Part shown: positions 1 to 54,265 of the stretch, piece by piece
How the letters are laid out: each line of letters opens with the position of its first letter
How positions within the stretch are numbered: position 1 is the first letter of the stretch
Origin: Methanococcoides sp.
Lineage (GTDB): Archaea > Halobacteriota > Methanosarcinia > Methanosarcinales > Methanosarcinaceae
Length of the DNA: 54,265 bases
Direction: 5' to 3'
Assembly (NCBI GenBank): GCA_021108185.1
Contig: JAIORJ010000112.1
Location: 1 to 54,265, forward strand
Position numbers and translations under genes: made by a program
Notes under the pieces: generated by a model
What the model saw: only the letters and a program-made list of their open reading frames with translations
Told to the model about the DNA's origin: nothing
The model's database searches: none

Positions 1-177
1 CAATATGTCCACATTGTATCCAAGAACAGGGGCAGCCTGTATAATATCAAGTGCTCTCCCTTCAGGCAGACCCTCAACAACATCGGTCATAACAATGTTC
101 CCAAGCTCAAGTTCTGCAAGGCGCTGAACAGTAGTAGAGCCAACGTTACCTGATCCTATGACTGCTATTTTCTTCAT
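1..177 (-). CDS. mdh: Malate/lactate dehydrogenase, N-terminal part (runs off window)
   Basis: Only the first 59 codons are present; the gene continues beyond base 1. The N-terminus has the NAD(P)-binding Rossmann motif GSGNVGSTT (about residues 8-16), followed by a strand ending in acidic TDV, as in the LDH-like malate dehydrogenases of methanogens. The family interconverts malate and oxaloacetate in the cytoplasm. The ATG at 177 is preceded by a strong ribosome site (GGAGGT) at normal spacing, so the start is secure. It diverges from the surface-protein gene to its right across about 200 bases of AT-rich promoter DNA. A lactate-type member of the same family cannot be excluded from 59 residues. 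Confidence 0.85.
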   Translation of the reverse strand, partial: MKKIAVIGSGNVGSTTVQRLAELELGNIVMTDVVEGLPEGRALDIIQAAPVLGYNVDIL

Positions 178-380
178 TTGTAACTACCTCCGAATGATTG
201 GACGTATTCAATGATCAATACACTATAATCTATATTTGATGCTCAACATTAATATATTTGCTCTTGGTTTGTTTGAGGATCTCCCTACAGAGCCGAACTA
301 TTGTATATTTAAAAATATATTTGTAAAACATAAGCTCGAAACATTTATATGGCAGAATTATATATTATTAATTACCAAAA

Positions 381-1652
381 GTGGTTGGTATTTTTGTAGT
401 TAATATTTTCGTGGTGGGTGATACTATTAAAACATTAAATGTAGATTCTCGATTCATTAGCAGAGCTAGTAAAATATTCCATTTTAACCTGAGATCTTAC
501 AGGATCATTGGTTTAGCATTACTTTTGTTGTTGCTTGTAAGCACCGGTGCAGCATTAGCTGAAGAGCCAAATATCTGCAGAGAACTTCCGGCAAGTGCAA
601 ACCCGGGTGACACAATAACCGTAATCCTGGACATCACACTTGATGGATCAGACAAGACCATCATCGAGGAAAATGTGCCTACAGGATGGAAAGTAAGCAA
701 TCCATCTGATGATGGATCGATCCTTGATGAAAATACGGTAAACTGGCTTTACATCAACTCAGCACCAGCTGCCGCACAGTTTACATATGATGTCACGATC
801 CCTAGAGATGCAGCACCAGGAACATACACATTTGATGGAGAGTTCGACCTGGCAGTAGCGGCTCCTGGACTCCAGCCAATTGACTGTGAAACACAGATGG
901 ATGTCGAAGATACAACATTGCCCATCAATGAGAAAACAGAGATCTCAAATAGTGGTAGCAGCAGTTCCTCCGGCAGCAGTAACGGTGGAAGTGGAGCATC
1001 TGGTGAAGCCTTTGAGAACATCGCATTTAAAGATGTGAAAGCGAAGAACATCATCGGTGGTGCCATAATCAGCTACACTTTCGATGAAGAACAGAATGCC
1101 ATTGATTACATCAAGTTCACCGCACTGAAGAATTATGGAGAGGTTTCAACAACTGTCGAGGTCCTTAAAGATAAATCTGCAATGGTCGATGAAAGGGCTC
1201 CAGGACTTGTATATCGCAACCTCAACATTTGGGTTGGTAAAGTGGGATTCGCCACAGAAGATAACATTGCACATCCTGTGATAGGTTTTAGTGTCTCCAA
1301 AGCATGGCTCACAGAGAATGAGATCAATGAAGATGCTATTGCATTGTATCGCCATAGTGAAGGTAAATGGAACAATTTGAATACCATAAAGATAGGGGAA
1401 GATGATTCATACATCTATTTTGAAGCAGAAACTCCCGGATTCTCACCATTTGCGATTACAGCAGATACAGAAGAGGATGATACATCGATAGTAAACGATG
1501 CTGAACCAAAATATGCAGGATCTGATGCTGAAGCAGAAACACCAATTGAGGATGAAACTGCCAGTGAACCAAATAACACCCCGGGAATTTCAGGGATTTT
1601 ATCAGTGATGCTTCTGGGTTGTGCATACGTATTCAGCAAGAGAAAGAACTGA
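381..1652 (+). CDS. PGF-pre-PGF domain surface protein
   Basis: Secreted or anchored cell-surface protein of unknown role. After a signal peptide (hydrophobic stretch GLALLLLLLVSTGAALA, about residues 48-64) comes a DUF11-like beta region (about 65-175), a Ser/Gly linker (about 190-208) and a domain of about 150 residues (FENIAFKDVKAKNI... to TPGFSPFAI) that matches the methanogen PGF-pre-PGF domain. The C-terminus (TPGIS, a hydrophobic helix, then SKRKN) resembles an archaeosortase PGF-CTERM sorting signal, with IS replacing the usual FE. The first canonical in-frame start is GTG at 381, but it has no ribosome site. GGTGAT (417-422) lies directly upstream of an ATT codon at 426, a possible unusual start. 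A TATA-like TTTATATGG lies near 345-353. Confidence 0.8.
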   Translation: MVGIFVVNIFVVGDTIKTLNVDSRFISRASKIFHFNLRSYRIIGLALLLLLLVSTGAALAEEPNICRELPASANPGDTITVILDITLDGSDKTIIEENVPTGWKVSNPSDDGSILDENTVNWLYINSAPAAAQFTYDVTIPRDAAPGTYTFDGEFDLAVAAPGLQPIDCETQMDVEDTTLPINEKTEISNSGSSSSSGSSNGGSGASGEAFENIAFKDVKAKNIIGGAIISYTFDEEQNAIDYIKFTALKNYGEVSTTVEVLKDKSAMVDERAPGLVYRNLNIWVGKVGFATEDNIAHPVIGFSVSKAWLTENEINEDAIALYRHSEGKWNNLNTIKIGEDDSYIYFEAETPGFSPFAITADTEEDDTSIVNDAEPKYAGSDAEAETPIEDETASEPNNTPGISGILSVMLLGCAYVFSKRKN

Positions 1653-1680
1653 GCTTCTTTCTTTCCCTTTTTTCTTTATA
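1640..1680 (+). terminator. Hairpin plus T-rich tract after the PGF gene
   Basis: GAAAGAA and TTCTTTC can pair across the stop codon of the surface-protein gene. A pyrimidine-rich run with TTTTTT follows directly. It is a plausible end point for that transcript. Confidence 0.4.
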
Positions 1681-1843
1681 CCCTTGAGCCAACATTTCTT
1701 TGTTTGGACTTTTTCTTTCGGTTTTCCCTAGATCCTTTTGCCAACCCTTTCTTTAACAATAAAAAAGAATTAAGAAATGAAATTTTCGAATAAGATCAGA
1801 ACAAACAATAACATTATTCAACCCCCAACACATCAATAAATAC

Positions 1844-2692
1844 ATGAACACAATTCCAAAGATCCCCATAACCGATGAACACATGCACATCGACCCACGT
1901 GCAAAAGGACTCAAAGCGGTCAAAGAGTTCCAGAATGCAGGCGGCACCCACATCATCCTTGTAACAAAACCAACGTGGACCATAGGAGTGGAAGTTACAA
2001 GACCGGAAGATTACAAGATAGTGTTTGATGAGACCGTTGACCTTGCCAACCAGATCAACGAGACCGGAGTCACAGCATTTCCGGTCCTTGGAGTCCATCC
2101 TGCGGAGATAAACAAACTGAACGAACGTATGGAACTTGAAAAGGCAGTGGAGCTTATGAAAAGCGGGCTTGAAATAGCCTCAGAGTACGTTGAAGAAGGG
2201 CTTGCAGTTGGACTTAAAAGTGGAAGACCACACTATCCGGTGTCGGAAGAGATCTGGGATGCATCCAATATTATCATGGAACATGGATTCACACTGGCAA
2301 AAGATGCCGGTTGTGCCATTCAGTTACATACTGAAAGTGTTGGGGAACCGGAACTGATAGACATCACTGAAAGAGCAAAGAAGACTGGCATTCAGCTCAA
2401 TAAGGTTGTCAAGCATTATGCCCCACCGCTTGTTAATGTCTGTGAAAGGCTTGGCATCTTCCCAGGTGTATTGGCAGGAAAAGGAGCCATAGAGGAAGCT
2501 CTTGAGCAGGGTACTCGCTTCATGATGGAAACCGATTATATTGATGATCCTCAAAGGCCCGGAACTGTACTTGGACCTAAAACGATCCCCCGAAGGACAC
2601 TGAAACTTGTAGAAGAGTATGGGGAAGAACCTTTCTGGAAAATTCATAAGGAGAATGTGGAAGAGGTATATGGCGTAAACATCGAACTCTGA
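1844..2692 (+). CDS. TatD-related metal-dependent hydrolase
   Basis: 282-aa TIM-barrel metal hydrolase of the archaeal TatD-like branch. Visible signatures are the first metal motif DEHMHID (about residues 11-17), a conserved GVHPAEI (about 83-89), HTES (about 165-168), a further His in KHYAPP (about 193-198) and ETDYIDD (about 238-244) for the last metal ligand. TatD proteins are nucleases or deoxyribonucleases; the substrate of this archaeal branch is not established. The ATG at 1844 has no ribosome site, and the gene may be read from a very short leader. It lies about 95 bases upstream of uvrA on the same strand, but uvrA has its own promoter. Confidence 0.8.
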   Translation: MNTIPKIPITDEHMHIDPRAKGLKAVKEFQNAGGTHIILVTKPTWTIGVEVTRPEDYKIVFDETVDLANQINETGVTAFPVLGVHPAEINKLNERMELEKAVELMKSGLEIASEYVEEGLAVGLKSGRPHYPVSEEIWDASNIIMEHGFTLAKDAGCAIQLHTESVGEPELIDITERAKKTGIQLNKVVKHYAPPLVNVCERLGIFPGVLAGKGAIEEALEQGTRFMMETDYIDDPQRPGTVLGPKTIPRRTLKLVEEYGEEPFWKIHKENVEEVYGVNIEL

Positions 2693-2749
2693 GTCCGGGA
2701 ACATACTGACCTTTAATTTCAATGCATGTACTCCGGACACACATCCGGC

Positions 2750-2759
2750 ATATATTTAT
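2750..2759 (+). promoter_or_regulatory. TATA box of uvrA
   Basis: TATATTTATT sits about 28-37 bases upstream of the ATG at 2788. No ribosome site lies between them. Archaeal transcription starts about 25 bases after the TATA centre, which would place the mRNA end at or very near the start codon, giving a leaderless transcript. Confidence 0.5.
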
Positions 2760-2787
2760 TCAAACCAATCATAATTATCAAGCACAC

Positions 2788-5616
2788 ATGTCCCTTACAA
2801 GCATCATCGTCAAAGGTGCTAAAGAGCACAATCTCAAGAATGTAGATGTTACATTCCCACGTGATAAACTGATAGTCATAACCGGACTCAGCGGATCTGG
2901 GAAATCTTCCCTTGCTTTTGATACGATCTATGCGGAAGGGCAGAGACGATACGTGGAATCGCTGTCAGCTTATGCAAGACAATTTCTGGGACTCATGGAA
3001 AAACCGGATGTTGAATACATCGAAGGGCTTTCCCCTGCAATTTCCATAGAACAGAAAACAACCAGCAAGAACCCGCGTTCTACGGTCGGTACTGTCACAG
3101 AGATATACGATTACCTGAGGTTGCTCTATGCGAGGATAGGAATACGACACTGTCCAAAATGTGGCAAGGCGATCGAAACCCAGAGCGTTGACCAGATAGT
3201 CGATAGTATCCTGAAGATAGAGGAAGGTTCTAAGATACACATCCTTGCACCGCTTGTGCGGGAACGAAAGGGAGAATACAAGAAATTGCTCAGCGAACTT
3301 CGTACAGAAGGGTTTGCACGTGCAAGGGTCGATGGCGAGATAATAGCCCTTGAGGATGCAGAGACACTTGAGCTGGGACGTTATAACAAACACAACATCG
3401 AAGCCGTAGTGGACAGGATCGTCATAAAGGACGACATTCGGGAAAGAGTGACAGATGCCGTTGAGACCGCACTGGAAAAAAGCGGTGGCACACTGATAGT
3501 CCATGTGCTTGACAAAGAGGAAATGGTCTTCAGTGAAAATCTGGCATGTACTGATTGTGAAATTGGTTTTGAGGACATGGAGCCATCGGCATTCTCGTTC
3601 AACAGCCCTCAGGGAGCATGCGAGGAATGTCATGGTCTTGGAACTTCCATGGAGTTCGATCCTGAACTTATCGTACCCGACACCACCCTTTCATTGCATG
3701 AGGGAGCCATCGAACATTGGGGCAAGAAAGATGGGTACTACATGCAGTCACTGAAATCCGTTGCAGACCGCTATGGGTTCTCCATGGATGTGCCTTTTGA
3801 GGAACTTGCACCTGAGCACAAGGATATCATCTTTAACGGTGCCAGTGGACTGATCGATTATGTGCACATAGGTAAGAACGGAGGGATGTGGAAACACAAG
3901 GGTAAGTTCAATGGGGTCATCGCCAATATATCAAAGATATATAATAGCACAGAATCTGAGAACCGAAAGGATACCCTGAAAAAGTACATCACCACCAAAC
4001 CCTGCACATCCTGCAATGGAGACAGACTAAAACCCGCAAGTCTTGCAGTTACTATTAATGAACAGAACATTCTCAAGGTCACCCGTATGTCCGTGGAGAC
4101 TGCACTATTATTCTTCGAAGAACTTGAAACAAAGCTCACACCACGCGAATATTCCATTGCGAGACTCATACTCAAGGAAATAAAAGCAAGACTGGGATTC
4201 CTGATGGATGTGGGACTTGATTACCTTACCCTGAGCCGTTCAGCAGCCACCCTTTCGGGCGGGGAAGCCCAAAGGATAAGACTTGCAACTCAGATAGGCT
4301 CCAGCCTTATGGGCGTTCTGTACATTCTTGACGAGCCGAGTATCGGTCTGCATCAGAGAGATAATCTCAGGCTTATTAACACGTTAAAGCATCTGAGAGA
4401 TATTGGAAATACTGTCATAGTGGTTGAGCATGATGAAGAGACCATCATGAACTGCGATCATGTTGTTGACATGGGACCAGGGGCAGGCATACACGGCGGA
4501 GAGATAGTCGCAGAAGGAACTCCTGAAGAGATAATGACCCATCCGGATTCACGTACCGGACAATATATGAGTGGTAAACTGGAGATCGCCATCCCGGAAA
4601 AAAGACGTGAACCTGCAGGGAAACTTGTTATTGTGGGGGCTTCACAGAACAATCTCAAGGGGATCGATGTAGAGTTCCCCCTTGGAGTAATGACCTGTGT
4701 TACCGGAGTATCAGGTTCCGGAAAAAGTACGCTTATCAATGAGACATTGAACAAGGTCCTGTCACAGAAATTGCATCGTTCCCGCGAGAGACCGGGCAAA
4801 TATAAGGATATAAAAGGTCTTGAACTGGTGGATAAGGTGATCACCATCGACCAGTCGCCAATAGGACGAACCCCGCGCTCAAACCCCGCCACATACACCA
4901 ATCTGTTCACACCCATACGGGAACTCTTCTCACAGACAAAGATGGCGAAGACACGTGGCTACAAGCCCGGAAGGTTCAGCTTCAATGTTCGTGGCGGCAG
5001 ATGTGAGACATGTTCAGGTGACGGAACCATAACGATTGAGATGTACTTTTTGCCTGACGTTTATGTGCCGTGTGAGGTATGTCACGGAAAAAGGTACAAC
5101 CATGAGACACTGGAAGTGAATTACAAGGACAAAAATATCGCTGATGTCCTTGATATGACCGTTGAGGAAGCCCTGGGATTCTTCGAGAACGTCCCTAAGA
5201 TAAGGAATAAACTGCAAACCCTTTTCGATGTCGGCCTGGGATATATAAAATTGGGACAATCTTCAACAACGTTATCCGGTGGAGAAGCCCAACGTGTGAA
5301 GCTTGCGACCGAACTTAGTCGCCGCTCCACCGGAAAAACGGTATTTATCCTTGATGAGCCCACCACAGGATTGCATTTTGATGACGTGAACAAACTGCTT
5401 GACGTGCTTCAAAGATTGGTGGAAACAGGGAACACCGTTATTGTGATAGAGCACAATCTCGATGTTATCAAGACCGCTGACTGGGTCATAGACCTTGGAC
5501 CCGAAGGAGGAGAACGTGGTGGCAAGGTCATCGCAAAGGGAACTCCTGAGAAGGTAGCAAAGGTCAAAGGCTCCTATACCGGAGAGTTCCTGAAAAAAGC
5601 ACTCAAGAAAAAATAA
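2788..5616 (+). CDS. uvrA: Excinuclease ABC subunit A
   Basis: DNA-damage recognition ATPase of nucleotide excision repair, 942 residues, the normal UvrA length. It has two ABC cassettes. The first Walker A is GLSGSGKSS at residues 33-41, and a second GVSGSGKST lies in the C-terminal half. Each half carries the signature LSGGEAQR followed by the Walker B motif ILDEP. Zinc-finger cysteine pairs are visible in [20 protein letters not shown] and CEVCHGKR. The start at 2788 ([10 protein letters not shown]) matches the conserved UvrA N-terminus; an upstream in-frame ATG at 2722 would lie before the likely transcription start. In archaea uvrABC genes are thought to have come from bacteria. No uvrB or uvrC is in the window. 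Confidence 0.97.
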
Positions 5617-5619
5617 GAA

Positions 5620-5668
5620 AGAAAAAGGAATGAAGTTTAATTGATATCTGACCCACAGGTCAGATATC
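5620..5668 (-). terminator. Terminator hairpin of fmdE
   Basis: GATATCTGACC (5643-5653) and GGTCAGATATC (5658-5668) form a perfect 11-bp stem with a 4-nt loop that spans the fmdE stop codon. Reading on the minus strand, a T-rich stretch (CCTTTTTCTTTCTT) follows about 15 bases later. The convergent uvrA also ends here. Confidence 0.5.
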
Positions 5669-6244
5669 GTGGCCTTCAAAACAGGAAAGGCAGACAATTT
5701 TACCTTCCTTTACACGCAAACGTGTTTCCATGGCTTCCTCGCCACATTCCGCACAGGCAATGGAACGATAGATCATTGCTTTTTCTGGCGGTTCTGTTTC
5801 AACGTTCTTAACGGTGAACAATTCCTCATCTGGAATGTCAAGGATCGCATAGGATCTTTCAGCATGTCTTTTTTGGAACTCCTCAAGTTCTTCGGCAGTA
5901 GCAGTTCCATTTCTCACCTTTGGGAAAAGTTCATTGTACTTTTCATCATTGCCCCGTTTGCGGGGATTTACGGATATTCGCAGAGCATTGCGGTCTCCTC
6001 TCTTGAAGAAAGTGTAGACATGCTTGCCAAGGTCTTTAAAGACAAGATTGCCTTTTCCGAAAGTGCAACCATTTATGACCTGTATAGCATCGACACCGCA
6101 TGATTTGTTCTCTACGACAACTACAAGTTCCTCATCCTCTGAACGGTCCTTGAACTGCTCAGCAGCATAAGTGCCTACTCTGTAACCGATGACCAGTCCC
6201 GGACAAAGGTGACCGTGAAACTCTATTGCATCTTCCAGATCCAT
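5660..6244 (-). CDS. fmdE: FmdE-family zinc protein
   Basis: 194-aa protein of the formylmethanofuran dehydrogenase subunit E family. The N-terminal FmdE domain has the FHGHLCPG motif (about residues 8-15) and a conserved Cys in KSCGVDAIQ. The C-terminus is a zinc ribbon, CAECGE (about 165-170) and CLSCFEGHD. The family was first named as a subunit that co-purifies with molybdenum formylmethanofuran dehydrogenase, but many paralogues lie alone in methanogen genomes. This one is not beside fmdABC, so a direct role in the first step of methanogenesis is not shown. The ATG follows AAGGTGG at close spacing. purB lies immediately upstream with a 9-base gap, so the two are probably cotranscribed. 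Confidence 0.85.
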   Translation of the reverse strand: MDLEDAIEFHGHLCPGLVIGYRVGTYAAEQFKDRSEDEELVVVVENKSCGVDAIQVINGCTFGKGNLVFKDLGKHVYTFFKRGDRNALRISVNPRKRGNDEKYNELFPKVRNGTATAEELEEFQKRHAERSYAILDIPDEELFTVKNVETEPPEKAMIYRSIACAECGEEAMETRLRVKEGKIVCLSCFEGHDI

Positions 6245-6253
6245 TATGCCACC

Positions 6254-7594
6254 TTAGAACTGAGCTCTGAGCTTTGCCACAACGTTCTCGACCTGAGCTA
6301 CTGCAGTACCGATGTACCTGTCAGGATTTAGAAGATCGTTGATCTCGGATTCGGTCAGATATTTTGTAACGTCCGGTCTACTGAGGAGGACATCCTTGAG
6401 ATGCTTTCCTGATTCGTGAGCTTCCATTGCGGAACTGCGCACGATCTCATGGGCTTCCTGCCTGCCAACACCGCGTTTTGCCAGATCGATCATGATAGCT
6501 TCGCCCATGTTAAGACCACGTAAGAGGTCGAGGTTCTTGCGGATGTTCTCAGGATAGAATCTCAGATTCTCGATGACGCCTATGGCGAGCTTTAAGAGAT
6601 GGTCTGTAAGGACACAGCTTTCAGGGAAAACTATCCTTTCACATGAGGAGTTAGTGAGGTCACGTTCATCCCAGAGGGTGTTGTTCAGAAGTTCCGGCTC
6701 GACCATTGAGCGAACGATACGTGCTAAGCCACTTATCTGTTCTGATTTGATAGGGTTCCTCTTGTGAGGCATTGTGGATGAACCTACCTGGCCCTTGCGG
6801 AAGCTCTCCTCCACTTCTGCGATCTCGCTTCTCTGGAGGGTGCGTATCTCCACAGCGATCTTGTCAAGGGTGGTTACTGTGTTTGCCATCCACATGACGA
6901 ATTCTGCGTGGCGGTCACGCTGGATGATCTGGTTTGAAACATCAACACTGCCAAGACCGAGATATTCCATTGTGTATTCCTGGATCTCTATGCCATCATT
7001 ACCGAATGCTGCCTGTGTACCCACAGCTCCGGTCATCTGACCTACCAGAAGGCGTGGTGTAAGTTGTGCCAGACGTTCGAGATGCCTTGCAACCTCACTT
7101 GCCCAGATAGCAAATCTCAAGCCGTATGTGGTCGGTACACCGATCTGACCGTGTGTCCTGCCTGCACAAACGGTGTTCTTGTGCTCTTCCGCCTTTGTGA
7201 GCAGTACATCGAGAAGGTTTCTTGTCTTTTCCTCAAGGATCGCCACAGCATCCATCATCTGAAGAGCGGTAGCTGTGTCCAGGATGTCGTTGGAAGTTGC
7301 ACCAAAGTGTACCCACTTGGCAGCGTCATCTGTGCATTGCTCAGAGATAGCAATAACAATAGCCATCATATCATGGTGTATCTCGTCCTCGATCTCAGCA
7401 ACTCTCTCGATCTTTACATGAGCTATGCTTTTCTCGATCTCTGCTGCAGCTTCAGCAGGCACCATACCGATCTTTGCTTCGGCATTTGAAAGGGCTGCTT
7501 CGGTCTTCAAGAGCTTTTCAAGGCGGTTTGCCTCGCTCCAGACATATTTCATTTCGTCAGTACCGTAACGGTATTCGATAGGATGGATTGCCAT
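6254..7594 (-). CDS. purB: Adenylosuccinate lyase
   Basis: Catalyses two steps of purine synthesis: SAICAR to AICAR plus fumarate, and adenylosuccinate to AMP. The protein has 446 residues. It carries the fumarase/aspartase superfamily signature GSSTMPHKRNP with its catalytic Ser loop, plus an HFGATSNDI motif and TMEYLG. The start at 7594 (MAIHPIEYRYG) is preceded by AAGGAGA at good spacing. An in-frame extension up to 7840 has no homology and runs into the decayed accessory patch, so it is rejected. Confidence 0.95.
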   Translation of the reverse strand: MAIHPIEYRYGTDEMKYVWSEANRLEKLLKTEAALSNAEAKIGMVPAEAAAEIEKSIAHVKIERVAEIEDEIHHDMMAIVIAISEQCTDDAAKWVHFGATSNDILDTATALQMMDAVAILEEKTRNLLDVLLTKAEEHKNTVCAGRTHGQIGVPTTYGLRFAIWASEVARHLERLAQLTPRLLVGQMTGAVGTQAAFGNDGIEIQEYTMEYLGLGSVDVSNQIIQRDRHAEFVMWMANTVTTLDKIAVEIRTLQRSEIAEVEESFRKGQVGSSTMPHKRNPIKSEQISGLARIVRSMVEPELLNNTLWDERDLTNSSCERIVFPESCVLTDHLLKLAIGVIENLRFYPENIRKNLDLLRGLNMGEAIMIDLAKRGVGRQEAHEIVRSSAMEAHESGKHLKDVLLSRPDVTKYLTESEINDLLNPDRYIGTAVAQVENVVAKLRAQF

Positions 7595-7672
7595 GTATTT
7601 TGGTCTCCTTTGAATTGGAATTGATTTACTAATGAAGTATAGTTGGTAGATAAACAACAAACCCATAAATAG

Positions 7673-7834
7673 ACTTTGTTTGTCAAGTTTAAAGCCCAAG
7701 GCAATACTTTCACCGCTCGCCATTTCTATATTTACCAGTTGGCACATACAGATTGTTTTGTGGGCTGTGAAATTGAGATAGGAAAAGACCTCGACATTCC
7801 CAAAAGTACACTCTGGCGCTACATAATTTCCTAA
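7673..7834 (+). pseudogene. Decayed ORF with a helix-turn-helix-like segment
   Basis: An open stretch of 53 codons between stops, with no start codon of its own. Near its end it reads GKDLDIPKSTLWRYI, which looks like the recognition helix of a DNA-binding domain. It overlaps the rejected 5' extension of purB on the other strand. The reading continues in another frame into the ORF at 7846, so both may be parts of one frameshifted gene. The family is not recognised. Confidence 0.3.
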
Positions 7835-7845
7835 GAACACAGGGA

Positions 7846-8202
7846 TTGATAGACATAAACAGAAGTGATCACACTTGCGTATTCTTCAAAAAACGTTCAG
7901 TATGGGAACAACTCCGGAATCCTTTGCTTGCAATAGTCACAGCTCTGGATATAGGTCTTAAGAAGATATATGGAGAGTATTTCATTGATTCGGGTATGAT
8001 TCGCCGTTATCGTGACAGGGCTAAGAACCTGAAACCGATAAAGAAAAAAGAAGGAAGAACTCCGAAGTTTGAAAAGATAGTTGTTGAGACCATCCGGGAA
8101 GCTGAACAGCTTAATAAAGAGTTCAAGGAGCTTGGTATTAACAAGCATGCTTCTGTGCTTTCTACTCACAACACAATGAGATATAGTCGGGTTGTTGGGT
8201 GA
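7846..8202 (+). CDS. Unrecognised 118-aa ORF, possibly the remains of a larger gene
   Basis: The ORF starts with TTG and has no ribosome site. The middle is rich in Lys, Arg and Glu (GMIRRYRDRAKNLKP, then KFEKIVVETIREAEQLNKEF), suggesting helical, possibly nucleic-acid-binding structure. The C-terminal HASVLSTHNTMRYSRV looks protein-like but matches no family known to me. It sits between an HTH-like fragment in a different frame and the tail of a cas1-like gene. It is therefore more likely a fragment inside a decayed element than an intact gene. Confidence 0.3.
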   Translation: MIDINRSDHTCVFFKKRSVWEQLRNPLLAIVTALDIGLKKIYGEYFIDSGMIRRYRDRAKNLKPIKKKEGRTPKFEKIVVETIREAEQLNKEFKELGINKHASVLSTHNTMRYSRVVG

Positions 8203-8230
8203 GCGGTAGCTATGGAGCTGTAATCTTGTC

Positions 8231-8317
8231 AGTACCTTAGCACTACATTACATGAAACTGAATGCTAAAAGTGATAAGCCATTTACTTTGAATACTGTCT
8301 CCATAAAAGTTAATTAA
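8231..8317 (+). pseudogene. 3'-end remnant of a cas1-like gene (copy A)
   Basis: Translates to STLALHYMKLNAKSDKPFTL followed by a short unrelated tail and a stop. The stretch LHYMKxNAxSD is the same as in the cas1-like fragment at the right end of the window (LHYMKQNARS), and the DNA is also closely similar. Nothing upstream in this frame resembles the rest of Cas1, so only the last 20 or so codons remain. Confidence 0.5.
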
Positions 8318-8366
8318 GAAGAAGAGACCTTCATAGAGAAAGGTAAAAATAAAGGGCTTGATCATA

Positions 8367-8462
8367 ATGAAAATTCAAAATATAACAGTGATTTTTAAAA
8401 TTATAGCAGTAATCATGTTAGGAATTTATATTGCTTATCATATTAAGATCGCACTAAACTAA
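8367..8462 (+). CDS. Possible 31-aa single-helix membrane peptide
   Basis: ATG to TAA in 32 codons. The peptide has a charged N-terminus (MKIQN), a hydrophobic helix (VIFKIIAVIMLGIYIAYHI) and a short basic tail. GGG lies about 10 bases before the ATG, a weak ribosome site. Methanogens do make such small membrane proteins, but in this decayed patch it could be chance. Confidence 0.3.
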   Translation: MKIQNITVIFKIIAVIMLGIYIAYHIKIALN

Positions 8463-8933
8463 CTATTGATATCCTACCAATATCGAAAAAGAGATTGTAG
8501 CCAACACAAAGAGTTTTCAGTTCGAATATTTCATTGTAAAAACCTCATCAATAAACTCATTCAGAGTATAGAGTGGCACATCATTTTTGAAGTATATATT
8601 TCACATACCTTTCTTTTATTTCTACCTGCACGTTTAGCCAATCTTCTAAGGATCATAAGATAGCCCATATATTGCATTTGTTGCCCTTTTTTGATATTGC
8701 CTTGTTTATTCACACATAACCATCTGAATCGTTCCTGTGTGGATGTACGTCCAACCAGGCGGTAACATAAGGACAACTAGAGATAATACGTATTCTTCTC
8801 ATTCCAGTTTTGCCACCTACCTGGATAATACCGCCAGCTTGAGAATATGTGATACCAATAAATCTGTGGAAAAATAAAGGGAATGTTTATCTACTGATAG
8901 GGAACATAAATATTTAGTATAGGGGGAAAAATT
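8463..8933. other. Gene-poor stretch with recombinase remains
   Basis: No intact gene is visible in these 470 bases. The minus strand holds a broken tyrosine recombinase, described separately. The last 60 bases hold the promoter and ribosome site of the gene starting at 8934, including the run AGGGGG 7 bases before its GTG. Confidence 0.5.
8560..8859 (-). pseudogene. Tyrosine recombinase (phage-type integrase) remnant
   Basis: The minus strand reads GGKTGMRRIRIISS and then TAWLDVHPHRNDSDGYV up to a TGA, in the style of archaeal XerC/D-like integrases (GKTGMRRVRLV ... WLDxHP). After a frameshift the reading resumes as NIKKGQQMQYMGYLMILRRL. The first catalytic Arg region and the C-terminal HxxR and Tyr motifs are missing, so it cannot be active. 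An integrase relic on the 3' side of tRNA-Arg suggests an old integrated element. Confidence 0.6.
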
Positions 8934-9341
8934 GTGGAAAAATTACATGTGTTCTTTGAGAAACTTGACAAGAATGAGTTTACTAGTAAGGATATTGACC
9001 TACTTGTTAAACAGATGACAGATGATGCAAAGCAGGGGATCATTGCACTGACAAAGGAAGACAGGCAATGGTTTGAGACCTATGCGTTCGGATTGCAGCA
9101 ATTTGAAGTGCTTTGCAGTAAAGACCCGTCTAAAATGAGAGCAGGGGACTGGAGACAGGCAGTACATGATTTTAGCAAGGTCCGGTTCTTTGTGGATGAT
9201 ATGGAAGAGAGGAAGATAGTCAAAAATGTATTCTGGAACGTGGAAGGAATAGTTACCTTCGATATCCCTGATAGTGCAGGATACAGGAACTTCATCTACT
9301 GCAGGATCAAAAGTTATCTTGAAAAGCTTTATAAATTGTGA
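8934..9341 (+). CDS. Hypothetical 135-aa soluble protein
   Basis: Not recognised. A soluble, probably mostly helical protein: acidic and Lys-rich at the start (EKLHVFFEKLDKNEF), with a central WFETYAFGLQQFEVLC and a Trp-containing MRAGDWRQAVHDF. There is no signal peptide or membrane helix. It starts with GTG, 7 bases after an AGGGGG ribosome site. The stop codon lies 11 bases from the stop of the convergent tnpB, and the IS hairpin begins 5 bases after it. The C-terminus may therefore have been set by the insertion. It looks intact and expressed despite the debris to its left. Confidence 0.6.
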   Translation: MEKLHVFFEKLDKNEFTSKDIDLLVKQMTDDAKQGIIALTKEDRQWFETYAFGLQQFEVLCSKDPSKMRAGDWRQAVHDFSKVRFFVDDMEERKIVKNVFWNVEGIVTFDIPDSAGYRNFIYCRIKSYLEKLYKL

Positions 9342-9343
9342 AC

Positions 9344-9480
9344 TACCACCCATTAAAATGGGTGGCTTCCTGCTTCATAGCCCAGACCAACGTCCGTGAC
9401 TCCACAGGCTCTTCCCGTAGTCCCTACGGTGCATCGATTAAGAATATTGATTGCAGCATTAACATCTCTGTCAAGTTCAA
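9344..9480 (-). ncRNA. Putative omega (right-end) RNA of the TnpB element
   Basis: In known TnpB systems the guide RNA is made from the 3' part of tnpB through the right-end hairpin, and the guide is the flanking host DNA. Here a 9-bp hairpin (CCACCCATT/AATGGGTGG, 9346-9365) overlaps the tnpB stop codon. The predicted guide would read out into the 3' end of the gene at 8934-9341. Extent and existence are inferred from the family. Confidence 0.35.
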
Positions 9481-10492
9481 GTCCACATTCAGGACATTTG
9501 TGAATCCTGACCGATAGAGCTTTCCTGACGATGTTTCCACAACTGCTGCATTCCTGTGATGTGTTGAATGGGTTAACCAATTCGACATACTTGCCAGCCT
9601 CTTCCGCTTTGCTTTTTGCCATCTGGATCAGTTGACCCCATGCAACATCATATATTGATTTTGTAAGGTAATGATTTTTGACCATGCTCTTGATATTCAG
9701 ATCCTCGAACACCATCCAGTCAAACCTGTCGACAAGAGCCCTGCTCAACTTATGGTTAAAATCAAGTCTCTGGTTACGTATCTTTCTGTGAACCTTAACA
9801 ACTTTAAGTTTCTGTTTAAGACGGTTTGAGGCTCCCTTTTTCTTCTTGCTCAGTCTCTTTTGCTGGACTGCAAGGGATCTCTCCGACTTGCGGTAATATA
9901 TAGGGGAATCGTACTGTTCCCCATTACTCAACGTGACACATGAGTTAAGCCCGACATCAATTCCTATAGATGTGGACGGTCTGATCTTTTCAGGACTTAC
10001 ACCCATGTCAACAGAAAAAACTGCATACCACTGATCCCCTTCACGTTTGATGGAACATGTCTTGATCTTGCCTTCTATCTCTCGGTGCTGTTTGATCTTG
10101 ATACTCCCTATCTTGGAAAGTTTCAATCTGTTTCCTTCGATCTTGAAACCAGATTGAGGATATGTGAAACTGTTGTACCTGTCCTTTCCTTTGAACCTTG
10201 GATACCCTGGGGTTTCACCCGTTTTACACCTTCTGAAAAAAGCATCAAATGATTTTCCAAGTCTTCGCAAAACATCCTGTTTGACCTGTGAGAATATTTC
10301 GGTATTGAATTCAAGATACTTGACCTGAGTTATCTGGTCAAATGTCGTTAATCCCTGGTTGCATCGGTCATACGCATCCCTTCTGTCCGAAAGAAACTCG
10401 TTGTAGATGTATCTGCATACGTCCAGAGTTTTGACCAGAACAATCTCCTGTTCTTTGGTCGGGTACAGACGGAATTTGCAGGATTTCCGCAT
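9353..10492 (-). CDS. tnpB: TnpB, RNA-guided nuclease of IS200/IS605 family
   Basis: 379 residues, full length for the family. The N-terminus is MRKSCKFRLYPTKEQE with the usual helix-turn-helix domain. The RuvC-like nuclease has its acidic residues in GIDVGLNSCV, FEDLNIKSM and DRDVNAAINI. The zinc ribbon CSSCG...CPECG lies just before the last. All key residues are visible, so the nuclease is probably active. TnpB cuts DNA at a target given by its omega RNA next to a short TAM. With no tnpA here, movement would need a transposase in trans. The ATG at 10492 has no obvious ribosome site. Confidence 0.92.
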   Translation of the reverse strand: MRKSCKFRLYPTKEQEIVLVKTLDVCRYIYNEFLSDRRDAYDRCNQGLTTFDQITQVKYLEFNTEIFSQVKQDVLRRLGKSFDAFFRRCKTGETPGYPRFKGKDRYNSFTYPQSGFKIEGNRLKLSKIGSIKIKQHREIEGKIKTCSIKREGDQWYAVFSVDMGVSPEKIRPSTSIGIDVGLNSCVTLSNGEQYDSPIYYRKSERSLAVQQKRLSKKKKGASNRLKQKLKVVKVHRKIRNQRLDFNHKLSRALVDRFDWMVFEDLNIKSMVKNHYLTKSIYDVAWGQLIQMAKSKAEEAGKYVELVNPFNTSQECSSCGNIVRKALSVRIHKCPECGLELDRDVNAAINILNRCTVGTTGRACGVTDVGLGYEAGSHPF

Positions 10493-10635
10493 ATTGTAAT
10501 ATACGCTTTGATACTACTAATATATATCAGAAACAAGAACAAACAACTATTTACGCAATTCATCCACCTGTTTCATCTTGCAGTTACACTGCAAGACATC
10601 CAGATTGATCTGGATGTTTTCCATGAAATGAAACT

Positions 10636-10690
10636 CCCATTAAATCTTCGATTTAATGCGAGATTGAAATGGGTGGTATTCTTGCTTATT
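10636..10690. repeat. Left-end structured DNA of the TnpB element
   Basis: CATTAAATC (10638-10646) and GATTTAATG (10650-10658) form a perfect 9-bp stem with a TTC loop. CCCATT (10636-10641) and AATGGG (10668-10673) could pair outside it. The sequence from 10668 resembles the right end at 9357. It lies about 35 bases from the 3' end of tRNA-Arg. Confidence 0.5.
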
Positions 10691-10725
10691 TAACTATAAA
10701 TTCCGGAAGAAATAGGATTGGATGA

Positions 10726-10797
10726 CGGGCCCGCCGGGAATCGAACCCGGGTTCTAAGCTCCGGAGGCTAAAGTGATATCCACTACACTACGGGCCC
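10726..10797 (-). tRNA. tRNA-Arg (anticodon CCG)
   Basis: Cloverleaf read on the minus strand: acceptor GGGCCCG paired with CGGGCCC plus discriminator G, D arm, anticodon loop CTCCGGA giving CCG, and T arm CCGGG-TTCGATT-CCCGG. One T-T mismatch is seen in the anticodon stem. CCA is not encoded. A TATA-like TTAATATAG lies upstream on the minus strand near 10830. Its 3' end faces the decayed integrase patch. Confidence 0.9.
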
Positions 10798-11137
10798 ATT
10801 TGAATGAATTTAGATTATGTGAAATTAACTATATTAACTAATAGGTTTAGATGAGGCATGATCTGAACGAAAATGCATCAATTTTTTTTGAAACTGCGGG
10901 TTTTCTATAACAGCACATTTATAAAGATGAAACAAGTAGACCCGTAGGGATTTAATTCATCAAAGAATAGCTTACCAACCCAATAATAGTTCATTAATAT
11001 AATAGTATGATAAAAAACATATTAATATAGAATTGTATTAATTGAACATGATACATTATTATCAGTTTGAGAGATCTATGTGTATTAGTATCAATGAAGG
11101 AACGATAATAGGCTAAAGTATAATCGCGGTAAATAAT
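10798..11137. other. AT-rich intergenic region
   Basis: About 340 bases without a gene. It holds the promoter of tRNA-Arg (minus) and that of the histidine kinase (plus). No clear repeat or RNA fold stands out. Confidence 0.5.
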
Positions 11138-12721
11138 ATGGATATCTCAGAGAAGGTAACAGAACTTGAGAATGAAGGTGAAGAACTCAGGACAAAACTC
11201 AAACTTGCTAACGAAAAAGTAGAAGAGATAGAAGAGTTCTGTAAATTACACATTGAAAACCTCAATGATGTTATATTCAGCATCAATGAACAAGGTAATT
11301 TCACATACATCAGCCCTGCTATTGAAAAATTTACCGGATATAGCCCCGAAGAAGTTATGGGTACCTCTTTTATGCAGTACATCCACCCAGAGGACCTCCC
11401 AGGTCTGCTTCAGGATATTGACCTCACACTTGAGGGCGAACACAAGCCATATATGTTCAGGATAGTGTCGAAAACAGGCAGTATCACCTATGTCCATACC
11501 TCATCAAAAGGCATTGTAAAGGATGGAAAGGTCGTTGGTATCAATGGCATAATGGTAAATATTGCCCAACTTAAGAGGGTAGAGTTCGAGCTTATGAAAG
11601 AGAAGGAAAAAGCTCAACATTATCTGGATGTGGCCGGAGTTGCGATAATCGTCATTAACAATGATTTCAGGATATCACTGGTGAATAAGAAAGCCTGCGA
11701 GCTTCTGGGATATAAAGAGCATGAGTTGTTCAATATGAACTGGTTCGAGATGATCATTCCAGAAATGATACGCGAATCTGTCACTCAATCATTTATGCTT
11801 TCCTGTTACGGAGATATTGCATCAACTCCATTCGAGTGTGCTATAAATACAAAAGAAGATCTAATCCGATTATGTTCTTGGAAATGTACACAATTGAAGG
11901 ATGAGAACGGACACAATACAGGTTGCATACTGGCCGGAGAGGACATCACTGAGCGGAAAGAAGCGGAAGAGGCTCTTTTAAAAGCTAAGTATATGGCGGA
12001 AGCTGCAAGTCGGACAAAGAGCGAGTTCATTGCAAATATGAGCCATGAACTTAGGACTCCCCTTAACGCAGTGATAGGTTTTTCAGAGGTCCTTATTGAA
12101 AGAAAGTTCGGGGATGTGAATGAGAAACAGGATCAGTATCTGAGAAATATCTCCACAAGTGGAAAGAAACTTCTGGAAATTATCAATTCGATACTCGAGA
12201 TCTCGAAGATAGAATCAGGAAGTCTTGACATGGAATATCAGACCAGCAGTATTGAAGACCTGATAGAGGAAATTAAAGAGGATATTGAAGAATACCTGCC
12301 TGATCAGGCTGAAATGGTATCTTTTGAAATACTAACAGACATAAGCCATATTATAGCTGATACCAAAAAAGTCGAAAAGTCCGTTTATCATCTGATAGAG
12401 AATGCTATTAAATTCTCAGACAAAACCAATCAAGTAAAAGTACATGTAGAGTCTGTCGATGAAATGGTAGCATTCAAGGTCACAGATAGAGGGATAGGAA
12501 TTTCAGAAGAGGACATCGATAAATTATTCGAGCCATTCAGTCAGCTGGATCCTTCATCCACACGCATTTACAGTGGGTTGGGAGTGGGACTATATCTTAT
12601 TAAGAAGTTTGCAGAATTACATGGCGGTTGCCTTGGGATAAAAAGTGAGCTAGAGAAAGGCAGTACATTCACTTTTGCAATTCCAACAAAACCAGCAAAA
12701 ATGAGGAATGAACAAAGTTAA
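11138..12721 (+). CDS. Soluble PAS-PAS sensor histidine kinase
   Basis: 527 residues with no membrane helix. A short N-terminal coiled coil (about residues 5-35) is followed by a first PAS domain (about 40-150; FTYISPAIEKFTGYSPEEV), a second PAS domain (about 165-275), a HisKA dimerisation domain with the phospho-acceptor His303 in SHELRTPLN, and a HATPase_c domain with N box ENAIKFSD, G1 DRGIGIS and G2 GLGVGLYL. It would autophosphorylate in response to a cytoplasmic signal. No response regulator is adjacent. The ATG has only a weak ribosome site. A hairpin terminator follows the stop. Confidence 0.93.
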   Translation: MDISEKVTELENEGEELRTKLKLANEKVEEIEEFCKLHIENLNDVIFSINEQGNFTYISPAIEKFTGYSPEEVMGTSFMQYIHPEDLPGLLQDIDLTLEGEHKPYMFRIVSKTGSITYVHTSSKGIVKDGKVVGINGIMVNIAQLKRVEFELMKEKEKAQHYLDVAGVAIIVINNDFRISLVNKKACELLGYKEHELFNMNWFEMIIPEMIRESVTQSFMLSCYGDIASTPFECAINTKEDLIRLCSWKCTQLKDENGHNTGCILAGEDITERKEAEEALLKAKYMAEAASRTKSEFIANMSHELRTPLNAVIGFSEVLIERKFGDVNEKQDQYLRNISTSGKKLLEIINSILEISKIESGSLDMEYQTSSIEDLIEEIKEDIEEYLPDQAEMVSFEILTDISHIIADTKKVEKSVYHLIENAIKFSDKTNQVKVHVESVDEMVAFKVTDRGIGISEEDIDKLFEPFSQLDPSSTRIYSGLGVGLYLIKKFAELHGGCLGIKSELEKGSTFTFAIPTKPAKMRNEQS

Positions 12722-12724
12722 AAA

Positions 12725-12766
12725 ATGTTACACAAATGATCGTGTAACATTAATCTTTTTTAATTT
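12725..12766 (+). terminator. Intrinsic terminator after the histidine kinase
   Basis: ATGTTACAC (12725-12733) pairs with GTGTAACAT (12742-12750), and TTTTTT follows within 5 bases. It ends where the convergent winged-helix gene ends. Confidence 0.65.
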
Positions 12767-12954
12767 GTAATATCATAATAGCATCTTTTTGGAGAGCACA
12801 CAAGACCTTTTTTCTTGAGACTGGCGAGTGATTTACTGACCATCTTACTATCGATGCCAGTAGCTTCTGCAACATCACCAGGTCTTAATGGCTCTTCGGA
12901 ATCTTCCAGAACTTTTAAAATCGTTTCTTCATTTGTATCTAAAGCATTGGTCAT
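12760..12954 (-). CDS. Small winged-helix DNA-binding protein
   Basis: 64 residues, essentially one winged-helix domain. EEPLRPGDVAEATGIDSKMV gives the helix-turn-helix, then SKSLASLKKKGLV is the recognition helix region, and CSPKRCYYDI is the wing. It is MarR/IclR-like in fold. A transcription-factor role is likely but the target is unknown. The ATG follows GAGGTAAT at good spacing. It lies alone between the convergent histidine kinase and the ribosomal cluster. Confidence 0.75.
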   Translation of the reverse strand: MTNALDTNEETILKVLEDSEEPLRPGDVAEATGIDSKMVSKSLASLKKKGLVCSPKRCYYDITN

Positions 12955-13089
12955 GATAATTACCTCTCAAATGCTACAGCATTTGAATATAGAATAACAA
13001 ATTCCAAATATTGATTTATAATTATTACTATAAAAATATAAGCTCAAATAATAAGAAAAAAGAGAAGTAAGTAAAGTGGGAGGAGAAAT

Positions 13090-13111
13090 GTTACAGATAT
13101 ATATCTGTAAC
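13090..13111. repeat. Perfect 22-bp palindrome downstream of rps10
   Basis: GTTACAGATAT and ATATCTGTAAC are exact inverted halves with no spacer. The site lies about 27 bases after the rps10 stop. On the minus strand a T-rich run (CTCTTTTTTCTT, near 13055-13066) follows some 25 bases later, so it may help end the long ribosomal transcript. It could also be an operator. Confidence 0.4.
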
Positions 13112-13137
13112 TAATTCAAGTCGTTTTTCGATCGTAC

Positions 13138-13449
13138 TCAATTCTTAAGTACGATTTCAATACTGATATCTTTTGGAACCTGAATTCTCATGAGCTGTCT
13201 AAGCGCACGCTCATCAGCTGCAATATCAATAAGTCTTTTGTGGACACGCATTTCCCAGTGGTCCCATGTTGCTGTACCGTCGCCACTAGGGCTCTTCCTT
13301 ACAGGAACTACCAACTTCTTTGTTGGAAGTGGAACTGGACCGGATATGCTTACTCCAGTGCGGTTTGCAATGGCTTTCACCTGGTCGCAAACACCATCGA
13401 GGTTTACAGGACTTGTGCCTGATAATCGTATTCTTGCTTTCTGTGCCAT
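13138..13449 (-). CDS. rps10: Ribosomal protein S10 (uS10)
   Basis: 103 residues, normal for archaeal S10, a protein of the head of the 30S subunit. The N-terminus is [14 protein letters not shown], the centre is [18 protein letters not shown], and the C-terminal [16 protein letters not shown] is family-typical. The ATG follows AGGAG. It lies 34 bases after the EF-1A gene, the usual archaeal order, and is the last gene of the informational cluster. Confidence 0.96.
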
Positions 13450-13483
13450 GTTTTTCTCCTATTAAAAAAAAAGAGAAAGAGTG

Positions 13484-14752
13484 TTATTTCTTCTGTGTAA
13501 CACTCATACACATACCGGCAGCGATCGTCATACCCATATCACGGATAGCGAATCTGCCGAGCTGTGGAATCTCACTTACAGGCTCGATACACATTGGCCT
13601 TGTTGGCTTGATCGTAACGATAGCTGCATCTCCAGCCTTGATGTAGGTTGGGTTCTCTTCCTTGACCTGACCGCTCTTTGGATCCAACTTCTTGTTGATG
13701 GCCATGAGAGTACATGCAGTCTGAGCTGTGTGGCAGTGGAATACAGGAGTGTATCCGACTGTGATAGCGGATGGGTGCTGAAGGACAACGATCTGTCCGG
13801 TGAACTCTTCAGCTACCGATGGTGGCTTTTCTGCAGGACCACATACGTCACCTCTCCTGACGTCGTTCTTTCCAATACCTCTTACGTTCCAACCGATGTT
13901 GTCACCAGGTACAGCCTGATCCCATTCTTCGTGGTGCATCTCAATTGACTTGACCTCACCAGTTGCGCCGCTTGGCATGAAGGTGACCTTCTGGCCCTTC
14001 TTCATGATACCGGTCTCTACCCTACCTACTGGAACGGTACCGATACCGGAAATGGTGTATGCATCCTGTACTGGGATACGGAGTGGAAGTGTGTCTGGCT
14101 TACTTGGCACCGTAAGATTGTTGAGGCACTCAAGCAATGCAGGACCAGTGTACCATGGAGTGTTCGGGCTTGATTTTGTTATGTTGTCGCCTTCGAATGC
14201 GGAGGTTGGAATGAATGGGACATCGTCTGCCTTGAATCCTACCATACCGAGAAGCTGTGATACTTCTTTCTTGACCTCGTTGTATCTTTCCTCGCTGTAT
14301 TCAGCTGCATCCATCTTGTTAATAGCAACGATAAGCTGGTTGATACCAAGGGTCCTTGAAAGGAAAACGTGCTCCTTTGTCTGGGCCATTACACCGTCAG
14401 GTGCTGCAACTACAAGAACAGCTGCATCTGCCTGGGAAGCACCGGTGATCATGTTCTTTACGAAGTCACGGTGACCTGGACAGTCCACTACTGTAAAGTA
14501 GTACTTGTCGGTATCGAATCTCTTGTGTGAGATATCGATGGTAACTCCTCTCTCACGCTCTTCCTTGAGTGTGTCCATAACCCATGCAAATGCGAAGGAT
14601 TCCTTACCCTTCTCTTTTGCTTCTGCCCTATATTTCTCGATAAGGTGTGCAGGTACTGCGCCGGTCTCGAACATCAATCTTCCGACAAATGTTGACTTTC
14701 CGTGGTCAACGTGCCCGATAACTGCTAAGTTCATATGTGGTTTCTCAGCCAT
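13484..14752 (-). CDS. tuf: Translation elongation factor EF-1 alpha
   Basis: GTPase that brings aminoacyl-tRNA to the ribosome. It has 422 residues. The P-loop is GHVDHGKS (13-20), G3 is DCPGHRDF, G4 is NKMD. The C-terminal two beta-barrel domains contain [11 protein letters not shown] and the conserved [15 protein letters not shown] precedes the ATG at good spacing. It lies about 120 bases downstream of EF-2, the normal archaeal arrangement. Confidence 0.98.
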
Positions 14753-14875
14753 GATAATATTCTCCTTTATTTTTAATTGGTATAATCTGTAATTTTGAGC
14801 ATAATGGTTGTTTCTACTCTTAAACCTTTCCAGCGAATTGTCTCAGGTAGAAAAAAAGATGGATTTACATCCACC

Positions 14876-17068
14876 TTACAAGCTCATAAAGTCTTCTGCC
14901 TGTGGCAAAGCTACCTTGAGTCCTTTTCGCTTGCGGATACCTGTAACAACTTCGGCCATGAGGCTCATTGGGAGTGGTTCGAAACCTGCGAACTCTGTAC
15001 TCCACATTGCTCGACCTTCTGTTGCTGACCTGATATCACCGGCGAATCCGAATAACTCTGAAACTGGTGCTTTGGACTCGATGATGGTTGTGTCACCTTC
15101 GGAAGTCATGTCTATAATGACACCGCGACGACCCTGGATCTCCTTGGTTGCTCCACCCATCTGCTCCTGTGGAACCTGGATGAAGACCTTCTGATATGGT
15201 TCAAAGAGCGTATCATCAGCCATAAGCATTGCAGCCTGGATTGCCTGCCTTGATGCAGGAATTACCTGTGCAGGGCCTCTGTGGACAGCATCCTCGTGGA
15301 GTTTTGCATCCATGAGCTTTACTTTGACACCCATGCATGGTTCCTTGGAAAGTGGTCCAGCCTTCATGACCTCGACAAATCCCTCAAGGATAAGCTCCAT
15401 TGTTTCGTTCAGGTACTGAATACCCTTTGTCATATCGAAGTAAGCATTGCTCTCGAAGATATTTGCGATCTTCTTTGCTTCATCCTTATGCAGACCTGCT
15501 GCCATGAGCTTCTCCCTTCTCTCAACTTCAGGCATCCTCATGGATATCTCGCCATTGCGTATAAGCTCACGGACTTCTGGCTCCAGTGGCTCGACGATAA
15601 CATAGAATCTGTTGTGCCTGTTAGGGGATTTACCTTCGACAGGACCAGCTGTACCTACGATCGTCTCACGATATACGACAAGCGGAGGTGTTGTTGTGAT
15701 CTCCACACCTTTGTCACGCTCGATCCTGTGAGCAATTACCTCAAGGTGAAGTTCACCCATACCAGCCATTAAGTGCTCACCGGTCTCTTCATCAAGAGTG
15801 ATCTTGAGTGTTGGGTCTTCCTTAGCGACCTGGCGAAGAACTTCAACGAGCTTTGGAAGGTCCTTCATGTGCTTTGCTTCGACCGCAACAGTAACTACAG
15901 GTTCACTTGCGTGCTTGATGCTCTCGAAAGGCTCCATGCCTTCAAGTGTGGTTACTGTGGCACCTACAAATGCATCCCTGAGACCTGTTACCGCTGCAAT
16001 GTTACCTGCAGGGATCGCATCAACTTCAAGTCTCTCAGGGCCCATGAAAACACCGACCTGCTGGATTCTGTTCGTCTTTGATGCGCCTGAAACGTAAACT
16101 TCCATACCACGGGAAAGTGAACCGCTGAAAAGTCTACCTGTTGAAACTTCTCCTGCGTGTGGGTCCATGGTAATATCAGTTACCATGAAAGCAACGTCTC
16201 CCTTGGCATCTGCAACAGACATCTGCTTACCGATACCAGACTCACGGTCACCATGCCAGATAGCTCCGACCCTGCCCTTCTGTGCATCGATAGGACTTGG
16301 AAGGAATCTGATAACCATATCGTTAACTGCTTCATGGAGTGGACATTTCTCAGCAAGTGACTTCATGTCTTCTTCACGGCAGTAATTGAAAACTTCACTA
16401 AAGCTTACACCGGTCTTCTTCATCATAGGGACACTGATAGCCCAGTTGTAAAGAGCGGAACCGAATGCTACAGTACCCTCAGCTGCACCTACCTTCCAGC
16501 CTGCGTTGTAGCGCTCTTCGTTCATACCTTTGATAAGCTTGTTTACGTGATCGATGAGCTTTCCGAGCCTGATCTGCATCTCCTGATCATCGACCTGCAA
16601 CTCGTTGATAAGACGGTCTACCTTATTGATGAAAAGTACCGGCCTTACGTGCTCTTTCAGTGCCTGTCTCAGAACGGTCTCGGTCTGAGGCATTGTACCT
16701 TCAACAGCATCGATGACAACTACAGCACCATCTACTGCACGCATTGCACGGGTAACGTCGCCACCAAAGTCAACGTGACCTGGCGTATCGATAAGGTTGA
16801 TAAGATATTCTTCGCCCTCATACTCGTGCACCATTGACACGTTAGCGGAGTCGATCGTGATACCTCTTTCCTGCTCCTCTGCGTCAGAATCCATGAACAA
16901 CTGGCGACCTGCGAGCTCCTTGGAGATCATTCCAGCGCCTGCGAGGAGGTTATCTGAAAGAGTTGTTTTTCCGTGATCTATGTGAGCTACAATACCGATG
17001 TTCCTGATCATTACTGGATCGCTCATCAGCGCTGTAACACGCTCAACCATTTTCTTCCTTCGTCCCAT
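14876..17068 (-). CDS. fusA: Translation elongation factor EF-2
   Basis: Translocase GTPase of the ribosome, 730 residues, normal for archaea. The P-loop is AHIDHGKTT (about 28-36), G3 is DTPGHVDF, G4 is NKVDR. In domain IV the loop DAVHRGPAQ contains the His that archaea modify to diphthamide. The start [11 protein letters not shown] matches archaeal EF-2. It lies 47 bases after rps7 in the str-type cluster. Confidence 0.98.
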
Positions 17069-17115
17069 GATAAAACCTACAATTGAATATTATATAAAAT
17101 AAAAAAGCAACACGG

Positions 17116-17676
17116 TTAACGTGCTGCCTTTGCGACTCTTTCCTTTCCATCCTTTCTGTTGATGGAATAGCTCTTTGCATCACGGTTAGAAGCTGCGATG
17201 AGCTCAGATGCAAGGCATTCTGCTGCAGTGCGCTTTGATTTGAAAGCTGCCTGATTAGAACCTATTGCGATATTTCTCAATGCATGGTCAACACGCCTCT
17301 GTGGAGCTGTGTCAACTGCCTTTGGTACAGATATACCACCGTATTTAAGTCTGACAACTTCTTCCCTTGGGCCTGCATGTGAAATAGCTTCCACGAGGAC
17401 CTGAACAGGATTCTTCTTTGTCTTCTTGTTAACGATATCTAAAGCCTCATCCACGATACGAAGAGCAATCTGCTTCTTACCGGTGTTCTGTGCATTACGC
17501 ATTACATTGTTCACAAGACGCTCGACGATAGTAATGTCGGACTTGTTGAACTGCTGCCTTGCGTGTTTACCTGATGTATGTGGCACGATAACAGGGTCGA
17601 GGTTGATGTATCTCTTGATACCAGCGTCAGCGACTTCGACCTCTGTAAGGTCCCACTTTCCGAATAACTTGTACAT
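17116..17676 (-). CDS. rps7: Ribosomal protein S7 (uS7)
   Basis: 186 residues. It organises the 3' major domain of 16S rRNA. Typical segments are [27 protein letters not shown] and the C-terminal [15 protein letters not shown]. The start at 17676 ([10 protein letters not shown]) has AAGGAG just upstream. An earlier in-frame start at 17709 would overlap the end of rps12 and lacks support. Confidence 0.95.
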
Positions 17677-17680
17677 GGAA

Positions 17681-18109
17681 TTATCTCCTTGGTTTTTCCT
17701 TTCTGCCAATGACCATTTCTCTCAATGATACATTGTTCACAGCAATGACCTTGAAGCGCACGCCAGGAATATCACCCATTGCACCACCCATACGGCCACC
17801 TATTCTTTCTACGGTCACTTCATCGTGCTCATCAATAAAATTAATAGCACCATCACCAGGACAGAAAGCTGTTGCCTGACGACCGTTTTTGATCAACTGG
17901 ATCCTAACACATTTCCTGATAGCGGAGTTAGGCTGTTTTGCCTCGACACCCACTTTCTCAAGAACTATTCCACGACCCTGTGGCGCACCACTTAGAGGGT
18001 CAGATTTAATGTCCAGACCTAAGGTACGCCTGCTGTAGTTGGTGTCTTTCCACCTAGCATCTTTGCGAACCTGCTGAAGTCTGTGAGCTGCATACTTTCC
18101 ATTTGGCAT
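17681..18109 (-). CDS. rps12: Ribosomal protein S12 (uS12)
   Basis: 142 residues. It is part of the 30S decoding centre. The conserved [15 protein letters not shown] loop and the C-terminal [16 protein letters not shown] are clear. The ATG follows GGGAGG. It is 4 bases from rps7, so the two are translationally linked. Confidence 0.97.
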
Positions 18110-18187
18110 ATATTATCCTCCCAATTAATTTTCCGTAAATTTTCGTAAATAAATCAGTTGAATTAGATCATTTGTGTGAACAAAAGT

Positions 18188-18613
18188 TCACTGTAAGATA
18201 ACATCATCGATATAGTGATGGCGACCTACCACCCTTTTTATCTTATCGATATTGCTTCCGTTACGCCCTATAGCAAGCCCTTTTTCATTTGCTGCCACAT
18301 CCACATAGGCAATTTTCTTATCGCCTTTACTGGATATCCTGACGGACTTAACAGACACAGTACCGAAAGCATTCTTTATAAATGTAACCGGTTCGGCCGA
18401 ATATTCGATGAGTTCAATGTGTTTGTCAACGGACTTTTTAACCCGATTGAGATTATCCCCACATTTCCCAATAGCTGCACCCATGTCACCAGTATTTACG
18501 ACATAAATGATCCTATCATCATCGATAATGCAATCCTTAATAGAAGCGTGAGTCACACTTTCAAACAGTGCAATGTATCTGATACATTCTGTTGAAAGTC
18601 TGATCTCACCCAA
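18188..18613 (-). CDS. nusA: Archaeal NusA-like transcription factor (two KH domains)
   Basis: About 141 residues made of two KH RNA-binding domains with GxxG-type loops (MGAAIGKCGDN and GLAIGRNGSNI). It lacks the S1 and N-terminal domains of bacterial NusA, as is normal in archaea. A role in transcription elongation or termination is assumed from the family and its place behind the RNA polymerase genes. The best start is the TTG at 18613 (MGEIRLSTECIRY), with AGGAG 8 bases upstream; a TTG at 18622 is nearer the ribosome site and less likely. Confidence 0.9.
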   Translation of the reverse strand: MGEIRLSTECIRYIALFESVTHASIKDCIIDDDRIIYVVNTGDMGAAIGKCGDNLNRVKKSVDKHIELIEYSAEPVTFIKNAFGTVSVKSVRISSKGDKKIAYVDVAANEKGLAIGRNGSNIDKIKRVVGRHHYIDDVILQ

Positions 18614-18630
18614 ATAATACAACTCCTGAA

Positions 18631-18918
18631 TTAGATCCCTGCAAGTATATCGGATTCGCCTGCATCCATGATCGCCATGGTAGCAATGGTAAATGGCTTA
18701 CCACATGCAGGACCGAGATCGACACCGGTACCAGCATAATCTAAAATAGGTACGCTGGTTGCCTCGATCTGTTCTCTTATTTTTGCAGGGCAGTTGGATG
18801 CAAGAACTACCATCTTTGCTTCGTTTTTAACTGCTGCCTCAATAGTGCGGTTCGCGCCCATGATGACAGTACCTGTCCTGATAACTTTGATAAGTGCTTT
18901 ATCAATATTAATATCCAT
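18631..18918 (-). CDS. rpl30e: Ribosomal protein L30e
   Basis: 95 residues of the L7Ae/L30e fold that binds kink-turn RNA. Family features are [29 protein letters not shown] and the C-terminal [13 protein letters not shown]. It sits between rpoA2 and nusA, exactly as in other euryarchaea. Confidence 0.95.
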
Positions 18919-19006
18919 TTTACATCAACCCATCTATATTGTCAATTTGAGATTTGTATTCTAATATCTGAATCCTTATATCTACTTTCTGGTTGCAACC
19001 TAATAC

Positions 19007-20167
19007 TCAAAGGTCTTTGAGAGGATTTCTTGCAATCAAGTGAACATCACCAGTACCGAGCTTGATCGGCTGACCGACAATGATGTTCTCAGTAACACCA
19101 TTAAGCTCATCGATATCACCGCGCATACCGGCATCAAGCAAGTGATTAACAGTAACCTCGAACGCTGCACGGGCAAACACACTGGCCTTCTCACCGGAAA
19201 TACCGTGACGACCGATCTGCTTTACCTCTCCATCACAGGTCATGATGTCCGACACAAGCATGAGGTGGCGGATATCCACAGTAAGACCCTGCTCACGCAG
19301 AGTGTCACTGGCTTCCTTAATGATGGCAAAACGAGCAGCTTCGACCCCGAACACTTCATAGATCTCACCAATATTGTTAGTAGAGGTCCTTGAAAGGTCT
19401 ATACCTTCGACATCGAGAATTTCCTTAAGCATTGAGCCTTCAGTATAAAGAGTGTATTCTTCACCATCTTTTCTGATAACTACCCTCTTGATACCCTCAA
19501 TACCTTTCAAAGTGATACCATGAATGTTCTTGGCAAGCTGGAGCAGATCCCTGTATAAAGGTTCCTTTGGGATCACAATGATCTGATTTGCAACCTCATC
19601 GGAGATCTTTACCTTTACACCAAGACCAGCTTCAAGCTTTTCAGCAATGGCCTCAACGCCAATGCCCCTCTGCAAAAGCATCTTCTCATTAAGATCGAGG
19701 ATAAGGTTCATGTTAGCAAGATCGGTCGTAACGTCCGCCAGATGCTCGATATGAGTAGCTTCGATCTCCCATGCGACCTTCCTTGCGAATTCCCTGTCTG
19801 CAGCATGCTCTTTGACAAGAGCAACGGTCATCATAGGAGTACTTGGAGTCTTCCTTGCATCCACGATCTCGATAAGACGTGGCAAACCCAACGTAACGTT
19901 GATCTCAGCCACACCAGCGTAGTGGAAAGTACGCATGGTCATCTGAGTACCAGGTTCACCAATGGACTGTGCAGAGACCACACCAACCGCTTCACAGGGC
20001 TCAACACATGCATACTCATAGTCTGCCATGACACGTTCGATGATTACTTCCATTTCTTTTTTCGTGACACCGACATCCACTACATCCTTTCTTAACGTAG
20101 CAAGTGTCGTCTTTGGGAGCGGAAGACCGCTTATCATAGAATCGATAGTAGCTTCACTGATGGACAT
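19007..20167 (-). CDS. rpoA2: DNA-directed RNA polymerase subunit A''
   Basis: C-terminal part of the largest polymerase subunit, encoded separately in archaea. It has 386 residues. The N-terminal region carries the trigger-loop segment [18 protein letters not shown] with the EPCEAVG bridge before it. The C-terminal jaw has [19 protein letters not shown]. The ATG follows GGAGGTGG at good spacing. It overlaps the end of rpoA1 by 1 base. Confidence 0.98.
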
Positions 20168-22818
20168 TATACCACCTCCTTACCTGTAACAGACCTGACA
20201 ACACGGTGTATTGCCTCTGGCTTACTGTAATCACTCTTTGTGGAGTCGATACCATCTTCACCGTACTTGAATTGTACAATGACGCCTCTCGTCTCGCGCA
20301 CAGAACCATCATACTGCACCTCAAGGTCCTGCAGCGCATTCACAAGACGCCTCTGAAGGTAACCTGACTGAGAAGTACGGACCGCAGTATCCACAAGACC
20401 TTCACGACCACCAATTGCGTGGAAGAAATACTCAGTAGGATTCAATCCACTCTTGTAACTTGCCTTCACGAAACCGTGAGCATCTGCACCAAGGTCACCC
20501 TTATCGAAGTGAGGGAGGGTCCTATCTGCATATCCTCTCCTTATACGCTCACCACGAACCGCCTGCTGGCCTACACAAGCCGCCATCTGGGTCAAGTTCA
20601 AAATAGAACCACGAGCACCAGACCTTGCCATTATAACCGCAGAGTTTTCAAGACCAAGACTCTGGTCAGCCATTCCACCAGTATCATCTCTTGCCTTACC
20701 CAGAGTCTGCATGATCCTCATTTCAATGGTCTCAGCAAGGGTCCTGCCCGGCAAAGCTTCAAGTTCCTTGTTCTCATAGGCCTGAACAAGTTCAGAGACC
20801 TCGTTTTCAGCGTCCTGTAGCCTTATAGCAATGCCTTCCTTGGCCTCTAACGGAATATCCTCATCACTGATACCAAAGCTCAGACCGGTGTGCATCACAC
20901 CTCTGATAGCAAGCCTTGTGAAATCGTCTACGAACTGTGCACCTGCAGTGGTACCGAATTCTTTAACGACCTTATCAAGAACACGTCCTTTGAACGCACC
21001 AATTGCCTGCTCATCGATAGTACCTTTGATAAGTTCACCATCTTCGATGACAACATAAGCATCGTACTCACAGTCCCCTTTCTTACAGGTATCACACTTG
21101 AAACATACCTGCGCAGGGAACTCCACATAAAGTCCCTTAGGAAGGATCTGACTGAAGATCTGCTTTCCGTCCCAATAAGGCTCACCATCTTCAAGATGAC
21201 CCCTAGGCTCTGGAAGCTCACGCAATTCAGACTTACGGAGAAGTTCCAGTGCATCGTTCTTACTAATGAAATTTTGAGTCCTTGTCAAAAGGAACAGACC
21301 GGAAATGTGATCGTGTATACCACCGATGATAGGACCACCGAAACGCGGGGAAAGGATGTTTTCCTGAACCTGCATAAGGATACTGGCCTCTGCACGTGAC
21401 TCTTCTGTCTGAAGAACGTGCATGTTCATCTCATCACCGTCAAAATCAGCATTGTATGGCGGACATACAGCAGGATTGAGCTTGAATGTCTTATTAGGGA
21501 GTACCTTTATGCGATGAGCCATGATACTCATCTTGTGCAGTGAAGGTTGCCTGTTGAACAGCACGATATCCCCATCCTGCAGCTGCCTTTCAATGGTCCA
21601 TCCAGGCTCGAGCTTCTCAAGAAGTTCTTCTTTGTTGATATCGGTGACCTTGATACGACGTTCATCATCACGGATAACATAATTCGCACCCGGATGAACT
21701 TCGCGTCCACGGCGGACATATTCCCGCATAAGGTCAAGGTTCTTTGAAATGACCCTTACAGGAATTGTCATATGTTGTGCAATAGAAATGGGAACACCGA
21801 CTTCATTGATACTAAGGTTGGGATCAGGAGATACCACAGTACGTGCAGAGAAGTTCACACGCTTACCTGACAGACTTCCTCTGAAACGTCCTTCCTTACC
21901 CTTAAGACGCTGGGTCAAGGTCTTCAGCGGCCTTCCTGACCTGTGTCTGGCAGGAGGTACACCTGAAACCTCATTATCGAAATAAGTTGTAAGGTGATAT
22001 TGCAAAAGCTCCCAAAGGTCCTCAATGATAAGCTGAGGAGCACCAGCATCTCTATTTTCCTGGAAACGCTGGTTGATACGAATGATATCCACAAGCTTGT
22101 GGGTCAGATCATCCTCACTGCGCTGACCGGATTCAAGCGTGATGGATGGCCTCACAGTGACCGGAGGTACCGGAAGAACTGTAAGGATCATCCATTCAGG
22201 ACGGGCAGTATCAGGGTTCATCCCCATTACACGGATATCATCGTCTGAGATGTTCTCGAACCTGTCCCTTATCTCGGTAGGGGTCAGCTTATGACCATTC
22301 TCAATGTACTCACTTGGCTTCTCGAACTTTATATCGAGCTGCTCCTCATTACAGTAAGGGCAGGTTTTTGACTTCCTTGCTTCCTTGAAGACATTATTGA
22401 TAACATCATCAGGAAGGTGACCCATATCCTTTTGCCTGGACAGCTGTTCAAGGAAGTCCCTCTTCTTGCCTTCCTCAAGCAGAAGGGAACTGCACTTGCA
22501 ACAGACCGAACGTAAGATCTTACGAAGGATCTTATTGAAACCAACGTGGATAACAGGTGCCACAAGTTCGATATGCCCGAAGTGACCAGGGCATTCACCA
22601 GCACGGCTTCCACAGGATTTACATTTAAGTCCAGGATCGATCACACCAAGACGCAGGTCCATAAGACCCATGTCTATCGGATAACCGTCATCATCATAGG
22701 TATCCGCAGTTATGATCGATGTAACGCTCATTTTACGTACTTCGCGCGGAGAGATCAAACCGAATTTGATCGCACCGATCCTCTTTGGTATTGAAGGTAC
22801 CATATTGTCCATCTGCAT
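20167..22818 (-). CDS. rpoA1: DNA-directed RNA polymerase subunit A'
   Basis: N-terminal part of the largest subunit, about 883 residues. The catalytic magnesium site is [13 protein letters not shown]-terminal zinc ligands are [18 protein letters not shown] second zinc site is CPYCNEEQ. The clamp coil region is normal. The ATG at 22818 ([15 protein letters not shown]) is 4 bases past the rpoB1 stop and follows a GGTGTGAT ribosome site; a GTG 9 bases earlier is also in frame. Confidence 0.98.
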
Positions 22819-22823
22819 TATTA

Positions 22824-24638
22824 TCACACCGCATCATCAAGTCTAAGTCTTGGAGCAACCCCAAGGGATTTGATCTCATCAAGAAGCAACTTGAACGCAT
22901 AGCTCATTTCCACCGGGTGAATATCCGTTTCAGCACCACAGTTCGTACAGTATCTGATATTACGTGTCCTGTCAAAGGTTGCCACCATACCACAGTGCCC
23001 ACATACGAGTTCTACGACCTTATCAGACTCATCGAGAAGCCTTTCCTTCAAGGTCATCGCAGCACCGTGTCCGATCAGTACATCTCTTTCCATTTCACCA
23101 AACCTAAGACCTCCTTCACGGGCACGTCCCTCAGTTGGCTGACGGGTCAGTACCTGCACAGGACCTCTGGACCTTGCATGGATCTTTGATGCGACCATGT
23201 GGTGAAGCTTCTGATAAAGGATAACACCAACGAAAACATCCGCCTGGATCTTCTTACCGGTAACACCATCACAGAATACCTCTTTGCCTGTGTGGGAAAA
23301 ACCATTTTTCTGAAGCCCTGCACGGATACCATCCTCCTTATCGCCGGAGAATGCAGTACCCCACTTACGCTGACCTTCAAGAGAACCAAGTTTCCCACCG
23401 ATCATTTCCAGAACGTGAGCAACGGTCATACGTGAAGGGATAGCATGAGGATTAATAACAAGATCAGGAACCATACCAAGCTCCGTAAATGGCATATCAT
23501 GATATGGAACGATCAAACCGATAACTCCCTTCTGACCGTGTCTTGATGCGAACTTGTCACCGATCTCAGGAATCCTCTCATCCCTTATCTTCACCTTTGC
23601 AAGCCTTGTACCATTGATAGACTCAGTAAGAATAACAGTATCAACGATACCTTTCTCGTTAGAGCGCATCGTGATCGCACTTTCCCTGCGCTGTTCAATG
23701 GCTATACCAAAGTCAGACTGCTCTTCAAGGAACCTTGGAGGACTTGTCTTACCGATAAGCACATCATTTGGACCTACAACGGTCTCAGGGTTCACAAGAC
23801 CATCAATATCGAGGTTTGCATATGCTTCTGCACTACGGGCACCCCTGAACTCAGAATCCGGTATCTCGAACTTGTCTTCCTGGCCACCAGGATAGCGGCG
23901 TTCTTCACCTTCAAAGGTTCTCAGGAAGTGGCTTCTTCCAAGACCCCTCTCAATGGAACCCTTGTTGAAGACCAGTGCATCCTCAATATTATGCCCTTCA
24001 TAGGACATAACAGCTACAACGAAGTTCTGTCCAGCCGGACGTTCATCGAAATGGATAGAATCACAGGTCTGAGTACGAGTCATTGCCTTCTGCGGATAGT
24101 GAAGTACATGTGCACGTGTATCTGGCCTGAGTTTCAGGTTGGATGAAGAAACACCGATACACTGCTTGATCATAGCTGCACCCATGGTGTTCCTCGGAGA
24201 AGCATTGTGCTCCGGATATGGGACCATACCAGTACAGATACCAAGCATCAAGGAGGGGTCTATCTCAAGATGGGTGTGGTTAGGAGTAAGGTCCTTTTCA
24301 TAAAGACCAATGAATATATTCTCTTCCTCTTCAGCATCCAGATATTCAACAAAGCCCATAGCCAAAACATCACGGAACGATATCTCGCCATCCCGGAGCT
24401 TTTCGATATGTTCTTCAGTGATCAGCGGAACACCATCTTTAACAACGAGAGCAGGCCTTCTTGCGCGACCCATATCAGAGCTTAAGATTACTTCGTGAAT
24501 ATCCTCGTAAAGAGTTACATTCAACTGATCAGGCAACATACCGCTGCGGCGCTGCCCCCTTATACTCTCGACAAGCTCTACCGGATCATCGTGAGTTCCG
24601 ATAAATTCCCCATCGAGGAAGACTTTTGTTTCAGTCAT
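22824..24638 (-). CDS. rpoB1: DNA-directed RNA polymerase subunit B'
   Basis: C-terminal part of the second-largest subunit, 604 residues. Key segments are [13 protein letters not shown] (active-site lysines), [14 protein letters not shown] and the zinc site CGHCG...CTNCG near the C-terminus. The split of B into B'' and B' is the usual state in methanogens. GGAGGTG precedes the ATG, which overlaps the rpoB2 end by 4 bases. Confidence 0.98.
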
Positions 24639-26320
24639 TCTTGCACCTCCGCCTCATCGCCGCCCACAGGATCGGCATTTTCATCCATGAACTCATGATA
24701 GTCAACATCTCCAGGTACAGCCACTGCTTTGGTTTCGACCTTTACAGCAGGTTCATCGCCCTCATCATGAGGAGTCAATTCCAGATCGTCCTCATAATCC
24801 ACATCAGCAGCCAATTCCAATATGATTTCCGGGACATAGATTTCCACAGGAGTTACACCAAGTCCGTAAATGACATTCTTAACAACTTCCTTATCCTCTA
24901 TACCAGTAGAAAGCTCGACCATCTGGGCAAAGTTCTTCACCAGACCACAATTTGGACCTTCCGGAGTCTCTGAAGGACAAAGGCGTCCCCATTGTGTGGG
25001 ATGCAGATCACGAGCCTCAAAGTGAGGTTGTGCCCTTGAAAGTGGAGAAATGACACGTCTTAAGTGAGAAAGAGTTGAGATGTAATCCGTGCGGTCAAGC
25101 AATTGAGATACACCACTCCTTCCGCCTACCCAGTTACCTGTGGCAAGAGGGTGCTGAAGACGGTCGGTAAGAACATCCGCACGCACAAGTGTCGCTACAT
25201 TCAATTCCCTGTTCCTCATGTTAGCCCGTTCAAGCTGGTATTTTACATCACGTGCAAGACGATTGAAAGCTACCCTGAAAAGATCTTCCATCAGGTCACC
25301 GGTCAACTTAAGCCTCTTATTGGAGTAGTGATCCTTGTCATCATCTGAGCGCCTTTTAAGAGCAAGTTCGAAGCATGATTCCGCCATCCTACCAAGGAAA
25401 TGTGCCTTTGGGATCCTGTCCTTAGGATCGTTGCCAAGGTGTGGAAGAAGATAACGGTCGATAACATAGTTCGCACGCTTCATCTGGTATTCCCTTGCCT
25501 GTCCGGAAGCCACACGGCCACCGATCTTCTCAATAGCATCTTCTATTGTGAAGACCTCTGCCTCTTCGAGGTTCTCGAACATGAACTTCATGATCTCAGG
25601 ATCTGTCGAAACGATCTTTGCGACATCTTCATCGGTCTCAACACCCAGAGCGCGCATCAATGTAATGAAGTTGATACGACCGGAGATAGATGGGAATGAG
25701 ATCTCCAAAAGGGATTTCCTGCCTCTTTCCACGACTACAAGTGCCCTGTAACCTCTCCTCTGAGAGAACACCTTTGAAACTTCGATGGAGTCACCATACC
25801 GCTCACCGAGCTCAGTAAGGATCTTGTTAGGGGCAAGGTCCTCAAGTGTCATCACAACACGTTCAGTACCATTTACAATAAAATATCCCCCAGGATCAAG
25901 CGGATCCTCACCATGTTGGATCATTTCGGCATCGCTTATGCCAACAAGGTTACAGATCTCCGATTTGATCATTACAGGAAGCTGGCCGACCTTTGCCTCC
26001 CTTGGCTCTCCTTCCTCACCATTCTGTACAACAGACATTTCCAGGAAAAGAGGAGCCGAATAAGAAAGGTTACGCAACCTTGCCTCGTTTGGATACAATT
26101 TCTCAATTGCACCATCTGCTTCTTTTACTACTGGATGTTCCACCCTTATCTTACCAAGTTTGACATAGATATCCTCGAGATCGGTCTCAATTATACCTTG
26201 TTCATTAATGATCTTCTGAAGACCATGTTTGACAAACTTGTCATAAGAGTCAATGTGATGCTGCACAATCTTGTCCTTTGTGAAATAGGCTTCTGATAAT
26301 ACGCTCGTGTCTAACGCGAT
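24635..26320 (-). CDS. rpoB2: DNA-directed RNA polymerase subunit B''
   Basis: N-terminal part of the second-largest subunit, 543 residues from the first canonical start (GTG at 26266). It contains the lobe and protrusion domains, with [14 protein letters not shown], and the end matching fork-loop segment [20 protein letters not shown]. The reading frame continues upstream of 26266 with [17 protein letters not shown], which resembles the N-termini of archaeal B'' proteins. No ATG, GTG or TTG exists in frame before the TAA near 26340. A GAGGG ribosome-like site lies 7 bases before an ATC at 26320 that would give M-A-L-D-T. I extend the gene to that codon as a proposal; the safe canonical start is 26266. 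Confidence 0.93.
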
Positions 26321-26506
26321 GATAGCACCCTCTTTTAGTTAATGGATTCTAGAATAGAAATATTAGTGGAATTAACGGTCACTGCGACCATATAGGCGGT
26401 CACAGTATCAACTCGGCCGAATGCACTCTCGAAACAATGCATTAAAAAGCAACCAAAATAAGTGGATAAAGAATAAACAAGATATTTCAAATATTAAAAC
26501 CTCGTT

Positions 26507-26743
26507 TCACTCTATTACATATCTGTAATACAGTGCTTCACCTGCAGTCTGGCTTTTGCGAATAACCTTCACAACATTGCCAGGCTCCGCACCAAGCTCT
26601 AGTGCGATAGGATCTGTTACTTTTATCTTTGGTAACTGTTCCCTTTCAACATTATAATGTGTCAGGACAGTTTTCAGATCATCCTCATCCATAATTTCAT
26701 GATGGGGGATTAATTCGTGGTCAAGCAGGCTGAACTTACTCAA
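26507..26743 (-). CDS. rpoH: DNA-directed RNA polymerase subunit H
   Basis: 78 residues, the normal length for archaeal RpoH (Rpb5 C-terminal domain homologue). The start is SKFSLLDHELIPHHEIM and the end GEALYYRYVIE, both family-typical. The start codon is TTG at 26743, chosen because GGAGGAG lies 6 bases upstream; a longer ATG reading from 26782 runs through the ribosome site and is rejected. The tRNA-Lys gene ends only 50 bases upstream. Confidence 0.93.
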   Translation of the reverse strand: MSKFSLLDHELIPHHEIMDEDDLKTVLTHYNVEREQLPKIKVTDPIALELGAEPGNVVKVIRKSQTAGEALYYRYVIE

Positions 26744-26792
26744 ATTTACTCCTCCTAAAAAATATGCAAGCAATATATCCATGAATTGCTGG

Positions 26793-26866
<74 letters not shown>

Positions 26867-26930
26867 ACGGCGACTACTGCACCGGCACCATAAATGCCGC
26901 CTCATACAGCGAGGTAAATAGGGAACACTA

Positions 26931-26940
26931 CTATATAAGC
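26931..26940 (-). promoter_or_regulatory. TATA box for tRNA-Lys (and possibly rpoH)
   Basis: GCTTATATAG on the minus strand lies about 65 bases upstream of the mature tRNA 5' end, which would give a short 5' extension to be trimmed. Confidence 0.5.
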
Positions 26941-27419
26941 ATACCGGGTACACATTGTGCACATTTTTGGAGTGAACGTGTTCAATCCACACGTACAAAA
27001 TACATATTGAAATATAAATGAAAGAGGTATGAAATTGTCAATACATATTTATAGGATTATTTTCACTTTTTACAAAGTTAACCCTTTTTCACATGGAATT
27101 ATTGAATATTCTGCCCTTATCAATATCAAGCGCATTTTTCAGACCGCTAACGCACTAACCAGATCTTTGCAAAGTACTATTCAGCCTGAATAACAACTTA
27201 CAGAAAAGTTGCACCAATAATTGCAAAGAGAGTTAGCATATTGCATTTTCGGGATTTCCATTATATGCCTCTCATTATATAAGCTTTGACCCCGAAAATC
27301 ACCAACCAATGACTTGAATGCATGAAAAAAGAAGATATATACACTGAAATTTTAAATTTTGAACATACAGATCAAAACGATAAAAAGAAAAAACAGTTAA
27401 AAAAATAATTACAGGACAA
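26941..27419. other. 480-base intergenic region with one inverted repeat
   Basis: No ORF with a plausible start is visible. ATTTTCGGG (27245-27253) is exactly inverted as CCCGAAAAT (27291-27299) around a 37-base interior that contains TTATATAAGC. The part next to 27420 is T-rich on the minus strand (TTATTTTTTTAACTGTTTTT) and is the likely terminator of ahcY. Confidence 0.5.
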
Positions 27420-28655
27420 TTATGTCCCGCACTCCCATCCTTCCATATATTCGGTCTGATGAGGTTCAAGTTTATCAATATCAATGCCCATTGATTTCAA
27501 TTTCAGTTCAGCAACATACATATCAAGATCATGCGGTACAGGATGTACACCATTCTCAAGTTTGGTCTCAGCAATATATTTGACACATAGTGCCTGATTT
27601 GCAAAGCTCATATCCATAACCTCTGCCGGATGACCATCACCTGCTGCAAGATTTACAAGTCTGCCATCTGCAAGAACATTAATTCTCTTACCCGCAACAT
27701 TGTACTCCTTGATATTCTTCCTGACCGTCCTTACAGAACTGGCCATGGCAGTCAGCTCTTCAAGATTGATCTCCACATTGAAGTGACCTGAATTTGCAAG
27801 AATTGCACCATCTTTCATTACCTCAAAGTGCTTCTTTGAAAGGATATCGACATTACCCGTAGTTGTGACGAATATATCACCATACTTTGCAGCCTCGGCC
27901 ATGGACATGACCCGGTGACCATCCATACGAGCCTCGAGTGCACGAATAGGGTCGATCTCTGTCACAATGACATCCGCACCAAGTCCTGAAGCACGCAATG
28001 CAGCACCCTTACCACACCAGCCATATCCGCCGATAACAACGGACTTTCCAGCAATCAAAAGATTAGTGGTCCTCATGATACCATCCCACGATGACTGACC
28101 TGTACCATACCGATTATCGAAAAGGTATTTTGTCATTGCATCGTTTACCGCAACAACAGGCATCTTCAATGCACCATCCTTCTCCATTGCCTTGAGCCTG
28201 TGAATACCGGTAGTGGTCTCCTCACAGCCACCAAGGATCCCAGGGAGCAGATCTGTGCGCTCAGTATGAAGCTTGAAGATAAGGTCTGCACCATCATCGA
28301 TCGTGATATCAGGCTTCATATCAAGCACTTTATCGATAGCCTCATAATATTCATCACTGCAGCAATCATACTTTGCATAGCAATTGATGTTATCACGCGT
28401 ATTAAGAGCTGCTGAAACATCATCCTGTGTGCTCAACGGATTGCAACCTGTAATGGCCACTTCGGCACCACCGAGAGCAAGTGCCTCCACAAGAGCGGCG
28501 GTCTTTGCTTCAACATGCAACGCCATTGCGATCTTATGCCCTTTCAAAGGCTGTTCACGTTCGAAGTTCTCCCGAATGATAGAAAGAACAGGCATGTGAC
28601 TGCGCACCCACCCGATCTTCATATCACCGGATTCTATCAAATCTTTATCACTCAT
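27420..28655 (-). CDS. ahcY: Adenosylhomocysteinase-family protein
   Basis: 411 residues. The family splits S-adenosylhomocysteine to adenosine and homocysteine and uses bound NAD. The NAD-binding loop is GYGWCGKGAALRASGLGADV. Substrate-site segments include HVEAKTAALVEAL, DNRYGTGQSSWDGI and NSGHFNVEI. In methanogens it works with S-adenosylhomocysteine deaminase to recycle the methyl-transfer by-product, and the next gene upstream (dadD-like) encodes such a deaminase, so S-inosylhomocysteine may be its real substrate. The ATG follows a GGAG ribosome site. Confidence 0.95.
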   Translation of the reverse strand: MSDKDLIESGDMKIGWVRSHMPVLSIIRENFEREQPLKGHKIAMALHVEAKTAALVEALALGGAEVAITGCNPLSTQDDVSAALNTRDNINCYAKYDCCSDEYYEAIDKVLDMKPDITIDDGADLIFKLHTERTDLLPGILGGCEETTTGIHRLKAMEKDGALKMPVVAVNDAMTKYLFDNRYGTGQSSWDGIMRTTNLLIAGKSVVIGGYGWCGKGAALRASGLGADVIVTEIDPIRALEARMDGHRVMSMAEAAKYGDIFVTTTGNVDILSKKHFEVMKDGAILANSGHFNVEINLEELTAMASSVRTVRKNIKEYNVAGKRINVLADGRLVNLAAGDGHPAEVMDMSFANQALCVKYIAETKLENGVHPVPHDLDMYVAELKLKSMGIDIDKLEPHQTEYMEGWECGT

Positions 28656-28706
28656 ATTTATATCTCCAGTATAAATTCAAATATTGTATAACAAAACGAA
28701 CCCGCA

Positions 28707-30011
28707 TCAATTCTTGGCATCGACCCTTGACACCAGATCGGAAGCCGCCTCTTTAGCATCATCGATGATCTTCTGCTCGTCCATGCAAAGCACCTTATGA
28801 TCATCCATAAGAACCTTACCATTAACAATAGAAGTCCTCACGTCACTCCCACCTGCCGAATATACCAATTGTGAAGGTACATCGAACAACGGAGTCAGGT
28901 GTGATCGGTTCATGTCAACAATTATAACATCTGCATTATAACCTTTCCCCAACATCCCACTCTTAATATCAAGTGCCTTTGCCCCACTGACAGTGGCCAT
29001 CTCAAGTACTTTCCTCGCAGGAAGTGCAGTTGGGTCCATTGTATCCACCTTTTGCAACAATGTGGCAGTTTTCATCTCATCGAACATATCGAGATTATTA
29101 TTGGAAGCACAACCATCAGTACCAAGACAGACATTTGCCCCCCTATCAAGTAACTTTGTCACCGGTGCGACACCTGATGCCAGCTTCATATTGCTCACCG
29201 GATTATGCGAGATATTGACATTATTGTTGGCCAGGATGTCCATGTCCCCATCAGAGAGCCAGACACAATGTGCTGCAAGAACATCAGGTCCAAAGAAATC
29301 GATACTATCCAGCATATTAACAGAACACATGCCATACTGTCCCTTCATCTGGTTAAGTTCAGCCTCGGTCTCAAGCACATGAATATGTATCTTAGCATTG
29401 TCTGCAACAGCCTGTTCTTTTACTTTAATAAGGAATTCCTTTGAACAGGTATTGGGTGCATGTGGACCATACATTGCAGAGATCCTTCCGTCCGCCTCCC
29501 CATTCCACTCGTTCACAAACCCTTTACCTTTCTTAAGTTCGTTCTTCCCCTTCTCAGCATCCCCCAGTTCGATCATGCCGTAGGAAAGAGCAGCCCTTAG
29601 GCCTGAAGACTCCACGACCTTACCGACCTCTTCCATGAAGAAGTACATATCCGCAAAGGCCACGGTTCCGCTTTTGATCATTTCCAGACATGCAAGGTTC
29701 GTACCCGCGACCACGTCTGACGCAGTAAGCTCAGCTTCTGCCGGCCATATATGGTCCTGAAGCCATGACGCAAGCGGAAGATCGTCTGCATAACCCCTGA
29801 AAAGCGTCATGCCTGCATGGGTATGTGTATTAACGAAACCCGGCATAACGACGCCGCCACGTGCATCGATAACAGTATCTGCTGTCGCTTCAGTTGACTC
29901 GGCAACCTCGACTATACTGCCATCATCTATAACCACAACCCCGTTTTTAAGGTCCCCTAACTCAGGGTCCATTGTCAGAACATTACCGTTCTTAATTATA
30001 ATATCTGCCAT
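28707..30011 (-). CDS. dadD: 5'-deoxyadenosine / S-adenosylhomocysteine deaminase (amidohydrolase)
   Basis: 434 residues, cytosolic amidohydrolase. The metal site has GFVNTHTHAGM (HxH), HIHVLETE, AHCVWL and GTDGCASNNN. Members deaminate 5'-deoxyadenosine, S-adenosylhomocysteine and methylthioadenosine; in methanogens the homologue is called DadD. Position directly upstream of ahcY fits a joint salvage of SAM-derived nucleosides. The start at 30011 (MADIIIKNGN) is chosen because the earlier in-frame ATG at 30062 lies inside the end of the HD gene. Confidence 0.9.
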   Translation of the reverse strand: MADIIIKNGNVLTMDPELGDLKNGVVVIDDGSIVEVAESTEATADTVIDARGGVVMPGFVNTHTHAGMTLFRGYADDLPLASWLQDHIWPAEAELTASDVVAGTNLACLEMIKSGTVAFADMYFFMEEVGKVVESSGLRAALSYGMIELGDAEKGKNELKKGKGFVNEWNGEADGRISAMYGPHAPNTCSKEFLIKVKEQAVADNAKIHIHVLETEAELNQMKGQYGMCSVNMLDSIDFFGPDVLAAHCVWLSDGDMDILANNNVNISHNPVSNMKLASGVAPVTKLLDRGANVCLGTDGCASNNNLDMFDEMKTATLLQKVDTMDPTALPARKVLEMATVSGAKALDIKSGMLGKGYNADVIIVDMNRSHLTPLFDVPSQLVYSAGGSDVRTSIVNGKVLMDDHKVLCMDEQKIIDDAKEAASDLVSRVDAKN

Positions 30012-30027
30012 ATGATCACTATACCTG

Positions 30028-30666
30028 TTACTTGTTCGATGTTTCAACCTCAAGTGCATCAAGGTATTGATGCATTATCCTGAGCCTGTCCGCTGCAATC
30101 CTCTTTGCAGTCGTAGTGTTTAAGCCACCCATTATTTTAAAAGGTTTCATTTCCATATATTCAGCAAAGCCATCCAGAGGATCTGCCGCATAAGCATTAC
30201 GTGATGAACTTTTCTCTATCCCGCTGGAATGTTTCAAGCTACGCAGAGCACCCATTGACATTACCGCCCTGAATATCCCGATAGCCCCAAGAGCATCGAT
30301 ACGATCGGCATCCTGCAATATCTGCCCTTCGAGCGATCCTGCCTTGTGTCCCCGACTGAACCGGTGCGTACGGATGCAGGAAACGACATGATCGATAACC
30401 GAAGACTCAACACCTTCCTTCATGAGAAGATCATACGCGATCTCAGCACTATGGACAGCATGGTCACCACCTTCACGGTGCTCTTTCACCACACCCACAT
30501 CATGAAGCAAAGCTGCAAGACGTATAATTTGAAGATCACCACCTTCCTCGCTCTGTATAAGCACACAGGTGGATTCCACACGTTCAATGTGAGACATCTC
30601 ATGAGAACTTGGCTCATCGGCAAGCACATCTGCAACGAACTGACGTGTTCTTTCAATAATGACCAT
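30028..30666 (-). CDS. HD-domain metal-dependent phosphohydrolase
   Basis: 212 residues. HD motifs in order are HEMSHIERV (first His), ALLHDVGVV (HD), and QDADRIDALGAIG, the arrangement of YedJ/YpgQ-like hydrolases that act on nucleotides. Substrate unknown. The gene ends 17 bases before dadD and starts 8 bases after the next gene, so it belongs to the same minus-strand run. Its placement beside nucleoside salvage suggests, but does not show, a nucleotide substrate. Confidence 0.85.
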   Translation of the reverse strand: MVIIERTRQFVADVLADEPSSHEMSHIERVESTCVLIQSEEGGDLQIIRLAALLHDVGVVKEHREGGDHAVHSAEIAYDLLMKEGVESSVIDHVVSCIRTHRFSRGHKAGSLEGQILQDADRIDALGAIGIFRAVMSMGALRSLKHSSGIEKSSSRNAYAADPLDGFAEYMEMKPFKIMGGLNTTTAKRIAADRLRIMHQYLDALEVETSNK

Positions 30667-30673
30667 ACAAACC

Positions 30674-31429
30674 TCACATATCCATAATTAGCGCATCAAG
30701 CCCGTCACGGATCTCACGAACAGCTTCTGACAATACCCTGCCATTGTCATGCTCGTCCACAATTTTCTGAAGTTCAAAGGGGTCAAGCGCTTTTAGTTCA
30801 GTTGCAAGCCCGACCATATTCTCAAGTGCTCTGACAACATTATCAACAATGGTCACAGTTGCAGTTCGGGACGTACGTGACATAGGGTTCAGGTCTATGG
30901 CAATAACGATCTTGCCCATATCAACAAGTTTCTGACACCGATCACCATCCTCAAGAGGAACAAGCACGACATCCGCCTTGTAAATACCATCCGAGTCCAC
31001 GATCGCTCTGCCATGGTCCAGAGAAAGCCTTGCATCCCCCTTTCCACCAAGCACCTCAGAAGCACCCTTTTGCTTAAGATGGGAAATGATACGTTCCACG
31101 CGTTCATCACTGCGGTGGAACAGATTCACTTCAAGCGGAGCACTGACCAGTTCAGAAAGTTCCACAAGAAGCTCCGGCACAAGGGCTGCAGCATTTCCAT
31201 TGACAGAAAGAATAGGACGCTCAGCAAGAAGCAGCATACAGACAGCTACTTTCTCTGCCAAAAAAGCAGAAGTGGTGGTCCTTTCACCAACAAGATAATC
31301 GAAACACTCACCTCTGCCCTGTGCAACCAGTCCCTGCTGACTGGTAATTCCAATATCCACACCCTCGACTATCCGCTCCCTTGTCATAAGGGAAGCGTAG
31401 CGAGGGTGATCCTTAGGAATATCACTCAT
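30674..31429 (-). CDS. 4-phosphopantoate--beta-alanine ligase
   Basis: 251 residues. This archaeal enzyme (phosphopantothenate synthetase) joins 4-phosphopantoate and beta-alanine with ATP and replaces bacterial PanC. Typical segments are IPKDHPRYASL at the start, VNGNAAALVP, LDHGRAIVDSDGIYKADVV, VPLEDGDR and the C-terminal IAIDLNPMSRTSRTA. Pantoate kinase, its partner in the pathway, lies two genes upstream and CoaBC three. The ATG at 31429 is preferred to the one at 31438 by similarity and the GTGGTAAG ribosome site. Confidence 0.92.
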   Translation of the reverse strand: MSDIPKDHPRYASLMTRERIVEGVDIGITSQQGLVAQGRGECFDYLVGERTTTSAFLAEKVAVCMLLLAERPILSVNGNAAALVPELLVELSELVSAPLEVNLFHRSDERVERIISHLKQKGASEVLGGKGDARLSLDHGRAIVDSDGIYKADVVLVPLEDGDRCQKLVDMGKIVIAIDLNPMSRTSRTATVTIVDNVVRALENMVGLATELKALDPFELQKIVDEHDNGRVLSEAVREIRDGLDALIMDM

Positions 31430-31443
31430 ACTTACCACATATC

Positions 31444-32394
31444 TTAGGCAGTAGCATCAAGGATAATTCCCTGATCCGAAGGTACTATCAAGGTCTGCAC
31501 TTCCTGACTCTCAAGCATCTGGATGTACTTGTAGTTGATAAGCTTCGGGTTCTTTGAAAATTCTACATTGACCAGACGCAGAGCTTCGGCCTCACCTGTT
31601 GCCTGAACGATCGTAGCATTGGCAATACCATTAGCTTCGATGATCCTTCGTTCAGCTTCGAGCTGCTCTTTCTGTTTCACGAAGATCATCCTCTGAGCAT
31701 CCTGATCCGCCTGAAGCTTGGATTCAATAGCATCAGCGATCTTTGTTGGAAGTTGGACATTCCTGAGCAGAACCTCTTCAACAATTATACCATCGGCAAC
31801 AAGAGCCTTTTCCATCTCAATCTGCATTTCAGTAGCTACAAGGTCCCTTTGCTCACCATATATGGCCATGGCAGTGTGACCGGAAACAACTTCTCTTATA
31901 ACTGATTTGATAGTAGGTCTGATGATCTTCTGTGCATAAGCGGTACCAAGTTTTGTATGAACAACACTTGCATCATCTGAAACAAGCCTGTACCTGACAG
32001 AGATATCAAGCCCTAGCGTCAAGCCTTCATTGGTCAATGCATTTATCTGGTCATCTCCGACAACTTCACCTTCTGCAGCTTTGGCGCTCATTGTGTACAT
32101 TTCGCTCCGGACAGAATACTTTGTAACGCTTACCCAGGGAGGTACAATATGCAAACCTTCACCAAGTTCATCATCCATTACACCACCGAACTGACTGAAC
32201 TTCACTCCGACCTGTCCTGCACCAACTGAAACGAATATAGATCCGAACACTGCCGAAAAGATAAGCAATATCACAAGAACTATTGCACCACCACGAAGGA
32301 TGTTTGCCACCATTGGAGGGATATTTATCTCCGGCATCTGTGGGTCTTTAGTACTTTTTGGGCCTTTGGGATCCCAATCATCTTCCATTACCAT
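31444..32394 (-). CDS. SPFH (prohibitin/stomatin-like) membrane protein
   Basis: 316 residues. An N-terminal cytoplasmic segment with Pro-rich PKGPKSTKDPQMPE is followed by one membrane helix (about residues 34-56), then an SPFH domain (about 57-240) with GQVGVKFSQFGG and SVRYRLVSDDASVV, and a coiled coil rich in Glu and Ala (KQKEQLEAERRII, TGEAEALRL). Prohibitins form large membrane rings that scaffold or guard proteases. It sits inside a CoA-synthesis operon, where no direct metabolic role is evident. Confidence 0.9.
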   Translation of the reverse strand: MVMEDDWDPKGPKSTKDPQMPEINIPPMVANILRGGAIVLVILLIFSAVFGSIFVSVGAGQVGVKFSQFGGVMDDELGEGLHIVPPWVSVTKYSVRSEMYTMSAKAAEGEVVGDDQINALTNEGLTLGLDISVRYRLVSDDASVVHTKLGTAYAQKIIRPTIKSVIREVVSGHTAMAIYGEQRDLVATEMQIEMEKALVADGIIVEEVLLRNVQLPTKIADAIESKLQADQDAQRMIFVKQKEQLEAERRIIEANGIANATIVQATGEAEALRLVNVEFSKNPKLINYKYIQMLESQEVQTLIVPSDQGIILDATA

Positions 32395-32491
32395 AATCTT
32401 TGCTCCTTTTTTATAAAATAAAACTGAATTCTAATACATACTGCGATAGTCGTTAGGTCTTCTTCAATGTTGCGAACAAAAGACCCTGAGA

Positions 32492-33373
32492 TCAAATATC
32501 CAAAGGAAGGAGATTGCAAGAACCAACATTGTAGGTAAGGACATCACCGAACTCCTTAAGGGATTCCATAACATCCCCCTTCGAAGCAGCTCCTGAAATC
32601 GCAAAAATAGTGTCCCCCAGCATTGCCTGTGAGGACATACCACCAATAGCATCCACAGCTTCGAGGGCATCCAACAAGCGGTCGCTGGAAAGCCCGCACC
32701 TCAATGTGAACTGTTTCGAAAGTTCCATGAAATTATCCAGCGTAGGCATTGAAAGCAACGAACGTAAAGCTTCCCTGCCGGCAGAATTTATCTCACGCAT
32801 AATAACACTGTCCTCAAGAATAGAACCGGTGGAAAGTTCACCCAGCACAACACAAAATATCTCGAAAGGAGGGGATGGGACCCTGTCAAGCTTACCATAC
32901 GGAGGACAGCCCGCAGACAGGCGGATAGGTATCCCACCCTGGGACTGACCTTCGACATCACCCATCCCACTTCCATTCGTGACCTCTGCAATATGAGCGG
33001 TCCCTAACAACTGATTGGAAGTAAGACCCAGAGAAAAGGCTTCGTTCAATGCATAGGCCACGCTCAACGCACCTGCGGCTGAAGCACCAAAACCACACCC
33101 GATCGGAATAGAGGAAGTGCAACTGACCTTGACCGGGAAATCAACTAATTGTTCCACAACTGCCCTCGTGGTCTCTGCTAAAACAGGGATACCATCAAGG
33201 ATGATTTCCGTCCCACCCACGCATTCAGAAACGGTGGTCTCAATACCACCATCAAGAACAAGACCGCATCCTGTAGAACCTCTCTTTTGAGGCAGGGGGT
33301 CATCATGTATCTCAAAGAAACCGGTAATATGCCCGGGTGTAAAAGCCCTACCAACAGAGCTCTCAGTGGACAT
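32492..33373 (-). CDS. Pantoate kinase (GHMP family)
   Basis: 293 residues. Phosphorylates pantoate with ATP to 4-phosphopantoate, the archaeal-specific route to CoA. The GHMP ATP loop is SIPIGCGFGASAAGALSVAY; the N-terminal SVGRAFTPGHITGFFEI and the segment GSGMGDVEGQSQGGIPIR match the pantoate kinase branch. The gene overlaps coaBC by 11 bases and shares its operon. Confidence 0.92.
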   Translation of the reverse strand: MSTESSVGRAFTPGHITGFFEIHDDPLPQKRGSTGCGLVLDGGIETTVSECVGGTEIILDGIPVLAETTRAVVEQLVDFPVKVSCTSSIPIGCGFGASAAGALSVAYALNEAFSLGLTSNQLLGTAHIAEVTNGSGMGDVEGQSQGGIPIRLSAGCPPYGKLDRVPSPPFEIFCVVLGELSTGSILEDSVIMREINSAGREALRSLLSMPTLDNFMELSKQFTLRCGLSSDRLLDALEAVDAIGGMSSQAMLGDTIFAISGAASKGDVMESLKEFGDVLTYNVGSCNLLPLDI

Positions 33374-34610
33374 TTAATTCCCTTTTAGTCAACATGTCTT
33401 CTATATTATCCGCCAATGCTCCAGCGATAAGTCTTTTGTTCCCACTGATATGAGTGATCTCACCATTTTCAGCAGGTATTATGTAGACATCGTTCTCAAT
33501 TGTACCCATCCCGCTGCTACCTACCTCATTGGCCACGACCATATCCAGATCCGCATCCTCCATCGAATCTTTTGCGCGGACAATGAGCTCATCTTCAGAA
33601 ATGTATGCCTCTGCCTTGAACCCAATCACAGAGAGGTCCGGATAAGCATCACGCACCTCACGTATCAGTTTGCGGGTGCTTCTGAACTTCAATGAAAGGT
33701 CACCGCCGGACTTGATCTTATCATCCCTGGCATCAATGGTATAATCTGAAATTGCCGCCGCACTGATAAGCATATCATACCCGTACTCAAGTTCCTTTAA
33801 TGTAGCATCCACCATCTGACCGGCACTTTCCACAAGTATCTCGCTGACGCCATCAAGCTCGAGATTGCCCCTATGGACCACGGTAACATCTGCACCCCTG
33901 CGATAGAATTCCAGTGCGAGCTCCCTGCCAGTGGTGCCTGAAGAACGGTTGGTGATAATTCTGATAGGATCAATGGATTCTGCGGTCGCCCCACTCGTAA
34001 TGAGCACTTTTTTACCGGAAAGGACACTATCCCCAAGAGCACGCTCCGCAGCAAGTACTATCTGGTCGTTCGATGCGATCTTCGCTATACCCTCACTGAG
34101 ATGAGGACCAACAAATGAAATATCCCAGCTCTTTAGCTTATCGATATTTTCCATCACTGCCGGATGTTCATACATGGAATTATGCATGGCAGGGACGACT
34201 ATTACAGGAATAGCGGAACCTATGGCCGTTGTCGCAAAAGTAGTTACAGGAGTGTCATCCACCCCAACTGCCATCTTACCAATAGTGTTAGCAGTTGCCG
34301 GTGCTATCAGTAGAAGATCGGCACAACCTTCAGCACCACAGAACTTCACATGTTCGACCTCACCGGCGAGGTCAGTGATCACTTCATGTCCTGTTGCATA
34401 ATGCAGCGCATCCTTATGGATGATATGCTGTGCAGCCTCGCTCATTACACCATAGACATCTGCACCATTACGAATGAGTTCACGTGCAAGTTCTATGACC
34501 CGTACTGCACCTATACTGCCCGTTACTGCAAGAACTATAGTCTTTCCGGAAAGAGAGGCACTTTTCTGCCCCTTGATCCACATAGTAGGATGGCGTGAAG
34601 TATTCATCAT
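33363..34610 (-). CDS. coaBC: Bifunctional phosphopantothenoylcysteine decarboxylase/synthetase
   Basis: 415 residues with two domains. The N-terminal flavoprotein decarboxylase has TGSIGAVRVIELAREL and PAMHNSMYEHPAV. The C-terminal synthetase domain has ITSGATAESIDPIRIITNRS and IGFKAEAY. It makes 4'-phosphopantetheine from 4-phosphopantothenate and cysteine. It leads the minus-strand operon and diverges from the Vms1-like gene across about 80 bases; a TATA-like CATAAATAAA lies near 34675. The exact start among ATGs at 34610, 34607 and 34583 is unclear. Confidence 0.93.
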   Translation of the reverse strand: MMNTSRHPTMWIKGQKSASLSGKTIVLAVTGSIGAVRVIELARELIRNGADVYGVMSEAAQHIIHKDALHYATGHEVITDLAGEVEHVKFCGAEGCADLLLIAPATANTIGKMAVGVDDTPVTTFATTAIGSAIPVIVVPAMHNSMYEHPAVMENIDKLKSWDISFVGPHLSEGIAKIASNDQIVLAAERALGDSVLSGKKVLITSGATAESIDPIRIITNRSSGTTGRELALEFYRRGADVTVVHRGNLELDGVSEILVESAGQMVDATLKELEYGYDMLISAAAISDYTIDARDDKIKSGGDLSLKFRSTRKLIREVRDAYPDLSVIGFKAEAYISEDELIVRAKDSMEDADLDMVVANEVGSSGMGTIENDVYIIPAENGEITHISGNKRLIAGALADNIEDMLTKRELNVH

Positions 34611-34693
34611 ATGAACTTTGTATTCTACTGATAAGTACCTTACTGAATGTTTTAAGAAGATATGACAGAATTTTTATTTATGGAGAACTTAAC

Positions 34694-35713
34694 TTGAGTC
34701 AAATGGATGATAAGAAAAAAGTGGTGGAGAACCTGAACTCCCTTTTCAGCCGGTATTCAGGAAAAGAAAGGTTGGAGAATGAGATAGAGAAGCTACAGTC
34801 ACATCTACTTGAGATAGAGATAGACAAAAAGCGCCTCGAAAAGAACGAAACCAACACAAAAAAGGCCATTGCTGCAAAGCAGGAAGCTGAACAGAAGCTG
34901 AATGAGGCTGATGTCCGTATAGAAACACTTACGCACCAACTTGAAGAGCTCAGGAACAAGGGAACGAATGAGAACTCATTTTCCCTTATTGAAGAGATAT
35001 CACCATCGTCTTTCGAACCTTACATCGAGAGATTAGCATCCATAACTTCCGGCAACGATTCGTTCATCACTGCTTACATGACATATGAACAGATGCAGGC
35101 CAACGAGATACAGGGAAAACTCGCAAAACATCTCGACCAGGACACATTGCAGTTGCTCAAAAAGATAAATTCCAATACTGGATATGTGCTATTCTACGAC
35201 AATATGAAGATGGTATGCGAGGTAATACTACCCCCCATCCCCATAACCGAAAGTTTATTGGAGATCGCCGGATCGTTCAATGTAGAACCACTTACAAAGC
35301 TGTTGGACAGGGAAATGACCGTCTGCGTACTTGCAACACATGCAGGGGAATCGCTCATAGGAATAACATCTGATAAGACCGTCTTTGATGAGGACATGGT
35401 CATCAGAAGCAGTGTCAAGGCAAAACACACAAAAGGCGGATTTAGCCAAAGACGTTTTGAGAGACTTCGGGATGAAGACATTGCACACCATGCGGATAAA
35501 GTCAGAAGTGCACTGAAAGATCTGCTTGCAAGCTCGATGATCGACATCGATATGATGTTCCTCTGTGGCGATATTGTCCTTGCCGGCCATATAGTGGATG
35601 AGATGAATATCGAGATACCGTTGATGGAAAGGAACATTGACGCAAGGATAGAAAAACATGACACAGGCAACATTCTGAGAAGTATCTTTAGTTGCCGTCG
35701 TTATAGATTATGA
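34694..35713 (+). CDS. Vms1-like peptidyl-tRNA hydrolase (archaeal eRF1-like family)
   Basis: About 340 residues. An N-terminal coiled coil (about 10-100; ENEIEKLQSHLLEIEIDKKR) is followed by an eRF1-like catalytic domain. The loop KAKHTKGGFSQRRFERLRDE contains a Gln at the place where Vms1/ANKZF1 and eRF1 carry the catalytic Gln. In eukaryotes Vms1 frees nascent chains from tRNA on stalled 60S subunits. This assignment rests on motif and architecture. The start could be TTG at 34694 (GGAG 8 bases upstream) or ATG at 34703, which would be near the transcription start expected from TTTATTTAT at 34672-34680. The stop overlaps the next gene by 4 bases. Confidence 0.78.
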   Translation: MSQMDDKKKVVENLNSLFSRYSGKERLENEIEKLQSHLLEIEIDKKRLEKNETNTKKAIAAKQEAEQKLNEADVRIETLTHQLEELRNKGTNENSFSLIEEISPSSFEPYIERLASITSGNDSFITAYMTYEQMQANEIQGKLAKHLDQDTLQLLKKINSNTGYVLFYDNMKMVCEVILPPIPITESLLEIAGSFNVEPLTKLLDREMTVCVLATHAGESLIGITSDKTVFDEDMVIRSSVKAKHTKGGFSQRRFERLRDEDIAHHADKVRSALKDLLASSMIDIDMMFLCGDIVLAGHIVDEMNIEIPLMERNIDARIEKHDTGNILRSIFSCRRYRL

Positions 35714-36498
35714 GAGATGTTCACATGATAGAGCCGGAAGAACTCGAAGGGATCGTAGGTGCCCTTGGTGCAGCAACTCATGAAGAAGTTATCAGCATCG
35801 TGAAGGAACTTGCCTATGAAAGGGATGAAGATGAGCCTTTGCATGACGAAATTGAGAAAATGTGTGAAAAGGCTGTTTCCGAACATCTTCTTGAGACCAT
35901 ATCTTCAGAAGAGCTAAGTGAAGAATGTGACAAATGTGAAGAGGGTATGGAGTTCTATATCCTTGGACCCAATGCATTTCCCGAGTATCCGTTCGAACTC
36001 AGTGAAGTATTAGATATACTGAAACTGGACAAGCGCGAAGTTGATTCGGAAAAGCTCACACAGAGATATTCCGAAAGCCTAAAAGCAAGACTCGCAGAAC
36101 TCCGGCACAATATAGACAAATATTCGGAGAATGTGAAAGAGGGTAGGGAGTTCTATATCCTTGGACCCAACGCATTTCCCGAACATCCATTCGAACTCAG
36201 CGAAGTAATAGATATACTGAAAACGGACAGGAACGAAGTTGATACGGAAAAGCTCACACGAAAGAATTCCGAAAGACTAAAAGCAAGGTTCACGAAACTC
36301 AAGCACAATATAGACAAATGTTCGGAGAATGTGGAAGGGAGTCTGGATATCCTGACACTTGAACAACAATACAGCGACCTTCTGAACGTTTACTACGATT
36401 ATGATTCATGGCTCGAAGGCGGTATTGCAGATATGGAGAACGACATATTAGCTCTTAGCAAACAGATCGATTCCCTTGGTACAGCACAAGATATTTGA
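35710..36498 (+). CDS. Acidic protein with a tandemly duplicated domain (DUF7109-like)
   Basis: 262 residues, soluble, strongly acidic. The N-terminal MIEPEELEGIVGALGAATHE resembles a haloarchaeal family that I remember as DUF7109. Next come two 66-residue units (residues 78-143 and 144-209), each with EFYILGPNAFPExPFELSEV followed by a charged helix. The C-terminal part (LTLEQQYSDLLNVYYDYDSW) is a helical acidic tail. The ATG overlaps the stop of the Vms1-like gene (ATGA). RlmE follows 30 bases later. The function is unknown; the context points to the ribosome. Confidence 0.75.
   Translation: MRDVHMIEPEELEGIVGALGAATHEEVISIVKELAYERDEDEPLHDEIEKMCEKAVSEHLLETISSEELSEECDKCEEGMEFYILGPNAFPEYPFELSEVLDILKLDKREVDSEKLTQRYSESLKARLAELRHNIDKYSENVKEGREFYILGPNAFPEHPFELSEVIDILKTDRNEVDTEKLTRKNSERLKARFTKLKHNIDKCSENVEGSLDILTLEQQYSDLLNVYYDYDSWLEGGIADMENDILALSKQIDSLGTAQDI
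35941..36138 (+). repeat. Tandem duplication, unit 1 (198 bp)
   Basis: First of two in-frame 198-bp direct repeats inside the acidic-protein gene. My hand alignment to unit 2 gives about 28 mismatches (about 86% identity) and no gaps. Confidence 0.92.
36139..36336 (+). repeat. Tandem duplication, unit 2 (198 bp)
   Basis: Second unit, directly abutting unit 1. Differences cluster in the charged-helix part (the codons after the shared GAAAAGCTCACA), while the segment encoding FYILGPNAFP is nearly unchanged. Confidence 0.92.
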
Positions 36499-36528
36499 TG
36501 TTTGCATGCGATGAGAGGTCAGATATAC

Positions 36529-37332
36529 ATGGCAAGGGATAGAAGAGATACTTATTATTGGAGAGCAAAGGATGAAGGCTATCGTTCAAGGGCAGCCTAC
36601 AAGCTTTTCCAGATCAATGAAAAACATGAAGTGATCAAAGAAGGCGATACTATCGTGGACCTGGGTGCCGCTCCTGGAGGATGGTTGGAAGTCGCCAAGA
36701 AGATCTCCGGCGGAAAGATAGTAGGAGTTGACCTTCGCCGCATAAAGGAGATCGAAGGTGTGGATACCATCAAAGGGGATATCACATCTGACGAAACAAT
36801 TAAAAAGATAATAGAAATGGTAGGTGAAGGAGGCGCTGATGTAGTTATATGTGATGCTGCACCAAACCTTTCCGGTAACTGGAGCCTTGACCATGCACGT
36901 TCCATCGACCTTACCACATCTGCCCTTGAATGTGCAAAAAAGATCCTTAAACCAAAGGGACATTTTATTGTGAAAGTATTTCAGGGTGATATGTTCAAAG
37001 AGTACATGGACAAAGTTCGCGAAAGTTTCACGTACACCCGTGCATTCTCACCAAAAGCCTCAAGGCAAGAGAGTGCAGAGATCTATGTCATCGGGAAGAA
37101 ATTGCTTACAGCACCCTTTAAGATCGATGATAAGTTCGATGTCACCATCAAAAAGATAGGATCTAAGGGCAATGGGATAGCCTTTGTTGAAGACTTTGTG
37201 GTCTTTATGCAGGATGAGGTTAAAAAAGGAGAGAACGTCCGTATAAAGATAGTAGACGTTAAACCGGAATTTGCTTTTGCAATTGTCATTGGACGTTATG
37301 ACGAAGAGTTAAAAGATAAAAATGAAGAATAA
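36529..37332 (+). CDS. rlmE: 23S rRNA 2'-O-ribose methyltransferase RlmE with TRAM domain
   Basis: 267 residues. The FtsJ/RrmJ methyltransferase domain has RDTYYWRAKDEGYRSRAAYKL, the SAM loop DLGAAPGGWLEVA, the catalytic Asp in DAAPNLSG and Lys in FIVKVFQGD. A C-terminal TRAM RNA-binding domain (IKKIGSKGNGIAFVEDFVVF) is the archaeal addition. It methylates the ribose of a conserved 23S rRNA uridine. The start at 36529 has GAGGTCA 8 bases upstream; an ATG at 36502 is also in frame but less likely. Confidence 0.94.
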   Translation: MARDRRDTYYWRAKDEGYRSRAAYKLFQINEKHEVIKEGDTIVDLGAAPGGWLEVAKKISGGKIVGVDLRRIKEIEGVDTIKGDITSDETIKKIIEMVGEGGADVVICDAAPNLSGNWSLDHARSIDLTTSALECAKKILKPKGHFIVKVFQGDMFKEYMDKVRESFTYTRAFSPKASRQESAEIYVIGKKLLTAPFKIDDKFDVTIKKIGSKGNGIAFVEDFVVFMQDEVKKGENVRIKIVDVKPEFAFAIVIGRYDEELKDKNEE

Positions 37333-37343
37333 AGTGATATCCT

Positions 37344-37634
37344 TCAGCGATCCTGAAGGGTTTCCACCTCTTCCACAAGGAGCGAGCCGGCAGCGACCTC
37401 ATCTATGCTGTGAATGACCGCTCCAAGTTTTTCGATCTCCTGTTTTACCACTTCATATTCAATATTATCACCTTCAATGGTAATCTTGATGTTCTCTGTC
37501 CTCTGGTCGACCTCATACAGACCGATATTCACACCCGTAACACCATCAACACCACTCAACTTTCCAGCCAGTTCGATAGTAGAGGGATGATGGGGTTTCA
37601 ATACATCCAGAACCAATCTTCGAATTCTTGTCAA
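37344..37634 (-). CDS. DUF211 protein
   Basis: 96 residues with a ferredoxin-like fold typical of DUF211 ([20 protein letters not shown] at the start, then [19 protein letters not shown]). The family is common in archaea and of unknown function. The start is taken as TTG at 37634 because homologues begin with (M)[13 protein letters not shown] and GGAAGG lies upstream; another TTG at 37652 is possible. It converges with rlmE with 11 bases between them. Confidence 0.85.
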
Positions 37635-37731
37635 TTTGTTCAGCCTTCCCAAAAACTTCTGGTCAATTCGGAGAGTAATAGAAATATAGATAATTATCTG
37701 ATAATTAACAATTTAAGTTTTGTCAGCAAAC

Positions 37732-37741
37732 CTTATATAAA
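37732..37741 (+). promoter_or_regulatory. TATA box of the PHP gene
   Basis: CTTATATAAA lies about 100 bases before the start codon. The expected transcription start near 37765 leaves a leader of about 75 bases. AGGTGAG directly before the ATG at 37843 is the ribosome site. Confidence 0.55.
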
Positions 37742-37842
37742 CATTGATAAGAATACTGTTCGCACACAAACGATTAATATGAACAGTACATTAAAAACAA
37801 AAATTAATTCATAATTTATACAATAAAATCCCAGGTGAGTAC

Positions 37843-38481
37843 ATGATCGACCTACACACACACACCGTATTCAGTGACGGAGAACTTATTCCAAGTGAAC
37901 TTGTACGAAGAGCTGTTACTTTTGGATACAGAGGTATCGGGATTACAGACCATGCGGATTTTACCAACGTGGAACACATACTCTCATGTATCAAGAAAGC
38001 AAAATACATGGAAGAGGTCATGGACATCAGAATAATCCCCGGAGTTGAGATAACACACGTACACCCTGACAAGATAGCGTCTCTTGCAAAGATGGCAAGG
38101 GAACTTGGAGCAGAGATAGTTGTCGTTCACGGAGAAAGCCCGGTGGAACCTGTTGCACCTGGTACGAACGCTGCAGCAATTGCCTGTGAGGATGTTGATA
38201 TTCTTGCACACCCTGGTTTCATAACCGAAGAAGAAGCACAGATGGCTGCCGACAATGGGACCTGCCTCGAGATAACCGCAAGGAACGGTCACAACAGAAC
38301 GAACGGACACGTTGCAAGGCTCGGAACAGAAGTTGGTGCGACCATGGTAGTAAATACGGACACCCACAGTCCGGAAAATCTCATCACAAAAGAGACCGCA
38401 CTCAAGATAGCCATGGGTGCAGGACTAACTGAGTCACAGGCAAAGAAAGTGCTTGAGAACTCTGTGCGCTTTATCGAGTAA
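37843..38481 (+). CDS. PHP-domain phosphoesterase (histidinol-phosphatase-like)
   Basis: 212 residues, one PHP domain. Metal motifs are DLHTHTVFSDGE (3-14), ITDHADF, PGVEITH, VVVHGES, LAHPGF and NTDTHSPEN. Most likely a phosphoesterase; the family includes histidinol phosphatase and exonuclease domains, and the substrate cannot be told from the sequence. A 75-base leader and a strong ribosome site precede it. Confidence 0.88.
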   Translation: MIDLHTHTVFSDGELIPSELVRRAVTFGYRGIGITDHADFTNVEHILSCIKKAKYMEEVMDIRIIPGVEITHVHPDKIASLAKMARELGAEIVVVHGESPVEPVAPGTNAAAIACEDVDILAHPGFITEEEAQMAADNGTCLEITARNGHNRTNGHVARLGTEVGATMVVNTDTHSPENLITKETALKIAMGAGLTESQAKKVLENSVRFIE

Positions 38482-38489
38482 AACGGTTT

Positions 38490-39083
38490 TTAAAAATGGC
38501 TGAGGGTGTATTTGCCCTCACCTTCTACGAACACAAGTTCAAATACGAATTCTCCTGAGATCGGCCCTTCGAGAACGACACCCTTGCCATGACCTGAAGC
38601 AGAACTATCATCATCAATGACCCAAACATCCCCATCATTGGAGATACCTTTTCTGAACTCTATCGGGTCACCACCGATATGAACACGTGTTTTGAAACCA
38701 CCGGAATAACTACAAAGAATAGTGTTCTTTTCCACAGCCCATTCCGTATTGGTCAAATTACCATCCATATCCGGATCCGGATCAATCCCGAATGAGACAT
38801 ATTCCACATGTTCCGGCAATGAAAGGTCAAAGATACTCATCGTACCTTCAACATCATTACTTGAGATGTCCCTGGCATATCCATTCTGAATAGATGATAT
38901 CCCAAGTGCAACATCCTCGAGTTGTTTGTCCACGTGAGCATCATCGACCACAGGAGAAATGTTGTTCCACGAAAACGCGGTCATCAGGATTATCATACCT
39001 GCAATTGAGAGATAGAACACCATCTTCAACGGTATAGTGTCAACACCCCGAGTGTCAGCTAAGAACCGTTGAAGAGAATTCAT
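38490..39083 (-). CDS. Pilin-like exported protein with one N-terminal helix
   Basis: About 197 residues. The N-terminus has RFLADTRGVD followed by a hydrophobic helix (MVFYLSIAGMIILMTAF), in the style of archaeal type IV pilin-like proteins where a prepilin peptidase cuts before the helix. The rest is a beta-rich outer domain without Cys pairs, with acidic DPDPDMDGN that might bind calcium. The start at 39083 has TTAGGTGG just upstream. It may be a minor pilin or a membrane-tethered surface protein. Confidence 0.6.
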   Translation of the reverse strand: MNSLQRFLADTRGVDTIPLKMVFYLSIAGMIILMTAFSWNNISPVVDDAHVDKQLEDVALGISSIQNGYARDISSNDVEGTMSIFDLSLPEHVEYVSFGIDPDPDMDGNLTNTEWAVEKNTILCSYSGGFKTRVHIGGDPIEFRKGISNDGDVWVIDDDSSASGHGKGVVLEGPISGEFVFELVFVEGEGKYTLSHF

Positions 39084-39115
39084 ATCAACCACCTAAAAAT
39101 TGCAGTATCTTGTGT

Positions 39116-39661
39116 TCAGTCAAGCCAAGCGAAGAACTTGTCCAGCGCTCTTTTGCGATGGGACATTTTATTTTTCTCCTCGGTACCAAGCTCACCGAAT
39201 GTCTGTCCCTTATAATCGAAGATAGGATCGTAACCAAATCCCCCACTTCCACGCTCTTCGTAGGCGATCTCACCTTCGACAGTGCCAGTAAAGGTTACAG
39301 GTTCTCCTCCGGGTTCGCAATAGCCGATGACCGACTTAAAAACAGCGCTCCGGTCAGACTCATCTTCCATGAGCTTTAAGACCCTCTGGTTACCAAGATT
39401 TTCTTCCACGAATGCGGAATAAGGACCCGGAAAACCATTCAGTGCGTTGATGAAAAGACCCGAGTCATCCACCATCACAGGATGTTTTAACTTTTCAGCA
39501 CAGTATTTTGCACCATATGCAGCTATAGGTTCAAGTTCATCTTCCTGAAGTTCAGGATAGCCATCCTTATTCTGTATAAGTTCAATATCCTTGGCTGCAA
39601 GTATCTCTTTTGCCTCACTGAATTTACCTTTATTTCCTGTCACAAATACCATTTCACGCAT
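39116..39661 (-). CDS. rdgB: XTP/dITP diphosphatase (RdgB/HAM1)
   Basis: 181 residues. Removes non-canonical purine triphosphates. Motifs are VFVTGNKGKFSEA at the start, VDDSGLFINAL, GPYSAF, GEIAYEERGSGGFGYDPIF and SHRKRALDKF. The start at 39661 is backed by AGAGGGG. It overlaps the end of bud32 by 8 bases in an operon with kae1. An in-frame extension to 39718 is rejected. Confidence 0.95.
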   Translation of the reverse strand: MREMVFVTGNKGKFSEAKEILAAKDIELIQNKDGYPELQEDELEPIAAYGAKYCAEKLKHPVMVDDSGLFINALNGFPGPYSAFVEENLGNQRVLKLMEDESDRSAVFKSVIGYCEPGGEPVTFTGTVEGEIAYEERGSGGFGYDPIFDYKGQTFGELGTEEKNKMSHRKRALDKFFAWLD

Positions 39662-40226
39662 AACGACCCCTCTTTTCAATCTCTTTAACTCTATCCAGCA
39701 CTTCATCCGCCATATCAAGGGTTATCCTGTAACCGCGACTGAATGCCTTTATCAATCCCTCATGATCCGGGTGTGTGCTCTCAAGTGTCTGGAACAGAAC
39801 ATGGATGTCAACACCTCTCGATTCGACCGATCCATCCACATATGCAAGCCCGAAATCGATAAGGTAGATACGATCCCCACTGTAAAGCATATTGGAAGTT
39901 GTCAGATCCCCATGGATGATACCACCACTGTGAAGCCTTCCGATAAGCTTGCCCATAAGCTTACACATCGTTTCATCAATAACATATTTTACAGGCTTGC
40001 CGTCGATATATTCCATTTCGATGGTAAAACCATAGATATCATGTATTATCGGAGTAGGCACTCCACAACGCCTTGCATCGGACATCAATCGGGCTTCTGC
40101 ACGCGTCCTTTCCTTGCGTATCCTCTCGTCCAGTTCCGCAACCCTGTATCTTTTGGGGATACGGTCCTTGACGATGAAACCATCTTTAAGAGAAACCACA
40201 GCTTCAGCTCCACTTTGAAGATACAT
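39654..40226 (-). CDS. bud32: Bud32/PRPK kinase of the KEOPS complex
   Basis: 190 residues, small RIO-like atypical kinase. The N-terminus GAEAVVSLKDGFIVKDRI includes the ATP-binding Lys, the catalytic loop is IHGDLTTSNMLY, and the metal motif is LIDFGLAYVD. Bud32 supports Kae1 in forming t6A on tRNAs that read ANN codons. It is separate from kae1 here, whereas some methanogens fuse them. GGAGG precedes the ATG; the start overlaps the kae1 stop by 1 base. Confidence 0.94.
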   Translation of the reverse strand: MYLQSGAEAVVSLKDGFIVKDRIPKRYRVAELDERIRKERTRAEARLMSDARRCGVPTPIIHDIYGFTIEMEYIDGKPVKYVIDETMCKLMGKLIGRLHSGGIIHGDLTTSNMLYSGDRIYLIDFGLAYVDGSVESRGVDIHVLFQTLESTHPDHEGLIKAFSRGYRITLDMADEVLDRVKEIEKRGRYA

Positions 40227-41233
40227 CAGAGAACCTCCTTTTCATCAGCTATCCAAGTCACATCGACAGTATCCGGCCTGAAGCTCGGGTCCACATGAGA
40301 ATTTTCAATCGGTAAAGTGGTCCCTGAATTGAACATCAACAGACCTGTATAAGCTATCATGGCACCATTGTCACCCATGAAACGTTTTTCAGGCACGTAG
40401 AAGGTCGCACCTCTGTCCTCACACATGACATCAAGCATCTCACGAAGCCGCATGTTCGCACCCACACCTCCTGCAAGAAGCACTTCGCTCTTACCGGTAT
40501 GGCCCAGTGCACGCTCGGTTACCTCCACAAGCATTGCAAAAGCATTCTCCTGGAAAGAATAACAGACGTCTTCAAGGGAATTGTCCTTCAAAGCATCCGT
40601 TGCAGCAGTGGATAAACCTGAAAATGAGAAATCCATACCCTTTACAACATATGGCATTTTCACATAGCTCGTAGCTTTCCTGGCATACTCTTCCACCTTG
40701 GGACCACCCGGATGAGTCAGCCCTGCACCCCTTGCAAATTTATCAAGGGCATTCCCTATGCCGATATCAAGGGTTTCCCCGAATATCCTATACTTTCCAG
40801 CCCTGTGAGCAAGCACCTGCGAATTCCCGCCACTGACATACAGAACCACAGGATCAAATGCCGGCGTTTTCCAGCGACCGATCTCAACATGCCCGATACA
40901 GTGATTCACACCCACAAGCGGAATATCCAGCGACAATGCCAGTGCCCTTGCAGATGTCGCAACTGTCCTCAGACATGCCCCTAACCCCGGCCCCTGTGAG
41001 AACGCAATAGCATCTATATTTTCAGGAGAATGCCCTTTATCCCGATATTCCTTCAGCAATCTTTCAATAACACCGGATGCATGCAAAGCATGATGCTGTG
41101 CAGCTTCCCTTGGATGAATACCTCCGGTCTTTGGCCGATATGTCTCAGTCACCTCTGCGATAACATCAGCTTCGTCAACGATCGCTGCACTTAGATTCCA
41201 GGCTGTGCCTTCTATACCGAGAACAGTTGTCAA
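40226..41233 (-). CDS. kae1: tRNA N6-adenosine threonylcarbamoyltransferase Kae1
   Basis: 335 residues, ASKHA fold. Motifs are VLGIEGTAWN, FSQGPGLGACLR, the metal ligands in NHCIGHVEIG (HxxxH), YVSGGNSQVLA and GDNGAMIAYTG. It is the catalytic subunit of KEOPS. The start codon is TTG at 41233, with AAAGGAG 9 bases upstream. Upstream DNA of about 115 bases is shared with the divergent gene at 41350. Confidence 0.96.
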   Translation of the reverse strand: MTTVLGIEGTAWNLSAAIVDEADVIAEVTETYRPKTGGIHPREAAQHHALHASGVIERLLKEYRDKGHSPENIDAIAFSQGPGLGACLRTVATSARALALSLDIPLVGVNHCIGHVEIGRWKTPAFDPVVLYVSGGNSQVLAHRAGKYRIFGETLDIGIGNALDKFARGAGLTHPGGPKVEEYARKATSYVKMPYVVKGMDFSFSGLSTAATDALKDNSLEDVCYSFQENAFAMLVEVTERALGHTGKSEVLLAGGVGANMRLREMLDVMCEDRGATFYVPEKRFMGDNGAMIAYTGLLMFNSGTTLPIENSHVDPSFRPDTVDVTWIADEKEVL

Positions 41234-41349
41234 TAAGTTAGTCTCCTTTTGGGAATAATGGTTTTTGTGTGTATTAGATTAAATGGATTACATATAACTT
41301 GTCATCCCATTGAGAAACGTTTTAGTACTTAGCAAACCAATCCACACCC

Positions 41350-41613
41350 ATGGAAGAAAAGGAATCAACAGCAAAAAACCCTGATATCAAAACCAAGGAA
41401 ATGCTCCACACTGTCGGGGAAACGAGCTTTGGACTTCACACACCACCATCCTTAAGCAATGAGCTACCTGCCCTTGATGGCATCGAGTATATGTCACACA
41501 AGTCAGCAGGATTACAGTCCGCTTCTGACATGTGGATAGACAAAGCAAGGATGACAGAGAACCTTCAGAACAAGCCTGTCATAGAGAAGATCCTGAAAGG
41601 CAGGACACTCTAA
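41350..41613 (+). CDS. Hypothetical 87-aa soluble protein
   Basis: Not recognised. Charged and polar, probably largely unstructured (KESTAKNPDIKTKEMLHTVG), with a conserved-looking middle (TSFGLHTPPSLSNELPAL) and a C-terminal helix (KARMTENLQNKPVIEKILK). No ribosome site precedes the ATG. A weak TATA-like TTTTAGTACTTA (41319-41330) about 25 bases upstream would give a leaderless mRNA. A T-rich tract follows the stop. Confidence 0.6.
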   Translation: MEEKESTAKNPDIKTKEMLHTVGETSFGLHTPPSLSNELPALDGIEYMSHKSAGLQSASDMWIDKARMTENLQNKPVIEKILKGRTL

Positions 41614-41684
41614 AACTTCTACTTTTTCTGATACATTATTTATTACATCTTTTTTAAGGAAAGCTTATGCGGGTATAATATCGA

Positions 41685-42752
41685 TCAGATAGTCTCCAAA
41701 AGTTCGTCCAAAGTAAGGGATTTATCGAACTGAGTAACTCTCCCATCATCTGTCAGCGTAAATTTGCCCTGTGAAGCACCAGTGACCACAAAGTGTTCCG
41801 GACCAAAATCTTTGGTATCAGCCCATGTGTCATTATTCAGGTAAAGGAAAACCCTTTCTCCGAGAGAAAAGGAAGATTCATCCTCCACATCTATGGAAAC
41901 ATAACCGTCACTGCCACCCTGTATCCTAACTATAACTTCTTTTTCGGGCAATGGATTTTTGAGATAGCCATCCACACTGATCATGACATCAGTATAGAGA
42001 ACATCATGCCAACCCAGATCATAGATATCATCGGTTGGCCTCGTTCCGTCAGCAGTGTTCCATTTACTTGGAAGTATCTCCTTGACCGTACCTATTAAAA
42101 TTACATCAGACCGATCGCTCAGATCTTCATAGCTTAAGAATTCAAGAAGGGCACTGACCATGATGGTCTCTCCCACAAAAGGAACATCCATCTGTTCAGT
42201 TGCCTCAATGGGCAATTCATTTTCTTTCACGACATTAATGGTGAAATTATTTGATGCCACCATGCCCACCCAGTAAGGTTTTGTAATTGATTCATCCCTT
42301 GAAGTGTGATATACGGCATTCAGTATATACTCACCATTATCCAAGTTCCAACACTTTGAATCAAAGGTAGCATTAAGAGATTGTCCAGGATGGAGTTCAA
42401 CAAGATCATCATTATTTAACGGCAGTCTTGAACTTACCCCACATTCATAGGGTACTTTTGAACCATTTGGAAATAAGAAAGTAATATCATAACTCACTTG
42501 TTCTTCCATCTTCCACACATTGATAGTTTTGTTACCAACGTTTGTTAACATCAAGTGAATTTTGAAAATTTCACCTTCCTGCACCTGTGTCTTTTCAGGC
42601 ACCAGAATAAAATTCAATTCACCGATCTGTTGATCGGGTTCTTTTGAATCTATACATCCCCCTGCAAGCAACATTGAGCTAATTAAGAACAGTACTAGTA
42701 TTATTTTGCTAATTTCTATATTGCTGAGATTTTTGATGTATTTAATGTTCAT
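41685..42752 (-). CDS. Exported lipoprotein with beta domains
   Basis: 355 residues. The signal peptide (IILVLFLISSMLLAGGC) ends in a lipobox, LAGGC, so the Cys is probably lipid-modified. Then comes an Ig-like region (about 45-165; FKIHLMLTNVGNKTINVW) resembling DUF4352/BsuPI-like intracellular-proteinase-inhibitor folds, then a region of unknown family (LSDRSDVILIGTVKEILPSK) seen in secreted archaeal and bacterial proteins. Role unknown. The ATG at 42752 has AGGTGGGG directly before it. Confidence 0.75.
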   Translation of the reverse strand: MNIKYIKNLSNIEISKIILVLFLISSMLLAGGCIDSKEPDQQIGELNFILVPEKTQVQEGEIFKIHLMLTNVGNKTINVWKMEEQVSYDITFLFPNGSKVPYECGVSSRLPLNNDDLVELHPGQSLNATFDSKCWNLDNGEYILNAVYHTSRDESITKPYWVGMVASNNFTINVVKENELPIEATEQMDVPFVGETIMVSALLEFLSYEDLSDRSDVILIGTVKEILPSKWNTADGTRPTDDIYDLGWHDVLYTDVMISVDGYLKNPLPEKEVIVRIQGGSDGYVSIDVEDESSFSLGERVFLYLNNDTWADTKDFGPEHFVVTGASQGKFTLTDDGRVTQFDKSLTLDELLETI

Positions 42753-42912
42753 CCCCACCTAAACAATAAATTAGGCATATGGATTATATTCTTTCCCCTG
42801 TTCAACGTTTTCCGTATTGACACACAACATTGACAAGTATGTCAAAATTGTGTTTTAGTTAATTTGAGGACTTCTACAGATCCTAATTATTTCAAAAATA
42901 AGTGTGAGAAGA

Positions 42913-44034
42913 TCATATAATATCCATCTCACTCAACCTGTTCGGCAGATACGTATCAGTCACAAAGTCCAGACCTTTTCCGGCAAAAGCTTGTTGTTCC
43001 GCCTTTTTCTTGATACTAAGCTGTAAGCCTATCTGCTCTTTCCAGTAATCGCTTGCGAACCTCGGGTCCGTAAGTTCACTTCTAAGCGCATCCACATCCT
43101 TGTCCGTCAGCTTATCGGTTGAAAGCTCATACTCAACGATATCCGTTGGCTGGACACCAATGAACTTTGCAGCCGGAGTTGCCATGAACTCCGAAAGGTG
43201 GGCACTCTTGATAGCACCGTAGGCAACTGAAGCGAAGATCCTGTAAGACCAGGGATCACCATCAGTGAAAACAACAACAGGAATTCCAAGCTCCTCGTTC
43301 ATCCTCTTGATAAGACGGCGAGTTGACCTTGCAGGCTGTCCTTTAAGGTGCACAAGGATAGCATTGTACTTCTCATCAAAGCCGTTCTCGATAAGCCTTG
43401 CATACATACCACCAGTCTCTATGGCAATGATGAACTTGGCATCGTGGTCAAGGAACTCGATGTTCTCCACATTGAAAGGGATCTGATAACCACTTTCACC
43501 GATATCTTCCTGACAGTGAATGATACGGGAACCACGTTTGGTCTCCTCGCGTATCCTTATAGGACCGAACATGGTCGCACCATCTTCTTCAGGACGCATA
43601 TGGAAATATTCTCTCTGAAGGGCGGTGATGATCTCAAGGTCTTCAATAAGGCGATTGCTCTCCGCCTGCTCACGGAATTTAGCAATATCCCAGTTCTCGG
43701 AGATATAATACAGCTCCCTTAAGGTCGAACCACGATCCTGTGCCAGATGGTTCTTCACAAGAAAATCAATGGAATGTACTGTCTTAAGCAGCTGGAAAGC
43801 CCCTTTGACCGTTTTTGCGGTCCTTTGGGTTTCCTTATCACCATATACCCACACATCACTCTCATTACTGTATTCGATATTGTTCTTGGTACGGCTGGAT
43901 ATAGCCACATTCGGAACTATCTCATCAATGAACTGATCGTACAGCCCCTCTGCTAAGCCCATCAGCCTGTTCTTTGCCAAATGGTCATTCTGTTTTTTCT
44001 GCTCTGTGTAATTGGAATTAATAGTATCTACCAT
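42913..44034 (-). CDS. top6A: DNA topoisomerase VI subunit A
   Basis: 373 residues. The cleavage subunit: [11 protein letters not shown] has the catalytic Tyr (Y109 or Y110), and the Toprim domain supplies Glu in [10 protein letters not shown] and Asp in [12 protein letters not shown]. Together with Top6B it relaxes and decatenates DNA using ATP. It begins one base past the top6B stop, so the pair is translationally coupled, the usual order B then A. Confidence 0.97.
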
Positions 44035-44035
44035 T

Positions 44036-45904
44036 TCACATCAACCCTTTGATAGCTTTCGCACCTGTGACCAGCTCTTCATCCAGCCCTTCAACGATCA
44101 ATTGAGGTAGCCTCTTTATCTCGTCCTCGCTCATGGAACTCAACGAATATGTTACCGCTTTAGAGCCTTCAGGAGAAACCTTCATAGCCCATACATAATC
44201 AAAATCACTGCCCATGGAGATCACCTTTGGTTCTGGCGATACATCACTTATCTCATAAGGAAGCATATCGTGCAACTTGAACTCCGTAAGCTTACTACTA
44301 AAGTTCTTCACCTTTATTGTGACCGCTGCATCCCCGTTAGCCCCATGCACCACATTGCGCATAACAAGAAGATTACCCATTACCTTTGCGACCACCGGAT
44401 TGATGTCCGGGAGATCACGCTCAAGTGTATCCGCAAGTTTCTGGGCCATCTTAGGCAATACCTTAGTAATGATGATCTCCTTCTCACGCCTTTTCTTAAG
44501 TGAGACCTGTCGATTCAGATAACGGTTCATCTTCCTCGAGACCTCTTTAATTGCAAGCTCCACCTCATCCCTTATCTCAGGAATATCAGCAATGGCATCC
44601 TTGGATTCTGATGTGAACGGTACGTTCGTAGAAGCCACATGGATAAGCAGAACCACCGGACCTGTTGGCATCCCGCCTCCGGGCTGGTTCAAGCCATACT
44701 GTTTCCACTTGATCCCCTCGACAGCATGGGTCGAGGCACACCCACCCTGCTGATACAGCAAGGGAACACGGTTTGCAAATCTCATGATATCAATGCGGTC
44801 ATCTTTCTGGAGAGCGCCACCGTATGCGATTCCGACCTCCACAACGAAAGGATTGCCTGAAAAGACAGAAGGACTGCGGGTGGTCGTGGCGATAAAATCA
44901 ACATTGAACTCCTTTTCAAGACCTTTGTAGATGAGTTCTTCACCGATGGGAGAAAGACAATCCGTCGGTGGCGCCATTATCTTCACTTTTTTGAAGGCAT
45001 CCAGCAATTTCTTCGTCTGGTCCCTTGTAAGCTCCGCAGGCAACATCTCCGTATCAAGTCCCGCTGCCTTGCAGATCTCCTCGGCTGTAAGCAGACCGAT
45101 CTTTGAGAACGAATAGCGTAGGAACGGAGCTAATTTCTGGCGGTCGGTGTAGCGCAGCATCTTCATGAGAGTACCAAGCTCAATTCCATGAGGATGCGGC
45201 AATATTTCCTTTGCAGGAATTGGAAGCTTGTCGGTAGCCCTATCAAAGATGACCTCATTGCCATCCGGCTCTATCAAAGTAAGCCGTGCATGGGGATTTA
45301 CGATGGCAGTTGCCTTCAGATATTCATAGATGGACTGTCTGCGTCCCTTTACATAAGACGCTTCCATTTCCAGCTCCACACGAGTACCATGCGGCCTATC
45401 CCAGTCGATCACCTCATCAAGAAGGATCTCAGGGTCATTGGTACTGGTATTTATCATTACTTCATAGTGATGCGCAGGGGAGTCTGGACCGATCTTGGAA
45501 ATGACACTTGTTGGATGACCTGATGTCAACTGTGCATAAAGGACAGAAGCTGAAATACCAATACCCTGTTGTCCACGGCTTTGTTTCAGTGCATGGAAAC
45601 GTGAGCCATAGAGCAACTTGGCAAACACCTTGGGTATTTGCTCTTTAACGATACCCGGACCATTGTCCTCTACTATCACACTTACATTATCCTTTCCGAC
45701 ACGCTCGATATGAAGCAATATATCAGGAAGGATCTCTGCTTCCTCACATGCATCAAGGGAATTGTCCACTGCTTCCTTTACGGTAGTTATCAGACTACGC
45801 GGAGCAGAGTCAAAACCAAGGATCTGCCGGTTCTTCTCAAAGAATTCTGCAACACTTATTGCTTGCTGCTTTTTTGCAAGTTCTTCTGCAATTGGGGCTG
45901 CCAT
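44036..45904 (-). CDS. top6B: DNA topoisomerase VI subunit B
   Basis: 622 residues. The GHKL ATPase has [23 protein letters not shown] and [15 protein letters not shown]; a H2TH domain (about 230-310) and a transducer domain with the ATP-contacting Lys in [11 protein letters not shown] region follow. The C-terminal Ig-like domain (about 530 on) is seen in Methanosarcina. The ATG follows AGGATGA. It leads the top6BA operon. Confidence 0.97.
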
Positions 45905-46142
45905 ATAATACTCATCCTACATTACTAAAAATTTGGTTGAAACAACGACTATACATTTTCTGATAGAGATATCAGGAGCTATTGACTGTGATCATTAAAA
46001 AATAGAATGCAAGATATTTATTCGTTTGCAGCCATTTTAAATTTCAGCATGATCACTGCGATATATCTCTGCGAAACGGATCCACGAAATGACATACCGG
46101 GGCAGGATACTACACCGAACACCATAGTAGATCATGTTAAGA

Positions 46143-46574
46143 TCATTTTCCAATATCTTCGTTCCAGAGTTCCGGATCTTTACTGATAAAATCATCCATC
46201 ATTGCTACACATTCATCAAGGTCAAGGTCGACCACTTCAACTCCATGGGATTCCATAAATTCCCTTGCTCCTGAAAAGGTCCTGGATTCGCCAACAATTA
46301 CCTTTTTTATGCCAAATTGTACCACAGCACCGGCACAAAGATAGCAGGGCATCAAAGTGGAATAAAGAATTGAATCACGATAGCTCCCAACCCGTCCGGC
46401 ATCCCTTAGGCATGAAATTTCAGCATGTGCCATTGGATCATCCTGTTGGACACGTAAATTGTGACCCTTGCCAATAATTAGATCATCCCTTACAAGAACC
46501 GAACCAATGGGAATTCCACCACTGTTAAGTCCCGATCTCGCTTCATCTATTGCTACCTGCATAAATTCATCCAT
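46143..46574 (-). CDS. Cytosine deaminase, yeast FCY1-like
   Basis: 143 residues. Zinc site: HAEIS (catalytic Glu) and PCYLC. The whole protein follows yeast cytosine deaminase closely: GGIPIGSVLV, GKGHNLRVQ, LYSTLMPCYLCAGAVV, KKVIVGE and the C-terminal ending DPELWNEDIG. The yeast enzyme converts cytosine to uracil for pyrimidine salvage, and that is the likely reaction here, although guanine or other bases cannot be ruled out. It begins after a GGGGTG ribosome site. It appears monocistronic. Confidence 0.85.
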   Translation of the reverse strand: MDEFMQVAIDEARSGLNSGGIPIGSVLVRDDLIIGKGHNLRVQQDDPMAHAEISCLRDAGRVGSYRDSILYSTLMPCYLCAGAVVQFGIKKVIVGESRTFSGAREFMESHGVEVVDLDLDECVAMMDDFISKDPELWNEDIGK

Positions 46575-46656
46575 ATCTTTACACCCCGAGAATTCAAATG
46601 GAAATATTAATAAGTATAAATATATTAAAGATTATAAATGTTTTGAAAAAAAGGAT

Positions 46657-47877
46657 TCAGTCCGGGATCTCCAACCTGTAGACCCTGTCATTTTCACGCA
46701 CCTTATCCTTGACAGCAATTCCCACGACATCCCCTGAGGATGCAGATAGGACAGGACCTTCATCCGACCTTATTTCAGTGACATCCTGTTCAAAGTATGT
46801 ACTTTTGCCTTCGATGATAATGTGGTCCCCAACAGCGATACCCGTTTCGAGAAGCTTTACTTCCGCCGCCCCGCTCTTCCTGTAATAATTGGTAACCACG
46901 CCCACAGCATGTCTTTTGGTAGTTGATACGTTCATATCAGATTCGATGGAAATACCGTCCGGACCTGGGACCCCGAAATAGAACCCTGTGGAAAAGCCAC
47001 GGTTAAAGACCGAAGCCAGCTCATCTTTCCATGACCTTGCTTTTTCAATTGTGTACGAACCATCACAATAGGAATCGAGAGCTTCACGATAACAGCGGGA
47101 TACCGTAGATGTATATCTCGCATCCTTCAACCTGCCTTCGACCTTGAATGCATTCACACCAGTATCGATTAGCTCAGGGATGTGTTCGATCATGCACAGG
47201 TCCCTTGCACTTAACAGATATTTCCCTTCAAGATCTACCTCACTGCCATCCTCACCAACAAGTTTCCAACCCCATCTGCACGGTTGGGAACATTCACCAC
47301 AATTGCCAGACTTCCCGAGAACGTAAGCTGAAAGGTAGCACCTGCCGGAGATAGCCTGACACATGGCTCCGTGAATGAAAACCTCAAGCTCAATATCGGT
47401 GTTCCGGCGGATCTCCTTTATGTCCTCCATACTGAGCTCCCTTGCCAGAACGACACGGGAAGCTCCCAGAGAACCATAGAATTCCACTGTCTGCCAATTC
47501 GAAACATTCGCCTGAGTGGATATATGTACCCTCAGACCCGCATCAACTGCCTTTGTGATAACCGCCGGGTCCCATGCAATGACAGCATCAACATCCGAGG
47601 ATGCCACAGAATCGATAACATTGTCAAGATCATTGAGATCATCAGGATAGATAACCGTGTTCAGCGCAAGATAAGCATTAAGGTCATTCTCTTTTATATC
47701 CCCTACAAAATCGTTGAGACCATCAAGAGTAATATCACATGCTCTTGCCCTGAGACTGAACCTGTCGATGGAGAAGTAGACCCCGTCTGCATAGTTCTTG
47801 CACGCAGCCAGAGCTGCACGATTCTTGACACCCATCATAAGTTCAGGGATCTTTACAGATGATCCAGAGCAGTTCAT
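46657..47877 (-). CDS. Peptidase U32 family protein
   Basis: 406 residues. TIM-barrel N-terminal domain with KNYADGVYFSIDRFSLRARA and FIHGAMCQAISGRCYLS, then the cluster-type cysteines in GNCGECSQPCRW, and a C-terminal barrel. Bacterial relatives (TrhP, RlhA) are RNA hydroxylation enzymes with Fe-S-binding Cys, so the peptidase name may mislead. The Cys pattern is complete. No ribosome site precedes the ATG; TTTAAAGTA at about 47908 would give a nearly leaderless mRNA. Confidence 0.9.
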   Translation of the reverse strand: MNCSGSSVKIPELMMGVKNRAALAACKNYADGVYFSIDRFSLRARACDITLDGLNDFVGDIKENDLNAYLALNTVIYPDDLNDLDNVIDSVASSDVDAVIAWDPAVITKAVDAGLRVHISTQANVSNWQTVEFYGSLGASRVVLARELSMEDIKEIRRNTDIELEVFIHGAMCQAISGRCYLSAYVLGKSGNCGECSQPCRWGWKLVGEDGSEVDLEGKYLLSARDLCMIEHIPELIDTGVNAFKVEGRLKDARYTSTVSRCYREALDSYCDGSYTIEKARSWKDELASVFNRGFSTGFYFGVPGPDGISIESDMNVSTTKRHAVGVVTNYYRKSGAAEVKLLETGIAVGDHIIIEGKSTYFEQDVTEIRSDEGPVLSASSGDVVGIAVKDKVRENDRVYRLEIPD

Positions 47878-47942
47878 GGAGTAGCATCGTAAATGATACT
47901 TTAAATCAGTTATTGTTGGAAAAGAAAAAGGAGGGATGTGAG

Positions 47943-48428
47943 TTAAATATCGATAACTTGCTCGACAGGAGCATATATTTCAGTAAGGATATCTTCAGGA
48001 GCCACCTCTTGCGGATCGTTCAGATATACCTCCCTCATTGGACCGATAATAGCAAATCCGTTCTCGGCCAGCCATGTAAAAAGCTCATGATATGTAGGGC
48101 CACAGTCCTCATAAGGACCTTTGTGGAGGATCTTCGCCATTTTCCCACCAGGCAGTTCGTAACACTTGACATTACCAGTATCCTCTATCTTTTCTGATAC
48201 AGGGATAACGACTTCCAGATCAGCGTTACCTTCAGAATTAGCATTCAGGGCATCTTCTTCACTGGTCTCATGCATGACGAAAATTGGTGGACCGGCAATC
48301 TCAATGTTGTTCCCAACAGCAAACTGAAATATCTCAGGGAACATTTCTGGAAGTAATTCATAACTCCCGATCCTTCTTATTCCGATGACCAATTGTGGTT
48401 CTATTGCAACTATGCTTATATCTGACAT
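47943..48428 (-). CDS. GyrI-like small-molecule-binding protein
   Basis: 161 residues, a single GyrI-like (AraC effector-binding) domain: VAIEPQLVIGIRR at the start, then LEVVIPVSEKIED, YELPGGKMAKILHKGPY and EIYAPVEQ at the end. No DNA-binding domain is attached. It may bind a small ligand; function unknown. The ATG has GAGGTG just upstream. It converges on no neighbour and seems to form its own unit. Confidence 0.8.
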   Translation of the reverse strand: MSDISIVAIEPQLVIGIRRIGSYELLPEMFPEIFQFAVGNNIEIAGPPIFVMHETSEEDALNANSEGNADLEVVIPVSEKIEDTGNVKCYELPGGKMAKILHKGPYEDCGPTYHELFTWLAENGFAIIGPMREVYLNDPQEVAPEDILTEIYAPVEQVIDI

Positions 48429-48557
48429 TTCAACACCTCACAAGATCATTACACAATATTACTTGCAACTATTTTTTTAAATAGTTACTCAATGGTTGAT
48501 GCCATGACACTTTTATTTATAAGCATTCCAATTGAACAATGGACAATTCCCTGGACA

Positions 48558-48884
48558 TCATTCCCCGACAAACGGCCTGGATACCCTGATAATAATAACT
48601 GACACCAGTCCCCAGGCAAACGGAAGCCATAAGGGGATGTTAAAGAAAAAAGCAGCTGCGTATGTCCAGACACCAAGATAAGTTCCAATGAACTCTGCAC
48701 TACATCCAATGATGACACCGGATACGAAAACGATATTATCCCCTTTCTCAGACCAGAAATATTCACGTATGCCATATATAGATAAGATCAAAAAGGTTAG
48801 CAAAAGGTTGTTTTCCCAGAATTGTACTGCCACCATCAGTGCAAGCGCAAAGATGAGTAAGTCCCTGAAGATCGCTTTTTTCAT
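48558..48884 (-). CDS. Small four-helix membrane protein
   Basis: About 108 residues with four predicted membrane segments (DLLIFALALMVAVQFW, NLLLTFLILSIYG, IVFVSGVIIGCSAEFIG and PFAWGLVSVIIIRV). SAEFIGTYLGVWTYAA and IPLWLPFAWG look like conserved helix ends of a bacterial and archaeal membrane family that I cannot name. The start at 48884 is preferred because GGAG lies just upstream; an ATG 12 bases earlier is the alternative. Confidence 0.65.
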   Translation of the reverse strand: MKKAIFRDLLIFALALMVAVQFWENNLLLTFLILSIYGIREYFWSEKGDNIVFVSGVIIGCSAEFIGTYLGVWTYAAAFFFNIPLWLPFAWGLVSVIIIRVSRPFVGE

Positions 48885-49034
48885 GTAGTTCTCCATGCAG
48901 CACTAGAAAGCATAATTGTATAAATAAAATTTGGAGTTTATATTGGTCAAAGTAAGGGAACTAAGCTATCATCTTAGAGAAGAAAACAAACGGTTGAAGA
49001 TAGGTCAAGCAGACCTAACTACCCCCAACACTTT

Positions 49035-50162
49035 TCAGATCACATTGAAATACAACAGCAGTGCAAGTAATAACAATACGACACCTGTAACGAACCTTAT
49101 CCCAGACCGTCGCTTCTCCCTGAATTGCATTACAGTTTCAGGACTCATCCCGAACGCCAGAAATACACCAAGTCCTAACACCGGAAGCACGACTCCAAAA
49201 TTGTAGAGGAAGAGATATACAGCTCCTTCCAGCAGATTTGTCCTTGCTATTAACATGTCCAGGATCGAAAGATAAACGGCACCTACACAGGGAGCCTTGA
49301 CCAATGAGAATAACCCGCCTGCAAAGAACGATAGAGCAAGGGCATTCTTCCCGTGTATGCTGTCCATAAAGGATACTATTGAACCCGGTGTTTTGAAGGT
49401 CGATCTTGAGTGACGCTTGAGGTAGTATGCGTCATAGATATGCCAGATACCGAGTACCCCTATCAATACCGTCATGAATAATGTTATAGCATCCCTTGAT
49501 GCAGGGAAGATAGTGACGGCTTTAAGGAAACTTATTCCGAATATCATGTAAGTGGTGAATATACCGGCGCAGAACCCACCGATGACCACCAGCATTTCTT
49601 TCTTTCCACCGTTGGAGGATATCGTGACCGAAGCCAGGAATGCCATCACCGCGAGAAGGCAGGGATTGAAGCCGGCGAGCAGGCCTGTGATCAGTACAAT
49701 TAATGGTGAAAGCTTAAAGGAAGTAACGCTTCCATCAACATTTTTGGCTAATGGTAAAGTACCATTGGCAGGAATTGTCGGTGCGTTCTCAATAGCTTCT
49801 ACCAGAAGGCTTTCAAGTAATATATCATCCCCATCGTAATCGGAATAGGCGATAACCGTACTCTTGTTTATGACAATAGCGGGAACAGTGTATACTCCGT
49901 ATCCTTTCATGATACTGTAGGAGGTTGCTATGTTGTGACTTGTGTAATTGATGTCGTCATAACTGCTTATCACCGAATCTATGACAGGGGATGTTTGCTG
50001 GCATTTCAGGCAGCCATCCTCGTAGAAATATTCAACCATCACTCCGTCTGATCGGGCTGCTGAAGCAGGCATCATGCTTGAAATGACAAGCAGAAGTATC
50101 AATAAGGTCAATATCGATTTAGTGGCATACTGTCGTAGCACATGTCCGTTTGTCATATTCAC
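49035..50162 (-). CDS. Thioredoxin-like domain fused to DsbD/CcdA transmembrane domain
   Basis: 375 residues. Signal peptide (about 15-36), then an outward-facing thioredoxin-like domain with CLKC (51-54) and a cis-Pro in YTVPAIVI. From about residue 130 follows a six- to eight-helix DsbD/CcdA domain with the paired transport cysteines in GFNPCLLAVMAF and VKAPCVGAVY. It would carry reducing power across the membrane to exported proteins. The thioredoxin-like domain is fused N-terminally, whereas in DsbD it is C-terminal. The gene overlaps the upstream small gene by 44 bases. Confidence 0.88.
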   Translation of the reverse strand: MNMTNGHVLRQYATKSILTLLILLLVISSMMPASAARSDGVMVEYFYEDGCLKCQQTSPVIDSVISSYDDINYTSHNIATSYSIMKGYGVYTVPAIVINKSTVIAYSDYDGDDILLESLLVEAIENAPTIPANGTLPLAKNVDGSVTSFKLSPLIVLITGLLAGFNPCLLAVMAFLASVTISSNGGKKEMLVVIGGFCAGIFTTYMIFGISFLKAVTIFPASRDAITLFMTVLIGVLGIWHIYDAYYLKRHSRSTFKTPGSIVSFMDSIHGKNALALSFFAGGLFSLVKAPCVGAVYLSILDMLIARTNLLEGAVYLFLYNFGVVLPVLGLGVFLAFGMSPETVMQFREKRRSGIRFVTGVVLLLLALLLYFNVI

Positions 50163-50574
50163 TCTCTGAAACTATCTGTTTTGAGATTTCCAGCACATCA
50201 CCGGTATCTGCCAAGACATAACCTTCCAGAACATACAGATCGCTTATCTTCTGGCAAGCGCAACTGCGTTCCATGATCTCAACTTTCCAAATGTCGTATC
50301 CCTGCATGGCAGTACCATTCTGGTCGTAAGGTGTTTCCTGGACAAAGGTTGTTCTGGTAACCCTCCAATCCGGTTCTTTGAAGTGACGTGACATGTAATC
50401 GGATGCAACCGGATTATTCATCGTAATTTCTACGGCTTGAGAGCCATTAAAATTAGGCCTCGACTGCACATCGCTCTCCTGCTGAGAATAATTGGCATAA
50501 ACAAGACCTACCCCCACAAGACAAAATATAACCACTACAGCTACTGCTGCTACAACTAAATTTGAACTTTTTAT
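50119..50574 (-). CDS. Small exported protein with C-terminal Cys pairs, partner of the DsbD-like protein
   Basis: From GTG at 50535 it has 138 residues; with the ATA at 50574 it gains 13, giving a proper signal anchor (MIKSSNLVVAAVAVVVIF). The exported part has a PepSY-like look (ASDYMSRHFKEP ... YDIWKVEIM ... LADTGDVLEIS). Cysteines are in SCACQK and at the very end in CATTVCH. Overlap with the DsbD-type gene suggests that these Cys exchange electrons with it. The GTG lacks a ribosome site, while GGGGG sits 7 bases before the ATA. Confidence 0.65.
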   Translation of the reverse strand: MKSSNLVVAAVAVVVIFCLVGVGLVYANYSQQESDVQSRPNFNGSQAVEITMNNPVASDYMSRHFKEPDWRVTRTTFVQETPYDQNGTAMQGYDIWKVEIMERSCACQKISDLYVLEGYVLADTGDVLEISKQIVSESEYDKRTCATTVCH

Positions 50575-50637
50575 AAGCGTACCCCCTTATTATATACAAA
50601 TTATAATTGATCTAATATAAGGCTAATTAGCTAATTT

Positions 50638-50850
50638 TTGCATTTCATATATTATTTACTTAAGAAAGTCAATGCTAAGTTTAATTTTGTGATGAAATAT
50701 AAAGTTGAGTATAGAGGAAAGAATAGTTATTGGGTTAAAGCAAGGGAATTAGATCATCAGCTTGTCGGGAAGATGAAAAAAGTTGATCTGCTAAGCCATT
50801 TTATACAGGGAAAGAGATGATTCGGATCTGTTAAGTTTGTGGATGTGGAA
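50638..50850 (+). pseudogene. cas1-like remnant (copy B)
   Basis: A 60-aa reading frame containing KVEYRGKNSYW, VKARELDHQLVGKMKK aligns with the cas1-like fragment at the window end (KVEYRKKNSSW ... VKAMELSHQLVGKRKT), both as protein and as DNA. A 15-base gap removes the GSVLL segment. After the lysines the frame breaks, but DNA similarity continues to about 50850 (GATTCGGATCTGTTAAG). Both ends of Cas1 are missing, so it is not functional. Confidence 0.6.
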
Positions 50851-50968
50851 AAATATTGGTGAGATTCATTGATCCATAAAATATAAACAAGATCATTCTA
50901 CTGTACCATTGATATAGAATACTGTTCAAAGATTCAATGAATACTAACTAAAGGAGTGGGGTTAAAAC

Positions 50969-51244
50969 GTGGATATGAAAGAATTCGAAGGCATGGTTAT
51001 CTGCCAGAGTTGTGGAATGCCTTTGGGGAAAGATGAAGATTTTGGAACTAATGCCGACGGGATAAAAAATGATGAATATTGTCTCTATTGCTACCAGAAT
51101 GGGAAGTTCACACAACCTGATATTACTCTGGAAGAAATGATCGAACAAACTTCAAAAGCAATAGATAAAGAGGGAGTTATGTCTTTGGAAGAAGCAAAGG
51201 AACTGAGCCAACAGAATATTCCAAAATTAAAGAGATGGAAGTGA
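50969..51244 (+). CDS. Putative zinc-ribbon protein
   Basis: 91 residues. An N-terminal zinc ribbon, CQSCGMPL ... CLYCYQNG (about 12-48), of the type often annotated Zn_ribbon_2, is followed by a helical part (TLEEMIEQTSKAID, SLEEAKELSQQNIP). Function unknown; such proteins are common in methanogens and anaerobic bacteria. The start is GTG at 50969 with a G-rich ribosome site 7 bases upstream; an ATG 6 bases later is also possible. Confidence 0.8.
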   Translation: MDMKEFEGMVICQSCGMPLGKDEDFGTNADGIKNDEYCLYCYQNGKFTQPDITLEEMIEQTSKAIDKEGVMSLEEAKELSQQNIPKLKRWK

Positions 51245-51287
51245 ATTTGTTAATTAATACTATTAGAGTTGCTCTAGCTGAAGCAGA

Positions 51288-51461
51288 ATGCAAAGTCAAC
51301 GCATTTCAGACTTAATGATCTATGAAAGAGGAGTTGACCTTCGGACACCCATTTGTGATGGACCCGTACCGTGTGAGATCAATCAGGCGAATTTGATAAC
51401 CAACCTGACAGAAGAAGACTGCCCTGACTTCACAGGTATTTGCCACTCCATTAAATTATGA
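51288..51461 (+). CDS. Possible 57-aa Cys-containing protein
   Basis: ATG to TGA with four Cys (PICDGPVPCEIN and EDCPDFTGICHS), arranged as two pairs. No clear ribosome site is present. It fills most of the gap between the zinc-ribbon and J-domain genes. It may be a small metal-binding protein, a gene fragment or chance. Confidence 0.3.
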   Translation: MQSQRISDLMIYERGVDLRTPICDGPVPCEINQANLITNLTEEDCPDFTGICHSIKL

Positions 51462-51589
51462 CTGCAATGCTCATGTTTTTTCGCAATTTGAACATGGATG
51501 AGGAAGAAAGTTGTTCCATAAAATGCATATTTTTATATAAAGGAGCATAGTACTAACGAAGTCTTCAAAAACGAAAATGAGTGAATCAA

Positions 51590-52123
51590 ATGATAAAAAT
51601 AAAAGGACATGAAATTGACCCAGTAATTATTAAGAACGCTGGTAATCGTAGAGCTATGCAATTCAAGAATAATATTATTACGGCTTTAAGAAGGGTCGGT
51701 GTTAATGAAAATGATATTGACGTACCTCTTGAACGTCTAGCGATGAAAAAAACTCATGCTTCTGCGACCTGGTACCAGGATGGACATAGAATGCATTACA
51801 CCCATGGCCTACAAAATAAATATGTAGAAAATCTTCATATCCTATCCAAGGTAATTGAGATCGAAGCAAATAGGGTCATTTCCGGGGAAAAACCACTGTC
51901 CGATTTTATTTTAGAGTTCAAAGAAGATAAAGATGTTCATGATAAGCGCCAAGAGGCACGAGAGTTTTTCGAATGCGCTCATGATGAGATAGATTTTGAG
52001 GTCATTAATAAAAAATACAAGGACATGGCAAAAGAATTGCATCCAGATAAGCCAACTGGTGACACTGAGAAATTCAAGCAGCTAAATATTGCACATAAGA
52101 TATTGAAGAGAGAATTGACATAA
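51590..52123 (+). CDS. J-domain protein
   Basis: 177 residues. The C-terminal third is a J domain: YKDMAKELHPDKPTG contains the HPD tripeptide, followed by KFKQLNIAHKILK. The N-terminal part (KNAGNRRAMQFKNNIITALRR, then HASATWYQDGHRMHYTHGLQ) is an unassigned domain. It would stimulate an Hsp70 partner at an unknown site. It lacks the Gly/Phe and zinc parts of DnaJ, so it is not the housekeeping DnaJ. The ATG at 51590 follows GAGTGA; a GTG at 51581 is also in frame. A TATA box TTTTATATAAA lies near 51530-51541. Confidence 0.82.
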   Translation: MIKIKGHEIDPVIIKNAGNRRAMQFKNNIITALRRVGVNENDIDVPLERLAMKKTHASATWYQDGHRMHYTHGLQNKYVENLHILSKVIEIEANRVISGEKPLSDFILEFKEDKDVHDKRQEAREFFECAHDEIDFEVINKKYKDMAKELHPDKPTGDTEKFKQLNIAHKILKRELT

Positions 52124-52344
52124 GCTCCCTTCATACCTCTTACTTTTCATTCATCTCTGATCTGGCAGGATGCCTTACAAACCCGGATACACTACAGTAA
52201 TTTTCCTTTGTACAGAACACGATACTCTTATCCCTCACCATCCACAATAATGAGCTAATTGTATGTCAGCGGGATTAATTCGTACACTAATATGGAATAA
52301 GATTCATAAAATTATCATTAGCAGTAGTTAAAGAAATTCAAAAA

Positions 52345-52383
52345 ATTTAAAAAAATAGAGGTTGAGAGATAATCACTCTCAAC
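52345..52383 (-). terminator. Intrinsic terminator of the cohesin-like gene
   Basis: On the minus strand GTTGAGAG and CTCTCAAC form an 8-bp stem with a 7-base loop, and CTCTATTTTTTTAAATTTTTT follows within a few bases. It begins 7 bases after the stop region of the gene at 52390. Confidence 0.7.
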
Positions 52384-52389
52384 TAATTC

Positions 52390-53043
52390 TTAACAATATG
52401 GCTTATCTGTACGATACAGATCTATCAGTTCACTGACATCTGCAATCGATGTTGAACCCTGTAAACGGTAGTCATCGATTGCCGCACTCACTTCACCAAT
52501 ATCGATCATACAGTTCTTATTTTCATCGTACGGATTGTATGTAACTACAGGGGCTTCATTAATAGTCAGAGTCGTATTTATGACCAGGGCCTCTATGGCA
52601 GATCCTAATGAGTCACTTATGATCACGTTTTTCAGACTAATTGTTGATGTGCCTGCAGCCTGCTCTTTTACACTCATTGTGATGCTTGCAGCTGACTCAG
52701 GTCCTAAGATTCCTGGAGAACCCATTATCAAACTGTAAACACCTGAAAGTGTTCCTGCATTGTTGTCTATGCTTCCGGCGTTGAAAAATGTTAAAGCTCC
52801 ATTCTGGCTAAACAATAAGCCTTCAGATACGCTGTCTACCTGTATTTTTGAGCTGTCAAACTCGAGATCGAACTGTAATCCTGCAATTGCAGTATCAGGT
52901 GATACAAAGACATCTACTGTGAAACTTTCACCGGTTGTAAGCATTTGAGTTGATGGTTCAAGTGTTACTTCTGTTGCAGTTGAATTGAAACAACCAAAAA
53001 CAAGCAGAAGTAAAAATATAGTAATTATTGTAACGTTTTTGAT
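52390..53043 (-). CDS. Secreted cohesin-like protein with dockerin-like C-terminus
   Basis: From the proposed ATC start it has 217 residues (234 from an ATG at 53094). The signal peptide is VTIITIFLLLLVFGC, with a possible lipid-modified Cys. A cohesin-type domain follows (about 25-150: GESFTVDVFVSPDTAIAGLQ, FDLEFDSSKIQVDSVSEGLL). The C-terminus has one or two EF-hand-like dockerin repeats (DENKNCMIDIGEVSAAIDDY, IADVSELIDLY). Methanogens have such pairs but no cellulosome, so a surface-assembly role is inferred. The ATG at 53094 would lie before the likely transcription start, and AGGAGGGG is 7 bases from the ATC. Confidence 0.82.
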   Translation of the reverse strand: MKNVTIITIFLLLLVFGCFNSTATEVTLEPSTQMLTTGESFTVDVFVSPDTAIAGLQFDLEFDSSKIQVDSVSEGLLFSQNGALTFFNAGSIDNNAGTLSGVYSLIMGSPGILGPESAASITMSVKEQAAGTSTISLKNVIISDSLGSAIEALVINTTLTINEAPVVTYNPYDENKNCMIDIGEVSAAIDDYRLQGSTSIADVSELIDLYRTDKPYC

Positions 53044-53082
53044 GGATACCCCTCCTATTTTAGAACTCGTAGATTTATAGCC

Positions 53083-53090
53083 ATATATAC
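53083..53090 (-). promoter_or_regulatory. TATA box of the cohesin-like gene
   Basis: TATATATG on the minus strand, within the conventional reading of the first codons of the same ORF. Transcription starting about 25 bases later (near 53060) would leave out the ATG at 53094 and give a leader of about 17 bases that contains only the AGGAGG ribosome site. Confidence 0.55.
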
Positions 53091-53381
53091 TCATTTGAGC
53101 ATTTGGATGATGATATAATAATTTGCCCTAAATAAAATCATTTTGGTACGTTTCAAATAGAGAGTTCGTAAAAAAGTTTAAAGGATATACTTTATTTAAA
53201 TTTATCAGAACAAAATTATTGCTTGAAATTAGCCGAAATACTCCGAACAATAGGATTATTGAAAGTTCTGGGTAAATTTTCTGCTTATTTAGGGGTTCGG
53301 TTTTTTGTGTTACCTATATCCCCACACTAATTCATTTAAAGCAGATCTATGTAATGCTTGACATTAGCTCAAACACTATAT

Positions 53382-53807
53382 TCATAGCAAAGATCTCATG
53401 TCCATTATTAGCGAGACCACTATTGCAATTATCGAGAAGGTGATGATAAGCAGGTAGTTCAAACGTTCTTTTGAAACAGAGAGACTCCATATAATGTATT
53501 TCAGTCCTTCCAGATCCTTTTCTGTAAGTATCTCACGCTTTTCGATCTTGTCAAGCAGTTCAAGTTCATTCAGGACATTTGTGCGGCGCTTTGCTATACG
53601 ATAGCGGTGGGCAAAGAATACCATGTATCCTATAACTCCGAGATAGAATAGCATGCGTGCAACATGATCATTGTAGTAGTCGGCTATGATTATGACCCTC
53701 AAAGCTATTGCAGAAACAAGACCCACCCAGAAATATAAACTGATGGTCCTGTTGCTATACCCTTTTGGAATCTTTACGCCCGAGAGATTAATTTTACAGC
53801 TACCCAT
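53382..53807 (-). CDS. Small membrane protein, three helices
   Basis: About 141 residues. Membrane segments: LYFWVGLVSAIALRVIIIA, MLFYLGVIGYMVFFA, and a C-terminal YLLIITFSIIAIVVSLIM. Between the second and third is a charged amphipathic region (NELELLDKIEKREILTEKDL). Family not recognised. The start at 53807 has no ribosome site, but TTTATAAT about 28 bases upstream fits a leaderless mRNA; a TTG at 53873 is rejected. Confidence 0.6.
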   Translation of the reverse strand: MGSCKINLSGVKIPKGYSNRTISLYFWVGLVSAIALRVIIIADYYNDHVARMLFYLGVIGYMVFFAHRYRIAKRRTNVLNELELLDKIEKREILTEKDLEGLKYIIWSLSVSKERLNYLLIITFSIIAIVVSLIMDMRSLL

Positions 53808-53888
53808 GGAAGTAGATATGCAATCATTTATTATAAAGTTTGTTGATAACTTTATATAGTAAAATAAAGGCAAACACTTTCCTTTTGC

Positions 53889-54265
53889 CTTTTAAGTGAT
53901 TTTGATGAAAAGGGAGTTATGGATAGTAAGGACTTTGTGAGGACTGAGAGCTTTTCATTGAGGCTTAGACCAAGTGGAGCAAGGAAGGTTACAGAAGAAT
54001 TTAATTATGTACTGAATGGCAAAGTTGAGTACAGAAAAAAGAATAGTTCTTGGGGATCAGTTCTTTTGGTTAAGGCAATGGAGTTAAGCCATCAGCTTGT
54101 TGGGAAGAGGAAAACGATTGAGTTTAGTAAACCTGCTTATGTGGGAGAAAGGGTTGATTCTGATCTGTTGAGGAAGAAGATCATTGACATGTCTTATACT
54201 GAATGGAAGAAGATGGGGTTCTCTAAGGGCACGTTGCATTACATGAAACAGAATGCTAGGAGTGA
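53889..54265 (+). pseudogene. cas1-like C-terminal fragment (copy C, runs off window)
   Basis: The frame, open from about 53868, reads LLSDFDEKGVMDSKDFVRTE, then SFSLRLRPSGARKVTEEFN, KVEYRKKNSSWGSVLLVKA, ELSHQLVGKRKTIEFSKPAY and SYTEWKKMGFSKGTLHYMKQ. This matches the C-terminal half of Cas1 as I know it from methanogens, including an extra C-terminal segment also found in some Cas1/casposase proteins. The catalytic N-terminal half is absent: a stop and an opposite-strand gene lie directly upstream. The first ATG is 53919. It could be translated as a short protein, but as Cas1 it is truncated. Confidence 0.6.

Follow-up and report, generated by a model that had tools for sequence, protein, structure and literature searches.

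What are the two short stretches of related coding sequence near the end of a 54,265-nt contig of a Methanococcoides genome, and how did the genes between them come to be there? The contig (C13 of the source genome G000; 2.32 Mb, 230 contigs) was analysed in full and is called the window here, and was compared with the genus relatives G001-G010, which with G000 make 11 genomes. An initial annotation had described the stretch at 50638-50850 as a cas1-like fragment resembling the window end over about 190 bases, with a 15-base deletion and a later frame break. It had also proposed that recombination between the two copies could delete or move the block that they bracket.

Casposase gene fragments in the window

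A blastn search of 50401-51100 against the window returned a sole other match, at 54000-54172 on the same strand. This stretch aligns with 50680-50835 at 69.4% identity over 173 columns (E 8.4e-16), with one 15-base and two 1-base gaps. A second Cas1-family copy in the same direction, the 15-base deletion and the frame break are thus all present as described; the similarity is also real, but it extends over ~160-200 bases rather than the full 213, and neither end is sharp. At the protein level the first copy (stub 1) matches over 50662-50817, at 53-54% identity. The second (stub 2) lies ~3.3 kb away in the same direction and runs off the contig, presumably reflecting the tendency of contigs to break at repeats. 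The annotation was also right about what the copies bracket: zinc-ribbon, J-domain, cohesin and membrane-protein genes (Table 1). A search of G000 gave 21 matches to the 115-aa peptide from the window end and 29 to a whole casposase, none of the 29 at full length, so the window copies are two of many.

Neither fragment has a match in Pfam. The window-end peptide, however, matched residues 283-397 of 6opm chain A (phmmer, E 4.6e-40), and a full-length casposase from the genus matched the same chain over 397 residues (E 1.4e-192); 6OPM is named in the available text of the Methanosarcina mazei casposase structure paper (PMC6977970). According to the available portion of PMC4046053, family-2 casposases carry a C-terminal HTH that is absent from other Cas1 proteins, and casposon PolB has a similar HTH. 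Given the 6opm match and an HTH peculiar to family-2 casposases, both fragments are, by sequence, pieces of casposase genes, and 50638-50850 is quite probably the remnant of the casposase gene of a family-2 casposon. The label 'cas1-like' therefore holds for the protein family, but the gene is that of a casposon integrase, a casposase, and not a CRISPR cas1.

Stub 2 reaches from the last portion of the Cas1 part into the HTH, most of which it includes, whereas stub 1 is confined to codons ~285-352. The Cas1 catalytic part, recognisable by ESE, GFLHE and YDLQE, precedes codon ~260, so neither piece could encode an active integrase. As PolB, HNH and the two HTH genes are absent at 50-54 kb, the locus is a casposon remnant and not a casposon; the only PolB sequence in the window is a scrap at 8467-8611. 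This scrap and a third casposase tail nearby lie ~2 kb from a tRNA-Arg gene.

One end of the lost element can still be recognised. A terminal inverted repeat (TIR) at 53293-53322 scored 28.3, where four shuffled windows reached 13.5 at most, on a PWM built with seed TIRs taken from the very regions that were scanned; the TIR pattern had 10 hits in G000 and none for reversed-pattern controls, and an orthologue of this TIR was found in G009. The window contains no partner for it, the left TIR being missing, and no clean target duplication was found for the element, the base run past the TIR being eroded. There is no tRNA-Leu near the chain. We infer that the window holds one complete scar chain, from 50640 through the zinc-ribbon, J-domain and cohesin genes to the TIR at 53322, followed by the start of the next at 53898. 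The membrane-protein ORF that separates the TIR from stub 2 could be either cargo or a host gene. Two other readings of these boundaries were discarded: a casposon end at the casposase stop, where homology ends, was rejected as TIRs were found further out, and a constant distance of 377-577 bp from a TIR to the stub that follows was put down to chance, since the intervals had only short pieces of sequence in common.

Table 1. Positions of casposon-related features and neighbouring genes in the window
Feature	Position	Strand	Basis or remark
Third casposase tail, 17 codons (LHYMKLNAKSDKPFTLN)	8243..8293	+	sequence match
Casposon PolB fragment, aa ~80-128 in three pieces	8467..8611	-	sequence match
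Stub 1, decayed casposase 3' fragment, codons ~285-352 of ~400	50640..50835	+	15-nt deletion, 1-nt frame break
Zinc-ribbon protein (PF12674), likely cargo of stub 1 element	50969..51244	+	Pfam
J-domain protein (PF00226), likely cargo	51581..52123	+	Pfam
Repeated 3' segment of cohesin gene, dockerin-like by eye	52334..52551	-	repeats in G000
Cohesin-domain secreted protein (PF00963), likely cargo	52390..53094	-	Pfam
Casposon terminal inverted repeat GGGATATAGGTAACACAAAAAACCGAACCC	53293..53322	-	element on lower-coordinate side
Eroded target-site position	53323..53336	.	G009 orthologue reads CGAATGATTGTGCG (CGCA class, other strand)
Membrane-protein ORF between TIR and stub 2	53382..53873	-	no Pfam hit; conserved in G002, G008
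Stub 2, casposase fragment, codons ~259-380, open frame	53898..54265	+	ends at contig end

Casposons, remnants and passenger genes across the genus

Casposase matches of at least 300 codons number 15 in all and occur in nine of the 11 genus genomes; none was found in G002 or in G000, a draft from which an intact copy could be missing. Most mapped intact copies stand with two HTH genes, HNH and PolB between TIRs, in keeping with the family-2 core of casposase, PolB, HNH and two HTH genes given in the sections of PMC4046053 consulted, and most are bounded by TIRs of the M. mazei kind, as described in the text seen of PMC10359463. The genus elements resemble family-2 casposons (MetMaz-C1 and MetBur-C1 to C3; Krupovic et al. 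2014) in the C-terminal HTH of the casposase and the similar HTH of PolB, in their HNH and two HTH genes, and in a TIR start of GGGATATAGGTAA, a 14-bp CGCA-type target duplication and insertion at tRNA-Leu ends. Unlike them, the window locus has only tails, one TIR and passenger genes, and the core is gone.

In the regions scanned with the PWM, head-to-head TIRs at 15-bp spacing, with 14 bases left between them, occur at 15 distinct sites (the L143 pair is the same site as the L112 pair and was counted once). These pairs are tandem casposons that share a target duplication; such tandems of family-2 casposons have been described before, in the available text of PMC6563490 and PMC9939771. The 14-bp flanks were identical for eight of 11 relatives' elements examined and did not match for the other three. 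G005 carries three tandem casposons (L102:5959-14391, L102:14406 to L103:5449, and L103:5464-15583) with TIRs and the shared 14-bp CTCATAACAAGTCG. As the three are adjacent, they are probably the M. burtonii casposons, for which TIRs had not been found according to the portion of PMC4046053 available. A 3.2-kb element in G003 (L109:8188-11407) has TIRs, identical 14-bp flanks, a casposase of intact length and one passenger gene, and lacks PolB. Among the casposase and cas2 copies of the genus there are several TAG codons in frame; since TAG may be translated as pyrrolysine in these archaea, such amber codons may not inactivate the genes.

Intact elements are outnumbered by remnants. A whole-casposase search of the 11 genomes gave 210 matches, at ~10-40 per genome and mostly scars. 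The 133 partial casposase matches tabulated are strongly skewed towards the 3' end: 95 reach codon 390 or beyond and nine touch codons 1-200, and mean cover per site is 0.6-3.2 over aa 1-243 versus 73-95 over aa 352-405. The 74 partial PolB matches tabulated behave alike, with a cover of 1-5 over aa 1-623 and of 35 over the last 89 aa. The skew of the casposase copies is not a detection effect, because the 14 intact casposases are better conserved at aa 1-108 (0.90-0.94) than at aa 352-405 (0.74-0.88). The common layout has casposase and PolB directed outwards, which turns the tail of each towards an arm with passenger genes, and chains of tail, passenger gene and TIR run in one direction in regions such as L116 (G000) and L136 (G005); some regions show other orders.

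Leftovers of this general kind have precedents. M. mazei has solo TIRs and casposons in tandem (Krupovic et al. 2016, as presented in the available parts of PMC6977970, PMC6563490 and PMC9939771), likewise casposon leftovers and re-use of a target, but the Methanococcoides leftovers keep gene tails and passenger genes, number ~10-40 per genome and favour the 3' ends of casposase and PolB. A parallel named in the portion of PMC4046053 consulted, Tn7 islands in tandem with some copies inactivated, shares the repeated insertion at one site and the decay of older copies; the casposon differs in its Cas1-type integrase and self-encoded polymerase. The parts of the literature examined (PMC4046053, PMC6977970, PMC10359463, PMC6563490, PMC9939771 and PMC11656645) contain no mention of 3'-biased casposase scars, nor of a CRISPR-Cas system within a casposon.

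The genes of the window block recur elsewhere beside other casposon remnants, which points to their delivery as casposon cargo. The zinc-ribbon gene lies directly downstream of a casposase stub in G004 (stub C3:175076-175237, gene 174663-175055) and in G003 (stub C14:32595-32735, gene 32171-32565), and homologues in G007, G001 and G010 are without such direct contact. The J-domain gene stands beside PolB or casposase remnants, and near a tRNA-Leu-like match, in G001, G003, G004 and G006. As G005 has it at the locus equivalent to the window, without stub 1 and without the zinc ribbon, it may have arrived separately from the stub 1 element. Cohesin homologues lie beside casposon remnants or TIRs in G002, G003 and G008, and the 210-bp end of the cohesin gene has six further copies in G000, and four of these immediately follow a casposase stub. 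The zinc-ribbon gene (dN/dS 0.16-0.27), the J-domain gene (0.03-0.21) and the membrane-protein ORF (0.11-0.16) are under purifying selection. For the cohesin gene, dN/dS was 0.33-0.43 against G009 and G002 and 0.95 against G003, values that make a weak case for its retention by selection.

Descent of the locus and origin of the tails

The block at 48993-52232, comprising stub 1 and its neighbours, is present at 93% identity in G008 and G002; G009 keeps it too, but with stub 1 interrupted. Stub 1 is frame-broken in both G000 and G008. It is thus of shared ancestry in these four genomes. Stub 2 exists in three states: G000 keeps codons from ~259 onward, G008 joins codon ~264 to ~386 across a GATA common to both sides, and in G002 the junction jumps to codon ~319. 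They reflect a single ancestral stub that underwent different deletions. G009 retains the TIR, a deletion has removed it from G002, and G008 has lost it along with the cohesin gene. In the G002 and G009 orthologues, a ~505-bp insertion at 52226-52232 has a 7-base flank overlap, as from a small mobile element.

We consider it likely that such loci arise by casposon insertion with cargo, erosion of the core by deletions, and retention of the cargo by selection. Casposons would have inserted at 14-bp CGCA-type targets, often tRNA-Leu ends and often in tandem, their passenger genes lying between a TIR and the outward-facing 3' end of casposase or PolB. After insertion the core genes may have lost their use and been eroded by successive deletions, whose inner limit would be the first base whose loss harms a kept passenger gene. 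The outcome would be scars in the order casposase tail, cargo, TIR, with tails facing outward. This model takes the identity of the fragments, the TIR, the dispersed 3'-biased remnants, the shared descent of stub 1 and the different deletions in stub 2 directly from observation; selection on cargo, rather than a mechanism, would set the 3' bias. A retrotransposition-like 5' truncation, suggested by the 3' ends that the copies have in common, was dropped as an explanation, given that PolB has the same outward bias and that one stub carries differing internal deletions in three species.

A possible but rather unlikely alternative is that the tails belong to small non-autonomous casposons mobilised in trans, with the tail forming part of a region required in cis. 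TIR-bounded elements with just casposase or PolB tails do exist (for instance L137:5325-11321 and L166:3444-10042), although the flanks of these two are not identical. Homology of most intact copies ends at the casposase stop, and in three G005 elements the TIR lies 1-2.7 kb beyond that stop; hence no conserved cis region joins tail and end. Somewhat more doubtful still is the retention of casposase tails as functional HTHs, alone or fused, that bind casposon ends, dampen transposition or serve as regulators. The remnant seen most often is indeed aa ~359-399, which is the HTH; a similar HTH is present in PolB tails and many stubs lack an internal stop, but many others contain stops, and neither the broken frame of stub 1 in two species nor the three different cuts in stub 2 is what such a function would lead one to expect. 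Either of these two alternatives may nonetheless apply at some loci.

Homologous recombination between the two copies, as put forward in the initial annotation, is highly improbable as the means by which the block was deleted or moved. The copies do lie ~3.3 kb apart in the same direction, but they are just 69% identical over 173 columns, and the predicted loss occurs in none of the three relatives with stub 1 (G008, G002 and G009). Comparison of the block in these relatives, which the annotation had suggested, showed other changes, namely the loss of the cohesin-TIR segment in G008, the ~505-bp insertion in G002 and G009 and the internal deletions of stub 2 in G002 and G008, and none removes the block between the copies. 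The block does have a mobile history, but recombination between the two stubs as its route is not supported.

That the fragments are instead remnants of ordinary CRISPR-Cas loci is barely credible: they are of the Cas1 family and a CRISPR array lies just past the casposase in two genus genomes, but their best PDB match is the M. mazei casposase with its C-terminal extension, their neighbours are TIRs and PolB, the genuine CRISPR Cas1 of the genus is just ~25-27% identical, and searches of G000 for CRISPR remnants and an adaptation module (cas1, cas2 and array) found neither the genus repeat nor a Cas2 match. For the window, a CRISPR origin is refuted.

CRISPR-Cas systems inside casposons

The arrays beside casposases in two relatives belong to casposons that carry cas genes. 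In G001, a 19.8-kb casposon (C1:965493-985324; L152/L153) has ends whose first 45 bases are identical, a TSD AAAAGAAAAGTGCG on both sides, and a right end that abuts tRNA-Leu(TAA). It contains a 9-repeat array, casposase, HTHs, HNH and a frameshifted PolB, together with Cas3, Cas5 and Cas7 (below curated cut-offs), Cas6, Cas1b, Cas4, a 633-aa protein without a match at the place of Cas8, a 28-repeat array and a Cas2 with one in-frame TAG. One matching TIR pair with target duplications thus encloses casposase, PolB and cas genes, and the CRISPR-Cas system inside is of type I-B. That these are single elements rests mainly on the matching TIRs rather than on the duplications, which tandem neighbours share in any case. 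The tRNA-side sequence and gene of this site are also found in eight other genus genomes, among which only G005 has both CRISPR Cas1 and Cas2, and elsewhere than at the tRNA-Leu site. This absence of the module from the same site in relatives is consistent with casposon and cas genes moving as one unit.

The second example, in G010, is a 36.6-kb casposon (C1:1905367-1941969; L154-L156) whose TIRs differ at one of 40 bases and which is flanked on both sides by CGCATTTTAAGAAT. A 5-repeat array lies by the casposase and another array has 46 repeats; the type I effector module, different from that in G001, consists of Cas6, a Cas_CXXC_CXXC protein, a DevR/Cas7 protein, a weak Cas5 and Cas3. Metal-transport-like genes are also present in this casposon. 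The two casposons share a ~7.4-kb unit, from PolB through the casposase to the start of the array, at 86%, and their Cas3 proteins are 26% identical. G005 has a similar type I-B system for which no TIR was found in the 39 kb examined, and such systems therefore also live outside casposons. Taken over the genus, CRISPR-Cas systems probably travel as casposon cargo in Methanococcoides.

Could the casposase itself serve the array? We regard this as very unlikely. No Cas2 match was obtained in the G010 genome, where the casposase alone matches PF01867; being the only Cas1, beside arrays and an effector module and without Cas2, this casposase is a candidate for array-insertion testing. As of the text seen of PMC9939771, no casposon encoding Cas2 had been reported. 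A search with 38 spacers (8, 26 and 4) against 1.49 Mb of sequence gave one match (E 0.01). The idea that spacers are aimed at casposons was set aside, as this sole match falls in the G010 array rather than in a target gene. In the small G001 array, the spacer on the casposase side agrees at 30 of 32 bases with one in the large G010 array (L156:5265-5296).

Casposons are regarded as the origin of the CRISPR adaptation machinery and have been described as mostly present in one or few copies per genome. With many scars beside genes that may have come along, casposons become a measurable route of gene gain, and the scars can be used as tags for finding casposon cargo. If this reading is true, Methanococcoides casposons would serve as carriers of genes in general, leaving scars behind, and whole CRISPR-Cas systems would be among their cargo. 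The presence of CRISPR-Cas within casposons links both systems in living genomes and would offer testable material for the question of how CRISPR originated.

Follow-up and report, generated by a model that had tools for sequence, protein, structure and literature searches.

AUC, AUU and AUA codons as probable conserved translation starts of a small set of genes in Methanosarcinales

The bacterial genes infC (AUU or AUA) and pcnB (AUU) have conserved AUH start codons (AUC, AUU or AUA; ATH in DNA) that hold output low and in which the third base is not G, and infC is autoregulated by its own product, IF3. To our knowledge, archaea have no bacterial IF3. In Staphylococcus aureus, ccpN (AUA) and cvfC1 (AUU) combine such codons with an extended Shine-Dalgarno (SD) sequence and give about 10% of AUG expression (PMC13009471). 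Among archaea, an ATC start has been proposed for L12ae of Staphylothermus marinus (PMC2678158) and an ATT start for the Asgard tubulin AtubA (PMC13394414); for conserved archaeal AUH sets, the published reports that we found cover just such single-gene, single-genome proposals.

A preliminary description of one stretch of Methanococcoides sp. DNA (hereafter the window, meaning all 54,265 nt of contig JAIORJ010000112.1 that were analyzed) placed the start of a cohesin-domain gene at AUC, reported the same layout at three companion sites, and proposed that the organism may initiate regularly at AUC, AUA and AUU. Comparison with related genomes favored initiation at such codons for specific genes: the cohesin gene and rpoB2 have AUH in all close relatives examined, and the codon at 50574 aligns with ATG. 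The features of the cohesin locus are as follows.

52390..53043, minus strand: cohesin-domain gene read from the AUC (PF00963, Pfam E 2.5e-11), with a signal-peptide-like N-terminus in translation, MKNVTIITIFLLLLVFGC
53041..53043, minus strand: probable AUC start codon of this secreted protein gene, preceded by AGGAGG and 7 nt; ATC or ATT in 9/9 copies
53051..53056, minus strand: Shine-Dalgarno sequence AGGAGG; predicted duplex with the 16S tail, -11.8 kcal/mol
53083..53089, minus strand: TATA-like promoter stretch TATATAT, read directly; ATTATATATG.(C/T)TATAAA is kept in relatives without a usable ATG
53092..53094, minus strand: sole canonical upstream start, ATG, judged unused; present only in the window's own species and two close relatives, G009 and G002

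The start region on the minus strand reads ...AAAAT-AGGAGG-GGTATCC-ATC-AAA-AAC, with a 7-nt spacer, exactly as first described. The ATG at 53094, which had been named as the only canonical start, is indeed the only one upstream; it lies in frame, 17 codons before the ATC and at the edge of the TATA-like stretch, and no other canonical start follows until codon 34, counting from the ATC. Using the N-terminus as a search pattern, we found nine copies in seven genomes, six with ATC, three with ATT and none with ATG, which answers the question, raised at the outset, of whether orthologues have ATG at this codon. Immediately after a Shine-Dalgarno sequence, the copies in G013 (another genus), G004 and G003 carry ATC and that in G008 carries ATT. 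No in-frame upstream ATG was found in any of these four copies, which lie outside the own-species cluster, and in-frame stops occur 6-11 codons upstream of the AUH in G004, G003 and G008. Read at the nucleotide level, the copies in G009 and G002 have the ATC plus an ATG of the 53094 type. The TATA-like element is conserved and promoter-like even in copies lacking that ATG and, from archaeal promoter geometry, transcription would begin near 53059, leaving a short leader that holds just the SD. Comparative genomics supports AUC as the probable start of the cohesin gene, and the own-species cluster, in which the frame of ATG 53094 is intact, may use that ATG in addition.

Judged by its conservation, rpoB2, which encodes RNA polymerase subunit B'', is a stronger candidate than the cohesin gene for an AUH start.

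24635..26320, minus strand: rpoB2 read from the AUC (PF04563/PF04561/PF04565); archaeal RNA polymerase structures align from residue 6-9
26318..26320, minus strand: probable AUC start codon of rpoB2; ATH in each of 38 Methanosarcinaceae sequences in which position alone defined the codon
26326..26332, minus strand: Shine-Dalgarno-like GAGGGTG, its GGTG aligned 7 nt from the AUC; AAAGAGGGTGCTATC is nearly invariant in Methanosarcinaceae
26264..26266, minus strand: first canonical rpoB2 start, GTG, at codon 19, judged internal, within the conserved N-terminal region

The site reads GAGGG-TGCTATC-ATC, with an in-frame TAA seven codons upstream. An exact pattern search of 112 Methanosarcinaceae genomes gave 86 matches with ATH and none (0/112) with ATG. 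When the codon was instead read by position alone, 20 codons before the HHIDS motif, it was ATC, ATT or ATA in every one of the 38 sequences, and most family members examined have an in-frame stop within 16 codons upstream. Named records with ATH include Methanococcoides, Methanohalophilus, Methanolobus profundi (ATA) and Methanosarcina (ATC), and ATA is found in all matching genomes of the Methanolobus-like genus g4; the RpoB2 of the window matches a Methanococcoides seepicolus record at 98%. The start in the sister groups is two codons ahead of the same Asp, as GTG in ANME-2 and as ATG in Methanoperedens and Methanocellaceae. Solved RNA polymerases of archaea and eukaryotes can be aligned to the protein from residue 6-9 onward, and the GTG at 26266 falls within this aligned part. 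Codon-periodic conservation sets in at the AUH and falls off upstream of the SD (columns -9 to -3, which the search pattern itself fixed, are excluded as evidence), and the upstream leader sequence shows no conservation beyond about -16.

Individual rpoB2 genes depart from this picture. In G023 (L017) an in-frame TAA comes after the ancestral AUC, which has been replaced by a GTG farther downstream that has an SD of its own; L211 appears to be intermediate, with the AUC and the GTG present together. A five-codon out-of-frame mini-ORF over the rpoB2 start (GTG-CTA-TCA-TCG-CGT-TAG), present in many genomes, was considered as a coupling device and rejected; its stop varies and its GTG is missing in G019. 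Literature searches on rpoB2 or hps start codons in Methanosarcina gave nothing relevant.

A further gene with the same kind of start, hps, lies outside the window and encodes hexulose-phosphate synthase fused to an RraA-like domain (PF00215 + PF03737). Searching the order with the pattern GGTGAY-NNN(N)-ATN plus the N-terminus gave 104 sequences from three families, with ATC in 48, ATA in 33, ATT in 22 and ATG in one. In three genomes (G060, G086 and G087) the codon immediately preceding the AUH is an in-frame TAG, so translation could not come in from farther upstream. No canonical codon occurs before position 44, where an invariant Met lies beyond strand 1 of the barrel, and in solved HPS chains the first residue is the equivalent of position 3, placing the AUH about two residues ahead of the enzyme N-terminus. 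Codon-periodic conservation again begins at the AUH.

The sole ATG (G098:C1:3927838) occurs in genus g7, a genus of large Methanosarcina-like genomes, and shows that AUG is tolerated at the hps start; this natural AUG variant offers a comparison point for HPS levels. In L289 and L290 (G006 and G001), an in-frame ATG has arisen four codons upstream through a change beside the SD (AAATGGGTGATCAT-ATT), and is possibly an extra canonical hps start.

Compared on start position, SD at 7 nt, lack of a usable AUG, GUG or UUG, and conservation over genera, the cohesin gene at 53043, rpoB2 at 26320 and hps begin translation, with a probability that we put at roughly 85%, at AUC, or in relatives at AUU or AUA, as a small gene-specific class. 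In each of the three, the AUH stands at a conserved N-terminus and no usable canonical start was found. If the canonical codons were used nevertheless (ATG 53094 for cohesin, GTG 26266 for rpoB2 and the codon-44 ATG for hps), the AUH codons would be isoleucines or untranslated. These are the sole choices open to ORF callers, and the frame from 53094 is open in G000, G009 and G002, where synonymous changes are about as frequent as amino-acid changes. Against this, ATG 53094 is absent from the other cohesin copies and stops intervene there, the TAG before the hps AUH closes the frame in three genomes, and codons 2-18 of rpoB2 and 2-43 of hps show codon-periodic conservation and cover parts of the domains seen in solved structures, all of which makes canonical initiation at these genes very improbable.

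A sequencing or assembly error at true ATG starts is still harder to credit. The window comes from a 230-contig draft, and the ATA at 50574 is found in its own genome only. On the other hand, the same AUH occurs in more than 80 separately sequenced genomes for rpoB2 and more than 100 for hps, single-contig ones included. Such codons, kept in over a hundred related genomes, look deliberate and not like a sequencing mistake; the error reading is refuted for rpoB2, hps and cohesin and applies at most to 50574. The features at this site and at the remaining companion site are given here.

50572..50574, minus strand: species-specific candidate AUA start codon; ATG at the same codon in orthologues G002, G008 and G009
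50119..50574, minus strand: small membrane or secreted protein in translation from the AUA, no Pfam match
426..428, plus strand: ambiguous site, possibly the AUU start codon of a secreted protein; ATT-AAA kept in the own genome and three relatives

All three companion sites have the layout first attributed to them, and the start position holds at 26320 and 50574, while that at 426 is ambiguous. The site at 50574 reads AGGGGG-TACGCTT-ATA on the minus strand. The ATG found at this codon in the three orthologues means that the start position is correct; they have ATG-CAA in place of the ATA-AAA of the own genome. The ATA is possibly a functional AUA start, a recent AUG-to-AUA mutation in one species, or a draft error. 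At 426, on the plus strand, the sequence is GGTGGG-TGATACT-ATT, and GGTGAT stands 7 nt from the ATT in the own genome and the three relatives. The start is ambiguous because all of them have GTG-GTG in frame 4-5 codons before the ATT, and G002 has an ATG one codon upstream of the ATT. By conservation, the layout at cohesin, rpoB2 and 50574 is more than chance.

In this genus the modal aligned SD spacing is 7 nt, found at 53 of about 190 SD-led ATGs. The 7-nt spacing of the AUH sites equals this mode, so it is normal initiation geometry and not unusual in itself; the two ordinary GTG starts said to share it, at 8934 and 50969, were both confirmed. SD strength varies more among the sites. Among canonical starts of the comparison set, just 3% have an SD as strong as that of the cohesin gene, pairing at 50574 and 426 ranks in the top 6-8% of canonical genes and that of hps in the top 19%, and the rpoB2 SD is average (-6.8 kcal/mol, with 43% of canonical genes as strong). 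Hairpins that might mask the SD were also considered; with unpaired fractions of 34-52%, the initiation regions show no clear block.

In order to see how common such starts are, SD-led codons were counted in 800 kb of the sister genome G005. ATC, ATT and ATA were observed 23, 23 and 24 times, with 21, 24 and 30 expected; ATG was observed 176 times with 34 expected, and the TTG excess was large too. There was no bulk AUH excess in these 800 kb, nor when conservation in G010 was required in a screen of 1.2 Mb of each genome. A further screen of 373 orthologue pairs (G005 plus the window against G010) kept SD-led codons that were conserved and had a canonical start neither upstream nor in the next 8 codons; it yielded ATG 50 times, TTG six times, GTG three times and AUH in two genes, rpoB2 and hps, or about 2/61 of the unambiguous starts. 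Other AUH-looking matches in the pair screens (for example, IPDEVEF... and IHTDPDE...) were judged internal or unconvincing. The lack of AUH excess in the codon spectra means that these starts are a minority class, and the proposal that the organism initiates regularly at AUC, AUA and AUU is rejected, the two-genome conservation screens being in agreement. Three to four examples within one 54-kb window would fit regular use across the whole genome, yet with SD-led ATC, ATT and ATA no higher than expectation and two AUH genes beside 59 canonical ones, we think it quite unlikely. By these counts, the putative AUH starts are a small, gene-specific and conserved class.

The leftover ATA match in the orthologue-pair screen is a frameshift candidate in a winged-helix regulator gene, which is conserved in 19/40 Methanosarcinales genomes (L345, plus strand at about 111150 of G005:C1, and L346-L363; at about 15710 of G000:C26 in the own genome). 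Most copies read have the start SD-ATGAGGGATCGTTTTTGT(TGA), and translation from the ATG in most yields MRDRF-C-stop; it is the +1 frame that encodes the conserved protein, and this frame lacks a nearby canonical start. The near-invariant nucleotides suggest that programmed +1 frameshifting may take place at UUU-U.

As to how the AUH codons might work, the 16S tail would pair with the SD and hold the AUH in the P site, and Met-tRNAi (anticodon CAU) would pair at the first two bases and mismatch at the third. The protein would thereby begin with Met, at reduced efficiency, and the weak start could be kept because output of these proteins is limited or tuned. Most likely, then, the AUH codons act as Shine-Dalgarno-driven weak starts limiting protein output. 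Their third base moves among A, C and U and is almost never G, with ATG at 0/86 matched rpoB2 sites, 1/104 hps and 0/9 cohesin copies, and this avoidance of AUG suggests that the weak start may be under selection. The tree requires at least five third-base changes in rpoB2 and at least six in hps; given 17% G at four-fold sites, the probability of no G in 11 changes is about 0.13, and with just five and six changes these statistics are suggestive only.

It is also possible, if not the reading that we would choose, that the AUH starts are real and have drifted neutrally, a good SD compensating and no regulatory role being involved. The above-average SDs of cohesin and hps, the modest number of independent third-base changes lacking G, and the one ATG in hps are all consistent with drift. 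Less easily reconciled with it are the long family-wide retention and the lack of reversion to AUG, which is strongly favored at starts generally, and the rpoB2 ATA of genus g4, one transition from ATG, a change never seen in the matching genomes. For reference, AUG-to-AUU switches have been put at 1 in 61,358 ancestral AUGs (PMC5622118).

If the AUH codons are instead selected weak starts, it is tempting to speculate, although tentatively, that Methanosarcinales keep them on a small gene set, including RNA polymerase B'' and hexulose-phosphate synthase, whose translation responds to start-codon stringency (initiation-factor level, temperature or growth state), as an archaeal start-codon regulon without IF3. 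In M. mazei under nitrogen limitation, rpoB/A are listed among genes down at the ribosome level (PMC11456600), which we take as a lead for translational control and not as evidence of it.

Because standard gene callers are unable to place AUH starts, annotations of Methanosarcinaceae probably give RpoB2 and HPS in wrongly shortened form; for HPS the loss would be 43 residues and the first strand. A deeply conserved archaeal AUH set with a core RNA polymerase gene as one member, in a group that includes the genetically tractable Methanosarcina, raises the question of why an essential gene would have a weak start and how archaeal initiation factors judge start codons.

The archaeal genes resemble infC and pcnB in their conserved AUH with a third base that is not G, and low output would be a further likeness. 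They differ from infC in what they encode, namely RNA polymerase subunit B'', hexulose-phosphate synthase and a secreted cohesin protein; none is an initiation factor sensing start-codon fidelity. An aIF1 with an AUH start was considered as a parallel to infC, but the aIF1 gene of the own genome has an ordinary ATG start, which gives no sign of an initiation-factor loop in the style of infC. The likeness to ccpN and cvfC1 of S. aureus lies in a conserved, SD-directed and gene-specific AUH start, although those are bacterial and experimentally mapped whereas the archaeal set is known from sequence. Like L12ae and AtubA, the methanogen starts are proposed from alignment and a plausible start position; those proposals concern single genes in single genomes, whereas the methanogen AUH is kept family-wide and, in hps, across three families of an order.
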